A DNA stretch of 64,000 nt from positions 186,001 through 250,000 of the forward strand of contig JAHBVU010000005.1 of the NCBI GenBank assembly GCA_019637315.1, in the 5' to 3' direction. Made by a program: the position numbers and the translations under genes. The notes beneath the pieces were generated by a model. That model saw only the letters and a list, made by a program, of their open reading frames with translations. It was not told the DNA's origin and ran no database searches. Position 1 is the stretch's first letter. The number at the start of each line of letters is the position of its first letter. Positions 1 through 64,000 of the stretch are shown piece after piece. The stretch is from Gemmatimonadales bacterium. GTDB taxonomy: Bacteria > Gemmatimonadota > Gemmatimonadetes > Gemmatimonadales > GWC2-71-9.

Positions 1-38
1 GAAGTTTAGCATGAGCCTCCGATCTGAGGCACCTGGAA

Positions 39-81
39 CGGCTCGGGGGTAGTGGGTCAACTGACCCACTACCGGCTCGGG
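39..81. promoter_or_regulatory. Perfect 12-bp inverted repeat flanked by direct repeats, upstream of the thiolase gene
   Basis: Arms at 48-59 and 62-73 (GGTAGTGGGTCA and its exact complement) are separated by only 2 bases. The symmetric element is bracketed by a 9-base direct repeat, CGGCTCGGG, at 39-47 and 73-81. The 2-base spacer is too short for a good RNA hairpin loop and no T-tract follows, so an operator for a dimeric regulator is more likely than a terminator. It lies about 90 bases before the thiolase start. Function is inferred. Confidence 0.5.
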
Positions 82-163
82 CACGGCCCCCCCGCCCAGG
101 ACGGCGGCTCGCTCTTCACGTATCCCAGGTGGGACCGCGGGGGTGGGCGGCTATTTTGCTAAC

Positions 164-1381
164 ATGTCACATGCCTTTGTCGTAGACGGCGTTCGGACGC
201 CGATCGGATCTCTTGGTGGTGCCCTGTCGCCGGTTCGGGCCGACGACCTCGCTGCTCACGCTATTCGGAGCCTGGTGGCCCGCCATCCCGGGCTCGACCC
301 TGCCGGAATCGGCGATGTCATCCTGGGCTGCGCCAATCAGGCCGGCGAGGATAACCGCAACGTGGCCCGGATGGCCGGCCTCCTGGCCGGATTGCCGGTC
401 TCGGTGGCGGGCGAAACGGTCAACCGACTCTGTGCCTCGGGGCTTGCGGCCGTGGCCAACGCTGCCCGCGCCATTGCCGTCGACGAGGGCGATCTGTACA
501 TCGCCGGTGGGGTGGAACAGATGACCCGGGCGCCCTTTGTCCTCGGCAAGGCGGCTCGGCCCTTTGCCCGGGATATCGAGATGTTCGACACCAGCCTCGG
601 CTGGCGGTTCATCAATCCGAGGATGAAAGAGGCCTACGGGGTCGACCCGATGGGCGGAACCGCCGAGAACCTGCTCGAGACCCGGTCGATCAGCCGGGAG
701 GATCAGGACAAGTTCGCGCTCCGGTCCCAGCAGAACGCGGCGGCGGCCCGGGCGCGCGGGCGTTTTGCCAAGGAAATCGTAGGCGTCTCGATTCCGGCGG
801 CGGGCAAGGGCAAGGAGCCCATCCTGGTCGAGCACGACGAGTTCATCCGGCCAGACTCAACCTTGGAGGGGCTGGCCCGACTCAAGCCGGCGTTCCGCAC
901 CGACGGGAAGGGGTCGGTCACCGCCGGGAATGCGTCGGGGCTCAACGACGGCGCTGCGGCACTGCTGCTCGCTTCGGAAGCGGGCGCCGCCCGGGCCGGG
1001 TTGATTCCCAAAGCCAGGATCGTGGCCACGGCAGTGGCCGGGGTGGAGCCCCGGATCATGGGGATCGGGCCGGTCTTTGCGATTCGGAAGCTGCTGGCGC
1101 GGACCGAGCTGACGCTTGATCAGATGGATCTCATCGAGCTGAACGAGGCCTTTGCCGCGCAGGTGCTTTCGTGTACTCGCGAGCTGGGCATTGCCGACGA
1201 CGATCCGCGCCTCAACCCCAATGGCGGCGCCATCGCGCTGGGCCACCCTCTGGGCATGTCGGGGGCGCGGTTGGTACTGACCGCGGTGCGTGAGCTGGAG
1301 GAGCGCAAGCTGCGCTATGCGCTGGTGGCCCTCTGCATCGGCGTTGGTCAGGGTATGGCGGCGATTCTCGAGCGGGTCTAG
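164..1381 (+). CDS. Acetyl-CoA acyltransferase, 3-oxoadipyl-CoA thiolase type
   Basis: A 405-residue thiolase of normal family length. It cleaves a 3-oxoacyl-CoA with CoA to release acetyl-CoA, in the cytoplasm. The acyl-accepting cysteine is Cys90 in NRLCASG; the second active-site pair is His361 in GHPLG and Cys391 in ALCIGVGQG. The segment [16 protein letters not shown] is typical of PcaF/PaaJ enzymes that work on 3-oxoadipyl-CoA at the end of aromatic catabolism, which fits paaZ at 8364, but substrate cannot be proven from sequence. Start chosen at ATG 164 ([13 protein letters not shown] matches the family N-terminus). There is no Shine-Dalgarno; TATTTT lies 6 bases before the ATG, so a leaderless message is possible. 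A GTG at 143 would add seven unconserved residues. Confidence 0.93.
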
Positions 1382-1427
1382 CTGAGCGAGCCGCGGCGCA
1401 GGCCTGGCTTCGGTTCGGCTGGTGAAG

Positions 1428-1466
1428 GCTCGGCGGTCGCTGCCTTCCAGGCAACGACCGCCGAGC
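1428..1466. terminator. Bidirectional hairpin between convergent genes
   Basis: A 12-bp perfect stem (1428-1439 with 1455-1466), extended by four further pairs (TGCC/GGCA) after one mismatch and closed by a 5-base loop. It sits between the thiolase stop (1381) and the stop of the minus-strand amidohydrolase (1473), so it can end transcription from both sides. No long T-tract. Confidence 0.65.
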
Positions 1467-1472
1467 AGTTGG

Positions 1473-2696
1473 CTAGAAACAGCGCTCGCTGACCACCGCG
1501 CCGTCGATCACCACGCCGCACACGCGGGTGTTGTACTCGAACGGATCGCCGTCGAAGAGCACCACGTCGCCGTCCTTCCCGGTCTCGAGCGATCCGACCC
1601 GCTTGTCGATGCCCAGGATCCGAGCCGCGCCGAGCGTGACCGTGCCGAGGGCCTCCTGGAACGAGAGCCCGAAGCGCGCGGCAATCGCCGCTTCGAACAG
1701 CACCACCCGCGTCTTCGGCACATAGCCTTCGAAGCCGCTCTGCAGAGCAACCGGAATGCCGGCATCCCGCAGCAGCTTGGCCGTTTCGAAGGTGGCGTTC
1801 TGCAGAGTGCCACCGTGCCGGGCCATGGTCGGATGCGTGATGACCGGGACGCCAGCCGCCTTGAGCTCTTCGATCACCAGATACGACTCGGCGGCGCCAT
1901 CGAGCACCAGCGGGAAGCCGAACTCCTTCTGGAGGCGGAGCGCCGAGAGAATCTCACTGACCCGGTTGGCGGTGATGAGCGCCTTGACCTTGCCCTCCAG
2001 CAGGTCGGCCAGGATCTCGAGCTTGAGGTCGCGGGTAATCGGCTTGTCGGCCGTGGCACCGCGGCGGTTGCGGCTGTACTCCTGCGCCCGGATCAGCTCG
2101 GTGCGCACCAGGGACATGCCCTTGCTGCGTGTGCCCGGCCGGCCCGCGAAGTTCTGACCCACCTCCGGTCCCAACGTCATCGCAACCATCGTGACCGAGT
2201 CGACCAGCGCCTCGCTGACGTTCCGACCCCGGGTTTTGACGATCATCGTCTGACCGCTCATCAGCGCGCCGGGGCCGTGACCGGTGTGGATCGTGGTAAC
2301 GCCCAGATCACGGACATACTCGACCAGCGCTTCTTCGGCATTGTACGCGTCGAAGGCGCGCAGCTCGGGCTGAATCGCGTTGCTGCGATCGAGCTGGTCC
2401 TGATCGTGAGGCTGATTCAGATAGCCGGCCAGGCCGATCACCGTGTGGGCATCGATCAGCCCCGGCGTCACGACTTTGGCGGTCAGGGTACGGTAGCCGC
2501 TCGGGATCGAGACGCTGCCGGCCGGTCCGACCCGTTCGATCTTACCGTTGCGGCCGATCAGCACCACGCCATTGCTGATGGCGGCGCCGGCCATGGTGTG
2601 GACGGTTTCGCCGCGAACGGCCACCTGGGCGTGCGCAGCAGGAGCACCGACGCTCAGGGCGCCGAATGTGGCGAGGCCAAGAAGACAGGTACGCAT
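1473..2696 (-). CDS. Secreted amidohydrolase-fold protein lacking metal ligands
   Basis: 407 residues with a Sec signal peptide (cleavage near AHAQ, residue 24), so periplasmic or extracellular. The fold matches the imidazolonepropionase-like (COG1228) amidohydrolases and its closest visible relative is the next gene upstream on this strand. The usual HxH metal motif after PGLIDAH is broken: His84 is followed by Thr-Val where the second His should be. The later ligand positions are also replaced: TAN at 242-244 where the paralogue has HTH, LDG at 265-267 for LQH, and SGF at 320-322 for the TDD segment. It is probably catalytically dead, or works without metal, perhaps as a partner subunit of its neighbour. 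Its ATG shares a base with the neighbour's TGA (TGATG at 2694-2698), indicating translational coupling. Confidence 0.85.
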   Translation of the reverse strand: MRTCLLGLATFGALSVGAPAAHAQVAVRGETVHTMAGAAISNGVVLIGRNGKIERVGPAGSVSIPSGYRTLTAKVVTPGLIDAHTVIGLAGYLNQPHDQDQLDRSNAIQPELRAFDAYNAEEALVEYVRDLGVTTIHTGHGPGALMSGQTMIVKTRGRNVSEALVDSVTMVAMTLGPEVGQNFAGRPGTRSKGMSLVRTELIRAQEYSRNRRGATADKPITRDLKLEILADLLEGKVKALITANRVSEILSALRLQKEFGFPLVLDGAAESYLVIEELKAAGVPVITHPTMARHGGTLQNATFETAKLLRDAGIPVALQSGFEGYVPKTRVVLFEAAIAARFGLSFQEALGTVTLGAARILGIDKRVGSLETGKDGDVVLFDGDPFEYNTRVCGVVIDGAVVSERCF

Positions 2697-4003
2697 CAGT
2701 CGTGGTCCTCGTCGTGATGGAGGAAGATTCCCTCGGAACTGGAACCACGGCCGCCATAGGCAAAGACGCGATCCTTGGGGTCGGACAGGTCAAACACCTT
2801 TTCGCCCAGGACCCAGGTCTGCTCCACATGCGTGTAGACCGACAGCGGGTCGCCGGACAGGATGATGAAATCCGCATCCTTGCCCCGTTCGAGGCTACCG
2901 ATCCGCTTGTCGAGGTCCATCATCACGGCGCCCGCCAGCGTCAGCGCATGGAGCGCCTTGGCGCGCGACATCCCGGCGCGGACGGCGAGCCCGCCCGAGC
3001 GCAGGAAGAAGCGCGAATCGGTGATGCCGTCGTCGGTATGGAAGCCCACCAGGCCGCCGGCACTGTCGATCGCAAACGGGGTCCGGAGGCTCAGGCCGAC
3101 GGCTTCGAGCTTGCCGCCCGGCGCGTCGATCATGATCACCGACGACGCAACCTTCGCCTCGGCGATTTCCTTGGCAACCTTCCAGCCCTCGCTGACGTGC
3201 TGCAGCACGACCCGGAAGCCGAACTCCTGCTTCAGGCGCAGCACCGTCAGGATGTCGTCATGCCGATGGGTGTGGAAGTGCACCATCCGGCGTCCGTCGA
3301 GCACTTCGCTCAGGGTTTCGAGCTCGAGGTCGCGCCGCGGCAGCTTGGTCGAATCGGTGCCGGCGGCGCGGATTTTGGCCCGATACTCCTGCGCAGCGAT
3401 GAACTTCGCCCGTACCATCGCAGCGGCCTTGGCGCGGGTGCCAGGCGCGGGCGGAGTGCCGCGGGGGTTGGTGCCGTTGGCCATCTTGAGGCCGCCGCAG
3501 ATCTCCTTCAGCACGTCGTTGCAGTAGAGCAGGTCGGTGATGATCCGGCCCTGCTTGAGCTTGATGTAGGCCGTTTGTCCGCTCGAGAGGAGTCCGGAGC
3601 CGGGCATCACGTTGACGGTGGTCAGCCCGCCCGCCCGAGCTCGCTGGAAGCCGGGATCCTGCGCGTTCATGGCGTCGATGATCCGCACGTCGGGATGGAT
3701 GCTCGACGAGCGATCGCCGCCGTCACCACCACCGAGGTGCGAATGCGTGTCGACCAGGCCGGGCATGATCACTTTGCCGGTCGCGTCGATGACCTCCGCG
3801 CCGGACGGAATGGTCACCGAGCCGGCCGCGCCGACCGCCGTGATTCGGCCGCCCTGGACGACCAGGACGCCGTTCGGAATCTCCGGACCGGCAATGGGAA
3901 TGATGTGGGCGCCTCGGAATGCTCTGGGGCGGTCCTGGGCGTCGAGCGTCCCGAGACCGAACACGGTCGCGAGAGCCAGCACGCTTGCAAGGGATCGGAT
4001 CAT
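2696..4003 (-). CDS. Secreted metal-dependent amidohydrolase (imidazolonepropionase-like)
   Basis: 435 residues, signal peptide ending near LDAQ (residue 23). Hydrolyses an amide or peptide-like bond outside the cytoplasm; substrate unknown. The metal ligands are all visible: His87 and His89 in DTHSH, a His cluster HFHTH at 244-246, His269 in LQH, and Asp324/325 in HTDDG. The C-terminus carries an unusual acidic/His tail (HHDEDHD) that could bind metal. AGGACA just upstream of ATG 4003 is a plausible ribosome site. First gene of a two-gene operon with the degenerate paralogue, and divergent from the S58 peptidase gene. Confidence 0.9.
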   Translation of the reverse strand: MIRSLASVLALATVFGLGTLDAQDRPRAFRGAHIIPIAGPEIPNGVLVVQGGRITAVGAAGSVTIPSGAEVIDATGKVIMPGLVDTHSHLGGGDGGDRSSSIHPDVRIIDAMNAQDPGFQRARAGGLTTVNVMPGSGLLSSGQTAYIKLKQGRIITDLLYCNDVLKEICGGLKMANGTNPRGTPPAPGTRAKAAAMVRAKFIAAQEYRAKIRAAGTDSTKLPRRDLELETLSEVLDGRRMVHFHTHRHDDILTVLRLKQEFGFRVVLQHVSEGWKVAKEIAEAKVASSVIMIDAPGGKLEAVGLSLRTPFAIDSAGGLVGFHTDDGITDSRFFLRSGGLAVRAGMSRAKALHALTLAGAVMMDLDKRIGSLERGKDADFIILSGDPLSVYTHVEQTWVLGEKVFDLSDPKDRVFAYGGRGSSSEGIFLHHDEDHD

Positions 4004-4201
4004 GATGTCCTGACATGAGGGTAGCCCGCGGGGCGAACCGCGAACGGATGGAACCTGATCGGCACCAGGGCCGGCGGACGTGGTACGCCGGTAGCTTGCT
4101 CGATGGATCTGCCGCTGTCAAGACGAAATCGACCGTTGGTCCCGAATGGAGAACGGCCAGGCCGGCGCTAGATTCCCGCACCGCCCTTTCTGGAGTCACC
4201 G

Positions 4202-5452
4202 ATGCTGTTTCTCGCCCTCCGGCGTGTCCTGCCGGGTCTGGCTGCTGTACTGCTGCTGTCGACCTCCGCCTGGGCCCAGCCCGGGGTTCGCGCCCGCGAT
4301 CTCGGCGTGGCGCTCCCGGGAACGCCGGGGCCGCTCAATGCCATCACCGATGTTGCGGGAGTTGCCGTCGGACACACCACTATCATCGAAGGCGCCGGCA
4401 AGCTGGTCCGCGGACAGGGCCCGATCCGCACCGGTGTCACGGCCATCCTGCCCCGAGGCCAGGCAGGCCCGGACAGCACCTTTGCCTCCTGGTATCGCCT
4501 CAACGGCAACGGCGAGATGACCGGCGTGGCGTGGCTCGAAGAGTCGGGCATCCTCGACACGCCAGTGCTGATCACCAACACCCACAGTGTCGGCGTGGCG
4601 CGGGACGCGGCCATCGAATGGATGCTGGGACACCGCCCCGGCTTCTCGTTCGCGCTGCCCGTGGTGGCCGAAACCGCCGACGGCCTGCTCAACGACATGA
4701 ACGGCTTTCATGTGCAGCGGTCGCATGTGCTCGGTGCGCTCGACGCGGCGCGACCTGGACCGGTGGCCGAGGGGAATGTTGGCGGCGGCACGGGAATGAT
4801 CTGTCACGGTTTCAAGGCCGGTATCGGCACCTCCTCACGGGTGATTCAGGTGGCCGGTGGTCGTTACACGCTCGGTGTGCTGACCCAGTGCAACTACGGC
4901 GCTCGGCCCCGGTTCCGGGTCGATGGCGTGCCGGTGGGTGAGGCGATTCCCAATTCGGAAGTCGGGATCTGCCTCACGGTGAAACCCGAGGCAACCACGA
5001 GGTTCGCAGGTGGCCGCTTTCCCGAGTGCGGACCTGGCGGCTCGACCAAGCCGGGACTGCCAGGGCCGCTCGATGACGGGGCGGGTTCGATCATCGTCGT
5101 GGTGGCAACCGACGCGCCGCTCCTGCCGCACCAGCTCCAGCGCCTGACTCGGCGGGTGGCGCTGGCGGTCGGGCGGATGGGCGGCCTCGGTGAGAACTCC
5201 TCAGGCGACATCTTCCTGGCTTTCTCGACCGCCAACCGTTCCATCGGCCGCGGCGATTCGGTGGTCGCTCTGGCAATGGTGCCGAACGCGCTGATGAACC
5301 CGCTCTTCGAGGCCACGGTGCAGGCAACGGAGGAGTCGATCCTGAACGCGATGGTCGCGGCGGAGACCATGGTAGGTGCGGACGGCGTGCGGGTGCCGGA
5401 ATTGCCGCATGATCGGCTGCGGGAGATCATGGCGGCGGCTCGGCGTCGCTAA
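4202..5452 (+). CDS. P1 (S58, DmpA-type) aminopeptidase, secreted
   Basis: 416 residues. A signal peptide (residues 1-25, ending AWAQ) places it outside the cytoplasm. S58 enzymes are made as one chain and cut themselves in front of a Ser/Thr/Cys nucleophile; the expected site is visible as DDGAG before Ser296-IIVVVATDAP. Other family segments are the GNVGGGTGM loop (191-199) and ITNTHSVG (124-131). DmpA relatives release N-terminal D- or L-amino acids, so the role is probably scavenging of peptides; exact specificity is not readable. GGAG lies 6-9 bases before ATG 4202. Divergent from the amidohydrolase operon across about 200 bp. Confidence 0.92.
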   Translation: MLFLALRRVLPGLAAVLLLSTSAWAQPGVRARDLGVALPGTPGPLNAITDVAGVAVGHTTIIEGAGKLVRGQGPIRTGVTAILPRGQAGPDSTFASWYRLNGNGEMTGVAWLEESGILDTPVLITNTHSVGVARDAAIEWMLGHRPGFSFALPVVAETADGLLNDMNGFHVQRSHVLGALDAARPGPVAEGNVGGGTGMICHGFKAGIGTSSRVIQVAGGRYTLGVLTQCNYGARPRFRVDGVPVGEAIPNSEVGICLTVKPEATTRFAGGRFPECGPGGSTKPGLPGPLDDGAGSIIVVVATDAPLLPHQLQRLTRRVALAVGRMGGLGENSSGDIFLAFSTANRSIGRGDSVVALAMVPNALMNPLFEATVQATEESILNAMVAAETMVGADGVRVPELPHDRLREIMAAARRR

Positions 5453-5488
5453 GCGGTCCTGCACCTCGCCCACCCGCTCCAGGGCAGG

Positions 5489-6055
5489 TCAGGTGTCGGG
5501 CCAAACCTCGCGGAAGTACGCCGGCAGGTCGATCAGTAACGGCGGAATCGAAGGATCGGCGTGCCAGGTGAGCATATCGTCGACGATGGCGGGTTTGCGA
5601 TCGGCGGGCGTCCAGACCTCGACCAGGCGGGCGTCGAAGTCGACGATCCAGTAGGCGGGCACGCCGGATCGCTGATACAGCCGCCGCTTGGTGACCCGGT
5701 CGTGCCGAGCCGTGCTCGGAGAGAGCACCTCCGCCACCAGGAGCGGCACGCCCCACTCGTTCCACTCGACCGGGGCGCGGCCTTCGATCGCCGCGCCGAC
5801 GAACAGGTCGGGCTGGAGCAGCTGGCCGGCGCGCAGGTCCAAGTCGGCCGGAGCGGTGCCGGCGCGGCCGATGCCGTGTTCTCGAACGTAGGCCTTGATC
5901 AGGTCGTAGAGCGTCCAGACGGCGAGCTGGTGACGACCGCTTGGGCTCGGGGTCACGACCAGTTCGCCGTCGACCAGCTCGTAGCGGTTGCCGTCGTCGG
6001 GGAGGCCCAAGACGTTGTCCCGGGTCCACAGGCTGACCAGATCGGGCATGCCCAT
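5489..6055 (-). CDS. Uma2 family (DUF820) putative restriction endonuclease
   Basis: 188 residues from the chosen start MGMPDLVSLW (ATG 6055), which matches where Uma2 proteins begin; an in-frame extension to 6202 lacks family similarity. Core PD-(D/E)XK elements: Asp in LQPDLFVG, Glu in LLVAEVLSPST, then a basic helix and WIVD. Uma2 genes are common, often multicopy, and rarely have a known job; nuclease activity is family knowledge only. No partner methylase is nearby. Convergent with the S58 peptidase, 36 bp apart. Confidence 0.85.
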   Translation of the reverse strand: MGMPDLVSLWTRDNVLGLPDDGNRYELVDGELVVTPSPSGRHQLAVWTLYDLIKAYVREHGIGRAGTAPADLDLRAGQLLQPDLFVGAAIEGRAPVEWNEWGVPLLVAEVLSPSTARHDRVTKRRLYQRSGVPAYWIVDFDARLVEVWTPADRKPAIVDDMLTWHADPSIPPLLIDLPAYFREVWPDT

Positions 6056-6194
6056 ACGGTACGCTCGGCGGGGGGTGGATAGCAAGGAAACGGCATGCCC
6101 GAGGATAGGGGCCGTCGGCGTACGAGCGGTAACCCAATCAACGCAGTTGATTGCTGCGACATCGCGGCCGAAAGGGGTGCTACGATAATCCGGG

Positions 6195-6231
6195 TCGGGC
6201 ACGCGACCTTCGGCCCCCGCGTGGTGCCCGA
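6195..6231. terminator. Possible hairpin after the redoxin operon
   Basis: 8-bp stem TCGGGCAC (6195-6202) with GTGCCCGA (6224-6231) around a 21-base loop that contains a smaller GCG/CGC pairing. It lies just past the redoxin stop (6239, minus strand). No T-tract; weak candidate. The rest of the 6056-6238 gap shows nothing recognisable. Confidence 0.35.
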
Positions 6232-6238
6232 TTCCCGC

Positions 6239-6733
6239 CTAGCTCCCCGGCGCTTCCGCCGCCAGGCGCATGATCTCAGCGCCCGCCACCAGATCGTCGA
6301 GCCGCCCGAAATGCTGCAATCGCAGCCGGCCGGCGCGATCGATCAGGATCAGGGTTGGCGTGCCCTGCATTCTGTACCGCTGCATGGTCGCGGGTATCGG
6401 CTGGCCAGGCACGGGCAGGTCGACCCCGACGGGGTGCGTGATGCGGTACTCGTGAAGAAAGGCCTGCAGCGACACCGGCTGCATGGCCGCGTGATGCTCG
6501 AAGACTGTGTGGAGGCCGATCACTGCCACGCCTTCGTTGGAAAAAATTCGGTGGATCCGCTCGGCCTGTGGAATGCCGTGACTGACGCATCCCGGACAGA
6601 GCATTTGGAAGGCATGCACCACGACGACCTTGCCGCGGAGGGCGGCAAGGTCGAGCGCGATCGGCGTGTTGAACCACTGGCTCACCTGCCAGTCTGGCGC
6701 GGTTGCGTCAGGCGGAATCGACACGGACAGCAT
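6239..6733 (-). CDS. TlpA/AhpC-like redoxin domain protein
   Basis: 164 residues, thioredoxin fold. The redox pair is Cys-Pro-Gly-Cys in FQMLCPGCVSHG, and the cis-proline loop is GTPT near residue 131. No signal peptide, so cytoplasmic. Start set at ATG 6733, which follows the upstream gene's TGA by one base; longer versions run into the upstream gene in another frame. Co-transcribed with the small thioredoxin-like gene and probably controlled by the divergent MarR regulator. It may reduce peroxide or protein disulfides; the exact substrate cannot be assigned. Confidence 0.85.
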   Translation of the reverse strand: MLSVSIPPDATAPDWQVSQWFNTPIALDLAALRGKVVVVHAFQMLCPGCVSHGIPQAERIHRIFSNEGVAVIGLHTVFEHHAAMQPVSLQAFLHEYRITHPVGVDLPVPGQPIPATMQRYRMQGTPTLILIDRAGRLRLQHFGRLDDLVAGAEIMRLAAEAPGS

Positions 6734-6734
6734 T

Positions 6735-6968
6735 TCAGGCCAGGTCCGCGAGAGCCGCCCCGAAGTTGATATGGAACGGCGTCCCATCGATGACCAGCGC
6801 CGGAACCGACGTGATCCCGAGGCTTGCAGCCTCGGCGACCCGGTTTTTTTGCTCGCCCAGATGGACGACCTCGACTTCGTAGCGGGCAGGATCCAGGGCA
6901 CTGACGAATTGCTGCTCGGCGGACACGCAGACCGGGCACCCGGCATGGTAGAACTTGGCCTTGCTCAT
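6735..6968 (-). CDS. Small thioredoxin/glutaredoxin-like protein
   Basis: 77 residues with active site CPVC (YHAGCPVCVSAEQQ) near the N-terminus and a cis-proline SVPALVIDG. It is a minimal dithiol redox protein, cytoplasmic. GGAGG lies just upstream of ATG 6968. First gene after the minus-strand promoter at 7015-7044, tightly linked to the redoxin gene, suggesting it supplies electrons to that protein. Confidence 0.85.
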   Translation of the reverse strand: MSKAKFYHAGCPVCVSAEQQFVSALDPARYEVEVVHLGEQKNRVAEAASLGITSVPALVIDGTPFHINFGAALADLA

Positions 6969-6990
6969 GAGACCCTCCTGGGAGTTATTT

Positions 6991-7032
6991 ATGTATCGAC
7001 TAAATACATTTTTAAGTATAGAGTCGATACAT
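6991..7032. promoter_or_regulatory. Two inverted copies of a candidate MarR operator
   Basis: An AT-rich island between the divergent redoxin and MarR genes carries an exact 11-bp inverted repeat, ATGTATCGACT at 6991-7001 and its complement at 7022-7032. Each copy continues into a related flank (AAATACATT; CTATACTTA when read inward from the other side), giving two similar sites of about 19 bp facing each other. The right copy lies in the spacer of the minus-strand promoter, where binding would block polymerase. Role inferred from position and symmetry. Confidence 0.7.
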
Positions 7033-7044
7033 TGTTGAAGTCAA
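7015..7044 (-). promoter_or_regulatory. Sigma70-like promoter of the redoxin operon
   Basis: On the minus strand: TTGACT (7044-7039), an 18-bp spacer, TATACT (7020-7015). The match to consensus is close. The spacer contains one arm of the operator pair. The transcript would run about 40 bases before the ATG at 6968. Confidence 0.7.
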
Positions 7045-7064
7045 GAAGGGAGTGCCCGGCTGCC

Positions 7065-7628
7065 ATGAACGGCTCCTCGCTACTGCTTGAACGACTCGGC
7101 GCGTTGATCCACCAATCGACGCGCGACGATGCCGCCCGCCACGGTTTGTTGCCGATTCACGTCCAGGTTCTGAGCTACCTGGCGCGAGCCAATCGGTACA
7201 GCGACATCCCGATTGCCATCGCTGAGTACTTCGGGTTGACCCGCGGCACAGTGTCGCAGTCCCTGGCCGTGCTGGAGCGGAAAGGCCTGCTCGAGAAGCA
7301 ACCCGATCAGCGCCACGGTCGCCGGGTGCAGCTCACGCTCACGCCGGCCGGCCGCGCCGTTCTGGAGGACAGCTGGGCCAAGGACCTGGAAGCGGAACTG
7401 GCGGCAACACCGATGCTGGCGGGGCAACTGGAGGCCACCCTCCGTGGCCTGCTGACCGGGTTGCAGCGACGGAATGGCCAGCGTCCGTTCGGTATTTGTC
7501 ACCAATGCGCGCACTACCTGCGCGAACCGGGTGGCAGCCGATGCGGGTTGACTCGTGAGCCCCTGGCCGAGGCCCAGATCGACCGCCTTTGCCGGGAATG
7601 GAAGGCCCCAGCCGCGCAGACCGCGTGA
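7065..7628 (+). CDS. MarR family regulator with C-terminal cysteine cluster
   Basis: 187 residues. The winged helix covers roughly 30-105 (recognition segment LTRGTVSQSLAVLERKGLL, then the wing DQRHGRRVQL). After it comes an extra tail with four cysteines: Cys145 and Cys148 in GICHQC, Cys160 in RCGLTREPL, and Cys176 in RLCREW. This arrangement suits a metal site or disulfide switch. Divergent from two thiol-redox genes and next to a two-copy operator, so most likely a repressor of them that senses oxidants, thiol reagents or metal (inference). ATG 7065 follows AAGAAGGGAG with rather long spacing. Confidence 0.9.
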   Translation: MNGSSLLLERLGALIHQSTRDDAARHGLLPIHVQVLSYLARANRYSDIPIAIAEYFGLTRGTVSQSLAVLERKGLLEKQPDQRHGRRVQLTLTPAGRAVLEDSWAKDLEAELAATPMLAGQLEATLRGLLTGLQRRNGQRPFGICHQCAHYLREPGGSRCGLTREPLAEAQIDRLCREWKAPAAQTA

Positions 7629-7666
7629 CGTCAAGCGGCGGAGGACCTGGCCCTTCTCGTTGCTAC

Positions 7667-7680
7667 CAAACGCTTGTTCG
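7667..7680. promoter_or_regulatory. Candidate PaaR operator in front of the TetR gene
   Basis: CAAACGCTTGTTCG matches the reported Thermus PaaR pseudopalindrome (CNAACGNNCGTTNG) at nine of ten fixed positions. It lies 44 bases before the start of the TetR-family gene whose downstream neighbour is paaZ, which would allow autoregulation. The consensus is recalled from literature, not computed. Confidence 0.6.
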
Positions 7681-7723
7681 GGTCGTCCGCAGGCCGTACA
7701 TTCCGGCCTGGCGGAGGCCCTGA

Positions 7724-8308
7724 ATGACCACGACGATCACCCGTAAAGAAGAGTTATTGCAGGCTGCCGGCGCGATGTTCAGCCGCCGGGGTTACCACGG
7801 TACGACCGTGCGCGACCTCGCCCGCGAACTCGACGTCCAGGGTGGCAGCCTCTACGCCCATATCGAGTCCAAGGAAGACCTTCTCTGGCAGATCGTCGAC
7901 CGAATCGCCGCCCGTTTCCAGCGGTCCGCCGACGCGGTTGCCGACGACCCGGATCCGGTGAGCCGGCTCGGCCGTCTGATCCGCAGCCATCTCGAAACCG
8001 TCGCAGCCGAGCTGTCTTCGGCGACCGTGTTCTCGAACGAATGGCAGTGTCTCTCCGACACTCGTCGTCGGGAGATAGCCCGCCGCCGTGATGCGTACGA
8101 AGCGATCTTCCGTCGTACCATCGACCAGGGTGTCACCGAGGGTGTTTTTCGGGTCGCCGACCCCAAGCTCGCCGCGATCTACGTGCTTTCGGTGCTCAAC
8201 TGGAGCTACCAGTGGTTCAAACCGGCCGCCTCGCTGAGCATCGACGAGGTGGCCGACCATTTTGCCGCGCTCACCTTCCGGGCGCTCGGTGCGGATCACG
8301 CGGCCTGA
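7724..8308 (+). CDS. TetR family regulator, PaaR-like
   Basis: 194 residues. N-terminal helix-turn-helix at about 27-46 (TTVRDLARELDVQGGSLYAH), followed by an all-helical ligand domain. It sits 55 bp upstream of paaZ in the same direction and has a PaaR-type box before it, so it probably represses phenylacetate genes until phenylacetyl-CoA binds; the ligand is inference from context. GGAGG about 8 bases before ATG 7724. Alternative: a general fatty-acid or acyl-CoA responsive TetR of the FadR/KstR2 type. Confidence 0.85.
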   Translation: MTTTITRKEELLQAAGAMFSRRGYHGTTVRDLARELDVQGGSLYAHIESKEDLLWQIVDRIAARFQRSADAVADDPDPVSRLGRLIRSHLETVAAELSSATVFSNEWQCLSDTRRREIARRRDAYEAIFRRTIDQGVTEGVFRVADPKLAAIYVLSVLNWSYQWFKPAASLSIDEVADHFAALTFRALGADHAA

Positions 8309-8312
8309 CGCC

Positions 8313-8326
8313 GCAACGGTCGGTCG
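8313..8326. promoter_or_regulatory. Weak second PaaR-like box before paaZ
   Basis: GCAACGGTCGGTCG agrees with the PaaR pseudopalindrome at eight of ten fixed positions. It lies in the 55-bp gap between the TetR gene and paaZ. Much weaker than the upstream box and could be chance. Confidence 0.3.
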
Positions 8327-8363
8327 CCCCCGGCGACGGACCCGTCAATTCGAGGAGTGATCG

Positions 8364-10415
8364 GTGCGTACGCTAGCTTCTTATGCGCAGGGACAGTGGG
8401 TGGCTGGAGCGGGCAAGGCGGCTACGCTGCTGCATGCCGTGACCGGCGAACCAGTGGCGCAAGCGTCCAGTGAAGGACTCGACTTCAGAACGATGCTCGA
8501 GTACGGCCGCCGAGTCGGCGGACCGGTGCTGCGCAAGATGACGTTCCACGAACGCGCCAGGATGATCAAGGCGCTGGCCGCGTACCTGATGGAGCGGAAG
8601 GAAGAGTTCTACGAGGTCTCCAAGGCCACCGGCGCAACCCGGAATGATTCCTGGGTCGATATCGAAGGCGGGTTCGGCACGCTCTTTACCTTTGCGAGCA
8701 AGGGTCGACGCGAGCTTCCCGACGAGACCTTCTACATCGATGGCGACCTCGAGCCGCTCTCGAAGGGGGGCACCTTCGTCGGCCGCCACATTGCGGTGCC
8801 GCTCGAAGGCGTGGCCGTCCACATCAACGCCTACAACTTCCCCGTCTGGGGCATGCTGGAAAAGCTGGCCCCGACCTTCCTCGGCGGAATGCCGTCGATC
8901 GTCAAGCCGGCCACCGCGACGAGCTTCCTGACCGAGTCCGTGGTGCGGGCCATCATCGAGTCGAAGATCCTGCCGGAAGGGGCGCTGCAGCTGATTGTCG
9001 GCGGCGTGGGCGACCTGTTCGAATATCTGACTCTACAGGACGTGGTGACCTTCACGGGCTCCGCGGCAACCGGTCGCAAGCTGCGCGCGCACCCCAAGAT
9101 CATCGAGGAGTCGATCCGCTTCAACATGGAGGCGGACTCGCTCAATTTCTGCATGCTGGGCCCCGACGACGCGCCGGGCACGCCCGAGTTCGACCTGTTC
9201 ATCAAAGAGGTCGCTCGGGAGATGACGCTCAAGTCGGGACAGCGCTGCACCGCGATTCGCCGCACCTTCGTGCCCGAGCCGCTGGTCGGCGCCGTGATCG
9301 AGGCGCTGAGTAAGCGACTCGGCGGCGCCACGTTAGGCGATCCCTCGGTCGACGGCGTCCGGATGGGCCCACTCGCCACGCGGGGACAGGTGGCCGAGGT
9401 GCGGAAGAACGTCGAGCTGCTCAAGTCGGCGGCGACGATAGCGTACGGCAGCCTGGACGACTTTACGGTCAAAGGCGCCGACAAGGACAAGGGCGCCTTC
9501 TTTGCCCCGGTCCTGCTCCACTGCGCCGATCCGCTCGGCAGCGAGTACGTGCACGACGTCGAAGCGTTCGGCCCGGTCAACACGGTCATGGGCTACCGTA
9601 ACGTCGACGAAGCAATCGAGCTCACCAAGCGCGGCAAGGGCAGCCTGGTCGGCTCGCTCTTTACGGCTGACAACCGCGTGGCTCGTGAGATTGTGCTCGG
9701 CACGGCCGCCTATCACGGTCGCCTGCTCGTGATCAACCGCCACTCGGCCGGGGAGTCGACCGGCCACGGCTCGCCGATGCCGCACCTGATTCATGGCGGC
9801 CCGGGTCGCGCCGGTGGCGGCGAGGAAATGGGCGGTATTCGCGGGGTGATGCACTACCTGCAGCGCACCGCGATTCAGGGATCACCGGAGACCCTGACCC
9901 GAATCACCAATCTCTGGATGAAGGGCGCCGACACCCCGACCGACGTGGCGCATCCGTTCTCGAAGTATTTCGACGACATCAAGATCGGCGACACGCTGTT
10001 CACGCACCGGCGTACGGTCACCGAAGCGGACGTCGTGAACTTTGCTGGCATCTCGGGCGACTACTTCTACGCCCATACCGACGAGATTGCGGCCAAGGAG
10101 TCGCCGCTGTTCGGCAGGCGCGTGGCCCATGGGTACTTCGTGCTCTCCGCAGCTGCCGGCTTGTTCGTCTATCCGCCCAAGGGGCCGGTGCTGGCCAACT
10201 ACGGCCTCGAACGGCTTCGCTTCACCAAGCCCGTCTACCCGGGTGATACGATTGCCGTCCGCTTTACGGCCAAGCAGAAAACTCTGAAGGAAACGCCGGC
10301 CGACGGCGTACCGCAGGGCGTGGTTGAATGGGATGTCGAGGTGACGAATCAGGAGGGGGAGATCTGCGCGGTCTACTCGATCCTGACGCTGGTGGAGCGC
10401 CGCCCGGCGGCCTGA
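8364..10415 (+). CDS. paaZ: Bifunctional oxepin-CoA hydrolase / 3-oxo-5,6-dehydrosuberyl-CoA semialdehyde dehydrogenase
   Basis: 683 residues, full length for PaaZ. Residues 1-515 form the aldehyde dehydrogenase, with catalytic Glu256 (NMEADSLN) and Cys295 (SGQRCTAIRR), the same numbers as in E. coli PaaZ. Residues about 535-680 are a MaoC hotdog hydratase with Asp566 and His571 in GDYFYAHTDE. The C-terminal domain opens the oxepin ring and the N-terminal domain oxidises the resulting aldehyde in phenylacetyl-CoA breakdown; the product goes on to beta-oxidation and a thiolase such as the one at 164. GTG start at 8364 with GAGGAG six bases before it. No paaABCDE, paaG or paaK in the window. 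Confidence 0.97.
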   Translation: MRTLASYAQGQWVAGAGKAATLLHAVTGEPVAQASSEGLDFRTMLEYGRRVGGPVLRKMTFHERARMIKALAAYLMERKEEFYEVSKATGATRNDSWVDIEGGFGTLFTFASKGRRELPDETFYIDGDLEPLSKGGTFVGRHIAVPLEGVAVHINAYNFPVWGMLEKLAPTFLGGMPSIVKPATATSFLTESVVRAIIESKILPEGALQLIVGGVGDLFEYLTLQDVVTFTGSAATGRKLRAHPKIIEESIRFNMEADSLNFCMLGPDDAPGTPEFDLFIKEVAREMTLKSGQRCTAIRRTFVPEPLVGAVIEALSKRLGGATLGDPSVDGVRMGPLATRGQVAEVRKNVELLKSAATIAYGSLDDFTVKGADKDKGAFFAPVLLHCADPLGSEYVHDVEAFGPVNTVMGYRNVDEAIELTKRGKGSLVGSLFTADNRVAREIVLGTAAYHGRLLVINRHSAGESTGHGSPMPHLIHGGPGRAGGGEEMGGIRGVMHYLQRTAIQGSPETLTRITNLWMKGADTPTDVAHPFSKYFDDIKIGDTLFTHRRTVTEADVVNFAGISGDYFYAHTDEIAAKESPLFGRRVAHGYFVLSAAAGLFVYPPKGPVLANYGLERLRFTKPVYPGDTIAVRFTAKQKTLKETPADGVPQGVVEWDVEVTNQEGEICAVYSILTLVERRPAA

Positions 10416-10458
10416 TGCCGCGGGCGAGGACCCGGAACTCTGGTTCAATGGAGCAGGT

Positions 10459-11685
10459 ATGCGTCATTCGTGGTCGTTAGGTGTTCTTGCGGCGCTTGGG
10501 GTGGGCGCCGTCCTTGCCGATAGCGGGCTTGCTCAGACGGCCGGCTGCACGCCGCTCGAGACGCGCCCGACCACGGCAGCGGGGCGTCCACCTGCGCACC
10601 CGGGTATGACGCGGGCCTGCGCGGTGCAGTCGCGAACGGCATTCGACGTTGTTGTCGTTGCGCAGGGACTGGAACATCCCTGGGCCGTCGAACCGCTGCC
10701 TGGCGGAGATTTCCTGGTCACCGAGAAGCCAGGACGGATGCGCATCGTCAGCGCAGCGGGTGTCATCGGTGATCCGATCGAGGGCGTGCCGCCCGTCGTG
10801 TACCGAGTCCAGGGCGGATTGCTCGATGTCGCGCTGAGTCCCCGTTTCGAAACTGACCGGACCGTCTTCTGGAGCTATACGGAACCTCGGGCCGATAGCC
10901 TGACTGGAACCAGCGTGGCCCGCGGTGTCCTCTCAGCCGATCGTCGTCGGCTGGAGCAGGTCCGCGTCATCTTCCGATCGGAGCCCGGTTCCAGGTTGCC
11001 CGGACACTTTGGATCGCGACTCGCGTTTGATCGCGACGGCTTGCTGTTTGTCAATCTTGGAGACCGGTTCAGTCCTGAGAGCCGGGCGCGAGCGCAGGAT
11101 GTCGACAACCACTTCGGGAAGATCGTCCGGATCACGGCCGACGGCGGCGTACCAAAGGACAACCCGTTCGTTGGCAGAGCGGGCGCGGCAGCTGAGGTCT
11201 GGAGCTACGGCCATCGCAACATCCAGGCGGCTGCCTTCGACACCGAGGGGCGGCTCTGGGAAATCGAGCACGGGCCGGCCGGCGGCGATGAGCTCAATCT
11301 GGTGCAGAAGGGCAAGAACTACGGCTGGCCGTGGGCGACCTACGGGCAGGACTACTCGGGCCAGCCGATGCCCAACTCGACCACAACCCGTGAAGGTACC
11401 GAGCAGCCTGTCTACTATTGGGATCCGGTGATTGCGCCCTCCGGTGCGCAGTTCTATACCGGCAATGCCTTCCCCGAGTGGCGCGGCAATCTGTTCATCG
11501 GCGGACTCGGCTCGGCGCGCCTGGTGCGCGTGGTGATCGAGAAGGGTCGTGTCACCGGCGAAGAGCATTTGCTCGTCGACCATCGCTTCCGGATTCGGGA
11601 TGTGCGGCAGGGGCCCGATGGCCTGCTGTACCTGGTCACGGATCAGCCCAAGGGCGAACTGGTCAAGCTGGTCCCTCGAAAGTAA
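10459..11685 (+). CDS. PQQ-dependent soluble sugar dehydrogenase, periplasmic
   Basis: 408 residues, signal peptide ending near residue 25 (SGLAQ). A six-bladed propeller of the GSDH/Asd (aldose sugar dehydrogenase) family: GLEHPWAVEPLPGGDFLVTE opens the first blade, followed by VQGGLLDVALSP, FGSRLAFDRDGLLFV, YGHRNIQ, EHGPAGGDELN and the terminal RQGPDGLLYL. These enzymes oxidise aldose sugars with PQQ and calcium and pass electrons to the respiratory chain. GGAGCAGGT precedes ATG 10459. It begins 43 bp after paaZ in the same direction but is functionally unrelated. Confidence 0.92.
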   Translation: MRHSWSLGVLAALGVGAVLADSGLAQTAGCTPLETRPTTAAGRPPAHPGMTRACAVQSRTAFDVVVVAQGLEHPWAVEPLPGGDFLVTEKPGRMRIVSAAGVIGDPIEGVPPVVYRVQGGLLDVALSPRFETDRTVFWSYTEPRADSLTGTSVARGVLSADRRRLEQVRVIFRSEPGSRLPGHFGSRLAFDRDGLLFVNLGDRFSPESRARAQDVDNHFGKIVRITADGGVPKDNPFVGRAGAAAEVWSYGHRNIQAAAFDTEGRLWEIEHGPAGGDELNLVQKGKNYGWPWATYGQDYSGQPMPNSTTTREGTEQPVYYWDPVIAPSGAQFYTGNAFPEWRGNLFIGGLGSARLVRVVIEKGRVTGEEHLLVDHRFRIRDVRQGPDGLLYLVTDQPKGELVKLVPRK

Positions 11686-11713
11686 GCCTGGCACGACATT
11701 CCCTGTGCCAGGC
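11686..11713 (+). terminator. Hairpin directly after the sugar dehydrogenase stop codon
   Basis: GCCTGGCAC (11686-11694) pairs exactly with GTGCCAGGC (11705-11713) around a 10-base loop. It begins right after the stop codon. No T-tract, so strength is uncertain. Confidence 0.55.
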
Positions 11714-11766
11714 GGGCCGTATCTCGCCCTGACCTGTGTCAGCGTCGCTTCTTCGACTTCGACCTT

Positions 11767-11820
11767 GGCAGGACATCGGCAGGCCCGAGGCCCACACGCC
11801 CTCGGGCCTGAGCTCCTGCC
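11767..11820. other. Long structured element in the 260-bp gap before the toxin-antitoxin genes
   Basis: Outer arm GGCAGGA/TCCTGCC (11767-11773 and 11814-11820) and inner arm CAGGCCCGAG/CTCGGGCCTG (11780-11789 and 11801-11810) form a 17-bp two-part stem with an asymmetric internal loop. It could be a second terminator or a structured RNA. I recognise no riboswitch family. The rest of 11821-11910 shows only an AT-rich patch (TATATAT near 11880). Confidence 0.4.
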
Positions 11821-11910
11821 AGGGTGTTGTGGTATCGACAGCGAATGCGTCGAAATGGTACCCGCTGGCGGTGTGGCCTGTATATATCTGGAGTCGGCCC
11901 AAACAGGATG

Positions 11911-11939
11911 TTGCACTTATGGAAGCTGTGGGTTATACT
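11911..11939 (+). promoter_or_regulatory. Near-consensus promoter of a leaderless toxin-antitoxin message
   Basis: TTGCAC (11911-11916), a 17-bp spacer, TATACT (11934-11939). The ATG of the antitoxin is at 11946, six bases after the -10 box, which is where transcription should start. No ribosome-binding site is present, so the mRNA is predicted to begin with the start codon. Confidence 0.75.
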
Positions 11940-11945
11940 CATGGC

Positions 11946-12197
11946 ATGAGTAAGCGTCTTCAGGTCATCGTCGACGATGGCGAGTATCGGGATCTCCAGC
12001 GGACCGCGCGGCGGCACCGCCTCACAGTCTCCGAGTGGGTCCGCCGCCTGATTCGCGAGGCGAGCCGGCTGGAGCCGGCGTCCGGCCCTGATCGGAAGCT
12101 TGCGGTGGTGCGGGAGGCGGCGCGAGCAGCCTATCCAACCGCCGATATCGACCTCATGCTCCGGGATATCGAGCGCGGCTATCTCGACGAGCGTTGA
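11946..12197 (+). CDS. VapB-like ribbon-helix-helix antitoxin
   Basis: 83 residues from ATG 11946 ([18 protein letters not shown]). The N-terminal strand and two helices ([18 protein letters not shown], then [10 protein letters not shown]) look like an RHH DNA-binding dimer; the acidic tail ([13 protein letters not shown]) would hold the toxin. The start is chosen because a strong promoter ends six bases before it; ATG 11919 is in frame but lies inside that promoter. One base separates its stop from the toxin gene. It should neutralise the toxin and repress the pair. Confidence 0.85.
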
Positions 12198-12198
12198 G

Positions 12199-12594
12199 AT
12201 GATCTTTGTCGACTCAAACATCCCGATATATCTCGTCGGCGCGGACCATCCGCTCAAGGTGGACGCGCAGCGGATCTTGGAGCGCGCCATCACCGATCGG
12301 GAAAAGCTGGTGACGAGCGTCGAGGTCTTTCAGGAAATCCTGCACCGCTATACAGCGCTCGAGCGCCGGGACGCGATCCAACCGGCGTTCGATGCGCTGT
12401 CCGGCGTGGTCGACCAGGTTTTCGATGTCACCCTGGCCGATGTCGAGCGCGCCAAGACGATCGTGCTGGGTCGGCCTGCGCTCCGGGCCCGCGATGCGCT
12501 GCACGTCGCTGTCATGGAGCGTCACCGGGTCACTCGGGTCATGTCGTTCGACGCCGACTTCGATCGCATGCCAGGGCTCGTGCGCCTGAGGTAA
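12199..12594 (+). CDS. PIN domain toxin, VapC-like ribonuclease
   Basis: 131 residues, a complete PIN domain. Acidic residues expected to hold the metal: Asp5 (FVDSN), Glu42/46 (SVEVFQE), Asp99 (RARDALH) and Asp118-122 (SFDADFD). VapC proteins cut tRNA or rRNA when the antitoxin is lost. It lies one base after the antitoxin stop and shares its promoter. There is no ribosome site in the gap, so translation probably depends on coupling. Confidence 0.88.
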
Positions 12595-12630
12595 CGGTAT
12601 GAGGGACGGCGGGGTGCCCACGCCATGTTT

Positions 12631-12640
12631 CCCCCCCCCC
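12631..12640. repeat. C10 homopolymer in the gap after the PIN toxin
   Basis: Ten consecutive C residues, the longest mononucleotide run I found here, between two convergent genes. GGCGGGG (12608-12614) and CCCCGCC (12647-12653) could pair around it as a weak terminator. No gene reading is affected. Confidence 0.8.
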
Positions 12641-12694
12641 GGCTGGCCCCGCCTGGAATCGGATACCAGCGCCACCGGCGACGTGATCAGGCGC

Positions 12695-15331
12695 TCACTC
12701 GTCTCGCAGTACGCTCACCACGTCGATCCGAGTTGCCCGCCGCGCAGGAATGAAGGTGGCGACGGTCGCCACGCCGAGCAGCAGGAGTGTGACCCCCGCC
12801 AGGGTGAGCGGGTCGCTCGGACTGACGCCGTACACCAGCGTCGTCAGCGTGCGACCGAGCAGGAGGGTCGTTGCCAAGCCGAGCAGCGTACCTGCGATAG
12901 CCAGGGTGAGGCCCTCCTTCATCACCAGCCGTCTAACCGACGCTGGCGCCGCGCCGAGTGCCAGCCGAATCCCCAGTTCCTTGCCGCGCTGAGCGACGCT
13001 GTAGCTGATGACCCCGTACAGCCCGAGTACGGCAAGCACCACCGCCGCCAGACTGAACCCACCGATCAGGATCGTGCTGAATCGCTGCCGAGCCACCGAC
13101 TCGGCGACGATGTCGTCGACCGCCGCGACTGCGGTGACCGGCACGCTCGGATCGAGCCGTCGGACAACATCCCGAATGGTTGCGATCGTGCCGGCCTGCG
13201 CCCCTTCTCCGCGCACGACCAGCGTCATGGCCGGCGTGGTGTACCGAGACATCGGCAGGTACATCATCGGCACCGGTGCCGACACCATATCACGATGCCG
13301 CACGTCGCCGACGATGCCGACGACTGTGACCGGCGGGCCGAACATGCCCTCGACCCGCGCTCCGATCGGGTCCTCGTTCGGCCAGTAGGCGCGCGCCGCC
13401 GCCTCACTGATGATGATCGAGGCTGCCGACGAGTCCCGGTCGGTTGCGTCGAAGTAGCGACCCCGGACGAGCGGAATGCGGAGGGTCTGGAAGTACTGCT
13501 CGGAGACCCCGGCAAAGAGCGCGAACTGCCGTTCGTGCGCCTGAAGGGGCGGCCGCCCGGCAACCGTAAATGCGTTCGACTCCCACGCGCCGCTCAGCGG
13601 TAGGCTGCTGATCGCGGCGACCTGGACGATGCCCGGTCGGGCGGCAAGCTCGTCGATTGCCTGTCGATAGACCTGCCGCCAGCGAACGCTGGCCTCGAGG
13701 AATCGTGAGAAATCGCTGGCAGCAACCGGAAGGATCGGCTTGGCCGAGATGATGCCTGCCGGTGCGAACCCGGGATCCTGATTCTGCAGGTTGCGAAGCG
13801 TCTGGGCCAGGAGAGCCGCGCCAGCCAGGAGCACCACGGACACGGCGACCTGCAGGACCACGAGTCCGTTCCGAGCCCGATGCCGTTTCGGTCCCGCGCT
13901 GCCTCGCGTGCCGTCCCGCAGCAGAGTGCTGCGGTCGGCATGCCGCGTTTCCGAAGCAACCAGCGCGCCGAGTCCAGTGCCGATCGCGGCCACCAGCGCG
14001 ATGATGCCGCTCAGGACGCGCCAGTCGATGACCACATCGTCGAGTCGGGGCAGGTCGATCGGCGCGAGGTTGAGCAGCGCCTGCTTCGTGAGCACAGCAA
14101 CCAGGGCACCCAGTCCGCCGCCGACGATCGCGAGGACGAGGTTTTCCGTGAAGAATTGCCGGGTCAACCTGCCACTGCCTGCGCCGATGGCGGTCCGCAC
14201 AGCGATCTCCCGCCGCCGTGCCTCGGTTCGGGTCAGCAGGAGACTCGATACGTTGACGCACGCAATCAGGAGCAGGAATCCGACGGCGCCGAGCAGCACG
14301 AGCAGGGTCGGTTTGACGGGGGCCACGGCGGTTTCCAGGATCGGCGCCCCCCTCATGGTGGTTTCCGCATGGTAGTTCGGATAGCGCTCGGCCAGGGAGC
14401 GCATCACGAGGCCCAGGTCTGCATCGACGGCTGCCCGGTCGACGCCTGCTCTGGGCAAGGCCGCGACGGCCAGGTTCCGCTGACCGCGGAGCTGCGGCGT
14501 CAGGCCGCTAGTCTCGAGCGGCGCCCACAGGTCGGTCCGGTTGCCGAACTGGAATCCCGATGGCAGCTCGGCGCCGCGCGGAAAGTGGAATCCGGGCGGC
14601 ATCACGCCGATGACCGTGCGGGCAACGCCGTTCAGCACCACCGACCGGCCCAGCAAGGCGGGATCGGACCCGAATCGTCGTCGCCAGAGCCGGTCGCTGA
14701 TGATGACCACGCCACCCGCTTGCTCCTCGTCGCGCGCGAAGGTGCGGCCGAGGGCCGGGCGCACTCCGAGGACCTCGAAGAGTCCGGGTGAAACGTTGGC
14801 GCCGGCCAGCTGCTCGGGTTCGCCTTGCTCGGCAAGGGTAAAGTTCCAGCTCCGGAAAGCGGCCACCTGCTCCAACGTCTTGCTCTCCTGGCGCAGGTCG
14901 ACGAAGTCGGGCAGGCTGAACGGCAGGTTCGTCCCGGGTGAGCGCGGGTCGCCGGTCCAGACGAGGACGGCGCGATCGGCGTTCGGATATGGCAGCGGTC
15001 GGATCAGCACGCCATTGACGACGCTCAGGATGGCGGTGGTGGCTCCGACGCCCAGGGCCAGGGTCAGCACGGCCGCCGCCGTAAAGCCGGGCGTACGCCT
15101 GAAGCTGCGCATGGTGTAGCGGACATCCTGGCCCAACTCGTCCAGCCAGCGGAATGACCACATATCTCTCGTGTCCTCTTTGAGCTGTGTCAGGTTGCCC
15201 AGGCGCCGCGCAGCGCCGGCGCCGCCATCTCGTGTCAGCGATTCATGGTGGAAGCGAAGTTCTTCGCCCAACTCCGCGTCGAGGCGCCCGCGCTGGAAGC
15301 GATCGCGAAGCCGGGCCAGCCACTCGCTCAT
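12695..15331 (-). CDS. ADOP-type large ABC/MacB-like permease, distal copy
   Basis: 878 residues. An N-terminal cytosolic region (MSEWLARLRDRFQRGRLDAELGEELRFH, then LKEDTRDMW) leads into an FtsX/MacB permease built as two repeats: helix plus periplasmic MacB_PCD core domain, three helices, and the same again. The full ADOP protein carries the fold twice in one chain. No ATPase gene accompanies it. These proteins likely export or move substrates across the inner membrane using an ATPase encoded elsewhere; substrates are unknown. Start set at ATG 15331, one base past the upstream gene's stop; the longer frame only overlaps that gene. Confidence 0.88.
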   Translation of the reverse strand: MSEWLARLRDRFQRGRLDAELGEELRFHHESLTRDGGAGAARRLGNLTQLKEDTRDMWSFRWLDELGQDVRYTMRSFRRTPGFTAAAVLTLALGVGATTAILSVVNGVLIRPLPYPNADRAVLVWTGDPRSPGTNLPFSLPDFVDLRQESKTLEQVAAFRSWNFTLAEQGEPEQLAGANVSPGLFEVLGVRPALGRTFARDEEQAGGVVIISDRLWRRRFGSDPALLGRSVVLNGVARTVIGVMPPGFHFPRGAELPSGFQFGNRTDLWAPLETSGLTPQLRGQRNLAVAALPRAGVDRAAVDADLGLVMRSLAERYPNYHAETTMRGAPILETAVAPVKPTLLVLLGAVGFLLLIACVNVSSLLLTRTEARRREIAVRTAIGAGSGRLTRQFFTENLVLAIVGGGLGALVAVLTKQALLNLAPIDLPRLDDVVIDWRVLSGIIALVAAIGTGLGALVASETRHADRSTLLRDGTRGSAGPKRHRARNGLVVLQVAVSVVLLAGAALLAQTLRNLQNQDPGFAPAGIISAKPILPVAASDFSRFLEASVRWRQVYRQAIDELAARPGIVQVAAISSLPLSGAWESNAFTVAGRPPLQAHERQFALFAGVSEQYFQTLRIPLVRGRYFDATDRDSSAASIIISEAAARAYWPNEDPIGARVEGMFGPPVTVVGIVGDVRHRDMVSAPVPMMYLPMSRYTTPAMTLVVRGEGAQAGTIATIRDVVRRLDPSVPVTAVAAVDDIVAESVARQRFSTILIGGFSLAAVVLAVLGLYGVISYSVAQRGKELGIRLALGAAPASVRRLVMKEGLTLAIAGTLLGLATTLLLGRTLTTLVYGVSPSDPLTLAGVTLLLLGVATVATFIPARRATRIDVVSVLRDE

Positions 15332-15332
15332 C

Positions 15333-18008
15333 TCAGTCGCTCCGCAGGACGGTGTTGGGGTCGGCCCGCGTTGCCCGCAGGGTCGGCAGGGCGGTGGCGA
15401 TGAGGGCCACCAGCACCAGTACCAGGCTAACACCGCCGTAGACGAGGGGGTCGCGCGCCGACTGCCGGAACAGGAGCGGCTCGATCCACCCGGAGAGGAT
15501 CAGCGCCAGGACGAGGCCCGCAGCCACGCCGGCGAGCGTGAGCGTGAGTGCGCGCCTGAGCACCAGGGCGACCAGGTTCGCGCGCTGCGCGCCGAGCGCC
15601 GTACGGACACCGAGCTCGTGCATCCGTTGCGCCACGTCGTATCCCATCACCCCGTATAGGCCGATCGCAGCCACCACCAGCGCCAACGCGCCGAAGGCCA
15701 GAAACATCGTGGCGCCCATCCGCCAGGAGCGGTGGCGCTGGGTATACATGTCGCCCATGGCCTGTACGTAGAGGTAGGACAGGCCGGGCAGCTCCCGCTG
15801 CAGCGCCCGCCGGATGCCCTCCGCCTCGGCGCGGGCGTCACCTCGGATGCGGAGCGCAAGCTGCCAGCCGCCCTCGTCGAGCTGGGCCTGCGGCAGGTAG
15901 TAACGCAAGGTGCGCTCCGCCAACGGGTCCTGCAGCGCATCCTCGGCGACACCGATCACGGTGGTGCAGGGCATCGTCTCGGGCGGCCGGTTCATCCAGC
16001 CCACGCGAATGCATTGGCCCAGCGGATCCCGGTCGGGCCACAAGGTCTGCGCCATCGCGGCGCTTACCACGACGACCGGCGGGCTGCCGTCCCGGTCGGC
16101 GCCGGTAAAGGCCCGGCCGCGGAGGATGCGGGTCTTCACTACGTCGAAGTACCGGTGCGAAGCAATCTGATAGCTGAACCGTCCGAGGCGCGTCACCGAA
16201 TCGATGCCTGGCACGGCGAGACCGAATGTCGAGGTGCCCTGCATCGGGACGCTGGAGACCCACGCCGCGGCCTCGACGGCGGGAAGCCGGTGGGCCGCCT
16301 CGAGGATGTGGTCGCGAACGGCGATGCGTTCGGCCGGGCTAGTCGCCGAGCCGCGGCGTTCCCAGACCATCAGGAGTACCGGTTCGGGATCGAAGCCGGC
16401 CGGCAGCGCCTGAACGCGCACCAAGCTGCGCACGAAGAGGCCGGCGCCCACCAGCAGGAGGACGGAAAGCGCAGCTTGCGCCACCAGGAGCATCGATCGG
16501 GCGTGCGACCGGTCCGCCGAGCCGGCGCGGCTGCCCGTCGTGAGCCGGCTTGCGGGCAACTCGCGCCGGGCGAACAGTACGGGAGCGACCCCTGTGGCTA
16601 CTGCCGCCAGCAGCGCAGCGGCGCTGGCGAGGCCCAGGGTCCGCCAGTCGGTTACCACGTCGAACGAACTCGCGAATGGCAGGAACATCCGCTGGAGCCC
16701 GATGCCGGCCCATTGCGCGGCGAGCAGACCGGCGGCGCAGCCGATCAGCGAGAGCAGCAGGCTCTCGGTGAGCGCTTGGCGGACCAGACGCCCGCGGCTT
16801 ACCCCCAACGCGAGGCGCAATGCGAGCTCCCGCCGCCGGCCGACCGCGCGCGCCAGATACAGATTGGCGACGTTGGCGCAGGCGATGATCAGCACGATCG
16901 CGGCGACGCCCGCGACCCAGAGCAGCGTGCGCATCTCGAGGCCGGCGTCCGGCCCGGCCGCCGTCTGCAGTGGCCCGGCCATCGCGCGCGGGCTGGCGCG
17001 TTCGGTCTGCAGGAAGTTCGGATGCACCGCGCGCGCGGCCACCCGGCTCCGGACGAACGCCGCGGTCAGGTCCGCGGTCGCCTGGTCACGATCGATGCCC
17101 GGCTTACGGCGGACCATCATCTCGGTCCAGTCCCAGGTGTACTGATGATGGTAGTCGGTCGGGGCTCCCCAGCCTTCGTGGACCGCGTAGGCCGTGATCG
17201 GAATGAAGACGGCCGGATCGCGGGTCTGCGCGACGCCCACGAAGCCGGGCGGTGCCACACCCACTACCTGGTAACGTGCGGAGCCGATCTGGATCGTTTC
17301 GCCCAAAACGTTCCGGCCGCCGAGCTCGGCCTGCCAGAATCGATGGCCGAGCACCACGACGTCGGTGCCCGCCGGCAGTGCATCCTCGGCCGGCCCGAAG
17401 AATCGGCCTGCTGCAGGTCGCGCCTCGAAGAAGTCGAAGAACGAGGCGCTCACGCCATAGACAGGGTGTTCCCGCGCATCCTCACCGCTCCCGATCGCAT
17501 GGCGTGCCGCCACGAACGCCGCGGATTCGGAAAAGGATGATGTCCAGCGCCGCAGATCGAGATAGCGGGTATAGGGGAAACTCACCGAAGTGGTGGTGGC
17601 GTCGTTGCGACCGCTGAGCTGCAGATAGACCCGATCCACCGTGGCAGGATCGCGCAGGTACGGATAGGGCCGGAACATCAGCCGGTCGATCACCCCGAAC
17701 ATCGCCGCGTTGGCGCCGATGCCAAGCCCGAGCGTCAGGATGACCGTTGCCGCGAATCCGGGCGAGCGACGGAGACCGCGCAGGGCATATCGAATGTCCT
17801 GCAGCAGATCGTCGAGCCAGCGGATCGACCACATATCCCGGGTGTTCTCTTTGAGGCGGGTCAGGTTGCCCAACCGGCGGACGGCTGCCGAGCCGTCGTC
17901 GCGCTCCAGCTGTGCCCGGTGAAAGCGCAGCTCCTCAGCCAGCTCGGCATCGAGCCGGTCGCGCCTGGGCCAGTCGCGCAGCTTGGCCAGCAGCTCGCGG
18001 AAGGTCAT
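15333..18008 (-). CDS. ADOP-type large ABC/MacB-like permease, proximal copy
   Basis: 891 residues, same architecture as its downstream neighbour: cytosolic leader with the shared LAKLRDW.., LDAELAEELRFH and NTRDMWSIRWLDDL segments, then two MacB-core/FtsX units. The two genes are diverged tandem duplicates. Its ATG at 18008 overlaps the PadR stop by four bases (ATGA), so it is translated with the regulator. No ATP-binding subunit nearby. Confidence 0.88.
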   Translation of the reverse strand: MTFRELLAKLRDWPRRDRLDAELAEELRFHRAQLERDDGSAAVRRLGNLTRLKENTRDMWSIRWLDDLLQDIRYALRGLRRSPGFAATVILTLGLGIGANAAMFGVIDRLMFRPYPYLRDPATVDRVYLQLSGRNDATTTSVSFPYTRYLDLRRWTSSFSESAAFVAARHAIGSGEDAREHPVYGVSASFFDFFEARPAAGRFFGPAEDALPAGTDVVVLGHRFWQAELGGRNVLGETIQIGSARYQVVGVAPPGFVGVAQTRDPAVFIPITAYAVHEGWGAPTDYHHQYTWDWTEMMVRRKPGIDRDQATADLTAAFVRSRVAARAVHPNFLQTERASPRAMAGPLQTAAGPDAGLEMRTLLWVAGVAAIVLIIACANVANLYLARAVGRRRELALRLALGVSRGRLVRQALTESLLLSLIGCAAGLLAAQWAGIGLQRMFLPFASSFDVVTDWRTLGLASAAALLAAVATGVAPVLFARRELPASRLTTGSRAGSADRSHARSMLLVAQAALSVLLLVGAGLFVRSLVRVQALPAGFDPEPVLLMVWERRGSATSPAERIAVRDHILEAAHRLPAVEAAAWVSSVPMQGTSTFGLAVPGIDSVTRLGRFSYQIASHRYFDVVKTRILRGRAFTGADRDGSPPVVVVSAAMAQTLWPDRDPLGQCIRVGWMNRPPETMPCTTVIGVAEDALQDPLAERTLRYYLPQAQLDEGGWQLALRIRGDARAEAEGIRRALQRELPGLSYLYVQAMGDMYTQRHRSWRMGATMFLAFGALALVVAAIGLYGVMGYDVAQRMHELGVRTALGAQRANLVALVLRRALTLTLAGVAAGLVLALILSGWIEPLLFRQSARDPLVYGGVSLVLVLVALIATALPTLRATRADPNTVLRSD

Positions 18009-18361
18009 TGGGCTGGCTTCATGACCCGCGCAATGGCTGCGACCAAGTCGGCAAAGCCGCTTTCCTGCTCACCGAGCTGTCGGCGACCGGCCGTCGTGAC
18101 GGTGTAGTACCGCGCCCGCTGGTTGTTGGGCGTTACCCCCCACTCGGCCTTGATCCAGCCCTTCTGTCGCATCCGCTGCAGGGCCGGATAGAGCGACCCT
18201 TCCTCGACCTTGAGCACGTCCTGTGAGAGCCGCTGGATGTGCTGCGCGATGCCGTAACCGTGCATCGACTGTGCGGTGAGGGTCTTCAGGATCAACATGT
18301 CGAGCGTGCCGGGGAGGAGATCGCGCTTGGAATCGGGCGCCATGGCAGGGGCATCGTTCAT
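18005..18361 (-). CDS. PadR family transcriptional regulator
   Basis: 118 residues with the PadR winged helix: LLPGTLDMLILKTL, HGYGIAQHIQRLS, VEEGSLYPALQRM and the wing RARYYTVTTAGRRQL. First gene of the operon with two ADOP permeases, the standard arrangement for this pair of families, so it probably represses them. Start ATG 18361; a shorter start at MAPDSKRD is possible. No clear ribosome site. Confidence 0.92.
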   Translation of the reverse strand: MNDAPAMAPDSKRDLLPGTLDMLILKTLTAQSMHGYGIAQHIQRLSQDVLKVEEGSLYPALQRMRQKGWIKAEWGVTPNNQRARYYTVTTAGRRQLGEQESGFADLVAAIARVMKPAQ

Positions 18362-18368
18362 CTAGGGG

Positions 18369-18381
18369 ATAGACAATCTAT
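18369..18381. promoter_or_regulatory. Candidate PadR operator
   Basis: ATAGACAATCTAT is a 5-3-5 inverted repeat in an otherwise GC-rich gap, eight bases before the PadR start codon. PadR proteins bind short AT-rich palindromes of this kind near their own promoters. Assignment rests on position and symmetry only. Confidence 0.4.
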
Positions 18382-18621
18382 GTCCTGGCAGGTTTCCCGC
18401 AAGAGGGCGTCGTATCGAAGGGGTGTCGGACGAATTAGAAACGCGGGTAACGCAGGCGGTCCGACCGGTCTGAGGCAGCCAAGCCGTGCCCATATAGAGT
18501 TGGACACGCCGTTTCGGGCTTTCGTTGCCGCCCTCCCGGAGTGGGTCGGCTCGGCGTAGTTTGCAGGATTCCAATCTGCCGTCAGATCCTGCCGTACCCC
18601 GTTCCCCCGACCGGAGTCATG

Positions 18622-20262
18622 ATGCGGTCTCGTTGCGTCCTCCTTGGAGCACTTCTGGCTGCGGCTGCGGTGCCAGCCGGCGCACAAACTGGCACGCGAG
18701 CGGCCGGTGCCGACCGCCGGCTCGAGCCGCTCAAGCGCGAAGCACTGGCCCTGGTCGAGGCACGCGCCAAGCTGGTCCAGGAAATCAACGACCAGATCTT
18801 CAGCTACGGCGAGCTCGGTTTCCAGGAATCGGAAACGTCGCGCTATCTCGTCGGACTCCTGCGCAATGAGGGCTTCACGGTCACCGAGGGCATCTCCGGG
18901 ATGCCGACCGCGTGGGTGGCGACGTGGGGTTCGGGTAAGCCGGTCATTGCGCTCGGTTCTGATATCGACGCGATTCCGCAGGCCTCGCAGATGCCGGGCG
19001 TTGCCTGCCGGGTACCGTTGGTGGACGGCGCCCCTGGTCACGGCGAGGGTCACAACTCCGGCCAGGCGGTGGTGATCGCGGCAGCGCTCGCGGTCAAAGG
19101 GCTGATGGAACGGGAGCGGCTGCCGGGCACGATCAAGATCTGGCCTGGGGTTGCCGAGGAGCAGCTCGGTGCCAAGGCGTTCTTCGCGCGCGACGGGCTC
19201 TTCAAGGACGTCGACGTCAGCTTCTTTACTCATGTCTTCCACAACTTCACGACGCCGTCGGAAGCCCCGAATGGGTACAGCGGCCTTGTCTCGCTCCTGT
19301 ACACATTCCAAGGCGCCAGTGCGCACAGCGCCGGGGCGCCCTGGCGCGGCCGGAGTGCGCTCGACGCGGTCGAGCTGATGAACGTGGGGATGAACTATCG
19401 GCGCGAGCATCTCGGGCTCGACCACCGGTCCCACTATACGGTCCGGGATGGCGGGGATCAGCCTAACGTGGTTCCGTCGACCGCGTCGGTCTGGTACTTC
19501 CTGCGCGAGATCGAGGCGTCCGGCGTCCGGAGCGTCTGGGCCGTGGCCGACTCGGTGGCCCGGGGCGCCGCGATGATGACCGGCACCACCCTCGCGAGCA
19601 CCCGCGTGCTCGGTGCCGCGTGGCCGCCCCATTTCAACCGGCCCGTGGCGGAAGCCATGGGGGCCAACATCAAGCGCGTCGGAATGCCGAAGTGGTCGGA
19701 CGACGACGTCCGATTTGCCAAGGCGATTCAGCGTGAACTAAAAATGCCCGAGCGTGGTCTCGATACCATCGCTCGCGGGCTGGACCGACCGCCCCCGGCC
19801 GCGGAGCGCAGGGGTGGCGGGTCGGATGACATCGGCGACGTCTCGTGGTCGGTGCCGACGGTACAGCTCTTCTATCCCTCGAACGTGCCCGGCACGCCCG
19901 GGCACAACTGGGCCGACGCGATCGCGATGGCGACGCCGATCGCTCACAAAGGTGCGACCGCCGGGGCCAAGGCGCTGGCCCTCACCATGATCGATGTGCT
20001 GCTGACTCCAGCGCTCGTGACGGCTGCGTGGGACTATTTTCGCAATGAACAGACCAAGGACCTGAAGTACGAGCCGTTCGTGCGCGCCGAGGATCGTCCG
20101 GCCGTCGAACTGAACGGGCCGATCCTGGCGCGGTATCGCGACCGGATGCGACCCTACTACTATGACGCAGCCAAGTATCCCACCTACCTCGACCAGCTTG
20201 GCGTGAGCTATCCCACGCTGCGCGCGGCCGACGGCAGCTGCGGACCGCGGCCCCGTCCCTGA
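18622..20262 (+). CDS. Secreted M20 family amidohydrolase/peptidase (AbgB-like), copy 1
   Basis: 546 residues, signal peptide to about residue 22 (VPAGAQ). Metal and catalytic segments of AbgB/M20D enzymes: GSDIDAIP, GHGEGHNSG, VAEEQLG, a dimerisation domain with GASAHSAGAPWRGRSALDAV, GGDQPNVVP and GSDDIGDVSW. The family removes an amide-linked group such as p-aminobenzoate-glutamate or N-acyl amino acids; here the enzyme works outside the cytoplasm. ATG 18622 is chosen because GGAG sits five bases before it; ATG 18619 is equally in frame. Divergent from the PadR operon and followed 23 bp later by a close paralogue. Confidence 0.9.
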   Translation: MRSRCVLLGALLAAAAVPAGAQTGTRAAGADRRLEPLKREALALVEARAKLVQEINDQIFSYGELGFQESETSRYLVGLLRNEGFTVTEGISGMPTAWVATWGSGKPVIALGSDIDAIPQASQMPGVACRVPLVDGAPGHGEGHNSGQAVVIAAALAVKGLMERERLPGTIKIWPGVAEEQLGAKAFFARDGLFKDVDVSFFTHVFHNFTTPSEAPNGYSGLVSLLYTFQGASAHSAGAPWRGRSALDAVELMNVGMNYRREHLGLDHRSHYTVRDGGDQPNVVPSTASVWYFLREIEASGVRSVWAVADSVARGAAMMTGTTLASTRVLGAAWPPHFNRPVAEAMGANIKRVGMPKWSDDDVRFAKAIQRELKMPERGLDTIARGLDRPPPAAERRGGGSDDIGDVSWSVPTVQLFYPSNVPGTPGHNWADAIAMATPIAHKGATAGAKALALTMIDVLLTPALVTAAWDYFRNEQTKDLKYEPFVRAEDRPAVELNGPILARYRDRMRPYYYDAAKYPTYLDQLGVSYPTLRAADGSCGPRPRP

Positions 20263-20285
20263 TTGTCATGCACATGGAGCGACCA

Positions 20286-21917
20286 ATGCGCCAACTCCTA
20301 CTCCTGGGTACCCTCGTTTTCCTGGCCGATGCCGGCCTCCTGGCCCAGACCAGGTCGACCGCTCGGCCCGATCCGCGTCTGGCCCGTCTCAAGAAGGAGG
20401 TCGTCAGCGACGTCCAGGGCCGTGCCAAAGCGACCCAGGAAATGGTTGACCAGGTCTTCAGTTTCGGTGAACTCGGCTTCCAGGAGTTCGAAACCTCGAA
20501 GTACCTGACTGACATCCTGCGGCGCGAGGGCTTTACGATCGAGGAGAACTATGCCGGTATTCCGACGGCCTGGGTCGCTACCTGGGGTTCGGGCAAGCCG
20601 GTGATCGCGCTGGGCTCGGACATCGATGGCATTCCGCAGGCCTCGCAGTTCCCCGGGGTGGCGTGCCGGGCGCCGATGGTGCCTGGTGGCCCGGGCCATG
20701 GTGAGGGACACAACGCGGGCCAGGGCCTCAACATCACCGCTGCGCTGGCAGTCAAGCGCCTGATGGAGCGTGAAAAGATTCCCGGCACCATCAAGCTCTG
20801 GCCGGGTGTGGCCGAGGAGCAGATCGGAACCAAGGCGTACTTCGTGCGGGCGGGGCTCTTCAAGGACGTCGACATCAACATCTTTACCCACGTGGCCAAC
20901 ACCCTGGGTGTTTCGTGGGGGCAGCCCGACGGCACCGGGCTCGTCTCGGTCGAGTACACCTTCCGTGGCACCTCGGCGCACTCGGCTGGTGCACCGTGGC
21001 GGGGGCGGAGCGCGCTCGACGCGGTCGAGTTGATGAACGTCGGGTGGAATTTCCGGCGTGAGCATCTCCGGTTGTCGCACCGGTCGCACTACATCGTCAG
21101 TAACGGCGGTGACCAGCCCAACGTCGTTCCGCAGGTAGCGTCGGTCTGGTACTACTTCCGCGACACCGACTACCAGAACATCAAGTACGTCTGGGCTGTC
21201 GCCGACTCGATTGCGCTTGGGGCCGCGATGATGACCGGCACCACGCTCGAGCCGACTCGCGTGCTGGGTTCCGCCTGGCCGCAGCACCATAACAAGCCGA
21301 TTGCCGAGGCCATGCACGAGAACATCAAAGTTGTGGGCATGCCGGAGTGGTCGGAGGACGATCAGCGGTTTGCCAAGGCGGTTCAGGTCGAGATGAAGGT
21401 GCGGGAGCAGGGCCTCAATACTGAGGTCGGCGAGCTGCGTCCACCGCCGCGTCCGGAAGACATGCGGGGCGGCGGGTCGGACGACATCGGTGACGTGACC
21501 TGGGCCCTGCCATCGGTCACGCTCCGCTTCCCGTCCAACATTCCGGGTCTGCCGGGTCATAACTGGACCGACGCGATTGCGATGGCAACGCCGGTTGCGC
21601 ACAAGGGTGCCACGGCGGGTGCCAAGGCACTGGCCATGACGATGCTCGACATTCTGCTCACGCCGCAGCTGGTGACCGATGCCTGGGACTACTATCGGAA
21701 CGTGCAGACCAAGGACGTCAAGTACGAGCCGCTGATTCGTCCGCAGGACCGGCCGGCGATTCATCTCAATGAGGGGATTCTGGCGCGGTATCGAGACAAG
21801 ATGCGGCCCTTCTACTATGACGCGTCCAAGTATCCGACCTATCTCGAGCAGCTCGGCGTGAAGTATCCGATGGTGCGTGCGCCGAACGGCAGCTGTGGTC
21901 CTGTGGCGACTCCGTGA
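20286..21917 (+). CDS. Secreted M20 family amidohydrolase/peptidase (AbgB-like), copy 2
   Basis: 543 residues, colinear with the preceding gene (GSDIDGIP, GHGEGHNAG, GTSAHSAGAPWRGRS, GSDDIGDVTW all present), so the two are tandem duplicates that have diverged. Signal peptide ends near LLAQ (residue 20). ATG 20286 gives a proper signal peptide and has GGAG seven bases upstream, so I prefer it to ATG 20268. Its stop overlaps the next gene's GTG start (GTGA), which couples it to the unknown protein and the TraG-like ATPase. Confidence 0.9.
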   Translation: MRQLLLLGTLVFLADAGLLAQTRSTARPDPRLARLKKEVVSDVQGRAKATQEMVDQVFSFGELGFQEFETSKYLTDILRREGFTIEENYAGIPTAWVATWGSGKPVIALGSDIDGIPQASQFPGVACRAPMVPGGPGHGEGHNAGQGLNITAALAVKRLMEREKIPGTIKLWPGVAEEQIGTKAYFVRAGLFKDVDINIFTHVANTLGVSWGQPDGTGLVSVEYTFRGTSAHSAGAPWRGRSALDAVELMNVGWNFRREHLRLSHRSHYIVSNGGDQPNVVPQVASVWYYFRDTDYQNIKYVWAVADSIALGAAMMTGTTLEPTRVLGSAWPQHHNKPIAEAMHENIKVVGMPEWSEDDQRFAKAVQVEMKVREQGLNTEVGELRPPPRPEDMRGGGSDDIGDVTWALPSVTLRFPSNIPGLPGHNWTDAIAMATPVAHKGATAGAKALAMTMLDILLTPQLVTDAWDYYRNVQTKDVKYEPLIRPQDRPAIHLNEGILARYRDKMRPFYYDASKYPTYLEQLGVKYPMVRAPNGSCGPVATP

Positions 21918-22651
21918 CCGCACCGGACACTGCGGTACCCGGCGCGCCAGCGTTGGCCAAGTCCGAGGCGTGGGCAGCGCCGCCGCTCATTGCGGGAGAC
22001 TGGCGGGACCTGACGATGGCAGAGTCGGTGCCCCTGTTGCTCCGCTATGCGCAGAAGGCGGAATCGGAACGACTCCGGCGGCTGTTCGTAGAGCACTGGC
22101 CGGTCCGGGTTCGTGCCATGCGGCCGCGCTGCTATCCGGGGTGGATTCTTGCGGAGGTCGAGGCGGTGCTGCCGGACGGCGAGGCCGGGCTGCTGGCCTT
22201 CCTCTACGGACCTGGCGGCATCACGACGATCGACGGCAGCTCGAACCCGATTCACGACCTGAACGGAACCGGGGCGCTGGCTATCAAGGAGCCGGCGTTG
22301 GCCCTCGACTACCTGCGGTTCTTCTGCAGCGCAATCCATGGTGAGGAGGGGCGCTTCCAGATCGTCGAGTCGCCCTTTGATCTGCTGCCGATTGCGGATG
22401 CGGAGGCCCGCGCGGCGGTCCTGGCCGCTTCCAAGTCTCTGCGACAGGCCTCCGTCCATGGTGGGGACGGAACTTATCTCGGGCACGGCTCGGTCCTCTA
22501 CGGCGGCAGCCTGTTTCATGCCACGTTCTCGGTGCAGCCCACCGGCAACATCACCATGGTCGACGACGAGCCCGTGACCCGCTTGCGGGTCCGACGTGAA
22601 CTCTTCCGACCGCCCTTCAGGATCGTCGATGACGAGGGGTATGATGCCTAA
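21914..22651 (+). CDS. Conserved-looking protein of unknown function, partner of the TraG-like ATPase
   Basis: 245 residues, no signal peptide or membrane segment, so probably cytoplasmic. I do not recognise a family. Visible features: an alpha-helical, Arg/Glu-rich segment at about 40-65, a beta-rich middle (GPGGITTIDGSSNPIHDLNGTG), then ALDYLRFFCSAIHGEEGRF and a C-terminal repeat of Gly-rich turns (HGGDGTYLGHGSVLYGGS). GTG start overlaps the M20 stop. The next gene begins 15 bases later, so the two are likely one unit. A copy of the octamer GCCTAACG spans its TAA stop. Confidence 0.75.
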   Translation: MTAPDTAVPGAPALAKSEAWAAPPLIAGDWRDLTMAESVPLLLRYAQKAESERLRRLFVEHWPVRVRAMRPRCYPGWILAEVEAVLPDGEAGLLAFLYGPGGITTIDGSSNPIHDLNGTGALAIKEPALALDYLRFFCSAIHGEEGRFQIVESPFDLLPIADAEARAAVLAASKSLRQASVHGGDGTYLGHGSVLYGGSLFHATFSVQPTGNITMVDDEPVTRLRVRRELFRPPFRIVDDEGYDA

Positions 22652-22666
22652 CGATGGAGCGGTGAG

Positions 22667-24289
22667 ATGAGTCCGGATGGACGGCGGCTGCCCGATACCT
22701 GGGCATCGATGGCTGGGCGGGAGGATGATGCGGCGGGCGCTCGGCGGCAGCGGCCGATGGCGACCCTCAAGATGCCCGACAGCCTGGGTACGCCTGGTCT
22801 GCTGATCGGCTGGTCGCTCGAAATGGAGCGGGGGCGCCGCCCGATGGGCTTCGGGGCCGGCGATGCGCAGCGCGCGCCGCGTTCCGGCTACATCGATCCG
22901 ATTCTGATGGAGACCGATGGTCACCTGATTACCGTTGCGCCGACCGGGGCGGGCAAGGGGGTAGGGTGCATCATCCCGGCGCTGCTCCGGTACGACGGGC
23001 CGATCATCGCGATCGATCCGAAAGGGGAAAACGTCGCCATCACGGCGCGGCGGCGGCGCGAGCTGGGTCATCAGGTCATCGTGCTCGATCCAATCGGCAT
23101 TACCGATCAGCCGGCGGCGGCGCTCAATCCCCTCGATATGCTCGACCCGACCTCGGCCACGACGGTGGATGAAGCGGCGGCGCTGGCCGGGGTTCTGATC
23201 GATCACAGGCAGGACGAGAAGAATCGATTCTGGTACGAGCGGGCGGCGCACCTCCTCTTCGGGGTCATTCTGCATACGATTGCGGACTATCCCGTCGAAG
23301 AACGTAATCTGAACACCGTGCGGAACTTGATCGGGTTGAGTTCCGGCGATCCGGACAAGCTGATCGAGGCAATGCGGATCTCGGTGCACCCCGAGGCCCG
23401 CGCCGTGGCACAGTCGCTCGCGGTCGGTGCCGCCGAGACCCGCGGCTCGATCGTCGCCGTGGCGCAGGATGGTGTCGACTTCCTCCGGGGCCCGCTGGTT
23501 CAGAATGCCATCCGGGAGACCACTTTCGACCTCGACGACGTGACGTTAGGCAAGCCGCTCTCGATCTACATCGTGGTCCCACCCCATATGCTCGAGAGCC
23601 ACGGCAAGCTGCTTCGGCTCTGGATCGCCACGCTGATGACGGCGATCACCCGGCGGCGAAGCCGGGCCAAGCAGGCTACGCTGTTTCTTCTGGACGAGGC
23701 CGCACAGTTGGGCACCCTGCCGCAATTGCGGCAGGCGATCACGCTGCTGCGCGGCTATGGGATGCGGACCTGGAGTTTCTGGCAGGATCTGAGCCAGCTT
23801 CGGCTGCTCTATCCGTCGGACTGGCAAACCATGGTCAACAACTGTCAGGTGCTGCAATGCTTCGGGGCCTTCAACTCGCTCGCTGCCCGTGACCTGCATG
23901 AGCTGACGGGATTCGGGACGCCCGACGCCATCGTCGACCTCGAGAATCACGAGATGATTCTACAGATCAGCGGCGATCAGCCCGTGATTGCCCGGGTACC
24001 GAACTACCGCTTTGATCCGCCCTTCAAGGGCCTGTTCGATGCCAATCCGTATTTCGATCCGGATCAGAACATCCTGCCGAAGGATCCGCCGCGGATCCGA
24101 TTGTTCGAGCGGCCTGAACCGGCAGTTCCTGCTCCGCTGCCAGTACCGGCGTTCCTGTCCCAGATGGATGAAGAGGAGGAATCAGACGAGGCGGCCGAGC
24201 CGGTCAGGGTGGGAGAAACGGATCGGCTGCTTCAAGTGTTGCTCGCGGGATGGGGCGATACCGGGCGTCCGCCATCTGCGCCGGGTTGA
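22667..24289 (+). CDS. Orphan TraG/VirD4-like coupling ATPase without membrane anchor
   Basis: 540 residues. Walker A is APTGAGKGVG (91-100), then IAIDPKGEN (115-122), Walker B TLFLLDEAA (338-346) and the conserved FWQDLSQL (371-378), the signature set of type IV coupling proteins that pump DNA or protein into a secretion channel. Typical VirD4 has two N-terminal membrane helices and about 600-700 residues; here the N-terminus is short and hydrophilic with none. No relaxase, mating-pair or pilus gene lies within the window. The acidic C-terminus (MDEEEESDEAAE) may be a docking tail. It probably works with the preceding gene in a non-conjugative role. Confidence 0.88.
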   Translation: MSPDGRRLPDTWASMAGREDDAAGARRQRPMATLKMPDSLGTPGLLIGWSLEMERGRRPMGFGAGDAQRAPRSGYIDPILMETDGHLITVAPTGAGKGVGCIIPALLRYDGPIIAIDPKGENVAITARRRRELGHQVIVLDPIGITDQPAAALNPLDMLDPTSATTVDEAAALAGVLIDHRQDEKNRFWYERAAHLLFGVILHTIADYPVEERNLNTVRNLIGLSSGDPDKLIEAMRISVHPEARAVAQSLAVGAAETRGSIVAVAQDGVDFLRGPLVQNAIRETTFDLDDVTLGKPLSIYIVVPPHMLESHGKLLRLWIATLMTAITRRRSRAKQATLFLLDEAAQLGTLPQLRQAITLLRGYGMRTWSFWQDLSQLRLLYPSDWQTMVNNCQVLQCFGAFNSLAARDLHELTGFGTPDAIVDLENHEMILQISGDQPVIARVPNYRFDPPFKGLFDANPYFDPDQNILPKDPPRIRLFERPEPAVPAPLPVPAFLSQMDEEEESDEAAEPVRVGETDRLLQVLLAGWGDTGRPPSAPG

Positions 24290-24325
24290 TCCGGCAGTCT
24301 CAGCCACCGGGTCATTGAGCTCGAT

Positions 24326-24360
24326 CACAGGCCGGCATCCGAAAGGGGTGCCGGCCTGTG
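24326..24360 (+). terminator. Strong hairpin with GAAA tetraloop after the TraG-like gene
   Basis: A perfect 12-bp stem, CACAGGCCGGCA (24326-24337) with 24349-24360, topped by CC-GAAA-GG, i.e. a GNRA tetraloop over a small internal bulge. Only a short T-tract (CGTTT) follows. It separates the ATPase operon from the DUF4349 lipoprotein gene. Confidence 0.7.
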
Positions 24361-24414
24361 CACGTTTCGGAGGCAGGCGCATCTCCCGGACCACTTCGGT
24401 TAAAGGAACGTGGT

Positions 24415-25341
24415 ATGTCGGGTCGAATCGCTGCTGCCGTGATGCTCCTGGGTGCGATGCTGGTCGGGTGCGGGTCCGATGGTCCGACGGAGGTGGAGCT
24501 GCCGGCGGGTGAGCTGGCGGTGCCGGCCAAGGTTGCGCCCGGGCTGCTTGGCAACCAGGCCACTCGAAGCATGGCTGCCGACGCGGCCGGATTTGCCCAG
24601 CCAGTGCCGTCGGAACCGCCAATGCCGGTCGTGCTGCCCGATCGGATGCTGATCCGCACTGGATACGCCTCGATTCGAGTCGACACCCTCGAGGCCGCGA
24701 TTCGGCGGGTGACCGAGGTCGCGGGTCTGATGGGTGGCTACGTAGCCAACAGCTCGTTTCAGACGGGTGAGCAGGCTGCTCGGAGTGCCACGCTCGAAAT
24801 CAAGCTGCCCACCGCACGATATCAGGCTGCGTTCGATCAGTTGAGCGGCATCGGCAGGGTGACCAATGCCTCGACGTCGACTCAGGATGTCGGCGAGGAG
24901 TATGTCGACATCTCGGCGCGGACGGCCAATGCCAAGCGACTGGAAGAACGCCTCGTCACCCTGCTGGCAACCCGGGCCGGCAAGCTCGAAGAGGTGCTTG
25001 GCGTGGAGCGCGAGCTGGCCCGGGTTCGTCAGGAAATCGAGCGCTACGAGGGGCGGCTGCGGTATCTCGAGCGCCAGGTGGCCATGAGCACGTTGTCGGT
25101 TACGGTCTTCGAATCCGGACCGCTGGTCGGCAACCCCGGTGACAACGTGATACGGGATGCGTTCAAGGAGGCGTGGCGGAATTTCGTGGGCGTGGTGGCG
25201 GGCGGCATTGCGCTGCTTGGCGTGATCGTGCCGGTCGGGCTGGTGCTGGTCGGGGTCGGGTTCGGGGTACGCTCCTGGCGACGTCGCCTGGTGCCGGCCG
25301 CACCGCGGTCGATCAGTTCCGAAGGGTCCGCCCTCGGTTGA
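24415..25341 (+). CDS. DUF4349 domain lipoprotein
   Basis: 308 residues. Lipobox LVGC at about residue 16-19 marks an outer- or inner-membrane lipoprotein. The DUF4349 core runs from about 75 to 235 (RTGYASIRVDTLEAAI..; TLEIKLPTARYQAAFDQL; DVSEEYVDISAR-like VGEEYVDISAR), with a coiled coil around 170-215 (RLEERLVTLL.. ELARVRQEIERYEGRLRYLE). A hydrophobic helix near 258-285 is followed by a basic stretch, so the C-terminus is anchored in the inner membrane. Function of DUF4349 is unknown. AAAGGA precedes ATG 24415 by eight bases. Its 3' end overlaps the convergent DUF983 gene by 29 bp. Confidence 0.9.
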   Translation: MSGRIAAAVMLLGAMLVGCGSDGPTEVELPAGELAVPAKVAPGLLGNQATRSMAADAAGFAQPVPSEPPMPVVLPDRMLIRTGYASIRVDTLEAAIRRVTEVAGLMGGYVANSSFQTGEQAARSATLEIKLPTARYQAAFDQLSGIGRVTNASTSTQDVGEEYVDISARTANAKRLEERLVTLLATRAGKLEEVLGVERELARVRQEIERYEGRLRYLERQVAMSTLSVTVFESGPLVGNPGDNVIRDAFKEAWRNFVGVVAGGIALLGVIVPVGLVLVGVGFGVRSWRRRLVPAAPRSISSEGSALG

Positions 25342-25777
25342 GCGGGTTCGGCTCCGCCGGGTCGGCGAGGTCCGAGAGCTCCGGGGGACGAATGCTCAGG
25401 TCGAGGGCCAGGTAAAGCATCCGGGCGTAGGGGAAAATGATAAAGGGTGTGACGACCGCGATGCCCAGTCCGATGAACAGGAGCCTGGTCCAGGGCACGT
25501 CCGGCCAGGTGGCGAACATCCCGATGACGAAAAAGACGACGAAGACGCCTTCGGTCGCGAAGATGTTAATGCTGTAGCTGCCGATCCAGTAGCCTGGCTC
25601 GTGGCGGTCGAAGCGGAAGCCGCAGGTGGGACAGTTCGGCGCAACTTTGAGCCAGCTGAGCAGGACTGGCCGGCCGCCGCAAGCGGGGCAGCGCAAACGG
25701 AGCGCTCGGCTGAAGATGGTCTTCGGTCGGGGCAGCGGCTTCGCGGGTCTGACCTGAGGGTCAGATGGGGAGTTCAT
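25313..25777 (-). CDS. DUF983 membrane protein
   Basis: 154 residues. An N-terminal zinc-ribbon-like pair (LRCPACGGR and CPTCGFRFDRHEPGYW) precedes two membrane helices (about 75-97 and 105-128). This matches DUF983, a small inner-membrane family often near cytochrome oxidase genes, as here (coxB lies 1.2 kb away). ATG 25777 overlaps the 3' end of the groES-like gene by 17 bases. Third gene of the greA-groES-like-DUF983 operon. Confidence 0.88.
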   Translation of the reverse strand: MNSPSDPQVRPAKPLPRPKTIFSRALRLRCPACGGRPVLLSWLKVAPNCPTCGFRFDRHEPGYWIGSYSINIFATEGVFVVFFVIGMFATWPDVPWTRLLFIGLGIAVVTPFIIFPYARMLYLALDLSIRPPELSDLADPAEPNPLNRGRTLRN

Positions 25778-26126
25778 CGCGCACCAGCACCAGGATCGCG
25801 CCCTGGGGAACCACCAGGTACTTCTTGTCTTCGAAGGAAATCTCGACCGCGGCTTTGCGGAAGAAGATGGCGTGATCACCGACCCGGGCCTGCATGGGGC
25901 GGAAGCGCGGAGTCTTTTCCAGGGCGCGCCAGGGCTCCTCGTCGAAGCTCGAGGCATCGGGCACCGGGTCGCCCGGTCCGGTGGCGACGATCAGGCCGCC
26001 CTGGATCTGCTGCGTATCCATGGCGGTGGCCGGCAGGTAGAGCCCGACTCGGGTTCGCTCCTCACCATCTTCCGGGGTGACGAGGACCCGGTCGCCCACG
26101 ACGAGCAGTTTCTTCGGGAACTCCAT
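25761..26126 (-). CDS. GroES-like co-chaperonin paralogue, no adjacent groEL
   Basis: 121 residues, longer than the usual 95-100 of Cpn10. GroES fold segments are visible: GDRVLVTPEDGEERTRVGLYLP, an altered mobile loop (ATAMDTQQIQGG), VATGPGD and a C-terminal hydrophobic strand LVVPQGAILVLV. An insert around 55-75 (PDASSFDEEPWRALEKTPRF) accounts for the extra length. No groEL gene follows. It may serve a distant chaperonin or have taken another job. Three bases separate it from greA. Confidence 0.85.
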   Translation of the reverse strand: MEFPKKLLVVGDRVLVTPEDGEERTRVGLYLPATAMDTQQIQGGLIVATGPGDPVPDASSFDEEPWRALEKTPRFRPMQARVGDHAIFFRKAAVEISFEDKKYLVVPQGAILVLVRDELPI

Positions 26127-26129
26127 GGT

Positions 26130-26600
26130 CTATCCTGCCTGGTGAACCGTAACGAGTTCGGTGACGCGGAGGCGGCGGATCAGGGTCGGCAGCCGGAGGG
26201 TGACCTCGTCGCCGACTCTGCGGTCGTTGAGGGCGCGACCCAGCGGCGACATCAGGGAGATATGCCCTGCGTCGATGTCCATCATCTCGGCCAGCACGAG
26301 TTGATAGGTCTCGATTTCCTCGGTCTCGACGTCGATCACGGTCACCTTGGAGCCCAGGCCGACCCGATCGATGGGAGCCTCGGTGTTGGCGAGCTGGGTC
26401 AGTTGGGCGAGCCGCTGATGGAGTTGACCGAGCCGGGCCTGGACCAGCTGCTGGCGTTCCAGGGCGGCCTTGTATTCCGAGTTCTCCCGGAGGTCGCCCA
26501 GGGCAACAGCCGTCGCAATGGCTTGTGGCAAGGTGATCTTGAGTTCATGCGTCAGCGCTTCGATCTCGGCGCCGAGTTTTTCTCGCATCTCACGGATCAT
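26130..26600 (-). CDS. GreA/GreB family transcription elongation factor
   Basis: 156 residues. The N-terminal coiled coil carries the acidic tip GDLRENSEY (35-43), equivalent to the GDLSENAEY that reaches RNA polymerase's active site and provokes cleavage of backtracked RNA. The C-terminal FKBP-like domain starts near 85 (GLGSKVTVIDVETEE) and includes SPLGRALNDRRVGDEV. GGAG lies seven bases before ATG 26600. First gene of the operon with the groES-like and DUF983 genes; divergent from coxB. Confidence 0.93.
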   Translation of the reverse strand: MIREMREKLGAEIEALTHELKITLPQAIATAVALGDLRENSEYKAALERQQLVQARLGQLHQRLAQLTQLANTEAPIDRVGLGSKVTVIDVETEEIETYQLVLAEMMDIDAGHISLMSPLGRALNDRRVGDEVTLRLPTLIRRLRVTELVTVHQAG

Positions 26601-26946
26601 GGGCGACTCCGGGCTCCAGAAAAGACGCTGGCCCGGCTGGGTTGCAGCCGGGCACAGGGCGAACCAACCGCCAAATCGTAAGGTACCTACAATCGGGTCG
26701 GAGCGAAACGGGTCCTTCGAACGTGTCTAAGTGATTGGTATGTCGTGGTATATGATCGGCGTGTGCAGCAGGGACCTGGTTCGGTCGGGCACCCTTGTAA
26801 TCGGGGGTTCGGTATTCGGATTTGCCGGGCCTTCGGCTGAATGATTTTCTTGACGCAACCTCTTGTCGCAGTTAAACTTCCGCCCGTCGTGGGAGTGGCC
26901 TCCCCGGCCTCACTACGAATCCTCATCAATCTCGGATTTGCAGCGC
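26601..26946. other. Divergent intergenic region between greA and coxB (346 bp)
   Basis: No coding sequence recognised. It contains the coxB promoter listed below, an AT-rich patch at about 26727-26760 with a 6-bp direct repeat TGGTAT, and the upstream region of greA. No riboswitch or small RNA recognised. Confidence 0.6.
26850..26878 (+). promoter_or_regulatory. Sigma70-like promoter of the cox operon
   Basis: TTGACG (26850-26855), a 17-bp spacer, TAAACT (26873-26878). Transcription would start near 26885, giving an untranslated leader of about 60 bases before coxB. Confidence 0.65.
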
Positions 26947-28053
26947 ATGGAACGAAGCCCCAACCGCGTCAAGCGCGCGTGGATGGCCAGGGTTGCCCTC
27001 TTGGGCCTGGTCCTTCTCGTCGCCGCGTGTGCCGACAGCTACCCGAACTATCCGCAGACGACACTCGATCCGCGCAGCGACTTTACCCGATTGATCGACA
27101 GCCTGTTCCGCCAGACATTCTGGTGGGCCATGGCTGTCTTCGTTCTGGTTGAGGCTGCGCTGATCTATGTGCTGTGGCGGTTCCGGGCCAAGCCCGGCGA
27201 TGCGGAGCCTGAGCAGACGCACGGCAATACGACCCTCGAAATCGTCTGGACCGTCGTTCCTGCGATCATTCTGGTGTTCATTGCCGTGCCGACCGTCAAG
27301 ACGATCTTCAAGACCTCGTTGCCTGCGCCGAACCCCGAGGTCGAGGTCGAGGTGATCGGGCATCAGTGGTGGTGGGAGTTCCGCTATCCCAAACTCGGCG
27401 TGGTTACCGCCAACGAAATGGTGGTGCCGGTCGGCAAGATGATCGGCCTCAAGATGTGGAGCGCCGACGTGCTGCACAGCTTCTGGTCGCCGCAGCTGGC
27501 CGCCAAGCGGGACGTTTTCCCGGTCTTTCCGAACACCAAGTATCCCAAGATCAATCCGCTCTGGTTCACGGCCGATTCGACCGGCGACTACAGTGGGCAG
27601 TGCGCCGAGTTGTGCGGTATCCAGCATGCGACGATGGGCCTTCGGGTCATCGTCAAGTCGGACGCCGATTTCGAGGCCTGGGTTGCGGCTCGGCAGGTCG
27701 GCTCGCCCCTGGTCGAGGGTGGCCGGGTTCCGGCGGCTGTCGACAGCGCCTGGAAGGCTGACACCATCCATACCAAGGGTCAGGCTGCGTTCGTGGCCGG
27801 TGGCTGCATGACGTGCCACGCCATGGCTGGGACCCCGCTGGCGGGTGCGATGACGCTGCGCGGCCCCAACCTGAGCCACTTCGGCAGCAGGGTGTCGATC
27901 GGCGGCAATATGTATGAGAACACGCCGACGAACCTTGCCGCCTGGCTTCGGGATCCGCAGGCGATGAAAAAGGGCAGTCACATGATCCTGCCCCGGCCGC
28001 TCACTGAACCGGAGATCGACGCGCTGGTCGCGTATCTCCGGATGCACAAATAA
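26947..28053 (+). CDS. coxB: Cytochrome c oxidase subunit II with fused cytochrome c (caa3 type)
   Basis: 368 residues. Lipobox LVAAC with Cys28, two membrane helices (about 57-77 and 98-118), then the CuA cupredoxin domain with His177, Cys219, Cys223, His227 and Met230 (SGQCAELCGIQHATM). A C-terminal cytochrome c adds CMTCH (heme at Cys287/Cys290/His291) with Met346 as likely axial ligand. It takes electrons from a donor through the fused heme c to CuA and subunit I. Start ATG 26947; in-frame upstream codons lie in the promoter. First gene of coxBACD, 11 bp before coxA. Confidence 0.97.
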   Translation: MERSPNRVKRAWMARVALLGLVLLVAACADSYPNYPQTTLDPRSDFTRLIDSLFRQTFWWAMAVFVLVEAALIYVLWRFRAKPGDAEPEQTHGNTTLEIVWTVVPAIILVFIAVPTVKTIFKTSLPAPNPEVEVEVIGHQWWWEFRYPKLGVVTANEMVVPVGKMIGLKMWSADVLHSFWSPQLAAKRDVFPVFPNTKYPKINPLWFTADSTGDYSGQCAELCGIQHATMGLRVIVKSDADFEAWVAARQVGSPLVEGGRVPAAVDSAWKADTIHTKGQAAFVAGGCMTCHAMAGTPLAGAMTLRGPNLSHFGSRVSIGGNMYENTPTNLAAWLRDPQAMKKGSHMILPRPLTEPEIDALVAYLRMHK

Positions 28054-28064
28054 GGCGACGAGCC

Positions 28065-29933
28065 ATGGCAACCTCGGTACTCGAGCATCGTCCTCCGGCG
28101 CTTCCGCACGTTCACCCGAAGACCGGGATCTGGAGCTGGATCACGACGGTCGATCACAAGCGGATCGGCATCATGTATGGTGCCACCGCGTTCCTGTTCT
28201 TTCTGTTGGGCGGGATCGAAGCGTTGATCATGCGGATGCAGCTGACCGGGCCGAACGGCAAGCTGGTCGATCCGGATACGTTCAACGCGTTGTTCACGAT
28301 GCACGGCACGACCATGATCTTTCTCGGGGTCATGCCGCTGTCGGCGATGTTCTTCAACTATTTCATCCCGATCCAGATCGGGGCACGAGACGTCGCGTTT
28401 CCGCGGCTCAACGCCTTCAGCTACTGGGTCTTCCTGCTGGGCGGCCTCTTCATCAACGCGAGCTTCGTGGTGGGCGCGCCGCCCGATGGGGGCTGGTTCG
28501 GTTATGCCAACCTGACGTCATCGCGGGTGATTCCGGCGACGGCTGCGGCGCCGTCGCCGGGGCTCAACATCGACTTCTGGGTGCTTGGCCTCCAGATCCT
28601 CGGTGTGGCCTCGGTTGCGGCGGCAGTCAACTTCTTCGTCACCATCATCAACATGCGGGCGCCCGGAATGCGGATGCTCCGGATGCCGATGTTCGTCTGG
28701 ATGAGTTTCGTGGTGCAGGTGCTGCTGGTGCTGGCCTTCCCGGTCATCACCGTCGCGCTCATCATGCTGATGTTCGACCGCAATTTCGGGTCGAGCTTCT
28801 TCATGCCCGATGGCGGCGGCGATCCGGTCATGTGGCAGCACCTCTTCTGGATCTTCGGACATCCGGAGGTCTACATCCTGATTCTGCCGGCGTTCGGTAT
28901 CACGTCGGAGATTCTTCCGGTCTTTTCGCGGAAGCCGCTCTTCGGCTACACCGCGATGGTGTTCTCGGGCATCTTCATCGGTTTCGTCGGATTCGGCGTG
29001 TGGAGTCACCACATGTTCGCCACCGGCATGGGACCGTTTGCCGACACCTTCTTCTCGATTGCCACCATGGTGATCGCGATACCGACCGGTGTGAAGATCT
29101 TCAACTGGCTGGGCACCATGTGGGGCGGCTCGATCCGGTATACGACAGCCATGCTCTCGGCGATCGCGATGGTGGCGCTCTTCGTGATCGGTGGTCTGTC
29201 GGGCGTGATGCATGCGTCGCCGCCGGCCGACTTGCAGCAGACCGACACGTACTTCATCGTGGCGCACTTCCACTACGTGCTCTTCGGTGGCGCCATCTTC
29301 GGCTTGACGGCCGGCGCGTACTACTGGTGGCCGAAGATGTTCGGTCGCCTGCTCGATGAGAAGCTGGGCAAGGCCCACTTCTGGCTGATGTTCATCGGGA
29401 TGAATCTGACCTTCTTCCCGATGCACTTCCTCGGCCTGCACGGCATGCCGCGCCGGGTGTATACCTATCCGGAAGGCCTCGGCTTCGAGTTCTGGAACCG
29501 GGTCGAGACCTACGGCTCGTTCATGATCGCATTCGGCTTCCTGGTCTTCATCATCAACATCATCAAGACCTGGCGCGGGCCGGCCAATGCGCCTGCCGAT
29601 CCGTGGCGCGGCGCGACCCTGGAGTGGTCGATTCCGTCGCCGCCGCAGGAGTTCAACTTCCCGAAGCTGCCGGTGGTGCACAGCTCGGTGCCGCAGTGGG
29701 ATGCGCGGCGCGCGGCAGGCGGCGAGTTGCCGGAGCCGCAGCCGGTCAGCGGCGAAGACATCCATATGCCGAACCCGTCGTACTGGCCGCTGGTGGCCGC
29801 GATCGGCGTGTTCCTGCTGTTCTTCAGCCTGCTGTTCATCCGGACTTGGTCGAGCTGGTGGATCTTCACGATCTTCAGCGCGCTCTGGCTGTTCTACGGC
29901 GTGTACCGGTGGGCCTTCGAACCGGCGCACTGA
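28065..29933 (+). CDS. coxA: Cytochrome c oxidase subunit I
   Basis: 622 residues, twelve or more membrane helices. Heme a ligands His80 (FTMHGTTM) and His403, heme a3 ligand His401 (AHFHYVLFGG); CuB ligands His266 (GHPEVY), His315 and His316 (SHHMF). Glu268 in GHPEV marks the D-channel of A1-type oxidases, Tyr270 is the cross-linked tyrosine, and Lys344 (TGVKIF) the K-channel. The enzyme reduces O2 to water and pumps protons. Second gene of the cox operon. Confidence 0.98.
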   Translation: MATSVLEHRPPALPHVHPKTGIWSWITTVDHKRIGIMYGATAFLFFLLGGIEALIMRMQLTGPNGKLVDPDTFNALFTMHGTTMIFLGVMPLSAMFFNYFIPIQIGARDVAFPRLNAFSYWVFLLGGLFINASFVVGAPPDGGWFGYANLTSSRVIPATAAAPSPGLNIDFWVLGLQILGVASVAAAVNFFVTIINMRAPGMRMLRMPMFVWMSFVVQVLLVLAFPVITVALIMLMFDRNFGSSFFMPDGGGDPVMWQHLFWIFGHPEVYILILPAFGITSEILPVFSRKPLFGYTAMVFSGIFIGFVGFGVWSHHMFATGMGPFADTFFSIATMVIAIPTGVKIFNWLGTMWGGSIRYTTAMLSAIAMVALFVIGGLSGVMHASPPADLQQTDTYFIVAHFHYVLFGGAIFGLTAGAYYWWPKMFGRLLDEKLGKAHFWLMFIGMNLTFFPMHFLGLHGMPRRVYTYPEGLGFEFWNRVETYGSFMIAFGFLVFIINIIKTWRGPANAPADPWRGATLEWSIPSPPQEFNFPKLPVVHSSVPQWDARRAAGGELPEPQPVSGEDIHMPNPSYWPLVAAIGVFLLFFSLLFIRTWSSWWIFTIFSALWLFYGVYRWAFEPAH

Positions 29934-29963
29934 ACACCGCGGCTGCAACCATTGATCGGGACG

Positions 29964-29983
29964 GGGCGAGCTACGGCTCGCCC
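29964..29983 (+). other. Hairpin with TACG (UNCG) tetraloop between coxA and coxC
   Basis: GGGCGAGC (29964-29971), loop TACG, GCTCGCCC (29976-29983): an exact 8-bp stem closed by an exceptionally stable UACG loop. It lies inside a 75-bp intercistronic gap of one operon and has no T-tract, so it more likely stabilises or processes the upstream mRNA end than stops transcription. Confidence 0.6.
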
Positions 29984-30008
29984 GCTAGATAAACTGGAGA
30001 TTTGACAC

Positions 30009-30668
30009 GTGGCACACGCCGCATCCCAACCTGCCGAGCCGGGCGCGATCGACGAGCATCACTGGACGTCGACCGGCATTGACAACCGCAAGATAGCCCT
30101 CTGGTCCTTTATCGGGTCAGAGTGTCTGTTCTTTGCGACTCTGATCTCGACCTATCTCGTCTACAAAGGCAAGAGTCTGGTTGGTCCGCTGCCGCACGAG
30201 GCCTCCGAGTGCGTCATCAACGGTACCAAGCAGACCTGCGAGGCCATCTTCGAGATTCCGCTGGTCACGTTCGGCACGGCGGTCCTGTTGTTCAGCTCGC
30301 TCTTCGTGGTGCTCGCGCTCTACGGCGCGCAGAAGGGCAACCGCAAGATGATGATCGGCTGGCTCACAGCCACGGTCATTGCCGGTCTCTTCTTCGTCGG
30401 CATGCAGGTCTACGAGTTCTACCATTTTTTCCACAAGGGGTTGGGGTTCAGCACCAATCTCTTCGGGTCGACCTTCTATACCCTGACCGGCTTCCATGGA
30501 ACGCACGTTTCGATCGGCGTGATCTGGCTTGCCACGATGCTGGTCCTGGCCATTCGCGGGAAGTTGCCGCCTGAGAAGGCGCTCAACCTGGAACTGGCCG
30601 CATTATACTGGCACTTTGTCGACGTGGTGTGGATCGTGATCTTCCCCGTCGTCTACCTGATGCGCTGA
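30009..30668 (+). CDS. coxC: Cytochrome c oxidase subunit III
   Basis: 219 residues with five membrane helices, starting at about residue 25 (KIALWSFIGSECLFFATLISTYLVY). FHGTHVSIGVIWL and the last helix YWHFVDVVWIVIFPVVYL are the subunit III signature; WHFVDVVW is nearly invariant in the family. GTG start at 30009, with a weak TGGAG upstream. Structural subunit of the caa3-type oxidase. Confidence 0.96.
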   Translation: MAHAASQPAEPGAIDEHHWTSTGIDNRKIALWSFIGSECLFFATLISTYLVYKGKSLVGPLPHEASECVINGTKQTCEAIFEIPLVTFGTAVLLFSSLFVVLALYGAQKGNRKMMIGWLTATVIAGLFFVGMQVYEFYHFFHKGLGFSTNLFGSTFYTLTGFHGTHVSIGVIWLATMLVLAIRGKLPPEKALNLELAALYWHFVDVVWIVIFPVVYLMR

Positions 30669-30683
30669 GGAAGGATCCGAACC

Positions 30684-31031
30684 ATGGCATCCCATAGCGA
30701 AAGCCATTCCGAGCACGCGCATCCGACGCCCGGGCTCTACGTCAAGATCGGCGTCGTGTTGTTCGCGTTGACGGCACTCGAGGTGCTGGCCTACGAAATC
30801 GGTGTGCGGCCGACCATGCCGCTCCACAGTGTGATCGAGCCGCTCGTCGTCCCGATTCTGCTGATTTTGTCGGCCGCAAAGTTCGCGCTGGTCGCAATGT
30901 TCTACATGCATCTCAAGCAGGATTCGGCACTGCTGAGCCACCTGTTTGTCTGGCCGCTCCTGATTGCGGCCGCGATCATTCTCGCACTCATCGTACTCCA
31001 CGAGTACTGGATCAAGACGACCTTCCCATGA
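30684..31031 (+). CDS. Cytochrome c oxidase subunit IV family protein
   Basis: 115 residues, three membrane helices (about 21-41, 52-76, 87-111) after a His-rich start (HSESHSEHAH). AAKFALVAMFYMHLKQD is typical of prokaryotic subunit IV (CtaF/CyoD-like). GAGGAAGGATC precedes ATG 30684. Its stop overlaps the ATG of the following peptidase gene by four bases. Confidence 0.9.
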   Translation: MASHSESHSEHAHPTPGLYVKIGVVLFALTALEVLAYEIGVRPTMPLHSVIEPLVVPILLILSAAKFALVAMFYMHLKQDSALLSHLFVWPLLIAAAIILALIVLHEYWIKTTFP

Positions 31032-32434
31032 GCTTTTCCCGCGCCGGCCTCGTCGGGCTCGCCCTCGTCTCCGGGGCCGTGTCGGCGGCCGGCGCGCAGG
31101 ATCGGAAACTGACGCAGTGGGAGCAGGTAGCCCGCGATCTTCTCGCCGAGCTGGTCGGCTACAATACCTCACAATCCGGCGGCGAGATGACGAAGGCGGC
31201 CGAAGCCATGGCCGCCCGCGTCCGCGCGGCTGGTTTCCCCGCATCCGATGTCGTGGTCGTCGAGTCGGCACCGAACAAAGGCAATCTGATCGTGCGGTTG
31301 CGGGGTCGTTCGTCGAACAAGAAGCCGATCCTGCTCCTTTCGCACCACGATGTGGTTGAAGCCAACCCGGCCGACTGGACCCTCCCGCCGTTTGAGTTTC
31401 TCGAGCGTGACGGCACCTTCTACGGTCGAGGCGTGGCCGACGACAAGGATGAGGGGGCAATTCATCTCGCCCTGATCATGCGGATGAAGGCGGAAGGGTA
31501 CGTACCCGATCGCGACATCATTGTGGCGCTGACCGCCGACGAAGAGGGTGGTCCGGACAACGGCGTGGTCTGGCTGCTCGAGAATCGCCGCGACCTGGTT
31601 GATGCCGAGTTCGTCCTCAACGAGGGCGGGGGCGGCCAGCTGCGCGATGGCGTCAAGGTGGCCAACGCGGTCCAGGCCAGCGAGAAGAAGGTCCAGGATT
31701 TCACGCTCGAGGTGACCAACCCGGGCGGACACAGTTCCCGCCCGGTCAAAGACAACGCCATCAGCCACTTGAGTGCGGCGCTCGTCCGCATCGGCGCGTT
31801 TGACTTCCCGGTCCGACTGAATGAAGTGACGCGGGCGTATTTCACCAGGACGGCGACGCTGGTCGAGCCCAAGCTGGGTGCGGCGATGCGCGCCATCGTG
31901 GCGAACGAACGGGATGCGGCTGCGGCTGGGACCTTGTCGGCCGATCCAGGCTACAACTCGATGCTGCGCACTTCATGCGTGGCTACCATGCTCAACGCGG
32001 GACACGCCCGAAACGCACTGCCGCAACGGGCCCGCGCCAATGTGAACTGTCGGATCCTGCCCGACGAGACGCCGGAGCAGGTGCAGCAGACGCTCGAAGG
32101 CATCATCGCCAATCCGAAGGTGTCGATCACGCCGGTCAGTCGCGCCACCGACAGCCCGCCTTCACCACTCACACCCGAGCTGATGAAGCAGATCGAGCGG
32201 GTTACCGCAGAGATGTGGCCCGGCGTACCGGTTCTGCCGACCATGAGTACGGGAGCTACCGACGGGCTCTACTTTCGAAACGCCGGCATCCCGGTCTATG
32301 GTGTGTCCGGCCTGTTCTACGGAGACAGCGGTGCGCACGGCATGAATGAGCGCATCTCGGCCGAGGCCTTCTATGAGGGTCTCGAGTTCATGTACCGCCT
32401 GGTCAAGAGTCTGACCAATCCTGGCGTGAGTTGA
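31028..32434 (+). CDS. Secreted M20 family metallopeptidase
   Basis: 468 residues, signal peptide to about residue 23 (SAAGAQ). M20 metal and catalytic segments: LLSHHDVV, YGRGVADDKDEG, ALTADEEGG and LNEGGGG, with the lid/dimer domain carrying NPGGHSSRP and a terminal His in SGAHGMNERI. Cleaves small peptides or acyl amino acids outside the cytoplasm. Coupled to the cox operon through an ATGA overlap although functionally distant. GDPD begins six bases after its stop. Confidence 0.92.
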   Translation: MSFSRAGLVGLALVSGAVSAAGAQDRKLTQWEQVARDLLAELVGYNTSQSGGEMTKAAEAMAARVRAAGFPASDVVVVESAPNKGNLIVRLRGRSSNKKPILLLSHHDVVEANPADWTLPPFEFLERDGTFYGRGVADDKDEGAIHLALIMRMKAEGYVPDRDIIVALTADEEGGPDNGVVWLLENRRDLVDAEFVLNEGGGGQLRDGVKVANAVQASEKKVQDFTLEVTNPGGHSSRPVKDNAISHLSAALVRIGAFDFPVRLNEVTRAYFTRTATLVEPKLGAAMRAIVANERDAAAAGTLSADPGYNSMLRTSCVATMLNAGHARNALPQRARANVNCRILPDETPEQVQQTLEGIIANPKVSITPVSRATDSPPSPLTPELMKQIERVTAEMWPGVPVLPTMSTGATDGLYFRNAGIPVYGVSGLFYGDSGAHGMNERISAEAFYEGLEFMYRLVKSLTNPGVS

Positions 32435-32439
32435 GCCCG

Positions 32440-33408
32440 ATGCGGCCCGGGCCGATCGTGATCGGGCACCGCGGCGCGTCGGGGTACCGCCCCGAACACA
32501 CCCTCGAATCCTACCGGCTCGCCATTGCCCAGGGCGCCGACGTCATCGAGCCGGATCTCGTGATGACGCGGGACGGCGTCTTGGTGGCGCGCCATGAGAA
32601 CGAGATCGGCCAGACCACCGATGCCGCGATCAAGTACCCGGAACGACGCCGCACTGCCCTCATCGATGGTGCCGAGTATACCGGCTGGTTCGTCGAGGAC
32701 TTTTCCCTCGCCGAGATCAGGACGCTGCGGGCCCGCGAACGGCTCAGCTTCCGATCTCACGATCACGACGGCCTGTACCAGATTCCGACCTTGGACGAGG
32801 TAATCGACTTCGTTCAGGCGGAGGAGCGACGGCTGGGTCGACGAATCGGGATCTATCCGGAAACCAAACATCCCAGTCACCACGAGGCGTTGGGCCTCCC
32901 GATTACCGAAGCACTGCTGCTGACGCTCGACCGTTTCGGGTATCGAGAACGCGGGGATCCTGTCTATATCCAGTCGTTCGAGACGGCCAACCTGCGCTGG
33001 GCCCGGGAACGGACTCGACTCCGCCTGGTCCAGCTGATCGAGCCGCGCGGACGCCCGGCCGACTTCGTTCTGGCGGGAGACCTCCGCGCCTATGCCGACC
33101 TGATCGCGAGCGGCGGACTGAAGGCCCTGGCTGAGTATGTCGATGGCATCGGTGTGGCCAAGGAACTGGTCCAGCCGATTGGTGCGGAGGGACGGCTCGA
33201 CCCGCCTACCACGCTCGTGGCCGAGGCGCATCGGGCCGGGTTGTTCGTTCATGTCTGGACTCTGCGAGCCGATCCGGAGTATTTGCCTGCTGGGTATGAC
33301 GGCGATGCAGAGCGCGAAGTACGGCACTTTGCCGATCTCGGCGTCGATGGAATCTTTACCGACTTTCCCGATATTGCGGTGCGGGCTCTCGGCCGGCGCA
33401 GTCAATGA
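32440..33408 (+). CDS. Glycerophosphodiester phosphodiesterase
   Basis: 322 residues, GDPD TIM barrel. Catalytic segment IGHRGASGYRPEHT (His/Arg and Glu), then IEPDLVMTRDGVLVARHE with the metal-binding Glu-Asp and second His. It hydrolyses glycerophosphodiesters to glycerol-3-phosphate and an alcohol. No signal peptide, so cytoplasmic form (UgpQ-like). ATG 32440 preferred over the TTG at 32431 that overlaps the preceding stop. Last gene of the cox transcription unit. Confidence 0.93.
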   Translation: MRPGPIVIGHRGASGYRPEHTLESYRLAIAQGADVIEPDLVMTRDGVLVARHENEIGQTTDAAIKYPERRRTALIDGAEYTGWFVEDFSLAEIRTLRARERLSFRSHDHDGLYQIPTLDEVIDFVQAEERRLGRRIGIYPETKHPSHHEALGLPITEALLLTLDRFGYRERGDPVYIQSFETANLRWARERTRLRLVQLIEPRGRPADFVLAGDLRAYADLIASGGLKALAEYVDGIGVAKELVQPIGAEGRLDPPTTLVAEAHRAGLFVHVWTLRADPEYLPAGYDGDAEREVRHFADLGVDGIFTDFPDIAVRALGRRSQ

Positions 33409-33469
33409 AGACGGGCGCCATCGGCCGCAGTTCGGTGGTGGCGCCTGGCGACGAGTCGGGCCCTGGCAG

Positions 33470-33934
33470 CTAGCGGCCTGAAGGCGGCCAGGCGTGCAGC
33501 AGTCTGCGCAGCTGGACGATCTGGCCCAGATGGTAGCTGTTGTGCAGTACCAATTCCCAGAGAAGCCCCTCGACGGTCCGGCCGGTGTTTCGGTCGAGAA
33601 TGCGCGACAGGGTCGAGGCCCGTGCATCGGCCAGCGTTGCCAGCTGATCCAGGTTGGTTCGGAAGAAGCCCACTTCGTGCTGCCAGGCGAGATCGTCCTC
33701 CAGCCCGGCTATCGTCGGCCAGCTGGCCTGCTCGTCCTCAAGGCCGGTTTCGACACCTTCGATCCGTTTGAGGCCCCAATCGATCCAGTAGTTCATGTGG
33801 CCAAGGATCTGCCAGATACTGTGCGGCAGGTCCGGAACGTTCTGAGCGGCCAGCTCTCGCGTCAGGTCTTCGACACACCGGATCGGGTCGATATGGACCC
33901 CGCGACCATGGATCAAATCGGAGAGCGGACTCAT
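33470..33934 (-). CDS. DinB-like four-helix protein
   Basis: 154 residues, all-helical. Putative metal histidines at LGHMNYWIDW (about residue 46) and LHNSYHLGQI (near 131 and 135) match the DinB/YfiT superfamily triad. Many such proteins are thiol S-transferases, but no thiol cofactor genes are seen here. Last gene of the ybbA-ybbP-fabI operon, 52 bp after the ykgJ-like gene. Convergent with GDPD. Confidence 0.85.
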   Translation of the reverse strand: MSPLSDLIHGRGVHIDPIRCVEDLTRELAAQNVPDLPHSIWQILGHMNYWIDWGLKRIEGVETGLEDEQASWPTIAGLEDDLAWQHEVGFFRTNLDQLATLADARASTLSRILDRNTGRTVEGLLWELVLHNSYHLGQIVQLRRLLHAWPPSGR

Positions 33935-33986
33935 ACGTCAAGAAGTTGGCGGGATCGGCACGACTCGGCAAGCGCGTAAATCGACC

Positions 33987-34628
33987 TTACGTGGCGGCTG
34001 GTCGGATGGGCCACGCCAGCAGCGCCATGGCAACCGTCGTTTCGTACTCGGCAGCGGCCGAGTCGGCAGTAAGTTGCACGGCGGCAGCCCTGCGACACGA
34101 CTCTTCCGCATCTTCCCACGCATCGAGCGCAAAATACTGCGGCTCCAGAGCGCGATAGCTTGGGAAGTCCTCCTGAATCGGACAGCTGTTGTCGATCACG
34201 TCCTGACGCTCGTTGACCAGGCCGAGTCCCATCAGGCGGCAGACAGCTGGGCGCGCATGGTAGACGAGACAGCGCCCGGCATCGTCGAGCAGCGGGCACG
34301 GCAAGGCTGCCAGGGCATCGCTCAGTCGGTCGAAGCGTTCATCACCGATGGCGCGGATATCGTACGGGGCGGCCCACTCGGGTTCGAGCGCGCGGACGGC
34401 GTCGGCGTGGACGCTGGCCCGGGCCAGGATCTCGTGCCGGGTACTCTCTGGCAGGCTCCCGACGGCATCGATCAATGCCGCCACGTCCGCAATCGAGATG
34501 TCGAACGGGCCGTGACAGCAGGCAGTACAGCCTGCCCGGCAGGGTATCACGCCAGGGTGGTCGCTGGCTGCCTGGGCCTGCCACCGATCCAGCTCGGCGA
34601 GGAGCGGGAGGTAGCTGCCCGGCGTCAT
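33987..34628 (-). CDS. YkgJ family cysteine-cluster protein
   Basis: 213 residues. The CxxxCxxCC signature is visible as CRAGCTACC (about 29-37), followed by CPLLDDAGRCLVYHARPAVCR, a set suited to a zinc or iron-sulfur centre. Function of the family is unknown. Start ATG 34628 overlaps the DUF423 stop (ATGA); the longer frame to 35042 has no family similarity. Confidence 0.88.
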   Translation of the reverse strand: MTPGSYLPLLAELDRWQAQAASDHPGVIPCRAGCTACCHGPFDISIADVAALIDAVGSLPESTRHEILARASVHADAVRALEPEWAAPYDIRAIGDERFDRLSDALAALPCPLLDDAGRCLVYHARPAVCRLMGLGLVNERQDVIDNSCPIQEDFPSYRALEPQYFALDAWEDAEESCRRAAAVQLTADSAAAEYETTVAMALLAWPIRPAAT

Positions 34629-35008
34629 GCGCGGCGGGCGGCTGTCAGCGCGTGGGCTGCTATCAGGATCCACCCTGCAATCAGAGCGACCCCGCCGAGC
34701 GGTGTAATTGCGCCGAGCCAGCGGGTGTTGGTCAGGACGAGCAGGTAGAGGCTGCCCGAGAAGATCGCGATTCCCGCGGTGAAGGCCCAAGCCGCCCACT
34801 CGAGCCGCGCCGAGGGCGCATGCGCCGCCCATGCGGCGAGCGCAAGCAGCGCCACCGCATGGGTCAGATGGTATCGCGTCGCCGTTTCGAAAATCACGAG
34901 GTCGGCAGCCGGCACGCGCTTGGCCAATCCGTGCGCACCAAATGCGCCCAAACCGACGCCGACTGCGCCCAGGATGCCCGCCAGGGCGGCGATCCGATAG
35001 GCCGTCAT
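34625..35008 (-). CDS. DUF423 membrane protein
   Basis: 127 residues, four membrane helices. FGAHGLAKRV and RYHLTHAVALLAL are typical of DUF423 (YwdK-like). Function unknown. Overlaps fabI by four bases upstream and the ykgJ-like gene by four bases downstream. Confidence 0.92.
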   Translation of the reverse strand: MTAYRIAALAGILGAVGVGLGAFGAHGLAKRVPAADLVIFETATRYHLTHAVALLALAAWAAHAPSARLEWAAWAFTAGIAIFSGSLYLLVLTNTRWLGAITPLGGVALIAGWILIAAHALTAARRA

Positions 35009-35919
35009 TCGGACGAGGCCGACAGGACGGACTCGTCGACACCCATGCCCATGGCGTGGTAGCCGTTGTCGACGTACATCACCGTTCCAGTAATTCCGGC
35101 GGCCAGGGGGCTGGCCAGGAACGCCGCAGCGTTGGCGACATCGGTTGCCTCGAAGTTGCGGGTCAGCGGGCTGTGCTGCTTCGTGTAGCGAATCATCCGT
35201 TCGATCAGTCCGATGGCACTCGCGGCGCGCGAAGCGTACGGGCCCGCCGAGATCGTGTTGACGCGAATGCCGATCCGCCGGCCAGCCTCGAATGCGAGGG
35301 TGCGGGTGTCCGACTCAAGCGCCGCTTTGGCCGACGACATGCCGCCCCCGTAACCTGGAATGACACGCTCGCTTGCCATGTAGGTGAGCGAGACCGCAGA
35401 ACTGCCGGGCCGGAAGAGCGGAGCAAAGGTCCGGATCATGGCAATATTGCTGTAGGCGCTGACACCCACCGCGTCGAGGTAGCCGCGCCGGCTGGTGTCG
35501 AGCAGCGGCTGCCGCACCTCCGGGCCATTGGCCAGGCTGTGCACCAGAATGTCGAGACAGGGCGATCCGAAATCGGCAGCCAGGCGATCCGCGATGCCCT
35601 TGATCGAGAAGTCTCCTCGTTCACGGTACCGCTTATTCTCCCGAATCTCGGCCGGTGCGTCGTCGAGTGTGTCGTAGGCCGCGTCGAGTGGGTAGATCCG
35701 CTCGAAGCTCAGCGCGGATCCGTCGGCGAGCCGCATCGAGTCCGCCATCTTGCCGCGCTCGAGCAGCTTTTCGAAGATGCCCATTGCGGGAGGCCAGGTT
35801 CCCAGGCAGACGGTGGCGCCAGCCTCGGCCAGCGCCTTGGCAATCGCGAAACCGAAGCCGCCGTCGTCGGCCACACCGGCCACGAATGCCCGTTTTCCGC
35901 GTAAGTCGATTGCCAGCAT
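35005..35919 (-). CDS. fabI: Enoyl-[acyl-carrier-protein] reductase, plant/chlamydial type
   Basis: 304 residues. It reduces trans-2-enoyl-ACP with NADH in fatty-acid synthesis. The Rossmann start is KRAFVAGVADDGGFGFAIAKAL. The active site is Tyr180 and Tyr190 with Lys198 in LTYMASERVIPGYGGGMSSAK; the seven residues between Tyr190 and Lys198 and the GYGGG segment are the plant/chlamydial pattern rather than the E. coli one (262 residues). AGGAG just upstream of ATG 35919 overlaps the ybbP stop, so expression is tied to the ABC genes. Confidence 0.96.
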   Translation of the reverse strand: MLAIDLRGKRAFVAGVADDGGFGFAIAKALAEAGATVCLGTWPPAMGIFEKLLERGKMADSMRLADGSALSFERIYPLDAAYDTLDDAPAEIRENKRYRERGDFSIKGIADRLAADFGSPCLDILVHSLANGPEVRQPLLDTSRRGYLDAVGVSAYSNIAMIRTFAPLFRPGSSAVSLTYMASERVIPGYGGGMSSAKAALESDTRTLAFEAGRRIGIRVNTISAGPYASRAASAIGLIERMIRYTKQHSPLTRNFEATDVANAAAFLASPLAAGITGTVMYVDNGYHAMGMGVDESVLSASSE

Positions 35920-35932
35920 ATGACAGAAGCTC

Positions 35933-38551
35933 CTAAGTGTCGGATCGTAGAATGGCGAGCGGGGGCCGTTTGAGAACCTCCGCACTGCTCCAGAGACCAA
36001 CCAGCAACGTGAGCCCGACCAGCAGAGCCGTCAAGCCGGACAGCGCTCCAATGGGCAGGTCGTACCGCGCTTCAAAGACGAACCGGGCCAGGGCCCACCC
36101 GGCAACCGACGAGAGCACGATGGCAACCAGCGCCGCCATGATGCCGAGCGCGGCGTACTCGGCAACCAGAATGCGGAGTACCTGGGCACGTGTGGCGCCC
36201 AGGGTCTTGAGCAGGACGCCCTCCCGGAGCCGCTGGAGCCGCGCCGTAGTGACGGCGCCTACCAGGACGATGGTGCCGGCGGCCAGGCTGAAGAGGGCCA
36301 GGAACCTGACGGCGAGACTGGCTTTGCTCAGCACGCTCTCGATCACTTCCTGCACTTGTGACAGGTCGATCGCGGCAACATTGGGGTAACGTTCCGCGAT
36401 CTGCCGCTGCAACCGTCCGCGCACCGCAGCGCTGTCGATGCGGGCCAGGGTTACCAGCATTTGCGGCGCGTCGTTGAGGACGCCCTCTTCGAAGACGACA
36501 TAGAAATTGGTCTGGAACCGACCCCAATCGACTTCGCGCAGGTTGGTGACTACGCTTGGGACCTGGACACCTTGGACGTCCCAGACGATCTCATCGCCGA
36601 CCCGAACCCGGAGGTCGCCGGCGATTTCGCGATCCAGGGAAATCCGCGCCGGACCGTTACCACGCGGTCCGCTCCACCATGAGCCCGCCACGATCCGCTC
36701 GGAATCGGTCAGGCTGTCACGATAAGTGGAGCGGTACTCGCGCCGCACCGCCCAGCCACGGGGCATGCCGCTGTCGCTTGGTGCGGCCGTGTCGACCTCA
36801 TCCTGGTCGAGGTCGTCGAGGTCCGGGGAATCGACGGGCGTCTGCAACTGCATCACGGGTCGACCCCGAATCGAGTGGACCCGCATCCCGATGATCGGCA
36901 CCGGAGCACTGCCCTCGACGTCCGCCCCCTCGAGAATGCTCATGACGCCGGCAACCTGGTCAGGCTGCATGTCGAAGAACATCACGTTGGGCCGCTCGCC
37001 CGAGCCCCCGCCAACTCGAAATTCGCGCAGCAGGTTGTGCTGAACGAGGTAGAGCGTCGCGAGCAGGAAGGCGCCGAACCCGAGGGCCAGGATTACGGTC
37101 CCGGTCTGGTTGGCCGGGCGGTAGAGGTTGGCCAGCCCCTGTCGCCAGAGATACGGCCAGCGGGTCGGGAACCAGCGCCGTAGCGCCTTGATGAGGCCGA
37201 GCGACGCCAGCCACAGCACCAGCACGACAACACCGACTGACGCGGCGAAGTACGCCCCTTCGCGGGCATCCCGCACCTGGACTGCGGCCAGACCGTAGAC
37301 GCTTGCCGCGAGCAGCACGAAGGCGATCCAGGCCAACGGGTCCTTGCGCGAGCCGGAGGGCTCCTCGCCTCGCCGGAGTGTGACCAGCGGCGAGACACGG
37401 CGCACGCCCAGGAGCGGCAGCAGCGCAAAAACCAGCGCAACCCAAATGCCCAGGCCGATTCCGATCGCCACTGCCGCCGGCGCAATGGCAATCGTGACGT
37501 CGACGGGGAGCAGGTCGAGGAACAAGTACGGCAGGAACTGCTGAATCCCGACGCCCAGGGCTGCGCCCAGAATGCTGCCGAGCAAGCCCATGGCCAGGGC
37601 CTGGACGAGATAGGCCAGAAACACCTGACCGGAGGTGGCGCCGAGGCAGCGGAGAATGGCAATCGTGTCGAGCTTGCGCCGGATGAAGAGATGGGTGGCG
37701 CTCGCCACGCCGAGCCCGCCCAGGAGGAGCGCTACCAGCGCGACCAGGCCCAGATAATTGCCGAGTCGGGTCAGCGTACCGGCCAGATCCTCACGATCCT
37801 CATCGACGCTGCGGATCCGATAGCGCAAGGCGCGCAGGTCATCACGCCGCTGGGCGGCCAGCTGCTCCGCCCGCGCTTCGGTGGCGCTCGGCAGCTTGAT
37901 AAACCACTCGTACTCGACCCGTGATCCGAACTGCAGCAAGCCGGTGACCGCCAGGTCCGTTGCCGTCAGAAAGACCCTGGGCCCGAAGGCGGTAGCCACG
38001 CCGACATCGCCAGGGATGTTGGCTACCGTGGCATCGATCACGAATCGGCCATCGCCGATGGCCAGCGTGTCGCCGAGCTCGGCATTGAGGGCGGTGAGCA
38101 GGGCAGGGTCGACCACGGCCCGACCGGGGCCCAGCGTGGCCCAGCGGCCCGACGGTGTGGTCTGGATGTCGCCGTAAAACGGATAGCCCGCCTCGACGCC
38201 GCGAATCTGGACCAGCCGGACGGCCGACGTCGTGGTGACATAGGCCATGGCTGCGAAGCTGGTAACCTGCGCCGAGGCGCCACGATCGGACCCGGTCGTA
38301 TCGCCGCGCACCAGAGTGTCGACCAGCTGCTTGATCGGTTCGGTAAAGGCGCGCCGGCCCGTGATCACGAGGTCGGCGCCCAGCAGAACCTTCGCTTGCG
38401 TACCAACCGAAGTGCGCAGGTTCTCGGTAAAGCCGTTGATCGCTACCAGCGCTGCGACCCCGGCGGCAACCGAGGCCACCAGCATGATCAGACGCCGTCG
38501 CGCGGCGCGACTTTCCCGCCAGGCGAGTTTGAAGACGAACGGCAGGTTCAT
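35933..38551 (-). CDS. ybbP: YbbP/FtsX-type ABC transporter permease
   Basis: 872 residues, about ten membrane helices in two FtsX units: an N-terminal helix, a large extracytoplasmic domain (about 45-265), three helices, a linker pair, a second outer domain (about 490-680) and a final three-helix bundle. It pairs with the ATPase immediately upstream (ATGA overlap at 38548-38551). E. coli YbbAP has been implicated in exporting or detoxifying small molecules together with the esterase TesA; the substrate here is not known. Confidence 0.9.
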   Translation of the reverse strand: MNLPFVFKLAWRESRAARRRLIMLVASVAAGVAALVAINGFTENLRTSVGTQAKVLLGADLVITGRRAFTEPIKQLVDTLVRGDTTGSDRGASAQVTSFAAMAYVTTTSAVRLVQIRGVEAGYPFYGDIQTTPSGRWATLGPGRAVVDPALLTALNAELGDTLAIGDGRFVIDATVANIPGDVGVATAFGPRVFLTATDLAVTGLLQFGSRVEYEWFIKLPSATEARAEQLAAQRRDDLRALRYRIRSVDEDREDLAGTLTRLGNYLGLVALVALLLGGLGVASATHLFIRRKLDTIAILRCLGATSGQVFLAYLVQALAMGLLGSILGAALGVGIQQFLPYLFLDLLPVDVTIAIAPAAVAIGIGLGIWVALVFALLPLLGVRRVSPLVTLRRGEEPSGSRKDPLAWIAFVLLAASVYGLAAVQVRDAREGAYFAASVGVVVLVLWLASLGLIKALRRWFPTRWPYLWRQGLANLYRPANQTGTVILALGFGAFLLATLYLVQHNLLREFRVGGGSGERPNVMFFDMQPDQVAGVMSILEGADVEGSAPVPIIGMRVHSIRGRPVMQLQTPVDSPDLDDLDQDEVDTAAPSDSGMPRGWAVRREYRSTYRDSLTDSERIVAGSWWSGPRGNGPARISLDREIAGDLRVRVGDEIVWDVQGVQVPSVVTNLREVDWGRFQTNFYVVFEEGVLNDAPQMLVTLARIDSAAVRGRLQRQIAERYPNVAAIDLSQVQEVIESVLSKASLAVRFLALFSLAAGTIVLVGAVTTARLQRLREGVLLKTLGATRAQVLRILVAEYAALGIMAALVAIVLSSVAGWALARFVFEARYDLPIGALSGLTALLVGLTLLVGLWSSAEVLKRPPLAILRSDT

Positions 38552-39243
38552 GCGGCCGCCGCGGTGTCCTCGACCACGTGGCCATCCGTCAGTCTGATGA
38601 TCCGCCCGGCCCGCGCGGCGAGGTCGCGGTCGTGGGTCACCAGCACCAGGGTGGTGCCCCACTCGCGGTTGAGCTCGAGTATCAGGTCGACGATCGACCC
38701 GCCTGTTTTCGCGTCGAGGTTGCCCGTCGGCTCGTCGGCAAAGAGAATCTGCGGCCGGGAGGCGAAGGCGCGGGCCAGCGCTACTCGCTGCTGCTCACCC
38801 CCAGACAACTGGGTCGGGTAGTGGTGTGACCGGTCGCCCAGCCCGACCCGGGTCAGGAGTTCCTGGGCCCGGTCGGCCGCAGGTTCGCCCCGGAGTTCGA
38901 GCGGGACCTGGACGTTTTCGCGGGCGGTCAGGGTCGGAATCAGATGAAACGACTGGAAGACGAAGCCGACCTTCTGGCCTCGGAGCTGGGCGCGCTCGTC
39001 TTCCGTCATGGCTCCCAAATCATGGCCGTCCAGCATGACCCGCCCGGCACTCGGCCGGTCCAGTCCCGCCAGCAGGCCGAGTAGGGTGGTTTTGCCGCTG
39101 CCGGAGGGGCCGACGATGGCCAGGAACCCCCCGTGTTCGAGGCTGAACGTGATATTGTTCAGCACGGTAAGCTGGCGTCCCCCCGACAGATAGGTCTGGG
39201 TGAGGCCGGAGCATTCAAGCATAGCTGACGAGGACTTGGACAT
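38548..39243 (-). CDS. ybbA: ABC transporter ATP-binding protein, YbbA/LolD family
   Basis: 231 residues. Walker A GPSGSGKTT (45-53), signature LSGGEQQRVALARA, Walker B ILFADEPTGNLD and the switch VTHD. It powers the YbbP permease. ATG 39243 overlaps the start codon of the divergent esterase gene: the four bases CATG at 39241-39244 are read as a start on both strands. TATCAT lies seven bases before its ATG, so a leaderless message is possible. Confidence 0.94.
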   Translation of the reverse strand: MSKSSSAMLECSGLTQTYLSGGRQLTVLNNITFSLEHGGFLAIVGPSGSGKTTLLGLLAGLDRPSAGRVMLDGHDLGAMTEDERAQLRGQKVGFVFQSFHLIPTLTARENVQVPLELRGEPAADRAQELLTRVGLGDRSHHYPTQLSGGEQQRVALARAFASRPQILFADEPTGNLDAKTGGSIVDLILELNREWGTTLVLVTHDRDLAARAGRIIRLTDGHVVEDTAAAA

Positions 39244-39964
39244 GGGTCCAATGATAGCCGGATCGGGGTTCCGTTTCATTCTGGTGGCCCTGGTACTGAC
39301 CGGGTGCGGGTCCAGGCCCGAGCAGTCGCCGCCGCCCCCACCTCCCCCCCCGCCGTCAGCTGCCGATGCAGCGGCAGTAGACTCCACTCCGACCATCGTC
39401 TTTCTTGGCACCAGTCTCACGGCGGGGTATGGGCTGCCCGATCCGAAGCTGGCGTATCCTGCCCTGATACAGCGCAAGCTGGATTCGGCCGGCCTGCGAT
39501 ATCGGGCCGTCAATCGCGGGGTCAGCGGCGAGACCTCGGCGGGCGCGCTCCGGCGGATCGACTGGATCCTGCGTGAGGGCAAGGTCGCCGTTTTGCTGGT
39601 GGAAACAGGCGCCAACGACGGTTTGCGTGGTCAGAATCCAGATTCGACCAGGGCCAACATCCAAGCCATTTTCGATCGCGCGCTCCGGCTGGAACCCGCG
39701 CCCAGGCTGGTACTGACGGGGATGGAGGCGCTGCCGAACCTCGGGGCGGACTACACCAGTCGTTTTCGGGCGATTTATCCGGACCTGGCGCGCAGCAACC
39801 GCGCGGCGCTAGTGCCGTTTCTGCTGGAAGGTGTGGCCGGGGTCGACTCGCTCAACCAGGCCGACGGGATCCACCCGACGGCCCGCGGTCAGGAGGTCGT
39901 CGCGGAGAACGTCTGGCGCGTTCTCCGCGGTGTGCTTAGTTCGGAGGCAGCAGGTACACCGTAA
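39242..39964 (+). CDS. tesA: TesA-like SGNH esterase/lysophospholipase, lipoprotein
   Basis: 240 residues. Lipobox LTGC near residue 19, then a nine-proline linker, then the SGNH hydrolase. Blocks: FLGTSLTAGYGL with Ser nucleophile (usually GDSL; here GTSL), GVSGETS, TGANDGLRG and the catalytic DGIHPTARGQ. E. coli TesA hydrolyses thioesters and lysophospholipids in the periplasm and its gene is likewise divergent from ybbAP. GAGGA lies seven bases before ATG 39242. The last 29 bp overlap the convergent Ig-repeat gene. Confidence 0.9.
   Translation: MGPMIAGSGFRFILVALVLTGCGSRPEQSPPPPPPPPPSAADAAAVDSTPTIVFLGTSLTAGYGLPDPKLAYPALIQRKLDSAGLRYRAVNRGVSGETSAGALRRIDWILREGKVAVLLVETGANDGLRGQNPDSTRANIQAIFDRALRLEPAPRLVLTGMEALPNLGADYTSRFRAIYPDLARSNRAALVPFLLEGVAGVDSLNQADGIHPTARGQEVVAENVWRVLRGVLSSEAAGTP
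39344..39351 (+). repeat. C8 tract in the polyproline linker of the esterase gene
   Basis: Eight C residues within the proline linker codons, between the lipidation site and the catalytic domain. A one-base slip would truncate the enzyme. Confidence 0.8.
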
Positions 39965-42416
39965 ACGTGGCTGGTGCGCTGATGCCGGCTACCGTTGCCC
40001 GATACTCCCTTGCGCCTGCTGTGCCGTTGGGGGTCACGCCCTGCGTCGCGATACCGTTTGCGTCGGTCGTGGTGGTGCCCAGGCTGCCTCCACCCACCAG
40101 GCTCCACGATACCTGAACTCCGCTGACCGGGTTGTTGAACTGGTCGACGACGAGCGCCCTGAGCGGCTCCGGCAGGCTCGAGCCGGCGACCACGGTTTGC
40201 TGGTCTCCGGCAGCCATCAGGATCCGGTTCTCGAGTCCGGGCAGAGCGCGGAAGGCAAACCGCATCGGAATCGGAACGACCCCCACCTGGTGGATCGCCT
40301 GGATCAGATGGTGCCCGGCAAGCGGGCCCGGGGCATACTGCCCGGAGGCGATGCCCGCGGTGTTCGTTACCGTGTTGGGCAGGGAAAAGACGCCGCCGCC
40401 GCGCACCACGGTCCAGCTCGTTGCCACGTTGGAAAGGCCGGCTTCCGAAGGATCGGCAATCTGGGTCGTGAAAGCGATCGGTGTGCTGCCCACCCTCACG
40501 GGGGCGGTCGGACCCGTCCTACCCCTGAAGGCTACCATATAGAAATCACTCAGCAGCAGCATCTCTGCAAAGCTGCCGCCGCCGATGGTCCCCCGAACCC
40601 GGGACGACATGCTCGGGTTGGACGGCGTCAGGAACGAGGTCCTCGCCACGCCAAGTGAATCGCTCAGGCTGCTGCTCGGAACGAGGGTGCCGCCGCTTCC
40701 CTCCGCTTCGGTCCACTGCACCATGACACCGGGAACCGGGTTGCCATAGCTGTCCGTGACCTGCACCTCGAGCTCTTCCGACATAAAGTGAATCGACTGG
40801 TTGGCGCCGTTGTGAACGGCGACCTGGCTGGCGGGCCCGGTCGTTCCGAACCCGGCAAACGTGATGTTGGCGCCGTTCGGCAGTGAGGCGCGGTAGAGGG
40901 CGATACCCTGACGGGCGGGCGCATTGGCCGTCATCGTGGCAACGCCGGACGCTCCCGATACCGAGGTCGCGGTGCCGACCAAGCCATTGCTGTGGATCAC
41001 CTGCCAGGACACGGTGGCTCCCGAAACCCCGACCCCGCCGGCATCGGTGACGCGGACCGAGAGCGGTGCCTGGAAGGGCGCTCCGGCAACCGCGGTCTGG
41101 GCGCCTCCACCGACATAGTAGAGCGCCGCTGCGGCGCCCACTTCGGCCGTGGCGGTGATGAGCAGAGCGGGAAGTCCTGCGACGCTGGCCTCGAACTGCT
41201 GCGGACCGAGCCCGGGACCGAGTTGCGCCGTCGTGGAGGCCTCCCCGGCTTCGGTCGTGGTGGCAGAGCCCGGGGCAACCGACGCCCCGGCAGCAAGTGC
41301 CCGGAACGAGACGGTCACGTTGGGCAGTGGCAGGTCATCGGCATCGACGACGCGAACGGTGAGCGGAACAGGCAGCGTCGTGCCGGGGCCGCCGCGCTGG
41401 TTGCCGCCGCGCACCAGGAGCAGCGACACCGGGTTGCCGTACGCCGCGGTGGCCGTGATCGTCACCGGGGCGAGGCCAGGTGCGCTGGCCTCGAATCGCT
41501 GCTCACCAAGGCTCGGCCCCAGGAATGCATCGGTCGAGGCGCGGCCGGCGTTGTCGGTGCGCGCCTCGGCGACTTCGACGCCACCACCACCGGTGACGGA
41601 TCGAAACCCGATCGGAACATCGGCGACGGGCAGGCCGTCGGAAGCTCGGACCTCGACCGTGATCGGCGTGGCAAGCGGTGCGTTGGGTCGGGCGGTCTGG
41701 CCCGTGCCGCCAACGACCGTCATCGTCGAGGGTACGGCCACCAGCGTCAGGTTGACCGAGTCACGCACACCATTCGGCAACTCGGCGCGGACCCTGATCG
41801 TGGCCCGCCGTGCGGGGGCGCGTAATGCGCCGGCATCGGTCATCGGTACGGTCGCGTCGTTCGTGCTCCAGGCAATCGGGAAGCTCGTAATGACGGCACC
41901 GGCAGCCGTCGTGCCGGTTGCCCGGAACCGAACCGAGTCGCCGAACGAGGCCAGGCTGTCCCGGGGGGCAATGCGCAGAGTGGCAATGTCGGCCCCGGGG
42001 CCGACGTAGCGGAGCGTCAGCGGTGGCATGGCTGTCGGCCCCGCCCGGCTGGATGAGACGGTGACGGTGTCGGAACCCAGGTAGAAGACGGCGCTGCCGC
42101 CAACCAGAGTAACGGTTACGTTCAGCAGCTCACTCGGCGCTTCGAGTTCGATGCGTAGCTGGAGCGACACCGACGGGGCGCTGGCTGGGAACGCCACGAG
42201 CGTATCGACAACGAGATCGGCGGGCCGTGCGGCGCGGGTGACGCGAACTCGGGCGCCGTCGATCGGAAGCGGTGCAGCGCTCGCGCTCAACTCGATTACG
42301 GGGGCCAGTGCGAGCGAGGCCGAAAACGCGCCTCCGGATGGCGCCGAATGCTCGCTGCAGGCCAGGGCGGCAAGGAGCGCGGCGAGGGCGGAGTAACGAC
42401 GGGTTGAGTCAGGCAT
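39936..42416 (-). CDS. Lipoprotein with tandem Ig-like (Big-1-type) domains
   Basis: 826 residues. Lipobox LAAC-like ALAC with Cys near residue 20, then six or more beta-sandwich repeats of about 95 residues. The recurring pattern is PVxVxVxDxxGxPVxxVxVxW, a Gly-rich strand, TDxxGxAxT and a closing AxxxGxxPxTxTxTA, as in invasin-like and filler domains of surface proteins. No enzyme domain. Probably an adhesin or structural surface protein. Start ATG 42416 gives the lipoprotein signal and overlaps the kinase stop by eight bases. Confidence 0.88.
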   Translation of the reverse strand: MPDSTRRYSALAALLAALACSEHSAPSGGAFSASLALAPVIELSASAAPLPIDGARVRVTRAARPADLVVDTLVAFPASAPSVSLQLRIELEAPSELLNVTVTLVGGSAVFYLGSDTVTVSSSRAGPTAMPPLTLRYVGPGADIATLRIAPRDSLASFGDSVRFRATGTTAAGAVITSFPIAWSTNDATVPMTDAGALRAPARRATIRVRAELPNGVRDSVNLTLVAVPSTMTVVGGTGQTARPNAPLATPITVEVRASDGLPVADVPIGFRSVTGGGGVEVAEARTDNAGRASTDAFLGPSLGEQRFEASAPGLAPVTITATAAYGNPVSLLLVRGGNQRGGPGTTLPVPLTVRVVDADDLPLPNVTVSFRALAAGASVAPGSATTTEAGEASTTAQLGPGLGPQQFEASVAGLPALLITATAEVGAAAALYYVGGGAQTAVAGAPFQAPLSVRVTDAGGVGVSGATVSWQVIHSNGLVGTATSVSGASGVATMTANAPARQGIALYRASLPNGANITFAGFGTTGPASQVAVHNGANQSIHFMSEELEVQVTDSYGNPVPGVMVQWTEAEGSGGTLVPSSSLSDSLGVARTSFLTPSNPSMSSRVRGTIGGGSFAEMLLLSDFYMVAFRGRTGPTAPVRVGSTPIAFTTQIADPSEAGLSNVATSWTVVRGGGVFSLPNTVTNTAGIASGQYAPGPLAGHHLIQAIHQVGVVPIPMRFAFRALPGLENRILMAAGDQQTVVAGSSLPEPLRALVVDQFNNPVSGVQVSWSLVGGGSLGTTTTDANGIATQGVTPNGTAGAREYRATVAGISAPATFTVYLLPPN

Positions 42417-43908
42417 CACACACCGATCGCACGGCGTTGGCAAGTTCCTCGGACGTAAACGGCTTCGACAGGTACGGCATCTTCCGAAGCTGGTCCAGCG
42501 TTCCTTCTCCAGGATACCCTGAAATAAACAGGACGCGTAGGTGGGGCCAATCGCCGAGCAGCTCGCGGGCCAGATCGGTGCCCCGTTGCCCTGGCATCAT
42601 GATGTCGGTCACCAGGAGCGCAACCTCACTGCCCCGCTCTGCGGCAATCGCTGTTGCTTGCGCGGCACTCTCGGCGGTCAGGACCTGATAGCCGTATCGT
42701 TCCAGTCCGCGTTGCGCCACCTTCAGCACGGCGGTGTCGTCGTCGACGAGGAGAATGGTCTCCTGGCCGTGTCCGGCTGGGATCGACACCGGAGTCGACT
42801 CGATCGTTGCTGAGCGACCGGGCAGCGCCGGGAAGTGGATCTCCACCGCCGTGCCCTGTCCTGGATAGCTGCGGATCCAGAGCAGGCCGCTTGCCTCGCG
42901 GACAATCTCCTGAACCGTTACGAGACCGAGCCCGCGATGGTCGGGACCCTTGGTGGTGAAGAAGGGCTGAAAGAGGTTGGCCTTGGTTTCGGCGCTCATG
43001 CCGGCGCCGGTATCGGTGACCGTCAGGACCACGTAGGCGCCGATATGTTCGTCGACGTCGCCGAATGCCAGCTGCGGATCGGTTCCGGTGACCGCATGCG
43101 TCGAGATCGTCAGGGTTCCGGCTTCGCCGATGGCATCGCGGGCGTTGGCGGCCAGGTTGATCAGGATGTGGCGGAGCTCGCCCGGATCGGCAAGGATGGG
43201 TGGCAGTTCGGGCGCGAGGTCGACAATCAGCCGGATGTGGCGCCCGACGACGCCACGGAGAAACTCTTCCCAGTCCGCCACCACGGCATTGAGGTCGGTG
43301 GTGCCGCGGGCCGATTCGCGGACGCGGGCAAACTCGAGCACCTCGCGCAGCAGGGTACTGGCGCGCTGCGACGCGGCGAGTACGTCGTTCAGCTCATCGT
43401 ACGAGAGGACCTGATTACCCAGGCCCGAACGAGCCAGGTTGGCATAGCCGCCGATGACCTGGATCGCTTCATTCATTTCGTGCGCGATTCGATCGGCCAG
43501 ACGAGCGACGGCATCGAGCCGCTGGGACTGCCAGAGTTGGTGCTCCATCCGTTTTTGCTGGCGGAGGTCGCGGGCCGATCCGATGTAGAGTATATCGTCT
43601 TCGTGCGCACCGACGACCGGGACGACGGTCAGTTCGATCGGTACCTCGAGCCCGCCGGCCGTCTGACAGTTCGCTTCACCACGGTAGGACTGGCGCTGGC
43701 GCAAGGCGTTGCGGAGCCGCTCTACGACCATCGGCTCCGCCAGAATCGTGATGATCTGATCGATGCCACGACCGATGATGTCGTGCGCGGGTACTCCCAC
43801 CAGGTTCGCAAACGCCTGGTTCACGAAGCGTACTTGCTCCGCATCGCAGACCAGCAGCGGCTCCGTCGCGTGGATGGCAGCGAGCTCAGCGGCTCGGGCT
43901 GTTTCCAT
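42409..43908 (-). CDS. Hybrid sensor histidine kinase: PAS, kinase, receiver
   Basis: 499 residues. PAS domain about 10-115, dimerisation helix with His143 in IAHEMNEAIQ, ATPase domain (NLAANARDAI; DTGAGM; GLGLVTV) about 225-355, and a C-terminal receiver from about 370 (ILLVDDD, LVTDIMMPG with the phospho-Asp, SKPF). The residues after His143 (EMNEAIQ) depart from the common HDFNN-type H-box, but the His itself is there. No membrane segment, so a cytosolic sensor. GAGGA precedes ATG 43908. Co-transcribed with the Ig-repeat lipoprotein gene; no separate regulator gene. Confidence 0.93.
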   Translation of the reverse strand: METARAAELAAIHATEPLLVCDAEQVRFVNQAFANLVGVPAHDIIGRGIDQIITILAEPMVVERLRNALRQRQSYRGEANCQTAGGLEVPIELTVVPVVGAHEDDILYIGSARDLRQQKRMEHQLWQSQRLDAVARLADRIAHEMNEAIQVIGGYANLARSGLGNQVLSYDELNDVLAASQRASTLLREVLEFARVRESARGTTDLNAVVADWEEFLRGVVGRHIRLIVDLAPELPPILADPGELRHILINLAANARDAIGEAGTLTISTHAVTGTDPQLAFGDVDEHIGAYVVLTVTDTGAGMSAETKANLFQPFFTTKGPDHRGLGLVTVQEIVREASGLLWIRSYPGQGTAVEIHFPALPGRSATIESTPVSIPAGHGQETILLVDDDTAVLKVAQRGLERYGYQVLTAESAAQATAIAAERGSEVALLVTDIMMPGQRGTDLARELLGDWPHLRVLFISGYPGEGTLDQLRKMPYLSKPFTSEELANAVRSVCDA

Positions 43909-43962
43909 GGCGTGGTCCTCGCTTGTAGCGGGTTCTGGAAGGATACGTCCGTCGGCCCCCCG

Positions 43963-43992
43963 TTGACCAGCATCTCCTCCGTCCAATAGACT
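43963..43992 (+). promoter_or_regulatory. Promoter of a leaderless AI-2E transporter message
   Basis: TTGACC (43963-43968), an 18-bp spacer, TAGACT (43987-43992), then five bases to ATG 43998. The start codon sits at the expected transcription start. GAGG touches the ATG and so cannot serve as a normal ribosome site. Confidence 0.65.
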
Positions 43993-43997
43993 TGAGG

Positions 43998-45074
43998 ATG
44001 GCATTTTTTGACTCCCGTCACCAGCGGGCCGCAATCGTCCTGGCCCTGCTGTTGGTCGGCATCGTCATAGCGCTCTCGCCCTATACCACGGGGCTTCTTT
44101 CGATTCCAGTGCTGTTCGTTGTCTTGGGGCCGGTGCATCGGTGGCTGACCCGGTTCCCTTGGATGCCACCTGGCCCGGCCGCTGGTGCTGTTGTGGTTCT
44201 CGCCATCCTGGGTGTGCTGCTGCCCGGTTTTGTCGTCCTGAGCCTCATTGTAGGGGAGGCCCAGAGTATTGCCGGCACGCTGATGACGGGCCCGATTCTG
44301 GACCGGATCAGCCGGTTGCAGCTCGGGCCGTTCGATGTCGGCGCCGAGTTGGTCCGTCTGAGCCAGACACTGGTTGCCTGGCTCGGAGGCAATGCGTTGT
44401 CACTGCTGGGTACGGTCACTCGGCTCTCGATCAACATCGTTTTGTCGCTCTTCGGCCTCTATTACCTGTTGCTCAACAGTGGTGGCGTCTGGAACGCCGT
44501 CCGCCCCGATATCCCGTTCTCTCCTGCCAACACCGAACGTCTTCGGCTCCAGTTCTCGGCGATTGCAATTTCCACGGTGATCGGGACCGGCCTTACGGCT
44601 CTGCTGCAAGGGTTGCTCGCGACCCTGGGGTTCGCGATGACCGGCTTATCCAATGCCATCTTCTGGGGCGTGGTTACTGTCGTCTTTGCCGTACTCCCGG
44701 TCGTCGGGAGCGGGATGGTCTGGATTCCGGGGGTGCTGGTGCTTGCCTCTGACGGTCGACCCGGTGGCGCCCTCTTCCTCGCTCTCTGGAGCCTGACCGG
44801 AACCGCATTGATCGACTATATCTTCCGGCCGCTCGTCTACAGCCGGTTTGCCCAAGTGCACCCGATGATCACGCTGGTTGGTGCGATAGCCGGCATCCGC
44901 TACTTTGGGCTGCTTGGTTTGCTGATCGGGCCGCTGGCGTTGTCGTATTTCTTTGCCATTCTCAAGATGTATCGCGAGGAGTATGTGCCTGCAGGTGCGG
45001 AAAGCGGCTTTACGGCCGAACACACCGTCGTTCTCGTCGACCCGGAAGGAGCCCCGGCGGCGCCTCCTCAGTGA
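43998..45074 (+). CDS. AI-2E family (PerM-like) membrane transporter
   Basis: 358 residues, about eight membrane helices: two near the N-terminus (13-35, 56-82), an amphipathic middle domain, then hydrophobic segments including LSINIVLSLFGLYYLLL, the conserved ALLQGLLATLGFAMTG and the C-terminal FGLLGLLIGPLALSYF. The superfamily name reflects E. coli TqsA; most members have unrelated or unknown cargo, so quorum sensing should not be inferred. Start ATG 43998 fits the promoter. Its stop overlaps the EamA gene's GTG (GTGA). Confidence 0.9.
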   Translation: MAFFDSRHQRAAIVLALLLVGIVIALSPYTTGLLSIPVLFVVLGPVHRWLTRFPWMPPGPAAGAVVVLAILGVLLPGFVVLSLIVGEAQSIAGTLMTGPILDRISRLQLGPFDVGAELVRLSQTLVAWLGGNALSLLGTVTRLSINIVLSLFGLYYLLLNSGGVWNAVRPDIPFSPANTERLRLQFSAIAISTVIGTGLTALLQGLLATLGFAMTGLSNAIFWGVVTVVFAVLPVVGSGMVWIPGVLVLASDGRPGGALFLALWSLTGTALIDYIFRPLVYSRFAQVHPMITLVGAIAGIRYFGLLGLLIGPLALSYFFAILKMYREEYVPAGAESGFTAEHTVVLVDPEGAPAAPPQ

Positions 45075-46042
45075 CGCGACCATACCATCGCGGCGCCGTA
45101 TTCTGGTCGTTTGCCGCCATTTATATCATCTGGGGATCGACCTACCTCGGGATCACCTTTGCGATCCAGAGCATCCCGCCATTCGTGCTGGCGTCGAGCC
45201 GGTTCATCCTGGCCGGCGGGGCGCTCTATCTCTGGGCCCGCTATCGCGGTGAACCCAACCCCTCGCTTCGGGTCTGGGGTACCGCGCTTGTCATGGGGTC
45301 GCTGTTCTTCGTCATGGGCAACGGCCTGGTGGTCTGGGCTCAGCAGTATGTCCCGTCCGGGCGGACGGCCCTGCTGGCGTCGACCACACCGATCTGGGTC
45401 GCGATCATGGAAAGCGCGCTCGACCGCTGGCGGCGGCCGCCGGGCCGGGTGCTTGCGGGTGTCGTGATGGGGATGATTGGGCTGGTCCTGCTGGCCTCGC
45501 CTAACGTCGGAGAGCGGGCGTCTGAGGCGGTACCGCTGCTCGGGGTTGCTGCCTTGGTCCTGGCGGCGATCGGCTGGGGCGGGGGCTCGGTCATGGCGCA
45601 TCGGCGTCGCCTGCCGACCAGCCCGAGCATGGCGACCGGCATGATGATGATCGGTGGTGGAACGCAGCTGGCGCTGGTTGCCTGGGGGTCGGGAGAACTG
45701 AGAAGCTTTTCACTGTCGCACGTCACCGCTGCGTCCTGGGCCGCGTACTTCTACCTGATACTGTTTGGCAGCATTATCGGCTTTACGGCCTTTACCTATC
45801 TGCTCTCCGTTACCACGCCCCAAGCGGTCGGCACCTCGGCGTACGTCAATCCGCTGGTTGCGGTGTTTCTGGGATGGTCGCTCGTCGGAGAAGTGGTGAC
45901 CACCAAGATGATGACGGGAGCGGCGGTCAGCCTGCTCGGTGTGCTGTTGATACGCTGGCCCGAGAAGCCTGCACCGCCCGAGGTCGAGGCCGGGGTCTTC
46001 GAGACGGGAGAGTTTCCGGTGCCGGAGTCGCCGCCGCGGTAG
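45071..46042 (+). CDS. EamA/DMT family transporter
   Basis: 323 residues, ten membrane helices in two EamA repeats. WGSTYLGITFAI opens the first and GFTAFTYLLSVTTPQAVGTSAYVNPLVAVFLGW is the signature of the second. Likely exports amino acids or metabolites such as purines; cargo unknown. GTG start 45071. Second gene of the leaderless unit from 43998. Confidence 0.92.
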   Translation: MTRPYHRGAVFWSFAAIYIIWGSTYLGITFAIQSIPPFVLASSRFILAGGALYLWARYRGEPNPSLRVWGTALVMGSLFFVMGNGLVVWAQQYVPSGRTALLASTTPIWVAIMESALDRWRRPPGRVLAGVVMGMIGLVLLASPNVGERASEAVPLLGVAALVLAAIGWGGGSVMAHRRRLPTSPSMATGMMMIGGGTQLALVAWGSGELRSFSLSHVTAASWAAYFYLILFGSIIGFTAFTYLLSVTTPQAVGTSAYVNPLVAVFLGWSLVGEVVTTKMMTGAAVSLLGVLLIRWPEKPAPPEVEAGVFETGEFPVPESPPR

Positions 46043-46108
46043 CACGGGTGTGACGCCGGTGGGGAGAGGGAGTCTCCGGGGGTGCCGCAGCGCGACATGA
46101 CCGGAAAC

Positions 46109-46142
46109 GAAAGCGGGGCCGTCGGCTGACGGCCCCGCTTTC
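46109..46142. terminator. Bidirectional terminator between EamA and OmpA genes
   Basis: An exact 15-bp inverted repeat, GAAAGCGGGGCCGTC (46109-46123) with 46128-46142, closed by a 4-base loop GGCT, carrying A- and T-rich ends. It lies between two convergent stop codons. Confidence 0.85.
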
Positions 46143-46162
46143 TACTGCTTGAAGCTACCGGC

Positions 46163-47722
46163 TTACTCGCCCGGGCGCCCGATCCGGCTCACGCCAGCAG
46201 GGCCAGACTCGGCGCAGGTGCCAGCCGCTTCGGGTTCGGCAGTTTCGATCTGCGAAACCTCGACCCGACGGTTCTGAGCCATGCCGTCTTCGGTCTCGTT
46301 GGTCGCGACCGGGCGGCACTCACCGAACGACCGGACCACGGTGCGATTCCGCGCCACTCCGCGACGGACCAGCTCGCGCTGGATCGTCTCGGCGCGGCGC
46401 TGACCGAGCCAGTTGTTGTAGCGAACCGTGTTCCGCCAGTCGGTGTGACCATCGATGTAGACCCGGAGGCTCTGGTCGGCCTTGAGGGCCTCAGCAACCT
46501 GATCGAGGGACATCCGGTCGACCTGACTCGCTTCGCTGTACCGGTTGGTGCCGAACATGGCGCGCAGCGTCACATTCAGGCCCCGGACCGTGGCCGTGGC
46601 GCGATCGGAGCTGCCGGAGCAGGTCGCGGTAACCTGATACTCGCCGCTGCGGCTCCAGCTGTAGGTCCAGCCCGACGCCGTCGGGTTGCCCTGCGCAGAG
46701 ACCGAGCACTCGTCGGCGCGCATGGCGCGGCTGTTGCCGTCAGACCAGTACCCGGTAACCGTGTAGGTCGCCGACTCGCCCGGCTTGAGGGTCGAGGTCT
46801 TCGGGTTGATCTCGACGCGCGAAAGCGTCGGCGGCGGGGGGGGCGGCGGCGGAGCCGTCACCGTGACCGTCGAGGTGTCGGCCAGCTTGCCGTTCAGCGT
46901 CCGCGCAATCACCTGGTAGGTGCCGGCATTGGCTGAGCTGAAGACGCCGTTCGGACCGATGGTGCCGGCCGGCGAGACCGAGTAGGTAACCTGCGGGGTC
47001 GTCGACGATCCGTCGCAGAGGCGGCCGGTCACATTGAAATTGACCGACTGACCGGTCTGCACGCTCGCCGTGTTCGGGAGCAGGTCGATCGCATCGAGCC
47101 GGCTGGTGCAACGCGGATTCGGGAAGATCGACAGCCCAAGCTGCGCACCGAGATGCACGTTGCTGCTCGGGGCCGCTTCGACCGGGCCGAGAGCAACGAC
47201 CTCGGCCTTCGCGTTGGCCGGGCTCGGCATGTAGTCAGCCGTGCCATCGAGCCGCAAGGACAGCCAGTTGTTGACCTTGAAGCGGAAGCCCGCCAGGCCG
47301 CCAACGCTGAAATCATTGCCGGAGATGGTCTTCACGGCGGTGTTCGGCGACTCGCCGTAGCGGTTGATGCCGACGCTCGGTCCGATCAGGAACGACGCCT
47401 TTTCGCCTAACGGCGCGTGGAAGAGGCCACGAAGATGGAAGGGCCAGTAGCGGATCGGCGAACTCACCTGACCGACGAAATAGTTCTCGAGGTCAGTGGC
47501 GTTGAATGATCCGTCCAACTCGAGAGAGAACTTGGGTGAGAAGAAGTAGCCGAGACGGCCGCCTCCACCGAAGCTGTTCTCGCTCTTGTTGGAGGTGCTG
47601 AAGCTACCATCGTACTTCGTGAAGCGGCCGAAGCCACCGATTTCGATGGTACCCTTCTCCTGCGCCAGTGTCGGGACGGCGTACGTCGCCAAGGCTCCCG
47701 CCAACAGGAGGATTCTGCGCAT
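46163..47722 (-). CDS. OmpA family outer-membrane protein with Ig-like linkers
   Basis: 519 residues. Signal peptide ends at TLAQ (residue 21). Residues about 25-205 form an outer-membrane barrel (GGGGRLGYFFSPKFSLELD.. alternating strands), followed by one Ig-like domain (VQTGQSVNFNVTG), an eight-proline linker, a second Ig-like segment with a Cys pair, and a C-terminal OmpA peptidoglycan-binding domain (YIDGHTDWRNTVRYNNWLGQRRAETIQREL, NRRVEV). It links the outer membrane to the wall. Divergent from the A2M gene. Confidence 0.93.
   Translation of the reverse strand: MRRILLLAGALATYAVPTLAQEKGTIEIGGFGRFTKYDGSFSTSNKSENSFGGGGRLGYFFSPKFSLELDGSFNATDLENYFVGQVSSPIRYWPFHLRGLFHAPLGEKASFLIGPSVGINRYGESPNTAVKTISGNDFSVGGLAGFRFKVNNWLSLRLDGTADYMPSPANAKAEVVALGPVEAAPSSNVHLGAQLGLSIFPNPRCTSRLDAIDLLPNTASVQTGQSVNFNVTGRLCDGSSTTPQVTYSVSPAGTIGPNGVFSSANAGTYQVIARTLNGKLADTSTVTVTAPPPPPPPPTLSRVEINPKTSTLKPGESATYTVTGYWSDGNSRAMRADECSVSAQGNPTASGWTYSWSRSGEYQVTATCSGSSDRATATVRGLNVTLRAMFGTNRYSEASQVDRMSLDQVAEALKADQSLRVYIDGHTDWRNTVRYNNWLGQRRAETIQRELVRRGVARNRTVVRSFGECRPVATNETEDGMAQNRRVEVSQIETAEPEAAGTCAESGPAGVSRIGRPGE
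46836..46843. repeat. G8 tract in the polyproline linker of the OmpA gene
   Basis: Eight G residues on the plus strand encode prolines of the linker that joins the barrel part to the wall-binding part. Slippage would remove the wall-binding domain. Confidence 0.8.
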
Positions 47723-47810
47723 CAGTGCTCACTCCTTAGTGATGTTCGTTGACTGTCCGCTCCGACTTCCCAGATCGGTCGCCAAGAGACGTAAGCGATT
47801 GCGGTACCAC

Positions 47811-47837
47811 AATATAGTATAGCTACTTTCGATCCAA
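47811..47837 (-). promoter_or_regulatory. Possible promoter of the OmpA gene
   Basis: The 234-bp divergent gap contains an AT-rich patch. On the minus strand TTGGAT (47837-47832) is followed 15 bases later by TATATT (47816-47811), with an overlapping TATACT. Spacing is short, so the -35 call is uncertain. The plus-strand half of the gap shows no clear promoter for the A2M gene. Confidence 0.4.
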
Positions 47838-47956
47838 CGGCATAGTCCCCGCCCGAGTCAGGTTTCCCAACCGCGTTTTCCGGCAACCCGTGACATGGTA
47901 ATGACTTGGGTCGATCGTGTCAGTAGGTTACCAGCATCCCGGCCGACCTGGGTCCC

Positions 47957-50900
47957 ATGCCGCCAATTCGTACTGCGATTCTGCTCGTTGCCGCGGCCCT
48001 CGCGGCCGACCAACCGCCTGCCCTGAGGGTGATTCGAACCACCCCGGGCCCCGAGGCGTCCCCAACCTCGGTCGTGACGATCACCTTCGACCGCCCGGTG
48101 GCCGGGTCCCTCGATGCCACGGTCGAGGCACGGTCTCTGGTGACGATCGTACCTGCCTTGCCTGGCACGGTCGAATGGCGCGACCCGGTAACGATCCGGC
48201 TGCGGCCCGATCGGCCGCTCAACCCCGGTACGAGCTATCAAGTCACTGTCAGTCAAGACTTTACAGCCCTCGACGGCAGTCGCCTGGCCGCCCCGCACCG
48301 GTTCGCGTTTCGGGTGAACGGGCCGGCCGTCCTGGCTGGCCTGCCGGTCAGCGCCGGTGATGCCCCGCAGTTCGTCACCCCGGAGACCCGCTTCTCGCTG
48401 GTGCTTTCCTCGACGGCTCCGACCGAGCTGGTGACTCGGCTGGTGTATCTGGAACTGGGCCAGGGGTGCGGACGAACCGGAACCGTGCGGTTCCGCGCGG
48501 CCAGCGAGCGACCCGTGCCGGCGGACGCGCCCTGGCAGATCCGGGAGGCGGGCGGCTGGGATCGCGACCGATCGGCCGACTCACTCCGCCGCATCGTCGA
48601 CCTCGCTCCGGTCGATCCGCTGCCCCTGGCATGCCGCGCGGCCCTGGTCACCCCGACGACCATCGATGCCGAAGCGCCCGGCGCATTCCGACGCTGGCCC
48701 TTCCGGACCTACGGCCCCTTCCGGCTGGTCGAGTCCGCTTGCTCGGGGGGCGAGTTCTGCCCGGCGGGCCCGATCCGACTGGTCTTCAGCACTCCGGTGC
48801 GTGGCGCCGATCTGCTACGACATGTATCGGTCCTGCCCAAGGTGACGTTTACCGTCGGCGACACCAGTGATGTGCGCGACCGGTGGATCCTGTCGGCTGA
48901 CCTCAGGCCGCGCACCGGCTACCTGGTCCAGGTGGATCCCGCCCTGACCGATGCTTTTGGCCAGAAGCTGCAGGGCAATCCGCGGCAAACCGTCGTGACG
49001 ACCGGATTCGAACCAAGCGTTTCGTACCTGAACGGTCGGCTGACCATCGAACGAAACGGTCTCCGGACCCTGCCGATTACCCACGTCAATGTCGACACGG
49101 TCGAGGTGATCTCCGCCGCCGTGCCGGAGTCGCTCGAGGCAAAGCTTCTGTCGCAGTCGTGGTATGCCTGGGGTGAGGATTGGACCGCCCTTGCCAAGCG
49201 AGCGACTCGACGGCGTCTTGCGGTACGTAGCGAGCGGGATCGGCACGGCGTGTACGGAGTGGCTTTTCCCGCCCCGGACGCCGGCGTCGCAGGCACCCCG
49301 ACGCTCTACGCCGTCAAGATCTCGAGTCCGCGCCTGCCCCGGCCCCGTCGAGAAGGGGAGCGCGCCTCCGCCGAGGAGTATCAGCCGATTGCGCTGATCC
49401 AGGTGACCGACCTGGGCATTCACGCCAAGATCGGTCGCGAGGAGGGTGCCGTCTGGGTCACGGGCGTGAGCGATGGAAAGCCCCGGGCCGGCGCCGCGAT
49501 TCGAGTTCGCGACCGCCGTCGGAATCTCCTGGCTGAGGGCGTCACAGATCAGACGGGATTGTTCCGTTTCGCGCCGATGCGCCGTCCGGCAGTCGCTGCG
49601 GACAGTGCGGACGAATATCGATACGAGGATTTCGAAGGGTACGTCGAAGCCCGACTTGGCGCCGACCGCGCCCTGGTCGGCGTCAATCAGTATGACGCCA
49701 ACCTGTCGCCCTGGCAGTTCAACGTGTCGGGGGCCTGGGGGCGCGACCGCTACCCGATGGCCGGGGCGCTCTTTACCGAGCGTGGCATCTACCGCCCCGG
49801 CGACTCCGTTTTTGCGAAGGCCATCGTTCGCACCGGAGCGCTCGGTGCGCTCGAGGTGCCGCGACAGACGGACTCGGTGCGCCTGGTGTTCGAGGATCGG
49901 GATGGCGGTACCCTGCTCGAACGTGTCGTGGCACCCTCGGCCTTCGGTACGGCGTCGCCTGCGATCCGGCTGCCGGACGCCGCTCCGCTCGGTCAGTACG
50001 CGGTTACGGCGAGTCTCCGTCGCGAAGGGCAGTGGCAGGAGATTGCCCGGGCGGCGTATCGTGTCGCGGAGTACCGCGCGCCGGAGTTTCTGGTCGACGT
50101 GACGGCAGATACCGCGGCGCGTCAGAATGCTGAGCGGCTGCCAGCAACCGTGAGCGCCCGATATCTCTTCGGAGCCCCCATGGCCCGAGCCAAGGTGACC
50201 TGGAGCGTCCGGCAGCGCAGCATCGAGCCCTGGGACCTGACCGTTCCGAACACCGAGGGCTACTACGTGGCCGCCCGCGGGTGGTGGTGGGAGGAATGGA
50301 GCGGGCGGACCGCCAGCTCGGTCAGCGAGTCCCGCTCCGACTCGCTCGATGCGGCTGGTCAGCTGCGCATCACCGCGCCGCTCGAACTGGCCAATCCTGC
50401 CCTCCCGGCCAGGGTCAGCGTCGAGGCGGTCGTCACCGACGTCAATCGACAGACCGTGTACGGCGGCGCCAGTGTCGTGGTGCACCCGACCGCCTTCTAC
50501 ATCGCCGCCAAACCGGCCGGCAGCTATTTCTGGCCCGCGGGCAGTCCTCAGGCGGTCGAGGTGCTGGCGGTGCGTCCCGACGGCCGCCGGGTGGCCGACG
50601 TGCCGGTGACCGGGCTGCTGATCCGACGCGAGTGGCATCAGGTGCGTCGCGAGAACAACGGATACGCGGAGCTGGTCGGCGAGTGGGTCCAGGATACGGT
50701 CGATCGCTGCCAGCTGCGGACGGGCGCGGCGCCGACGAGCTGCCGGTTCACGCCGAAGCAGGCCGGCAGCTATATCGTCGCCTTTGCGGCCCGGGATCCC
50801 GGCGGCCGAGAGGTCGCGACGAGCTTCTATCGCTGGGTCACGGGCCCGGGATGGGTGCCGTGGGCGGATGAGTCGCAGTTCAAAATGGATGTGGTACCCG

Positions 50901-53686
50901 ACCAAAGCCGGTACACCGTGGGCGACACCGCCACGGTGCTGTTTGCCTCGCCCTTCACGGATGCAGAGGCGTGGGTCACGGTCGAGCGAGAAGGGGTCAT
51001 CGAACAGCGCCGGATCCGGATTGCCGACGGGGCGACGACGCTGCGCCTGCCCGTGTCCGAGGCCTGGGCGCCTAACGCCTTCGTCTCGATCGTGGTGGCC
51101 CGCGGGCGGAGCGCGGCCCCCGGACCGTTGGACGATCCCGGACGGCCCACGATTCGGGTCGGCTACGCCGAGGTGCGGGTTACCCCGGAGCCGAAGCGGC
51201 TGAACGTGGCGCTCGCCGCCGACAAGCCAGAGTATCGGCCCGGTGATCGTGCGGTCTTTACCGCCTCGGTAACCGATGCGAGTCGCGGTGCCAGGAGCGA
51301 AGTGACGCTGTGGGCGGTCGATGAAGGCGTGCTGTCGCTGACCGGCTTCCGGACGCCCGACCCGATCGACTTGCTCTACCAGCCGCGCGGGCTCGGCCTC
51401 CGGCTGGGCAGCAACCTGACCTCGGTCGCTCCGCAGGTGAAGCAGGGCGACAAGGGCCGCAATCCCGGTGGCGGCGGCGGCGAAGGCGCGGCCGACGTGC
51501 TGCGCTCCCGATTCAAGACCACTGCGTTCTTCCTGGGCTCGGTCGTGACGGGCGAGGACGGCGTCGGCACCGCAACGGTCACCCTGCCCGACAACCTCAC
51601 CACCTTCCGCGTCATGGCGGTTGCTGTCACCGCCGGCGACCGTTTCGGCAGCGGTCAGTCACCTCTGCTGGTGACTCGGCCGCTGCTCGCTCGCCCGTCG
51701 CTGCCGCGCTTCGTGCGCGCCGGCGATCGCTTTACCGCGGGCGTCGTGGTCAATCATCGAGTCGGCGGTACCCCGACCGTCGAGGTCCGGGCCGATGCGA
51801 CCGGGATTCGTCTGTCCGGCCGGAAACAGCAGCGCACCTCGCTGGAAGCAGGGCGCGGGCGGGAGGTGCGCTTCGACTTCCTGGCGTCCGAAGGCGACAG
51901 CGCGGCCTTCCGCTTCGATGTTGCCGGCGCCGGCGATCGCGATGCGGTGCGGCTCGCAATCCCGATCCGCCCTGCCTTCCGGCCGCGCACGGCGGTGGTG
52001 GCCGGGCTGGTCCAGGATACGGCGCAGGTCACACTCGACGTTTCGCCCGACGCCGATCCGGTCCGGTCTCGGGTGACCTTGAGTCTCGGCTCCTCGCCTC
52101 TGGCGCTGCTGCGTGGCTACGCCGATGACCTGCGTGCTTATCCCTATCTCTGCACCGAGCAGATGAGTGCGGTTGCGCTCCCGATGATTGCGCTCTACCG
52201 GGCCCGCACGGCAGCCGGGGCGGAGGCCGGTGACACGGTTCGGTTGCGGAGCGAGGCCGGTCGGGCGCTCGACCTGATCATGCGCAGACAGCGGAGCGAT
52301 GGCGGTATCGGTCTCTGGAGCGCCACGGACTGGACCTCCCCGTGGATGACCGCCAATGCCGGTGAGGTGTTGCTGGAGGCCCGCGCGGCAGGGTTTGCCG
52401 TTCCGGACACCGTCGTCGCGGCGATGGTGGGTTACCTCACGGCCGCGCTCGAGCGGCAGGAGAACATGGCCCTGACCGTGGGCCTTCGCGACACCGAGGT
52501 GCATGCCAACCTGACGGAGCGGGTTGCCATTGCCGACTTCCTGAGCCGGGCCGGCAAGCGCAACCAGCCGCTCGAGAACGAGTTGACTCGGCGTCTCGGT
52601 CAGCTCCCGGCGGACGATCGGCTGCGCTTTGCTTTGACGCTTGCCCGGGCCGGCGATGAGCGAATGGCGCGTCGCATCGTCGAGCCGTTCTGGGCGCTTG
52701 CGGTGGTCGAAGGGCGGACGGTGAGCCTGCCGGACTCGCTCCAAAGCCGCTTCTACCTTCCTTCCGCGGTTCGGATGCCTGCGTATCTGCTGCTGTCGAC
52801 CATGGCTGTCGAACCTGGCCATCCGCTGGTGACGCCGTTGCTCGAAACCGTGGTTGGTCGTGGGCGTCGTCGCGATCCCGACCAGTGGTGGAACACCCAG
52901 GATCACGCCATGGCGGTGCGCGCCGTCGACGCCTGGCAGCGCCGGTTCCCGGCGGTGAATCGTCGTCCGCTCGAAGTCCGGAGTGGCGGTCGAACCGTCT
53001 TTGCCACGGCGGGAGCGCAAGTCACCGGCGATTCGGTCCGCAGCTTGCGAGACCTGCTCCGAGGCCGGAGGCCCGGACCGCTGCCGCTCGAGGTCGCGGC
53101 CCGCGGCGCCGGCGACCCCGGCTTCTTCTATCTCACGCTGACCGAGACGCCCCGGGTTGCACCCGTCAACCCGGAGGACCGCGGTATCCGGGTCGAGCGC
53201 TGGTACGAGGACTACCGAACCGGTAAGCCGGTCACCTCGATTGCAGAAGGAGAACTGGTCCGGGTTCGCCTCCGCGTGACGGTGCCCAGTGAGCGGTCAT
53301 TCGTCGTGCTCGACGATCCCTTGCCGGCCGGGCTCGAGGCAATCGATCTGAGCCTTCGTACCGTGGGTGGTATCGGCGGGCCTGGGCAGCTCGAGCCGGT
53401 GGACCAGACGGGCCAGGAAGGGGAGGGTGCCGCGCCGCGCTGGAGCTTCGGATCCTGGGACAGCGGCTGGTGGTCGCCGTTCGACCATCGCGAGCTGCGC
53501 GACGATCGGGTGGTCTACGCTGCACGCCTGCTTTGGGGCGGCAGCTACACCGCGAGCTACCTGGCCCGCGCCACCACGCCAGGCACCTTCACCCGGCCCC
53601 AGGCTCACGCCGAGGAGATGTACAACCCGGCGGTCTTTGGCCGGAGCGATGGTGGCACCTTCACGGTGACCGCGCGAGCCCCGTGA
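47957..53686 (+). CDS. Bacterial alpha-2-macroglobulin (YfhM-like) protease trap
   Basis: 1909 residues. A short N-terminal signal (MPPIRTAILLVAAALAAD), no lipobox, then Ig-like MG domains, an MG2 domain (ADRALVGVNQYDANLSPW.. GIYRPGD), a bait-like stretch and the A2M complement-like domains. The thioester motif CTEQ is intact at Cys1399 (YPYLCTEQMS). Bacterial A2Ms trap host or competitor proteases in the periplasm and are usually paired with PBP1C, as here: the next gene overlaps by four bases (GTGA). Absence of a lipidation Cys is unusual for this family, where E. coli YfhM is a lipoprotein. Confidence 0.93.
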   Translation: MPPIRTAILLVAAALAADQPPALRVIRTTPGPEASPTSVVTITFDRPVAGSLDATVEARSLVTIVPALPGTVEWRDPVTIRLRPDRPLNPGTSYQVTVSQDFTALDGSRLAAPHRFAFRVNGPAVLAGLPVSAGDAPQFVTPETRFSLVLSSTAPTELVTRLVYLELGQGCGRTGTVRFRAASERPVPADAPWQIREAGGWDRDRSADSLRRIVDLAPVDPLPLACRAALVTPTTIDAEAPGAFRRWPFRTYGPFRLVESACSGGEFCPAGPIRLVFSTPVRGADLLRHVSVLPKVTFTVGDTSDVRDRWILSADLRPRTGYLVQVDPALTDAFGQKLQGNPRQTVVTTGFEPSVSYLNGRLTIERNGLRTLPITHVNVDTVEVISAAVPESLEAKLLSQSWYAWGEDWTALAKRATRRRLAVRSERDRHGVYGVAFPAPDAGVAGTPTLYAVKISSPRLPRPRREGERASAEEYQPIALIQVTDLGIHAKIGREEGAVWVTGVSDGKPRAGAAIRVRDRRRNLLAEGVTDQTGLFRFAPMRRPAVAADSADEYRYEDFEGYVEARLGADRALVGVNQYDANLSPWQFNVSGAWGRDRYPMAGALFTERGIYRPGDSVFAKAIVRTGALGALEVPRQTDSVRLVFEDRDGGTLLERVVAPSAFGTASPAIRLPDAAPLGQYAVTASLRREGQWQEIARAAYRVAEYRAPEFLVDVTADTAARQNAERLPATVSARYLFGAPMARAKVTWSVRQRSIEPWDLTVPNTEGYYVAARGWWWEEWSGRTASSVSESRSDSLDAAGQLRITAPLELANPALPARVSVEAVVTDVNRQTVYGGASVVVHPTAFYIAAKPAGSYFWPAGSPQAVEVLAVRPDGRRVADVPVTGLLIRREWHQVRRENNGYAELVGEWVQDTVDRCQLRTGAAPTSCRFTPKQAGSYIVAFAARDPGGREVATSFYRWVTGPGWVPWADESQFKMDVVPDQSRYTVGDTATVLFASPFTDAEAWVTVEREGVIEQRRIRIADGATTLRLPVSEAWAPNAFVSIVVARGRSAAPGPLDDPGRPTIRVGYAEVRVTPEPKRLNVALAADKPEYRPGDRAVFTASVTDASRGARSEVTLWAVDEGVLSLTGFRTPDPIDLLYQPRGLGLRLGSNLTSVAPQVKQGDKGRNPGGGGGEGAADVLRSRFKTTAFFLGSVVTGEDGVGTATVTLPDNLTTFRVMAVAVTAGDRFGSGQSPLLVTRPLLARPSLPRFVRAGDRFTAGVVVNHRVGGTPTVEVRADATGIRLSGRKQQRTSLEAGRGREVRFDFLASEGDSAAFRFDVAGAGDRDAVRLAIPIRPAFRPRTAVVAGLVQDTAQVTLDVSPDADPVRSRVTLSLGSSPLALLRGYADDLRAYPYLCTEQMSAVALPMIALYRARTAAGAEAGDTVRLRSEAGRALDLIMRRQRSDGGIGLWSATDWTSPWMTANAGEVLLEARAAGFAVPDTVVAAMVGYLTAALERQENMALTVGLRDTEVHANLTERVAIADFLSRAGKRNQPLENELTRRLGQLPADDRLRFALTLARAGDERMARRIVEPFWALAVVEGRTVSLPDSLQSRFYLPSAVRMPAYLLLSTMAVEPGHPLVTPLLETVVGRGRRRDPDQWWNTQDHAMAVRAVDAWQRRFPAVNRRPLEVRSGGRTVFATAGAQVTGDSVRSLRDLLRGRRPGPLPLEVAARGAGDPGFFYLTLTETPRVAPVNPEDRGIRVERWYEDYRTGKPVTSIAEGELVRVRLRVTVPSERSFVVLDDPLPAGLEAIDLSLRTVGGIGGPGQLEPVDQTGQEGEGAAPRWSFGSWDSGWWSPFDHRELRDDRVVYAARLLWGGSYTASYLARATTPGTFTRPQAHAEEMYNPAVFGRSDGGTFTVTARAP

Positions 53687-55944
53687 GCTACCCGCGGCGG
53701 TTTCGGCCTCGGCGGTTGCTGCGCCTGGCTCGATGGTCAGGCCTGGCTGCGCTCGCGCTTGGCGCCTGGATTCACTGGCCGGTCGATCGGGCCCGGCTCG
53801 CGCCTCCGGTCGGGGATGAGATCGTCCTGCTGGCCCGTGACGGGTCGCCGCTTCGGGCGACCCGGGCCGATGACGGCAGTCGGCGCCGCTGGCTGCCGCT
53901 CGCGGAGATCGACCCGGATCTGTTGGTGGCCTTCGTTGCCGCTGAGGACCGGCGCTTCTATGAGCATCACGGCGTTGATCCCGCCGCGCTGCTGCGCGCG
54001 ACCCGACAGAACCTGGCCGCTCGGCGCGTCGTATCCGGTGCGTCGACCGTTACCATGCAGCTGGCCCGTTTGGTGACCGGGTCGTCTCGCAGCTGGAGCG
54101 GCAAGGTGTCGCAGGGCCTTTGGGCGCTCAGGCTCGATCGCCAGCTGACGAAGCAGGAGATCCTCGAGCAGTATCTCAACCGGGTTCCGCTGGGCCAGGG
54201 CGCTGTCGGCGTCGATGCGGCCGCGCGGCTCTACTTCGGGATGCCCGCGAGCGACGTGAGCCTGGCCCAGGCTGCGATGCTTGCGGGGTTGGCACACGCT
54301 CCGAGCCGCGACAATCCGCTTGTCTCGCTGCCCCGTGCGGAGGCGCGACGCAACCGGGTGCTCGATCGGCTCGAGTCGAATCGTCTGGCCCTCCCGGGCG
54401 ATCTGGCCCGAGCGCGGCTCGAACCTGCCCACGGTGCTGGGAGTACGCCGCGCTTTCTGGCACCCCACTTTACCAGCTGGCTGCTCCGTCGGGCCGACAC
54501 ATTGCGGTCGCTGGGCACCGTGCGGACCTCGCTCGACCCGATGCTCGAGCAGGCCGTCGAAGCGGAGGTTCGCCACACCGTAGCCCAAATGCGGAGCTAT
54601 GGAGCTGAGCATGCGGCCGCCGTCGTGCTCGAGAACCGGACCGGCGAGATCCTGGCCTGGGTTGGGTCGCCCGACTTCTTTGCGGCCGAGGCTGGGCAGG
54701 TCGACATGGTGGTCTCCGCTCGGCAGCCGGGGTCGACACTGAAGCCATTTCTCTATGGTCTGGCCTTGGATCAGGGGTACACCGCAGCCAGTATCCTCGC
54801 CGACGTTTCGACGGTGTATCCAACGGCAAACGGACCCTATGCGCCGCGCAACTACGACCGCCGCTACCGTGGCCCGGTCCGTTTCCGAGAGGCACTGGCG
54901 TCGAGTTACAACGTGCCGACGGTAGGGCTTGCCTCCGCTGTGGGCGTGGCGCCCTTGCTGGCGACCCTCCACCGTGCGGGTTTTGCCAGCCTGACCAGGC
55001 GTCCCGACCACTATGGTCTGGGTCTGGCGTTAGGCAATGGCGATGTCACTCTGCTCGAACTGGCGAATGCCTATCGCGCGCTCGCCAACGGCGGGGTCTG
55101 GCGCCCGGTCGGCTGGCGGGCAACCGACGGCGGCCCCGCGCAAGGTGAGGCGGTCCGAGTCATCAGTACCGAAGCGGCCGTGCAGATCCTCGATATCCTG
55201 GCGGATCCGATCGCGCGGCTGCCGGGTTTCGGGCCCTCGACACCGCTCGAGTTTCCCTTTCCCGCAGCGGCCAAGACGGGCACCAGCCGTCACTTCACCG
55301 ACAACTGGGCGGTGGCGACCACGGCGGGCTTCACCGTTGCAGTGTGGGTCGGCAACTTCAGCGGGCGTCCGCTGCAGGGTGCCAGCGGCATTACCGGTGC
55401 GGGCCCCCTGCTTCAGCGGGCAGTCACTGCCGTCGCCGCGCGTTACGCACCTGGCGTACTCCCGACCCCGGCTGATCTTGGGCTCATCCCTGTCGAGGTC
55501 TGCCGACTCTCGGGTGGACGTGCGGGCAACGGGTGCCCGGCGCTGACGGAATGGTTCGTGGCGGGGCGGGAACCGTTACCCGACACCTGGTACACCGATG
55601 CGGGGGTTCGACTCCCGCCCGAGTATGTCGAGTGGGCCAGTCGGAGCCTGGCCGGGAATGCGGTGGTGGCGGCTGGTATCGTCCGGGTCAGCACCGACTC
55701 GGCGGTCGCGGGCTTCCGGATTACCTCTCCCCGCCATGGCGACCGGTATCGCTTCGTGCCGGGTGTCGACACGGCCTATGCCACCGTCGGTCTTCGCGCA
55801 GCAGGCGGTTCGGTTCCGATCCGGTGGTATGTCGACGGCGTCGAGACGAAGGCCAGTCGGTTGCCGCTGACCGTGGGCACCCACCGGATTCGCGCCGTCT
55901 CAGGCTCCGAAACCGACCAGGTCGTCATCGACGTGGTGCAATGA
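53683..55944 (+). CDS. pbpC: Penicillin-binding protein 1C
   Basis: 753 residues from GTG 53683. Membrane helix at about 11-31, then the GT51 glycosyltransferase with catalytic Glu88 (AAEDRRFYEHHG) and GASTVTMQLARL. The transpeptidase has all three motifs: Ser351-TLK, SYN at 408-410 and KTGTS starting at Lys531. A C-terminal BiPBP_C domain follows (about 670-753). It polymerises and links peptidoglycan, likely in repair after attack by proteases trapped by its A2M partner. Translationally coupled to that gene. Confidence 0.95.
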   Translation: MSYPRRFRPRRLLRLARWSGLAALALGAWIHWPVDRARLAPPVGDEIVLLARDGSPLRATRADDGSRRRWLPLAEIDPDLLVAFVAAEDRRFYEHHGVDPAALLRATRQNLAARRVVSGASTVTMQLARLVTGSSRSWSGKVSQGLWALRLDRQLTKQEILEQYLNRVPLGQGAVGVDAAARLYFGMPASDVSLAQAAMLAGLAHAPSRDNPLVSLPRAEARRNRVLDRLESNRLALPGDLARARLEPAHGAGSTPRFLAPHFTSWLLRRADTLRSLGTVRTSLDPMLEQAVEAEVRHTVAQMRSYGAEHAAAVVLENRTGEILAWVGSPDFFAAEAGQVDMVVSARQPGSTLKPFLYGLALDQGYTAASILADVSTVYPTANGPYAPRNYDRRYRGPVRFREALASSYNVPTVGLASAVGVAPLLATLHRAGFASLTRRPDHYGLGLALGNGDVTLLELANAYRALANGGVWRPVGWRATDGGPAQGEAVRVISTEAAVQILDILADPIARLPGFGPSTPLEFPFPAAAKTGTSRHFTDNWAVATTAGFTVAVWVGNFSGRPLQGASGITGAGPLLQRAVTAVAARYAPGVLPTPADLGLIPVEVCRLSGGRAGNGCPALTEWFVAGREPLPDTWYTDAGVRLPPEYVEWASRSLAGNAVVAAGIVRVSTDSAVAGFRITSPRHGDRYRFVPGVDTAYATVGLRAAGGSVPIRWYVDGVETKASRLPLTVGTHRIRAVSGSETDQVVIDVVQ

Positions 55945-56022
55945 CGTTGGATCCGGGCCTTCCATCCGATCGTCGCTGTCCGATAGTTTGAGACTCCTAC
56001 TGTCAACCCGAGGCGTTACGCC

Positions 56023-57783
56023 ATGAGGCATCGTTTGCATCGTCCCTTGGTCGTTGCTGGAATCCTGTTTGCGGTCGCCACGGCGTCGATGGCGACGGCT
56101 CCGGCGTTTGCGCAGCAGGGTCCGCGCACCTGGCAGGAGGAGCAGGGGTTCAAGGCCGGCCCGACACCCTTCGAGCCGCTGATGCGGTTCTGGTACGAGC
56201 TCGACCGGGTCAGCGATCGGGTCAGCGTGCGCCACCTCACCCGGACCCTCCTCGGTCGAGAGTTCACGCTCGTCACGGTCTCGAAGGAGCCGATCGCATC
56301 TCCCCAGGATGCGCTTCGCTCCGGCAAGACCATCGTCCTGATTGCCAATGCCGTCCACGGCAACGAGCCGGCGGGCAAGGAGGCTTCGCAGCTGGTGGCG
56401 CGTGACCTCGTCGCAGGCGACCTGCATCACCTGCTCGACAGCGTGATCGTTCTGTTCGTTCCCCTCATCAATCCGGATGGTGGCGAGGTACGCCGCCGGA
56501 CCAATGAGGAAGGGTTCGACATGAACCGCGACTATCTCAAGCTCGAGTCGCAGGAGATCTATGCGCTGGTGACTCAGGTGATGAACGAGTGGACGCCCGA
56601 TATCCACATCGACACTCATCACGGCGGCGCGGCACCCTACACGCTGACCTGGCAGGGCACCCTCAACCCGGCGGCCGACTCGGCGCTGCGGGCCTATCCC
56701 TACACAACCATCTTTCCCGAGATGCGAAAGGCGCTGCAGCTCGAGGGTTACGACGGCTTCGACTATTCGGGGCCGCAGACGCGTGACGGCGTTCGTGGCT
56801 GGGGCTCGACGTCGGTCGAGGCGCGGAAACATCACGTCTATACCGGATTGGTCAACTCGATCGGCATGCTGTTCGAGACGCCGTCCAGTACGCACCGGGT
56901 CCGCAACGGTGTTGTCGAAGTGGTTCCCGTTGAGGAACGCTACTTCCATCAGGTGCGGGGCCAGGTCATCGGGATGCGGACGGTCCTGGCCCACGCGGCC
57001 CGGCATCGGAGCACCGTTCGTTCCCTGACCTCCGCAGCACGAACCCGGGCGGTTCTGGCAGGCGTTTCGCCAACGCCTCGAGATCAGGTGGTCGTCGGGT
57101 ATGAGTTGGTGTCCCGCGGGTCTGAATCCGTCTGGATGCCGGGCGAGCGGGGCGCGGACAGTCTGCCGACCTATCGGCAGGAGACGGTGCCGGTCTGGTT
57201 GCGATACAGCGTGACGCGAACGGTGGCGCGCCCGCGCGGGTATGTGCTGCCGGCATCGATTGCCAAAGTGGTTCCCCTGCTCCTGGATCATGGCATTCAG
57301 GTGCACCGCTTCTCGGCGCCCGCCAGTCTCGAGCTCGAAGTGTACGATGCCACCGGGATCCGTCGAGGCCCCTACTTCCAGGGACACTACCTGCGGGAAG
57401 TGGCCGGGGTCGAAAAAAAGGTCGAGCGAGTTGAGGTGCCGGTCGGCTGGTACTATGTCAGCACGGCGCAGGCCAAGGGCCGCCTGATTACCTATCTGCT
57501 CGAGCCGGAAACAGATGACAACCTGATTACCTGGGGCTACACGGACAACGTTCTGCGGGTAACCCCCACCTCGCGCGAGGAAGCGCTCCGGGAACTGCTG
57601 GGCGACGTCGATGCCGGCGCGCTCACTGCGGCGCAACGGACTCAGCTCGAGCGCCGTGCCGACGAGCTGCTCTCGCAGCGGCAGCGGATCCCGATGATGC
57701 GGGTGGTGACCGAACAGCCGAAGTCGTTGCTCGAAGTGACTCGCTACGGAGCAGCCGACCGGACGCGATACTGGCAGCCCTAG
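56023..57783 (+). CDS. M14 zinc carboxypeptidase, secreted
   Basis: 586 residues, signal peptide to about residue 30 (APAFA). Zinc site HGNE (His112, Glu115) and a His in DIHIDTHHGG (near 199); substrate-binding NPDGGEVRRR.. DMNRDY. The catalytic Glu is likely in SIGMLFETPS. About 250 extra C-terminal residues form beta-rich domains of unknown role. It trims C-terminal residues from peptides outside the cytoplasm. GAGG about nine bases before ATG 56023. Its TAG overlaps the stop of the convergent serine hydrolase (CTAG at 57780-57783). Confidence 0.9.
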   Translation: MRHRLHRPLVVAGILFAVATASMATAPAFAQQGPRTWQEEQGFKAGPTPFEPLMRFWYELDRVSDRVSVRHLTRTLLGREFTLVTVSKEPIASPQDALRSGKTIVLIANAVHGNEPAGKEASQLVARDLVAGDLHHLLDSVIVLFVPLINPDGGEVRRRTNEEGFDMNRDYLKLESQEIYALVTQVMNEWTPDIHIDTHHGGAAPYTLTWQGTLNPAADSALRAYPYTTIFPEMRKALQLEGYDGFDYSGPQTRDGVRGWGSTSVEARKHHVYTGLVNSIGMLFETPSSTHRVRNGVVEVVPVEERYFHQVRGQVIGMRTVLAHAARHRSTVRSLTSAARTRAVLAGVSPTPRDQVVVGYELVSRGSESVWMPGERGADSLPTYRQETVPVWLRYSVTRTVARPRGYVLPASIAKVVPLLLDHGIQVHRFSAPASLELEVYDATGIRRGPYFQGHYLREVAGVEKKVERVEVPVGWYYVSTAQAKGRLITYLLEPETDDNLITWGYTDNVLRVTPTSREEALRELLGDVDAGALTAAQRTQLERRADELLSQRQRIPMMRVVTEQPKSLLEVTRYGAADRTRYWQP

Positions 57784-59060
57784 CGGGTTGAGTGATGCGC
57801 GCCGGCGTCGCTCCGAGCGCCGGCGAGAATCGCCTCGACCACGGCTCGGCGGACCGGGGTTACATCGGGAAAGTTGCCGCGCTGGTTGCGCCCGAGATGC
57901 TGACGATTGGTCAGCAGGACGATGGAAAGATTGTAGGCCGGCACTCCGAGCACATAGGTCCCGGTAAAGCCGGTATGCGCAAAGCTGCCCTCCGGCGCGT
58001 CGTCGGGGGCGTTCCACCCGACCAGATGTCCGAACCGATCCCGAGTGAAAAACAGATCGACTGTCTCACTGCGAAGGTAGCGGCGACCGCCTGACCGGCC
58101 GCGAGCCAGCAGCAGTCGCATCAGGACATCCAGGTCCGCTCCGGTCGCGAACAGGCCGGCATGCCCGGCCACCCCGGCGTGGGCGTACCAGGCATTCCCG
58201 TCGTTCACCTCTCCCTCGAGCGGGTAACTCCGCCAGCCGTTCCACGCCGTCGGGTCCTCCCGATACCGATAGCCAAAGGTCGAATCGTAGACCATCTGAC
58301 GCTCGTAGCCGTTGCCGGTTTCGGTCGTCGCGAACGCGACGTTCCGCCGCTCCGGCCGGAAGCTCGTGCTGCGGAGGCCGAGCGGGCCGTAGAATTCGCG
58401 GTGCAGCAGGCTCGGCAGCGTCTCGCCGGCGACCTGCTCGATGAGATAGCCGAGCAGCATGAATCCCAGGTCGCTGTAGCGACGCTCCGCGCCGACACCC
58501 GTTCCGAGAGGCATCGATCGGATCAGATCGTAGGTCTGGCGAGGCGTCGCGGCGTGATAGTAGAGCGGTTGCCACTGGAGCAGACCGGAGCTGTGGGCCA
58601 GCAGGTGCCGAACCGTGATGCTATCCAGGTGGGGCCCGCGAAAGTCGCGCAGGTAGCGGTGGACGGGTGCATCCAGGTCAACCGTGCCTCGATCGACCAG
58701 CAGCATGACCGCGAGTGTTGTCGCCAGAGCCTTGGTGACGGACGCGACGTCGAACACGGTATGGGTCTGCATCGGCACCGGGGTGACGAGTCGCCGCCCC
58801 ATCGAGTCGGTCAGCCGGGCGTAGCCGTAGGCGCGTTCCGTGATGAGGCGCCCGTCCCTCGACACCACCAGGACGGCCCCGGCCGTGCTCACCCCCATCG
58901 CGGCTGTGAGAACCGAGTCCGCAGCAGCTATCCCCCGGTCGATGCCGCTGGCCGAGGAGGGGGGCGACCCGACTGGTTGCCCGGTGGCACATCCCCAGCC
59001 GGCCGCGATCGCGACCAAGAGGGCTGAGGCCATCCCGGTTGGACGAATGCCGGTTCGCAT
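57780..59060 (-). CDS. Beta-lactamase-fold serine hydrolase, lipoprotein
   Basis: 426 residues from ATG 59060. Lipobox AAGWGC with Cys24. Class C/EstB-like active site: Ser107-VTK110, Tyr195 in RRYSDLG, and HTGFTG in place of the KTG motif. Such proteins act as DD-peptidases, D-aminopeptidases or esterases; substrate unknown. An alternative start at 59075 would add five residues and spoil the signal. No clear ribosome site. Convergent with M14, stop codons interlocked. Confidence 0.88.
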   Translation of the reverse strand: MRTGIRPTGMASALLVAIAAGWGCATGQPVGSPPSSASGIDRGIAAADSVLTAAMGVSTAGAVLVVSRDGRLITERAYGYARLTDSMGRRLVTPVPMQTHTVFDVASVTKALATTLAVMLLVDRGTVDLDAPVHRYLRDFRGPHLDSITVRHLLAHSSGLLQWQPLYYHAATPRQTYDLIRSMPLGTGVGAERRYSDLGFMLLGYLIEQVAGETLPSLLHREFYGPLGLRSTSFRPERRNVAFATTETGNGYERQMVYDSTFGYRYREDPTAWNGWRSYPLEGEVNDGNAWYAHAGVAGHAGLFATGADLDVLMRLLLARGRSGGRRYLRSETVDLFFTRDRFGHLVGWNAPDDAPEGSFAHTGFTGTYVLGVPAYNLSIVLLTNRQHLGRNQRGNFPDVTPVRRAVVEAILAGARSDAGAHHSTR

Positions 59061-59224
59061 GGTGAGGCAAAACATAGGGTGGTGCGTCTCCCACTGCAGC
59101 GACCACGGACAAGAAAGCCGACCGCCTGACTCGGTGTTGAGGGCGAGTTCCAGCCCTTGCGTTCGCCATCAGGAGCGAGAGCTTGATGGGAGCAGCACCT
59201 GTCACCCTGAGGGAGGAATGAACC

Positions 59225-59761
59225 ATGGCCAAGACGGTGTCATCGCAGCGAGTCACCAGCCCGAAGGGCCGGCGCAAGGCGCCGCTTGCTACACCCACCG
59301 ATTTGAGCGAGGCTGCGACCAGAGACATTAGTGGGGCGCTCAATCGGCTGCTGGCCGACATCTTCGCGCTCTACGTGAAGGTCAAGAACTACCACTGGCA
59401 CATGAGCGGGCCATCGTTCCGCGACTATCATGAGCTGCTCGATGAGCACGCCGCGGAGCTGCTCGCGATAATCGACCCGATGGCTGAACGCGTCCGCAAG
59501 CTGGGCGGCGACACGCTCAAATCAGTGGGCCAGATAGCTCGGATGCAGCGGATTCTCGATAACGATGCCGACTATGTCGCACCGCACGAGATGCTCGCTG
59601 AACTGTGCGAGGATAACAGGGCACTGACCGCGCGAATGCGGGAAGCCCACGACATCTGCGACGAGTATGGCGATCTCGCGGGGGCGAGTCTGCTCGAGAA
59701 CTGGATCGATGAGGCAGAGAAGCGCGTCTGGTTCCTGTTCGAGATCACTCGGCGCAGGTGA
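59225..59761 (+). CDS. dps: Dps-like ferritin, DNA protection during starvation
   Basis: 178 residues. A basic N-terminal tail (SSQRVTSPKGRRK) can bind DNA. The ferroxidase ligands are His59 in NYHWHM and the Asp-Glu-His-Ala-Ala-Glu segment near 73-78. Dps forms a 12-mer shell that oxidises and stores iron with peroxide. GGAGG precedes ATG 59225. Isolated gene; the 164-bp gap upstream shows nothing else recognisable. Confidence 0.94.
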   Translation: MAKTVSSQRVTSPKGRRKAPLATPTDLSEAATRDISGALNRLLADIFALYVKVKNYHWHMSGPSFRDYHELLDEHAAELLAIIDPMAERVRKLGGDTLKSVGQIARMQRILDNDADYVAPHEMLAELCEDNRALTARMREAHDICDEYGDLAGASLLENWIDEAEKRVWFLFEITRRR

Positions 59762-59779
59762 AGTCCGTCCGGCCGTGCC

Positions 59780-59811
59780 AGGCTCCGCAGGTTCCCTCAG
59801 CTGCGGAGCCT
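59780..59811. terminator. Bidirectional hairpin between dps and the serine hydrolase
   Basis: An exact 11-bp stem, AGGCTCCGCAG (59780-59790) with 59801-59811, around a 10-base loop. Both flanking genes end here. Confidence 0.7.
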
Positions 59812-59818
59812 CGGCGTG

Positions 59819-61315
59819 CTACCGGGGGTCGCGCTTGAGCGCGGCGTAGTAGGACAGCGCGAACAGATTGGGTGCCATGGCCGAAACCCAGCCGCTCAGG
59901 GCGCCATCGTGGAGTCGGAGGTCGAGCATCACGTTGTGGGGCACCCGTGACGCATCAGGGGTGGGCACCGTGGCGTCGAAGGTGCCGGTCAGCCGGCCGT
60001 TCTGCAGTCGGACCCGCTCGACCTCCGCTGCGGTACCCGCTCCGATGGACGCACGGGTGACACCGTCGGCCCCGAGTGTGACACTGAGCGGAATGCTGCC
60101 CTGCCAAGTCGTGATGGTGCCGCTCCACCGACCCGTCAGCTCCGCACCTGGCGTGAATCGGGGTGTCGCCGTCGAGTCCGCTCGGGCTGCCCGAAGCCGT
60201 TCGGCGTAGCGCGGCATCATCGCCGCCGCGACTTCGGAGGCAAGCCGGGCAGCCGTACTGCCTTCCGCGGCATTGATCAACACGACCACCACGGTCTTGG
60301 ACTCCGGATAAATCCGAAGCGAGGTGGCCACGCCGGGCATACCACCTGAATGCCCTTGGGCGAGGTAGCCATAGTCGTCCTCAAAGGTTTGCCAACCCAC
60401 GCCGTACCCAACACGCTCGGCGCGACGAGAGGTCGGGCGCAGCATTTCTTCGCGGGCCTCCGTCGTGAGAATCTGCCGCTGGCCCGGCGCCGTGATGCCA
60501 AGGTGATAGATGCCATAGCGGGCCAGGTCGCGGGCACTGGCGTACACGGCCGAGGCGCCCCGATGGTCGAAATCGTACCAGGGAATCGGATTCTGATCGG
60601 CGTCATAGCGGGTGGCGACCGAATCGCCGGTAATCGGAGCAGTGACCACTGCCATGCGGGTCAGGCCGAGGGGGGTGAACACCTCGTCGCGCAGGAAGGC
60701 GTCGTACGACCTTCCCGAGACTCGCTCGATGATTCGCTCGAGCACGCCGTAGCCGAGGTTCGAATAGGTGAACTGGGTGCCCGGAGGCGCAGCGAGAAAG
60801 CCATAGCGACGGATCGCCTCGTCCATGGTTGGGCGTGCCGGTGACCGGTCGTGGTAGAAGAACTGGTAGTGCAGCGGCAGCCCTGAAGTGTGCTCGGCCA
60901 CTCGGCGTACTGTCGCGTCGACCGTGCGTCCTTCGCGCGCTGTCAGCGGGGCGTCTTTGAGGTAATCGTTGGCGGGCGCGTCGAGGTTGACCTTGCCCTG
61001 CTGCACCAGCACCATCAGTCCTGTGCCGGTTACTGGTTTCGAGATTGATGCCAGCGAATACATCGTCGTGGGCGTTGCCGCGACCTTGCGCTCTCGATCG
61101 GCCCAGCCGAATCCTTCCTCCCAGACGATCTTGCCGTCACGAGCCGCGGCAATTGCCACCGAAGGAATCTTGCGTTCGGCCATGACTCGGCGCACCGATG
61201 CGCGGACCGAGTCGAACGGGTCCGGTCGAGGCTGGATCGGCGCGGCGGAAGCGGTCGAGGCGCTCGCAGCAACGATGGCGCCGAATCCGATCAGGCGACG
61301 AAGGGACGTGATCAT
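59819..61315 (-). CDS. Beta-lactamase-fold serine hydrolase with C-terminal lipocalin-like domain, secreted
   Basis: 498 residues from ATG 61315, with GGAG eight bases upstream. Signal peptide ends near STASAA (residue 25). Active site Ser90-ISK93, Tyr184 in FTYSNLG and HSGGMPG. After about residue 385 comes a beta-rich domain (LTGRWSGTITTWQGSIPLSVTLG), seen in several periplasmic serine hydrolases. Probably a peptidase or esterase. No close sequence likeness to the serine hydrolase at 57780 beyond the fold. A longer frame to 61429 lacks any signal peptide. Confidence 0.9.
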   Translation of the reverse strand: MITSLRRLIGFGAIVAASASTASAAPIQPRPDPFDSVRASVRRVMAERKIPSVAIAAARDGKIVWEEGFGWADRERKVAATPTTMYSLASISKPVTGTGLMVLVQQGKVNLDAPANDYLKDAPLTAREGRTVDATVRRVAEHTSGLPLHYQFFYHDRSPARPTMDEAIRRYGFLAAPPGTQFTYSNLGYGVLERIIERVSGRSYDAFLRDEVFTPLGLTRMAVVTAPITGDSVATRYDADQNPIPWYDFDHRGASAVYASARDLARYGIYHLGITAPGQRQILTTEAREEMLRPTSRRAERVGYGVGWQTFEDDYGYLAQGHSGGMPGVATSLRIYPESKTVVVVLINAAEGSTAARLASEVAAAMMPRYAERLRAARADSTATPRFTPGAELTGRWSGTITTWQGSIPLSVTLGADGVTRASIGAGTAAEVERVRLQNGRLTGTFDATVPTPDASRVPHNVMLDLRLHDGALSGWVSAMAPNLFALSYYAALKRDPR

Positions 61316-61770
61316 TGGCAGGACTCCGCGGTCAGGGCGATGGGGCGGACGATACCCTAGAGGCGGGATGCGTGACAAGTCGCAGACGAGGGCAGGTCTA
61401 TCCCGACGCCCCTGTGGCGGCTGCCTCATCGCGGGGAAGGATCAGCAGAATCCGAAGATCGATTAGTCCATGAACCACGATCGGTATCCAGATGCTGCCG
61501 GTCACGATGAAGAGTGCAGTGAAGACAAGGCGCGGAGTCGGCGCGTCTCGATCCGATCCCAGATCGGAAAGATCACGATCAGAAACAATGCGACGATGTG
61601 GTGGACGGTATCCGTCATGGCTGCCCTCACGTTACGGCCACCGCGGTGGTTCAGCAAGGCGATCGTTGCCCACTCGCGATCGGATGACGGCCAGTTATTA
61701 TCCGATGCAGTCTGTCGGCACGTGCGTTCACGTCCCGGCACCCGCCGCATCCTCTGAATCGGATCCTGAC
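61316..61770. other. Region between serine hydrolase and M55 genes (455 bp)
   Basis: Contains the CPBP pseudogene (next entry), an exact 12-bp palindrome CCACCGCGGTGG at 61638-61649 and, further downstream, ATCGGAT/ATCCGAT (61679-61685 with 61700-61706) overlapping a TATTAT that could be the -10 box of the M55 gene. No other gene recognised. Confidence 0.6.
61398..61618 (-). pseudogene. Decayed CPBP (CAAX-like) intramembrane protease
   Basis: On the minus strand ATG 61618 opens MTDTVHHIVALFLIVIFPIW, the start of a CPBP-family membrane protease, and continues to TRRLR, where it runs out of frame and stops at 61502. A second frame, from about 61530 to TAG 61398, gives RLVFTALFIVTGSIWIPIV then VHGLIDLRILLIL, the family's C-terminal helix and the conserved His...Asp motif. 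The ~100-150 central residues, including the EExxR catalytic motif, are missing. So an internal deletion with a frameshift has destroyed the gene. Confidence 0.8.
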
Positions 61771-62889
61771 ATGCGAACTCCTCTTCTGCTGCTCCTGGCC
61801 CCGCTCGTGGCATGTGCTCCATCGTCCCCGTCCTCGTCGGGGTCGTCTGGTGCTCCGTGGAACCTCGAGACCGTTCGGGCTGACACGACCGACGGCATCA
61901 GGATCCTGGTGCTGCACGACATGGAAGGCCTCTCGGGCCAGACCGATCCCGGATCGTTCCGTTTCGGGCATCCGCTCTACCCGACGGGTCAGGAGATGCT
62001 GGCTGCCGATGTCAACGCCGTTGTCGCCGGACTCTATGCGGGCGGGGCAACCGAAGTGTTCGTGGTCGACGGCCATGGCAGTGGCAACGCCGATCCGGAT
62101 CTCCGGCGCGATCTGCTCGACCCGAGAGTCCAGCAGATCATGAAGGATGCGCCGTTCGACGCGTACTTCGACCTGGTGACGCCCAAGGCATACGATGCCG
62201 TTGCCGTCGTCGGGATGCACTCCAAGACGGGCAGCCGCGGCTTTGCGGCGCATACCTTCACGTTAGGCATCGGGATCCTGATCAACGGACAGCCGATTAC
62301 CGAGACGGAGCTCGTTGCTCTGTCGTGGGGTCGGCAGGGCATTCCGGTGATCTTTGCCTCCGGCGATGACCGCCTGGCAGACGATCTCAAGACCATGCCG
62401 TGGATCGAGTACGTCACCGTCAAGACGGCCACCGCCGCCGACAGCGCCGACCCTCGCCCCGTTGAAGAGGCTCGGGCCGACCTGACCGCGCATGCCCAGA
62501 AGGCGGTCGAGAATCTCAGGGTGGGGAAGGCGCAGGCCATGCGAGTCCCCGGGAAGCTTCGTGCTGGCCTCAAGGCGGTTCCACCCGCGAGCCTCGCGAT
62601 GTTCGACGGGATTCCCGGTATCCCGTACTCCGACAGCACCTTGTTCTTCGAAGCAGACTCGCTCCGCCATGCCTACGATATCCTGGTCCAGCTGATCGGT
62701 GTCGCAACCAGCGGTTCTACCGCACCGCTGACGCGCGCACTCGCCGCCGACTCTGCCGGCGCGCGTCTGCTCCGCGACCACAACGTCAGGCGCCGACTCA
62801 CCTGGTTCGACTACGAATCGGGACGGTGGCAGCCAACGCCGCCGCCTCCCGGCATTACCGAAGTACGACGGGGCCACGGGTACCGCTGA
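61771..62889 (+). CDS. M55 D-aminopeptidase (DppA-like), lipoprotein
   Basis: 372 residues. Lipobox PLVAC at residue 15. M55 zinc ligands: Asp50 and Glu52 (LHDMEGLSG), His102 (DGHGSG), His150 (GMHSKTG), and a Glu in TETELVAL. DppA releases D-amino acids, such as D-Ala from wall-derived peptides. Here the protein is exported, unlike cytosolic DppA of Bacillus. ATG 61771; upstream in-frame codons cover non-coding sequence. No dpp transporter genes follow. Confidence 0.9.
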   Translation: MRTPLLLLLAPLVACAPSSPSSSGSSGAPWNLETVRADTTDGIRILVLHDMEGLSGQTDPGSFRFGHPLYPTGQEMLAADVNAVVAGLYAGGATEVFVVDGHGSGNADPDLRRDLLDPRVQQIMKDAPFDAYFDLVTPKAYDAVAVVGMHSKTGSRGFAAHTFTLGIGILINGQPITETELVALSWGRQGIPVIFASGDDRLADDLKTMPWIEYVTVKTATAADSADPRPVEEARADLTAHAQKAVENLRVGKAQAMRVPGKLRAGLKAVPPASLAMFDGIPGIPYSDSTLFFEADSLRHAYDILVQLIGVATSGSTAPLTRALAADSAGARLLRDHNVRRRLTWFDYESGRWQPTPPPPGITEVRRGHGYR

Positions 62890-62943
62890 ACTCGTTGCTC
62901 TGCCTGGCAAGTGACTGTCGCCATCGACCGGTCGGTCGCCGCC

Positions 62944-64000
62944 ATGGCTGACTCTCCCGATCCGATCGCGTTGCTGCGCGATCTGATCCGGATCGACTCG
63001 GTCAATCCGGATCTGGTGCCGGGAGCAGCCGGAGAGTCCGGGATGGCGGCGTGGTGCGGGGAGTGGCTGACCCGCCATGGATTCGAGGTGCACTGGCTCG
63101 AGGGCCGTCCCGGGCGCCCCTCGGTCGTTGGGATTCGACGAGGTACCGGTGGCGGTCGTTCGCTGCTGCTCAACGGTCATACCGATACGGTTTCGGTAGC
63201 CGGCTATGATGGCGATCCCTTCGATCCGGTCGAGCGCGATGGCCGGCTCTATGGCCGCGGCGCGTTCGATATGAAAAGCGGCCTGGCTGCCGCGATGGTC
63301 GCTGCGGCGCGCGCTGCCAGCTCACCGCTGGCCGGCGACGTCATGGTCGCCTGCGTGGCTGACGAAGAGTTTGGCAGCATCGGTACCGAAGAGGTCGTGG
63401 CCCGTTTCTCGGCCGATGCGGCAATCGTCGCGGAGCCAACTCAGCTTGGTGTGACAGTGGCCCATCGTGGCTTTGCCTGGTTCGAGGTCGTGCTGAGCGG
63501 TCGTGCCGCCCATGGTTCGATGCCGGAGCAGGGCATCGATACCATCGCGCACGCCACCCGAGTCCTGGCGGCCATCGAGGCGCTGCGAACGCGCCTGCAG
63601 GCGGCTCCACGTCACCCGCTCCTGGGGCACAGTGCGGTTCGGGTCTCGATGATTCGCGGCGGTGAGGATGCCGCCACGGTTGCTGCGGAATGCCGGCTGA
63701 CTCTCGAGCGGCGTATGCTTCCGGGCGAGACGGTCGGGAGCGTCGAGGTGGAGCTGAGACGAGTGCTCGGCGAGCTCGCGGCTCAGGATGCCGAACTCCG
63801 CTGGACGCTGACACGGCTGGTGGGGCGGGATGCCTTCGAGGCGGATCCGGAGTGGCCCCTCGTGGCGACGGTGATGCGCCAGGCGCGGCGCGTGCTTGGT
63901 ACGGACCCGGTCGTGCGCGGTGATCCGTACTGGACCGACGCAGGTCTCACCCACGGTGCCGGAATGCAGAGCCTGCTCGTCGGTGTCATCGGGGGCGGCG
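62944..64000 (+). CDS. M20 family peptidase (ArgE/DapE/CPG2-like), cut by the window end
   Basis: At least 352 residues, no stop before the end. M20 site: LLNGHTDTVSV (His/Asp), YGRGAFDMKSG, CVADEEFGSIGTEE (Glu pair), AEPTQ, then the dimer domain with GRAAHGSMPEQGID. No signal peptide, so cytoplasmic, unlike the other three M20 enzymes in the window. It removes an acyl or amino-acid group from a small peptide. ATG 62944 preferred; GTG 62911 is also in frame. Confidence 0.9.
   Translation, partial: MADSPDPIALLRDLIRIDSVNPDLVPGAAGESGMAAWCGEWLTRHGFEVHWLEGRPGRPSVVGIRRGTGGGRSLLLNGHTDTVSVAGYDGDPFDPVERDGRLYGRGAFDMKSGLAAAMVAAARAASSPLAGDVMVACVADEEFGSIGTEEVVARFSADAAIVAEPTQLGVTVAHRGFAWFEVVLSGRAAHGSMPEQGIDTIAHATRVLAAIEALRTRLQAAPRHPLLGHSAVRVSMIRGGEDAATVAAECRLTLERRMLPGETVGSVEVELRRVLGELAAQDAELRWTLTRLVGRDAFEADPEWPLVATVMRQARRVLGTDPVVRGDPYWTDAGLTHGAGMQSLLVGVIGGG

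Follow-up and report, generated by a model that had tools for sequence, protein, structure and literature searches.

Two adjacent genes on the minus strand of the window (the whole stretch of 64,000 nucleotides from a Gemmatimonadales bacterium that was analysed) encode an amidohydrolase with a complete metal-ligand set and a degenerate paralogue of it, and in all probability the second gene codes for a functional partner subunit rather than being in decay. Many bacteria have such a pair of genes, in which the copy without the metal site is preserved as faithfully as the enzyme. Gene 2 is likely to contribute a subunit without catalytic function to an exported, heteromeric amidohydrolase that it would form together with gene 1; in this reading we infer physical assembly, a 1:1 make-up, export, the substrate, and any influence on activity.

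Gene 1 (2696-4003; product P0001, 435 aa, predicted to be exported) and gene 2 (1473-2696; product P0002, 407 aa) have the same strand and overlap by one base, in agreement with a preliminary description that had placed two amidohydrolase-fold genes in one operon at these positions; the features located below within the two genes all lie on the minus strand. Pfam families PF01979 and PF07969 matched gene 1 with 63.5 and 50.7 bits and gene 2 with 47.4 and 45.7 bits, all of which exceed the gathering cut-offs of these families (29.7 and 25). Among the NCBIfam equivalogs listed, none with a curated cut-off was approached by either gene, including Xaa-Pro dipeptidase (NF051886, cut-off 500; 74.1 for gene 1 and 52.6 for gene 2) and imidazolonepropionase (TIGR01224, cut-off 298; 56.1 and 48.4). 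The gene 1 stop and the gene 2 start share the sequence TGATG (2694-2698), which likely results in translational coupling, and in relatives the stop of gene 1 and a candidate start of gene 2 share 4 bases in 42 of 79 loci and 1 base in 13 (together 55/79). Judging by sequence, both products start with a signal-peptide-like N-terminus (about residues 1-22 of gene 1, 3938-4003, and about residues 1-24 of gene 2, 2625-2696). Such an N-terminus was detected in all 80 gene-2 orthologues, and a hydrophobic one in 72 of the 77 gene-1 orthologues tested, the other five being cut by the contig or the frame.

Directly 3' of gene 2, before the convergent thiolase gene, a hairpin with a perfect 18-pair stem and a 3-base loop was found (1428-1466, minus strand; z-score -4.6). 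It is a probable terminator despite the absence of a T-run, and is likely shared by gene 2 and the thiolase gene, although a promoter and terminator consensus scan reported no site. On the other side, gene 1 has a divergent neighbour encoding an S58-family peptidase with a signal-peptide-like start (4202-5452), which is not conserved as a neighbour in relatives. A Uma2-family protein (putative restriction-endonuclease fold) is encoded at 5489-6202 on the minus strand.

The metal positions were set by alignment with PDB 3ooq and by the superfamily pattern. In gene 1 they correspond to H87 and H89 (H87-S-H89, the HxH ligands of beta-1; 3737-3745), K173 (the presumably carboxylated beta-4 Lys; 3485-3487), H244 (beta-5; 3272-3274, also placed by sister-lineage catalytic domains), H269 (beta-6; 3197-3199), and the beta-8 Asp D324 (3032-3034). 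All six positions are occupied in gene 1 and in 3ooq, but only one of six in gene 2, in which H84-T-V86 (2439-2447) retains the first His of HxH and not the second. In the same alignment, A172 (2181-2183) stands opposite the Lys position, T242 (1971-1973) opposite the beta-5 His, and G267 (1896-1898) opposite the beta-6 His. In the MAFFT alignment, E323 (1728-1730) lies opposite the beta-8 Asp with a two-residue insertion between; because this Glu is invariant in 80 of 80 orthologues and aligned with D324, it may be a conservative replacement for the beta-8 carboxylate, which would then not simply have been lost. The motifs quoted in the preliminary description are real (HSH, HTH, LQH, and TDD in gene 1; HTV, TAN, LDG, and SGF in gene 2), but its list of ligands did not include the Lys of beta-4 (K173 of gene 1, opposite Ala in gene 2), and its statement that gene 2 had lost every ligand is correct for five of the six positions and not for H84.

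A scan of contigs identified 382 relatives of gene 2, and the following counts rest on the best 80 of these 382, which represent 11 named phyla (78 of the 80 were assigned and two were without assignment). Fifty of the 80 gene-2 orthologues keep one of the six ligand positions, 30 keep none, and no orthologue keeps more than one; the column of H84, which corresponds to gene 1 H87, is occupied by His in 50 orthologues and by Arg in the other 30. The gene-1 side is quite different: among 80 gene-1 rows from 79 loci, 74 are complete (6/6) and six are incomplete by gaps only, each ligand residue present being of the kept type with no substitution in any row. It had been proposed that an alignment across homologous pairs would reveal whether the loss is conserved, and that an intact second gene in relatives would indicate recent decay; the loss was found in 80 of 80 gene-2 orthologues, and as none of them keeps more than one of six positions, it is old and fixed. 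In 79 of the 80 gene-2 loci, a gene-1 orthologue precedes gene 2 in the same orientation, and the only exception (L079) starts near a contig edge; a few records (e.g., L040, L074, and L085) have a truncated or interrupted gene-1 frame. Gene 2 is under purifying selection about as strong as that on gene 1, as dN/dS in the 14 closest pairs ranges from 0.020 to 0.160 for gene 2 and from 0.014 to 0.105 for gene 1, and the mean pairwise identity over 71 loci is 0.607 vs 0.630. The absence of five of six ligand positions would be expected if gene 2 were a recent duplicate in decay, but ligand loss, open frames, and low dN/dS are common to orthologues of 11 named phyla, which leaves this explanation practically no probability; chance or recent decay of gene 2 is thus ruled out by its relatives.

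The co-occurrence of the two genes was also investigated in an independent sample of 116 genomes from the order to which G200, the Rhodohalobacter genome with locus L041, belongs. Of these genomes, 90 have gene 1, 89 have gene 2, and 88 have both. The genomes with gene 1 only (G322 and G256) have their matches at a contig end, and the one with gene 2 only (G324) has its match at a contig start. According to the match listings, both genes are located on one contig in 84 genomes and on separate contigs in G238, G255, and G306. When four genomes with a single match and G322 were searched again, two adjoining matches were found in G302, G303, and G313, and one at a contig edge in G312 and G322. 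These counts include G270 in both the gene-1 and the gene-2 set, despite the single chimeric gene it possesses (L140, 2929-4275), the N-terminal half of which is gene-1-like and the C-terminal half gene-2-like. The chimera has HSH and a KMANGTN stretch in its N half, where the ligands are kept, and DGAAEDYL and YVPKTR in its C half, where the ligands are absent. It gives the impression that recombination has merged the pair into one gene. As only this single chimeric gene is present, the pair is dispensable in G270, which counts against an obligate heteromer. In addition, linkage and co-occurrence are compatible with two non-touching proteins of one pathway.

Similar arrangements exist elsewhere in the genome and in the phylum. 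The genome of the window (G000) has three tandem catalytic/degenerate pairs with the catalytic gene upstream in each, the two further pairs being located at C3:110841-113314 and C2:148967-151386. Among 200 Gemmatimonadota genomes, 172 have a match to each gene at E 1e-20; window-type orthologues are rare in this phylum, with full-length, high-identity versions in G000, G191, and G116 and fragments in G179 and G087. Forty stretches were retrieved, and 37 loci from these, a non-random set picked from high-scoring matches, entered the analysis (the remaining three are the window-type pairs L130 and L131 and a 10-base placeholder, L135). Each of the 37 loci has exactly one domain with 6/6 positions, plus one or two degenerate domains, and, judged by these ligand residues, a catalytic-plus-degenerate set is a general arrangement. 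In 13 of the 37 (T type; L120-L129, L132, L137, and L138), a degenerate domain is fused N-terminally to the catalytic domain in an open frame of about 1000-1400 codons, which is followed by a second, separate degenerate gene, giving one catalytic to two degenerate domains. A truncated second catalytic C-terminal half was observed in L136 (G158, 5900-6613), between a full catalytic gene and a degenerate gene. The T-type and own-C2-type loci, which were compared with a thinned set of 20 gene-1 and 20 gene-2 loci, also help to place the beta-5 ligand: 27 catalytic domains (14 of the own-C2 type and 13 of the T type) have His in the first place of this motif and Tyr in the second, so that the first His of HTH, H244, is most likely the ligand in gene 1.

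Phylogenetic analyses bear on the origin of the degenerate domains. A 134-row quick tree with the ligand columns removed contains a branch with SH-aLRT 92, to one side of which lie all 60 catalytic domains together with 3ooq, and the same grouping was recovered in a 55-row tree with support of 89; the fragment L136_D2 was left out of both trees. An old split between catalytic and degenerate domains would follow from this grouping; however, the approximately unbiased (AU) test leaves a separate origin possible for the own-C3 type, since joining its catalytic and degenerate domains gave p 0.544 and a tree 1.40 log units better. Joining gene 1 and gene 2 was narrowly unrejected (p 0.056). Degeneracy may thus have arisen once or repeatedly.

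The fold of gene 2 appears to be intact, as had been proposed before. Its AF2 model (45 rows) has a mean pLDDT of 84.0 and a pTM of 0.84, and this predicted structure matches 3ooq with Z 48.5 (rmsd 1.9 over 372 residues), the next entry having Z 26.6. The conservation that is specific to gene 2 is concentrated around the mouth of the barrel: 25 of 36 gene-2-specific conserved sites are in mouth loops, which comprise 112 of the 381 mature residues, compared with 7 of the 40 sites whose conservation is common to the two genes and 17 of 38 mapped gene-1-specific sites. The corresponding p-values (1.9e-7 and 6e-6) are only a guide, as the loop limits were drawn after the conservation had been seen. 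Two loops stand out. The loop after beta-1 (residues 84-122; 2331-2447), delimited by conservation and the model, has the gene-2-specific conserved residues N94, D98, Q99, Q101, Q109, and E122, and the loop after beta-8 (residues 319-332, QSGFEGYVPKTRVV; 1701-1742), delimited by conservation, has Q319, E323, Y325, P327, K328, and R330. When gene 2 is modelled by itself, residues 91-110 have pLDDT below 50; like residues 324-327, they are conserved yet of low model confidence, and our guess is that such loops might become ordered only by a partner or ligand. The best reading of this conservation pattern is that the former active-site mouth of gene 2 is under a constraint of its own. As support for the heteromer, the enrichment is weakened both by the post hoc loop limits and by the presence of gene-1-specific sites in the same loops.

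It is possible that gene 2 is itself an enzyme with a rebuilt active site, in which beta-2 H137 and H140, beta-7 H288, D98, E323, and mostly H84 would build a new centre, for metal binding or acid-base chemistry, on the side of the barrel made up of beta-7/8/1/2. These residues are nearly invariant (H137 in 75, H140 in 78, H288 in 79, D98 in 78, and E323 in 80 of 80 gene-2 orthologues), and the His residues are absent from gene 1, where the H137 column has Asn (77 rows, with 3 gaps), the H140 column has Pro or Ser, and H288 falls opposite a gap. By the secondary structure of the gene-2 model, H137, H288, and E323 are predicted at strand ends, and the gene-2-specific conservation in the mouth loops points in the same direction. 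On the other hand, H84 is replaced by Arg in 30 of 80 orthologues, and the losses of H137 (5), H140 (2), and H288 (1) occurred in different loci, whereas a metal site would predict joint loss. This explanation by itself also leaves the strict pairing with gene 1 unexplained, and we consider it unlikely. A related but broader idea is that a widespread, undescribed exported amidohydrolase always works as a set in which a single catalytic domain is accompanied by one or two paralogous domains without the metal, encoded separately or partly fused, and that in the window type the metal-less chain has a rebuilt, conserved polar centre (D98, Q99, Q101, H137, H140, H288, Q319, E323, and K328) at its barrel mouth which directly recognises or processes the substrate, so that two unlike pockets would be needed; this proposal is unlikely.

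Gene 2 could also be an exported substrate-binding or delivery protein that serves gene 1 without a stable complex. The conserved former pocket, the signal-peptide-like N-terminus in 80 of 80 orthologues, and the linkage to gene 1 would all be consistent with such a function, which is nevertheless very unlikely: in the T lineage a degenerate and a catalytic domain are fused, which favours a stable arrangement, and in the listed recurring clusters, the families of which are unannotated, no transporter or receptor family was seen to recur next to the pair. Besides the pair, no family recurs in more than 10 of the 80 loci, many of which are short-flanked, and the largest neighbour clusters are, by strand and position, antisense or out-of-frame readings of the pair itself. 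The neighbourhood thus gave no hint of the substrate.

A non-catalytic role such as that of a heteromer subunit, which had been suggested for gene 2 from the window, is supported by the fixed ligand loss, purifying selection, co-occurrence with the partner, and natural fusion in a sister lineage. Two features of a heteromer-type arrangement, a fixed loss of ligands and a conserved catalytic partner gene, were found here. According to the proposed model, gene 1 and gene 2 would encode one exported hydrolytic unit, in which gene 1 would be the catalytic amidohydrolase with a binuclear metal site (HxH/K/H/H/D, from alignment). Gene 2 would have arisen by duplication within the 3ooq-like family and lost the metal site, making ordinary amidohydrolase chemistry impossible, and would have been retained as an obligate partner, replacing one copy of a formerly homo-oligomeric enzyme to give a heteromer with gene 1. 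Its former active-site mouth might now contact the partner, or hold and orient the substrate, and gene 2 might in this way shape or stabilise the catalytic subunit or its substrate. An AF2 model of read-through gene 1-gene 2 pairs, in which both genes are in one frame and translated through the stop, was based on seven rows only and gave a mean pLDDT of 59.6 and a pTM of 0.44, values too low for the model to be of use. By fold, the closest characterised relatives belong to the dipeptidases, carboxypeptidases, and ochratoxin-type amidohydrolases, so that a small exported activity that cleaves peptides or amides would be a sensible starting assumption.

Among proteins of known structure, 3ooq from Thermotoga maritima is the best sequence match of both genes (191.9 bits for gene 1 and 157.1 bits for gene 2) as well as the best fold match of gene 2, and it differs from gene 2 in having all six ligands, as gene 1 does. 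A full-text literature search by the names of 3ooq found no paper. In animals, CRMP (dihydropyrimidinase-related proteins) have an amidohydrolase fold without a metal site and form oligomers, which resembles what is proposed for gene 2; unlike gene 2, they are not known to be paired in an operon with the active enzyme. The aspartate transcarbamoylase of Pseudomonas aeruginosa contains an inactive dihydroorotase-like chain (pDHO) on which its catalytic partner depends within a stoichiometric complex (PMC7053772), and this provides a precedent for an inactive amidohydrolase-fold chain required by its partner. As described there, the partner of pDHO is a transcarbamoylase of another fold in a cytoplasmic dodecamer, whereas the two chains considered here are paralogous and both export-like. 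MetalloBSH of Bilophila wadsworthia is a related, secreted metal-dependent amidohydrolase with the ligands two His, Lys, His, His, and Asp, each of which abolished activity when changed singly to Ala (six changes; PMC13081902). It is thus similar in being secreted and in its ligand set, but is an active enzyme, unlike gene 2; the words heterodimer, inactive, and oligomer are absent from the text examined (PMC13081902). A full-text search of the literature, with subscription papers mostly outside its reach, revealed no report of amidohydrolases of this type that are inactive, arranged in tandem, or paired. Inactive amidohydrolase-fold partners are known in kind; the paralogous catalytic/inactive pair of this family, which this search did not find, may be new.

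As automatic annotation names such genes "amidohydrolase" (the name on four of six plasmid matches), many supposed enzymes may in fact be subunits. Should the two products form an obligate heteromer, single-gene expression for function assignment in this family would fail. The repeated occurrence of the arrangement, as three pairs in the genome of this organism and in fused form in a sister lineage, would offer a tractable system for understanding why enzymes keep dead paralogues as partners.
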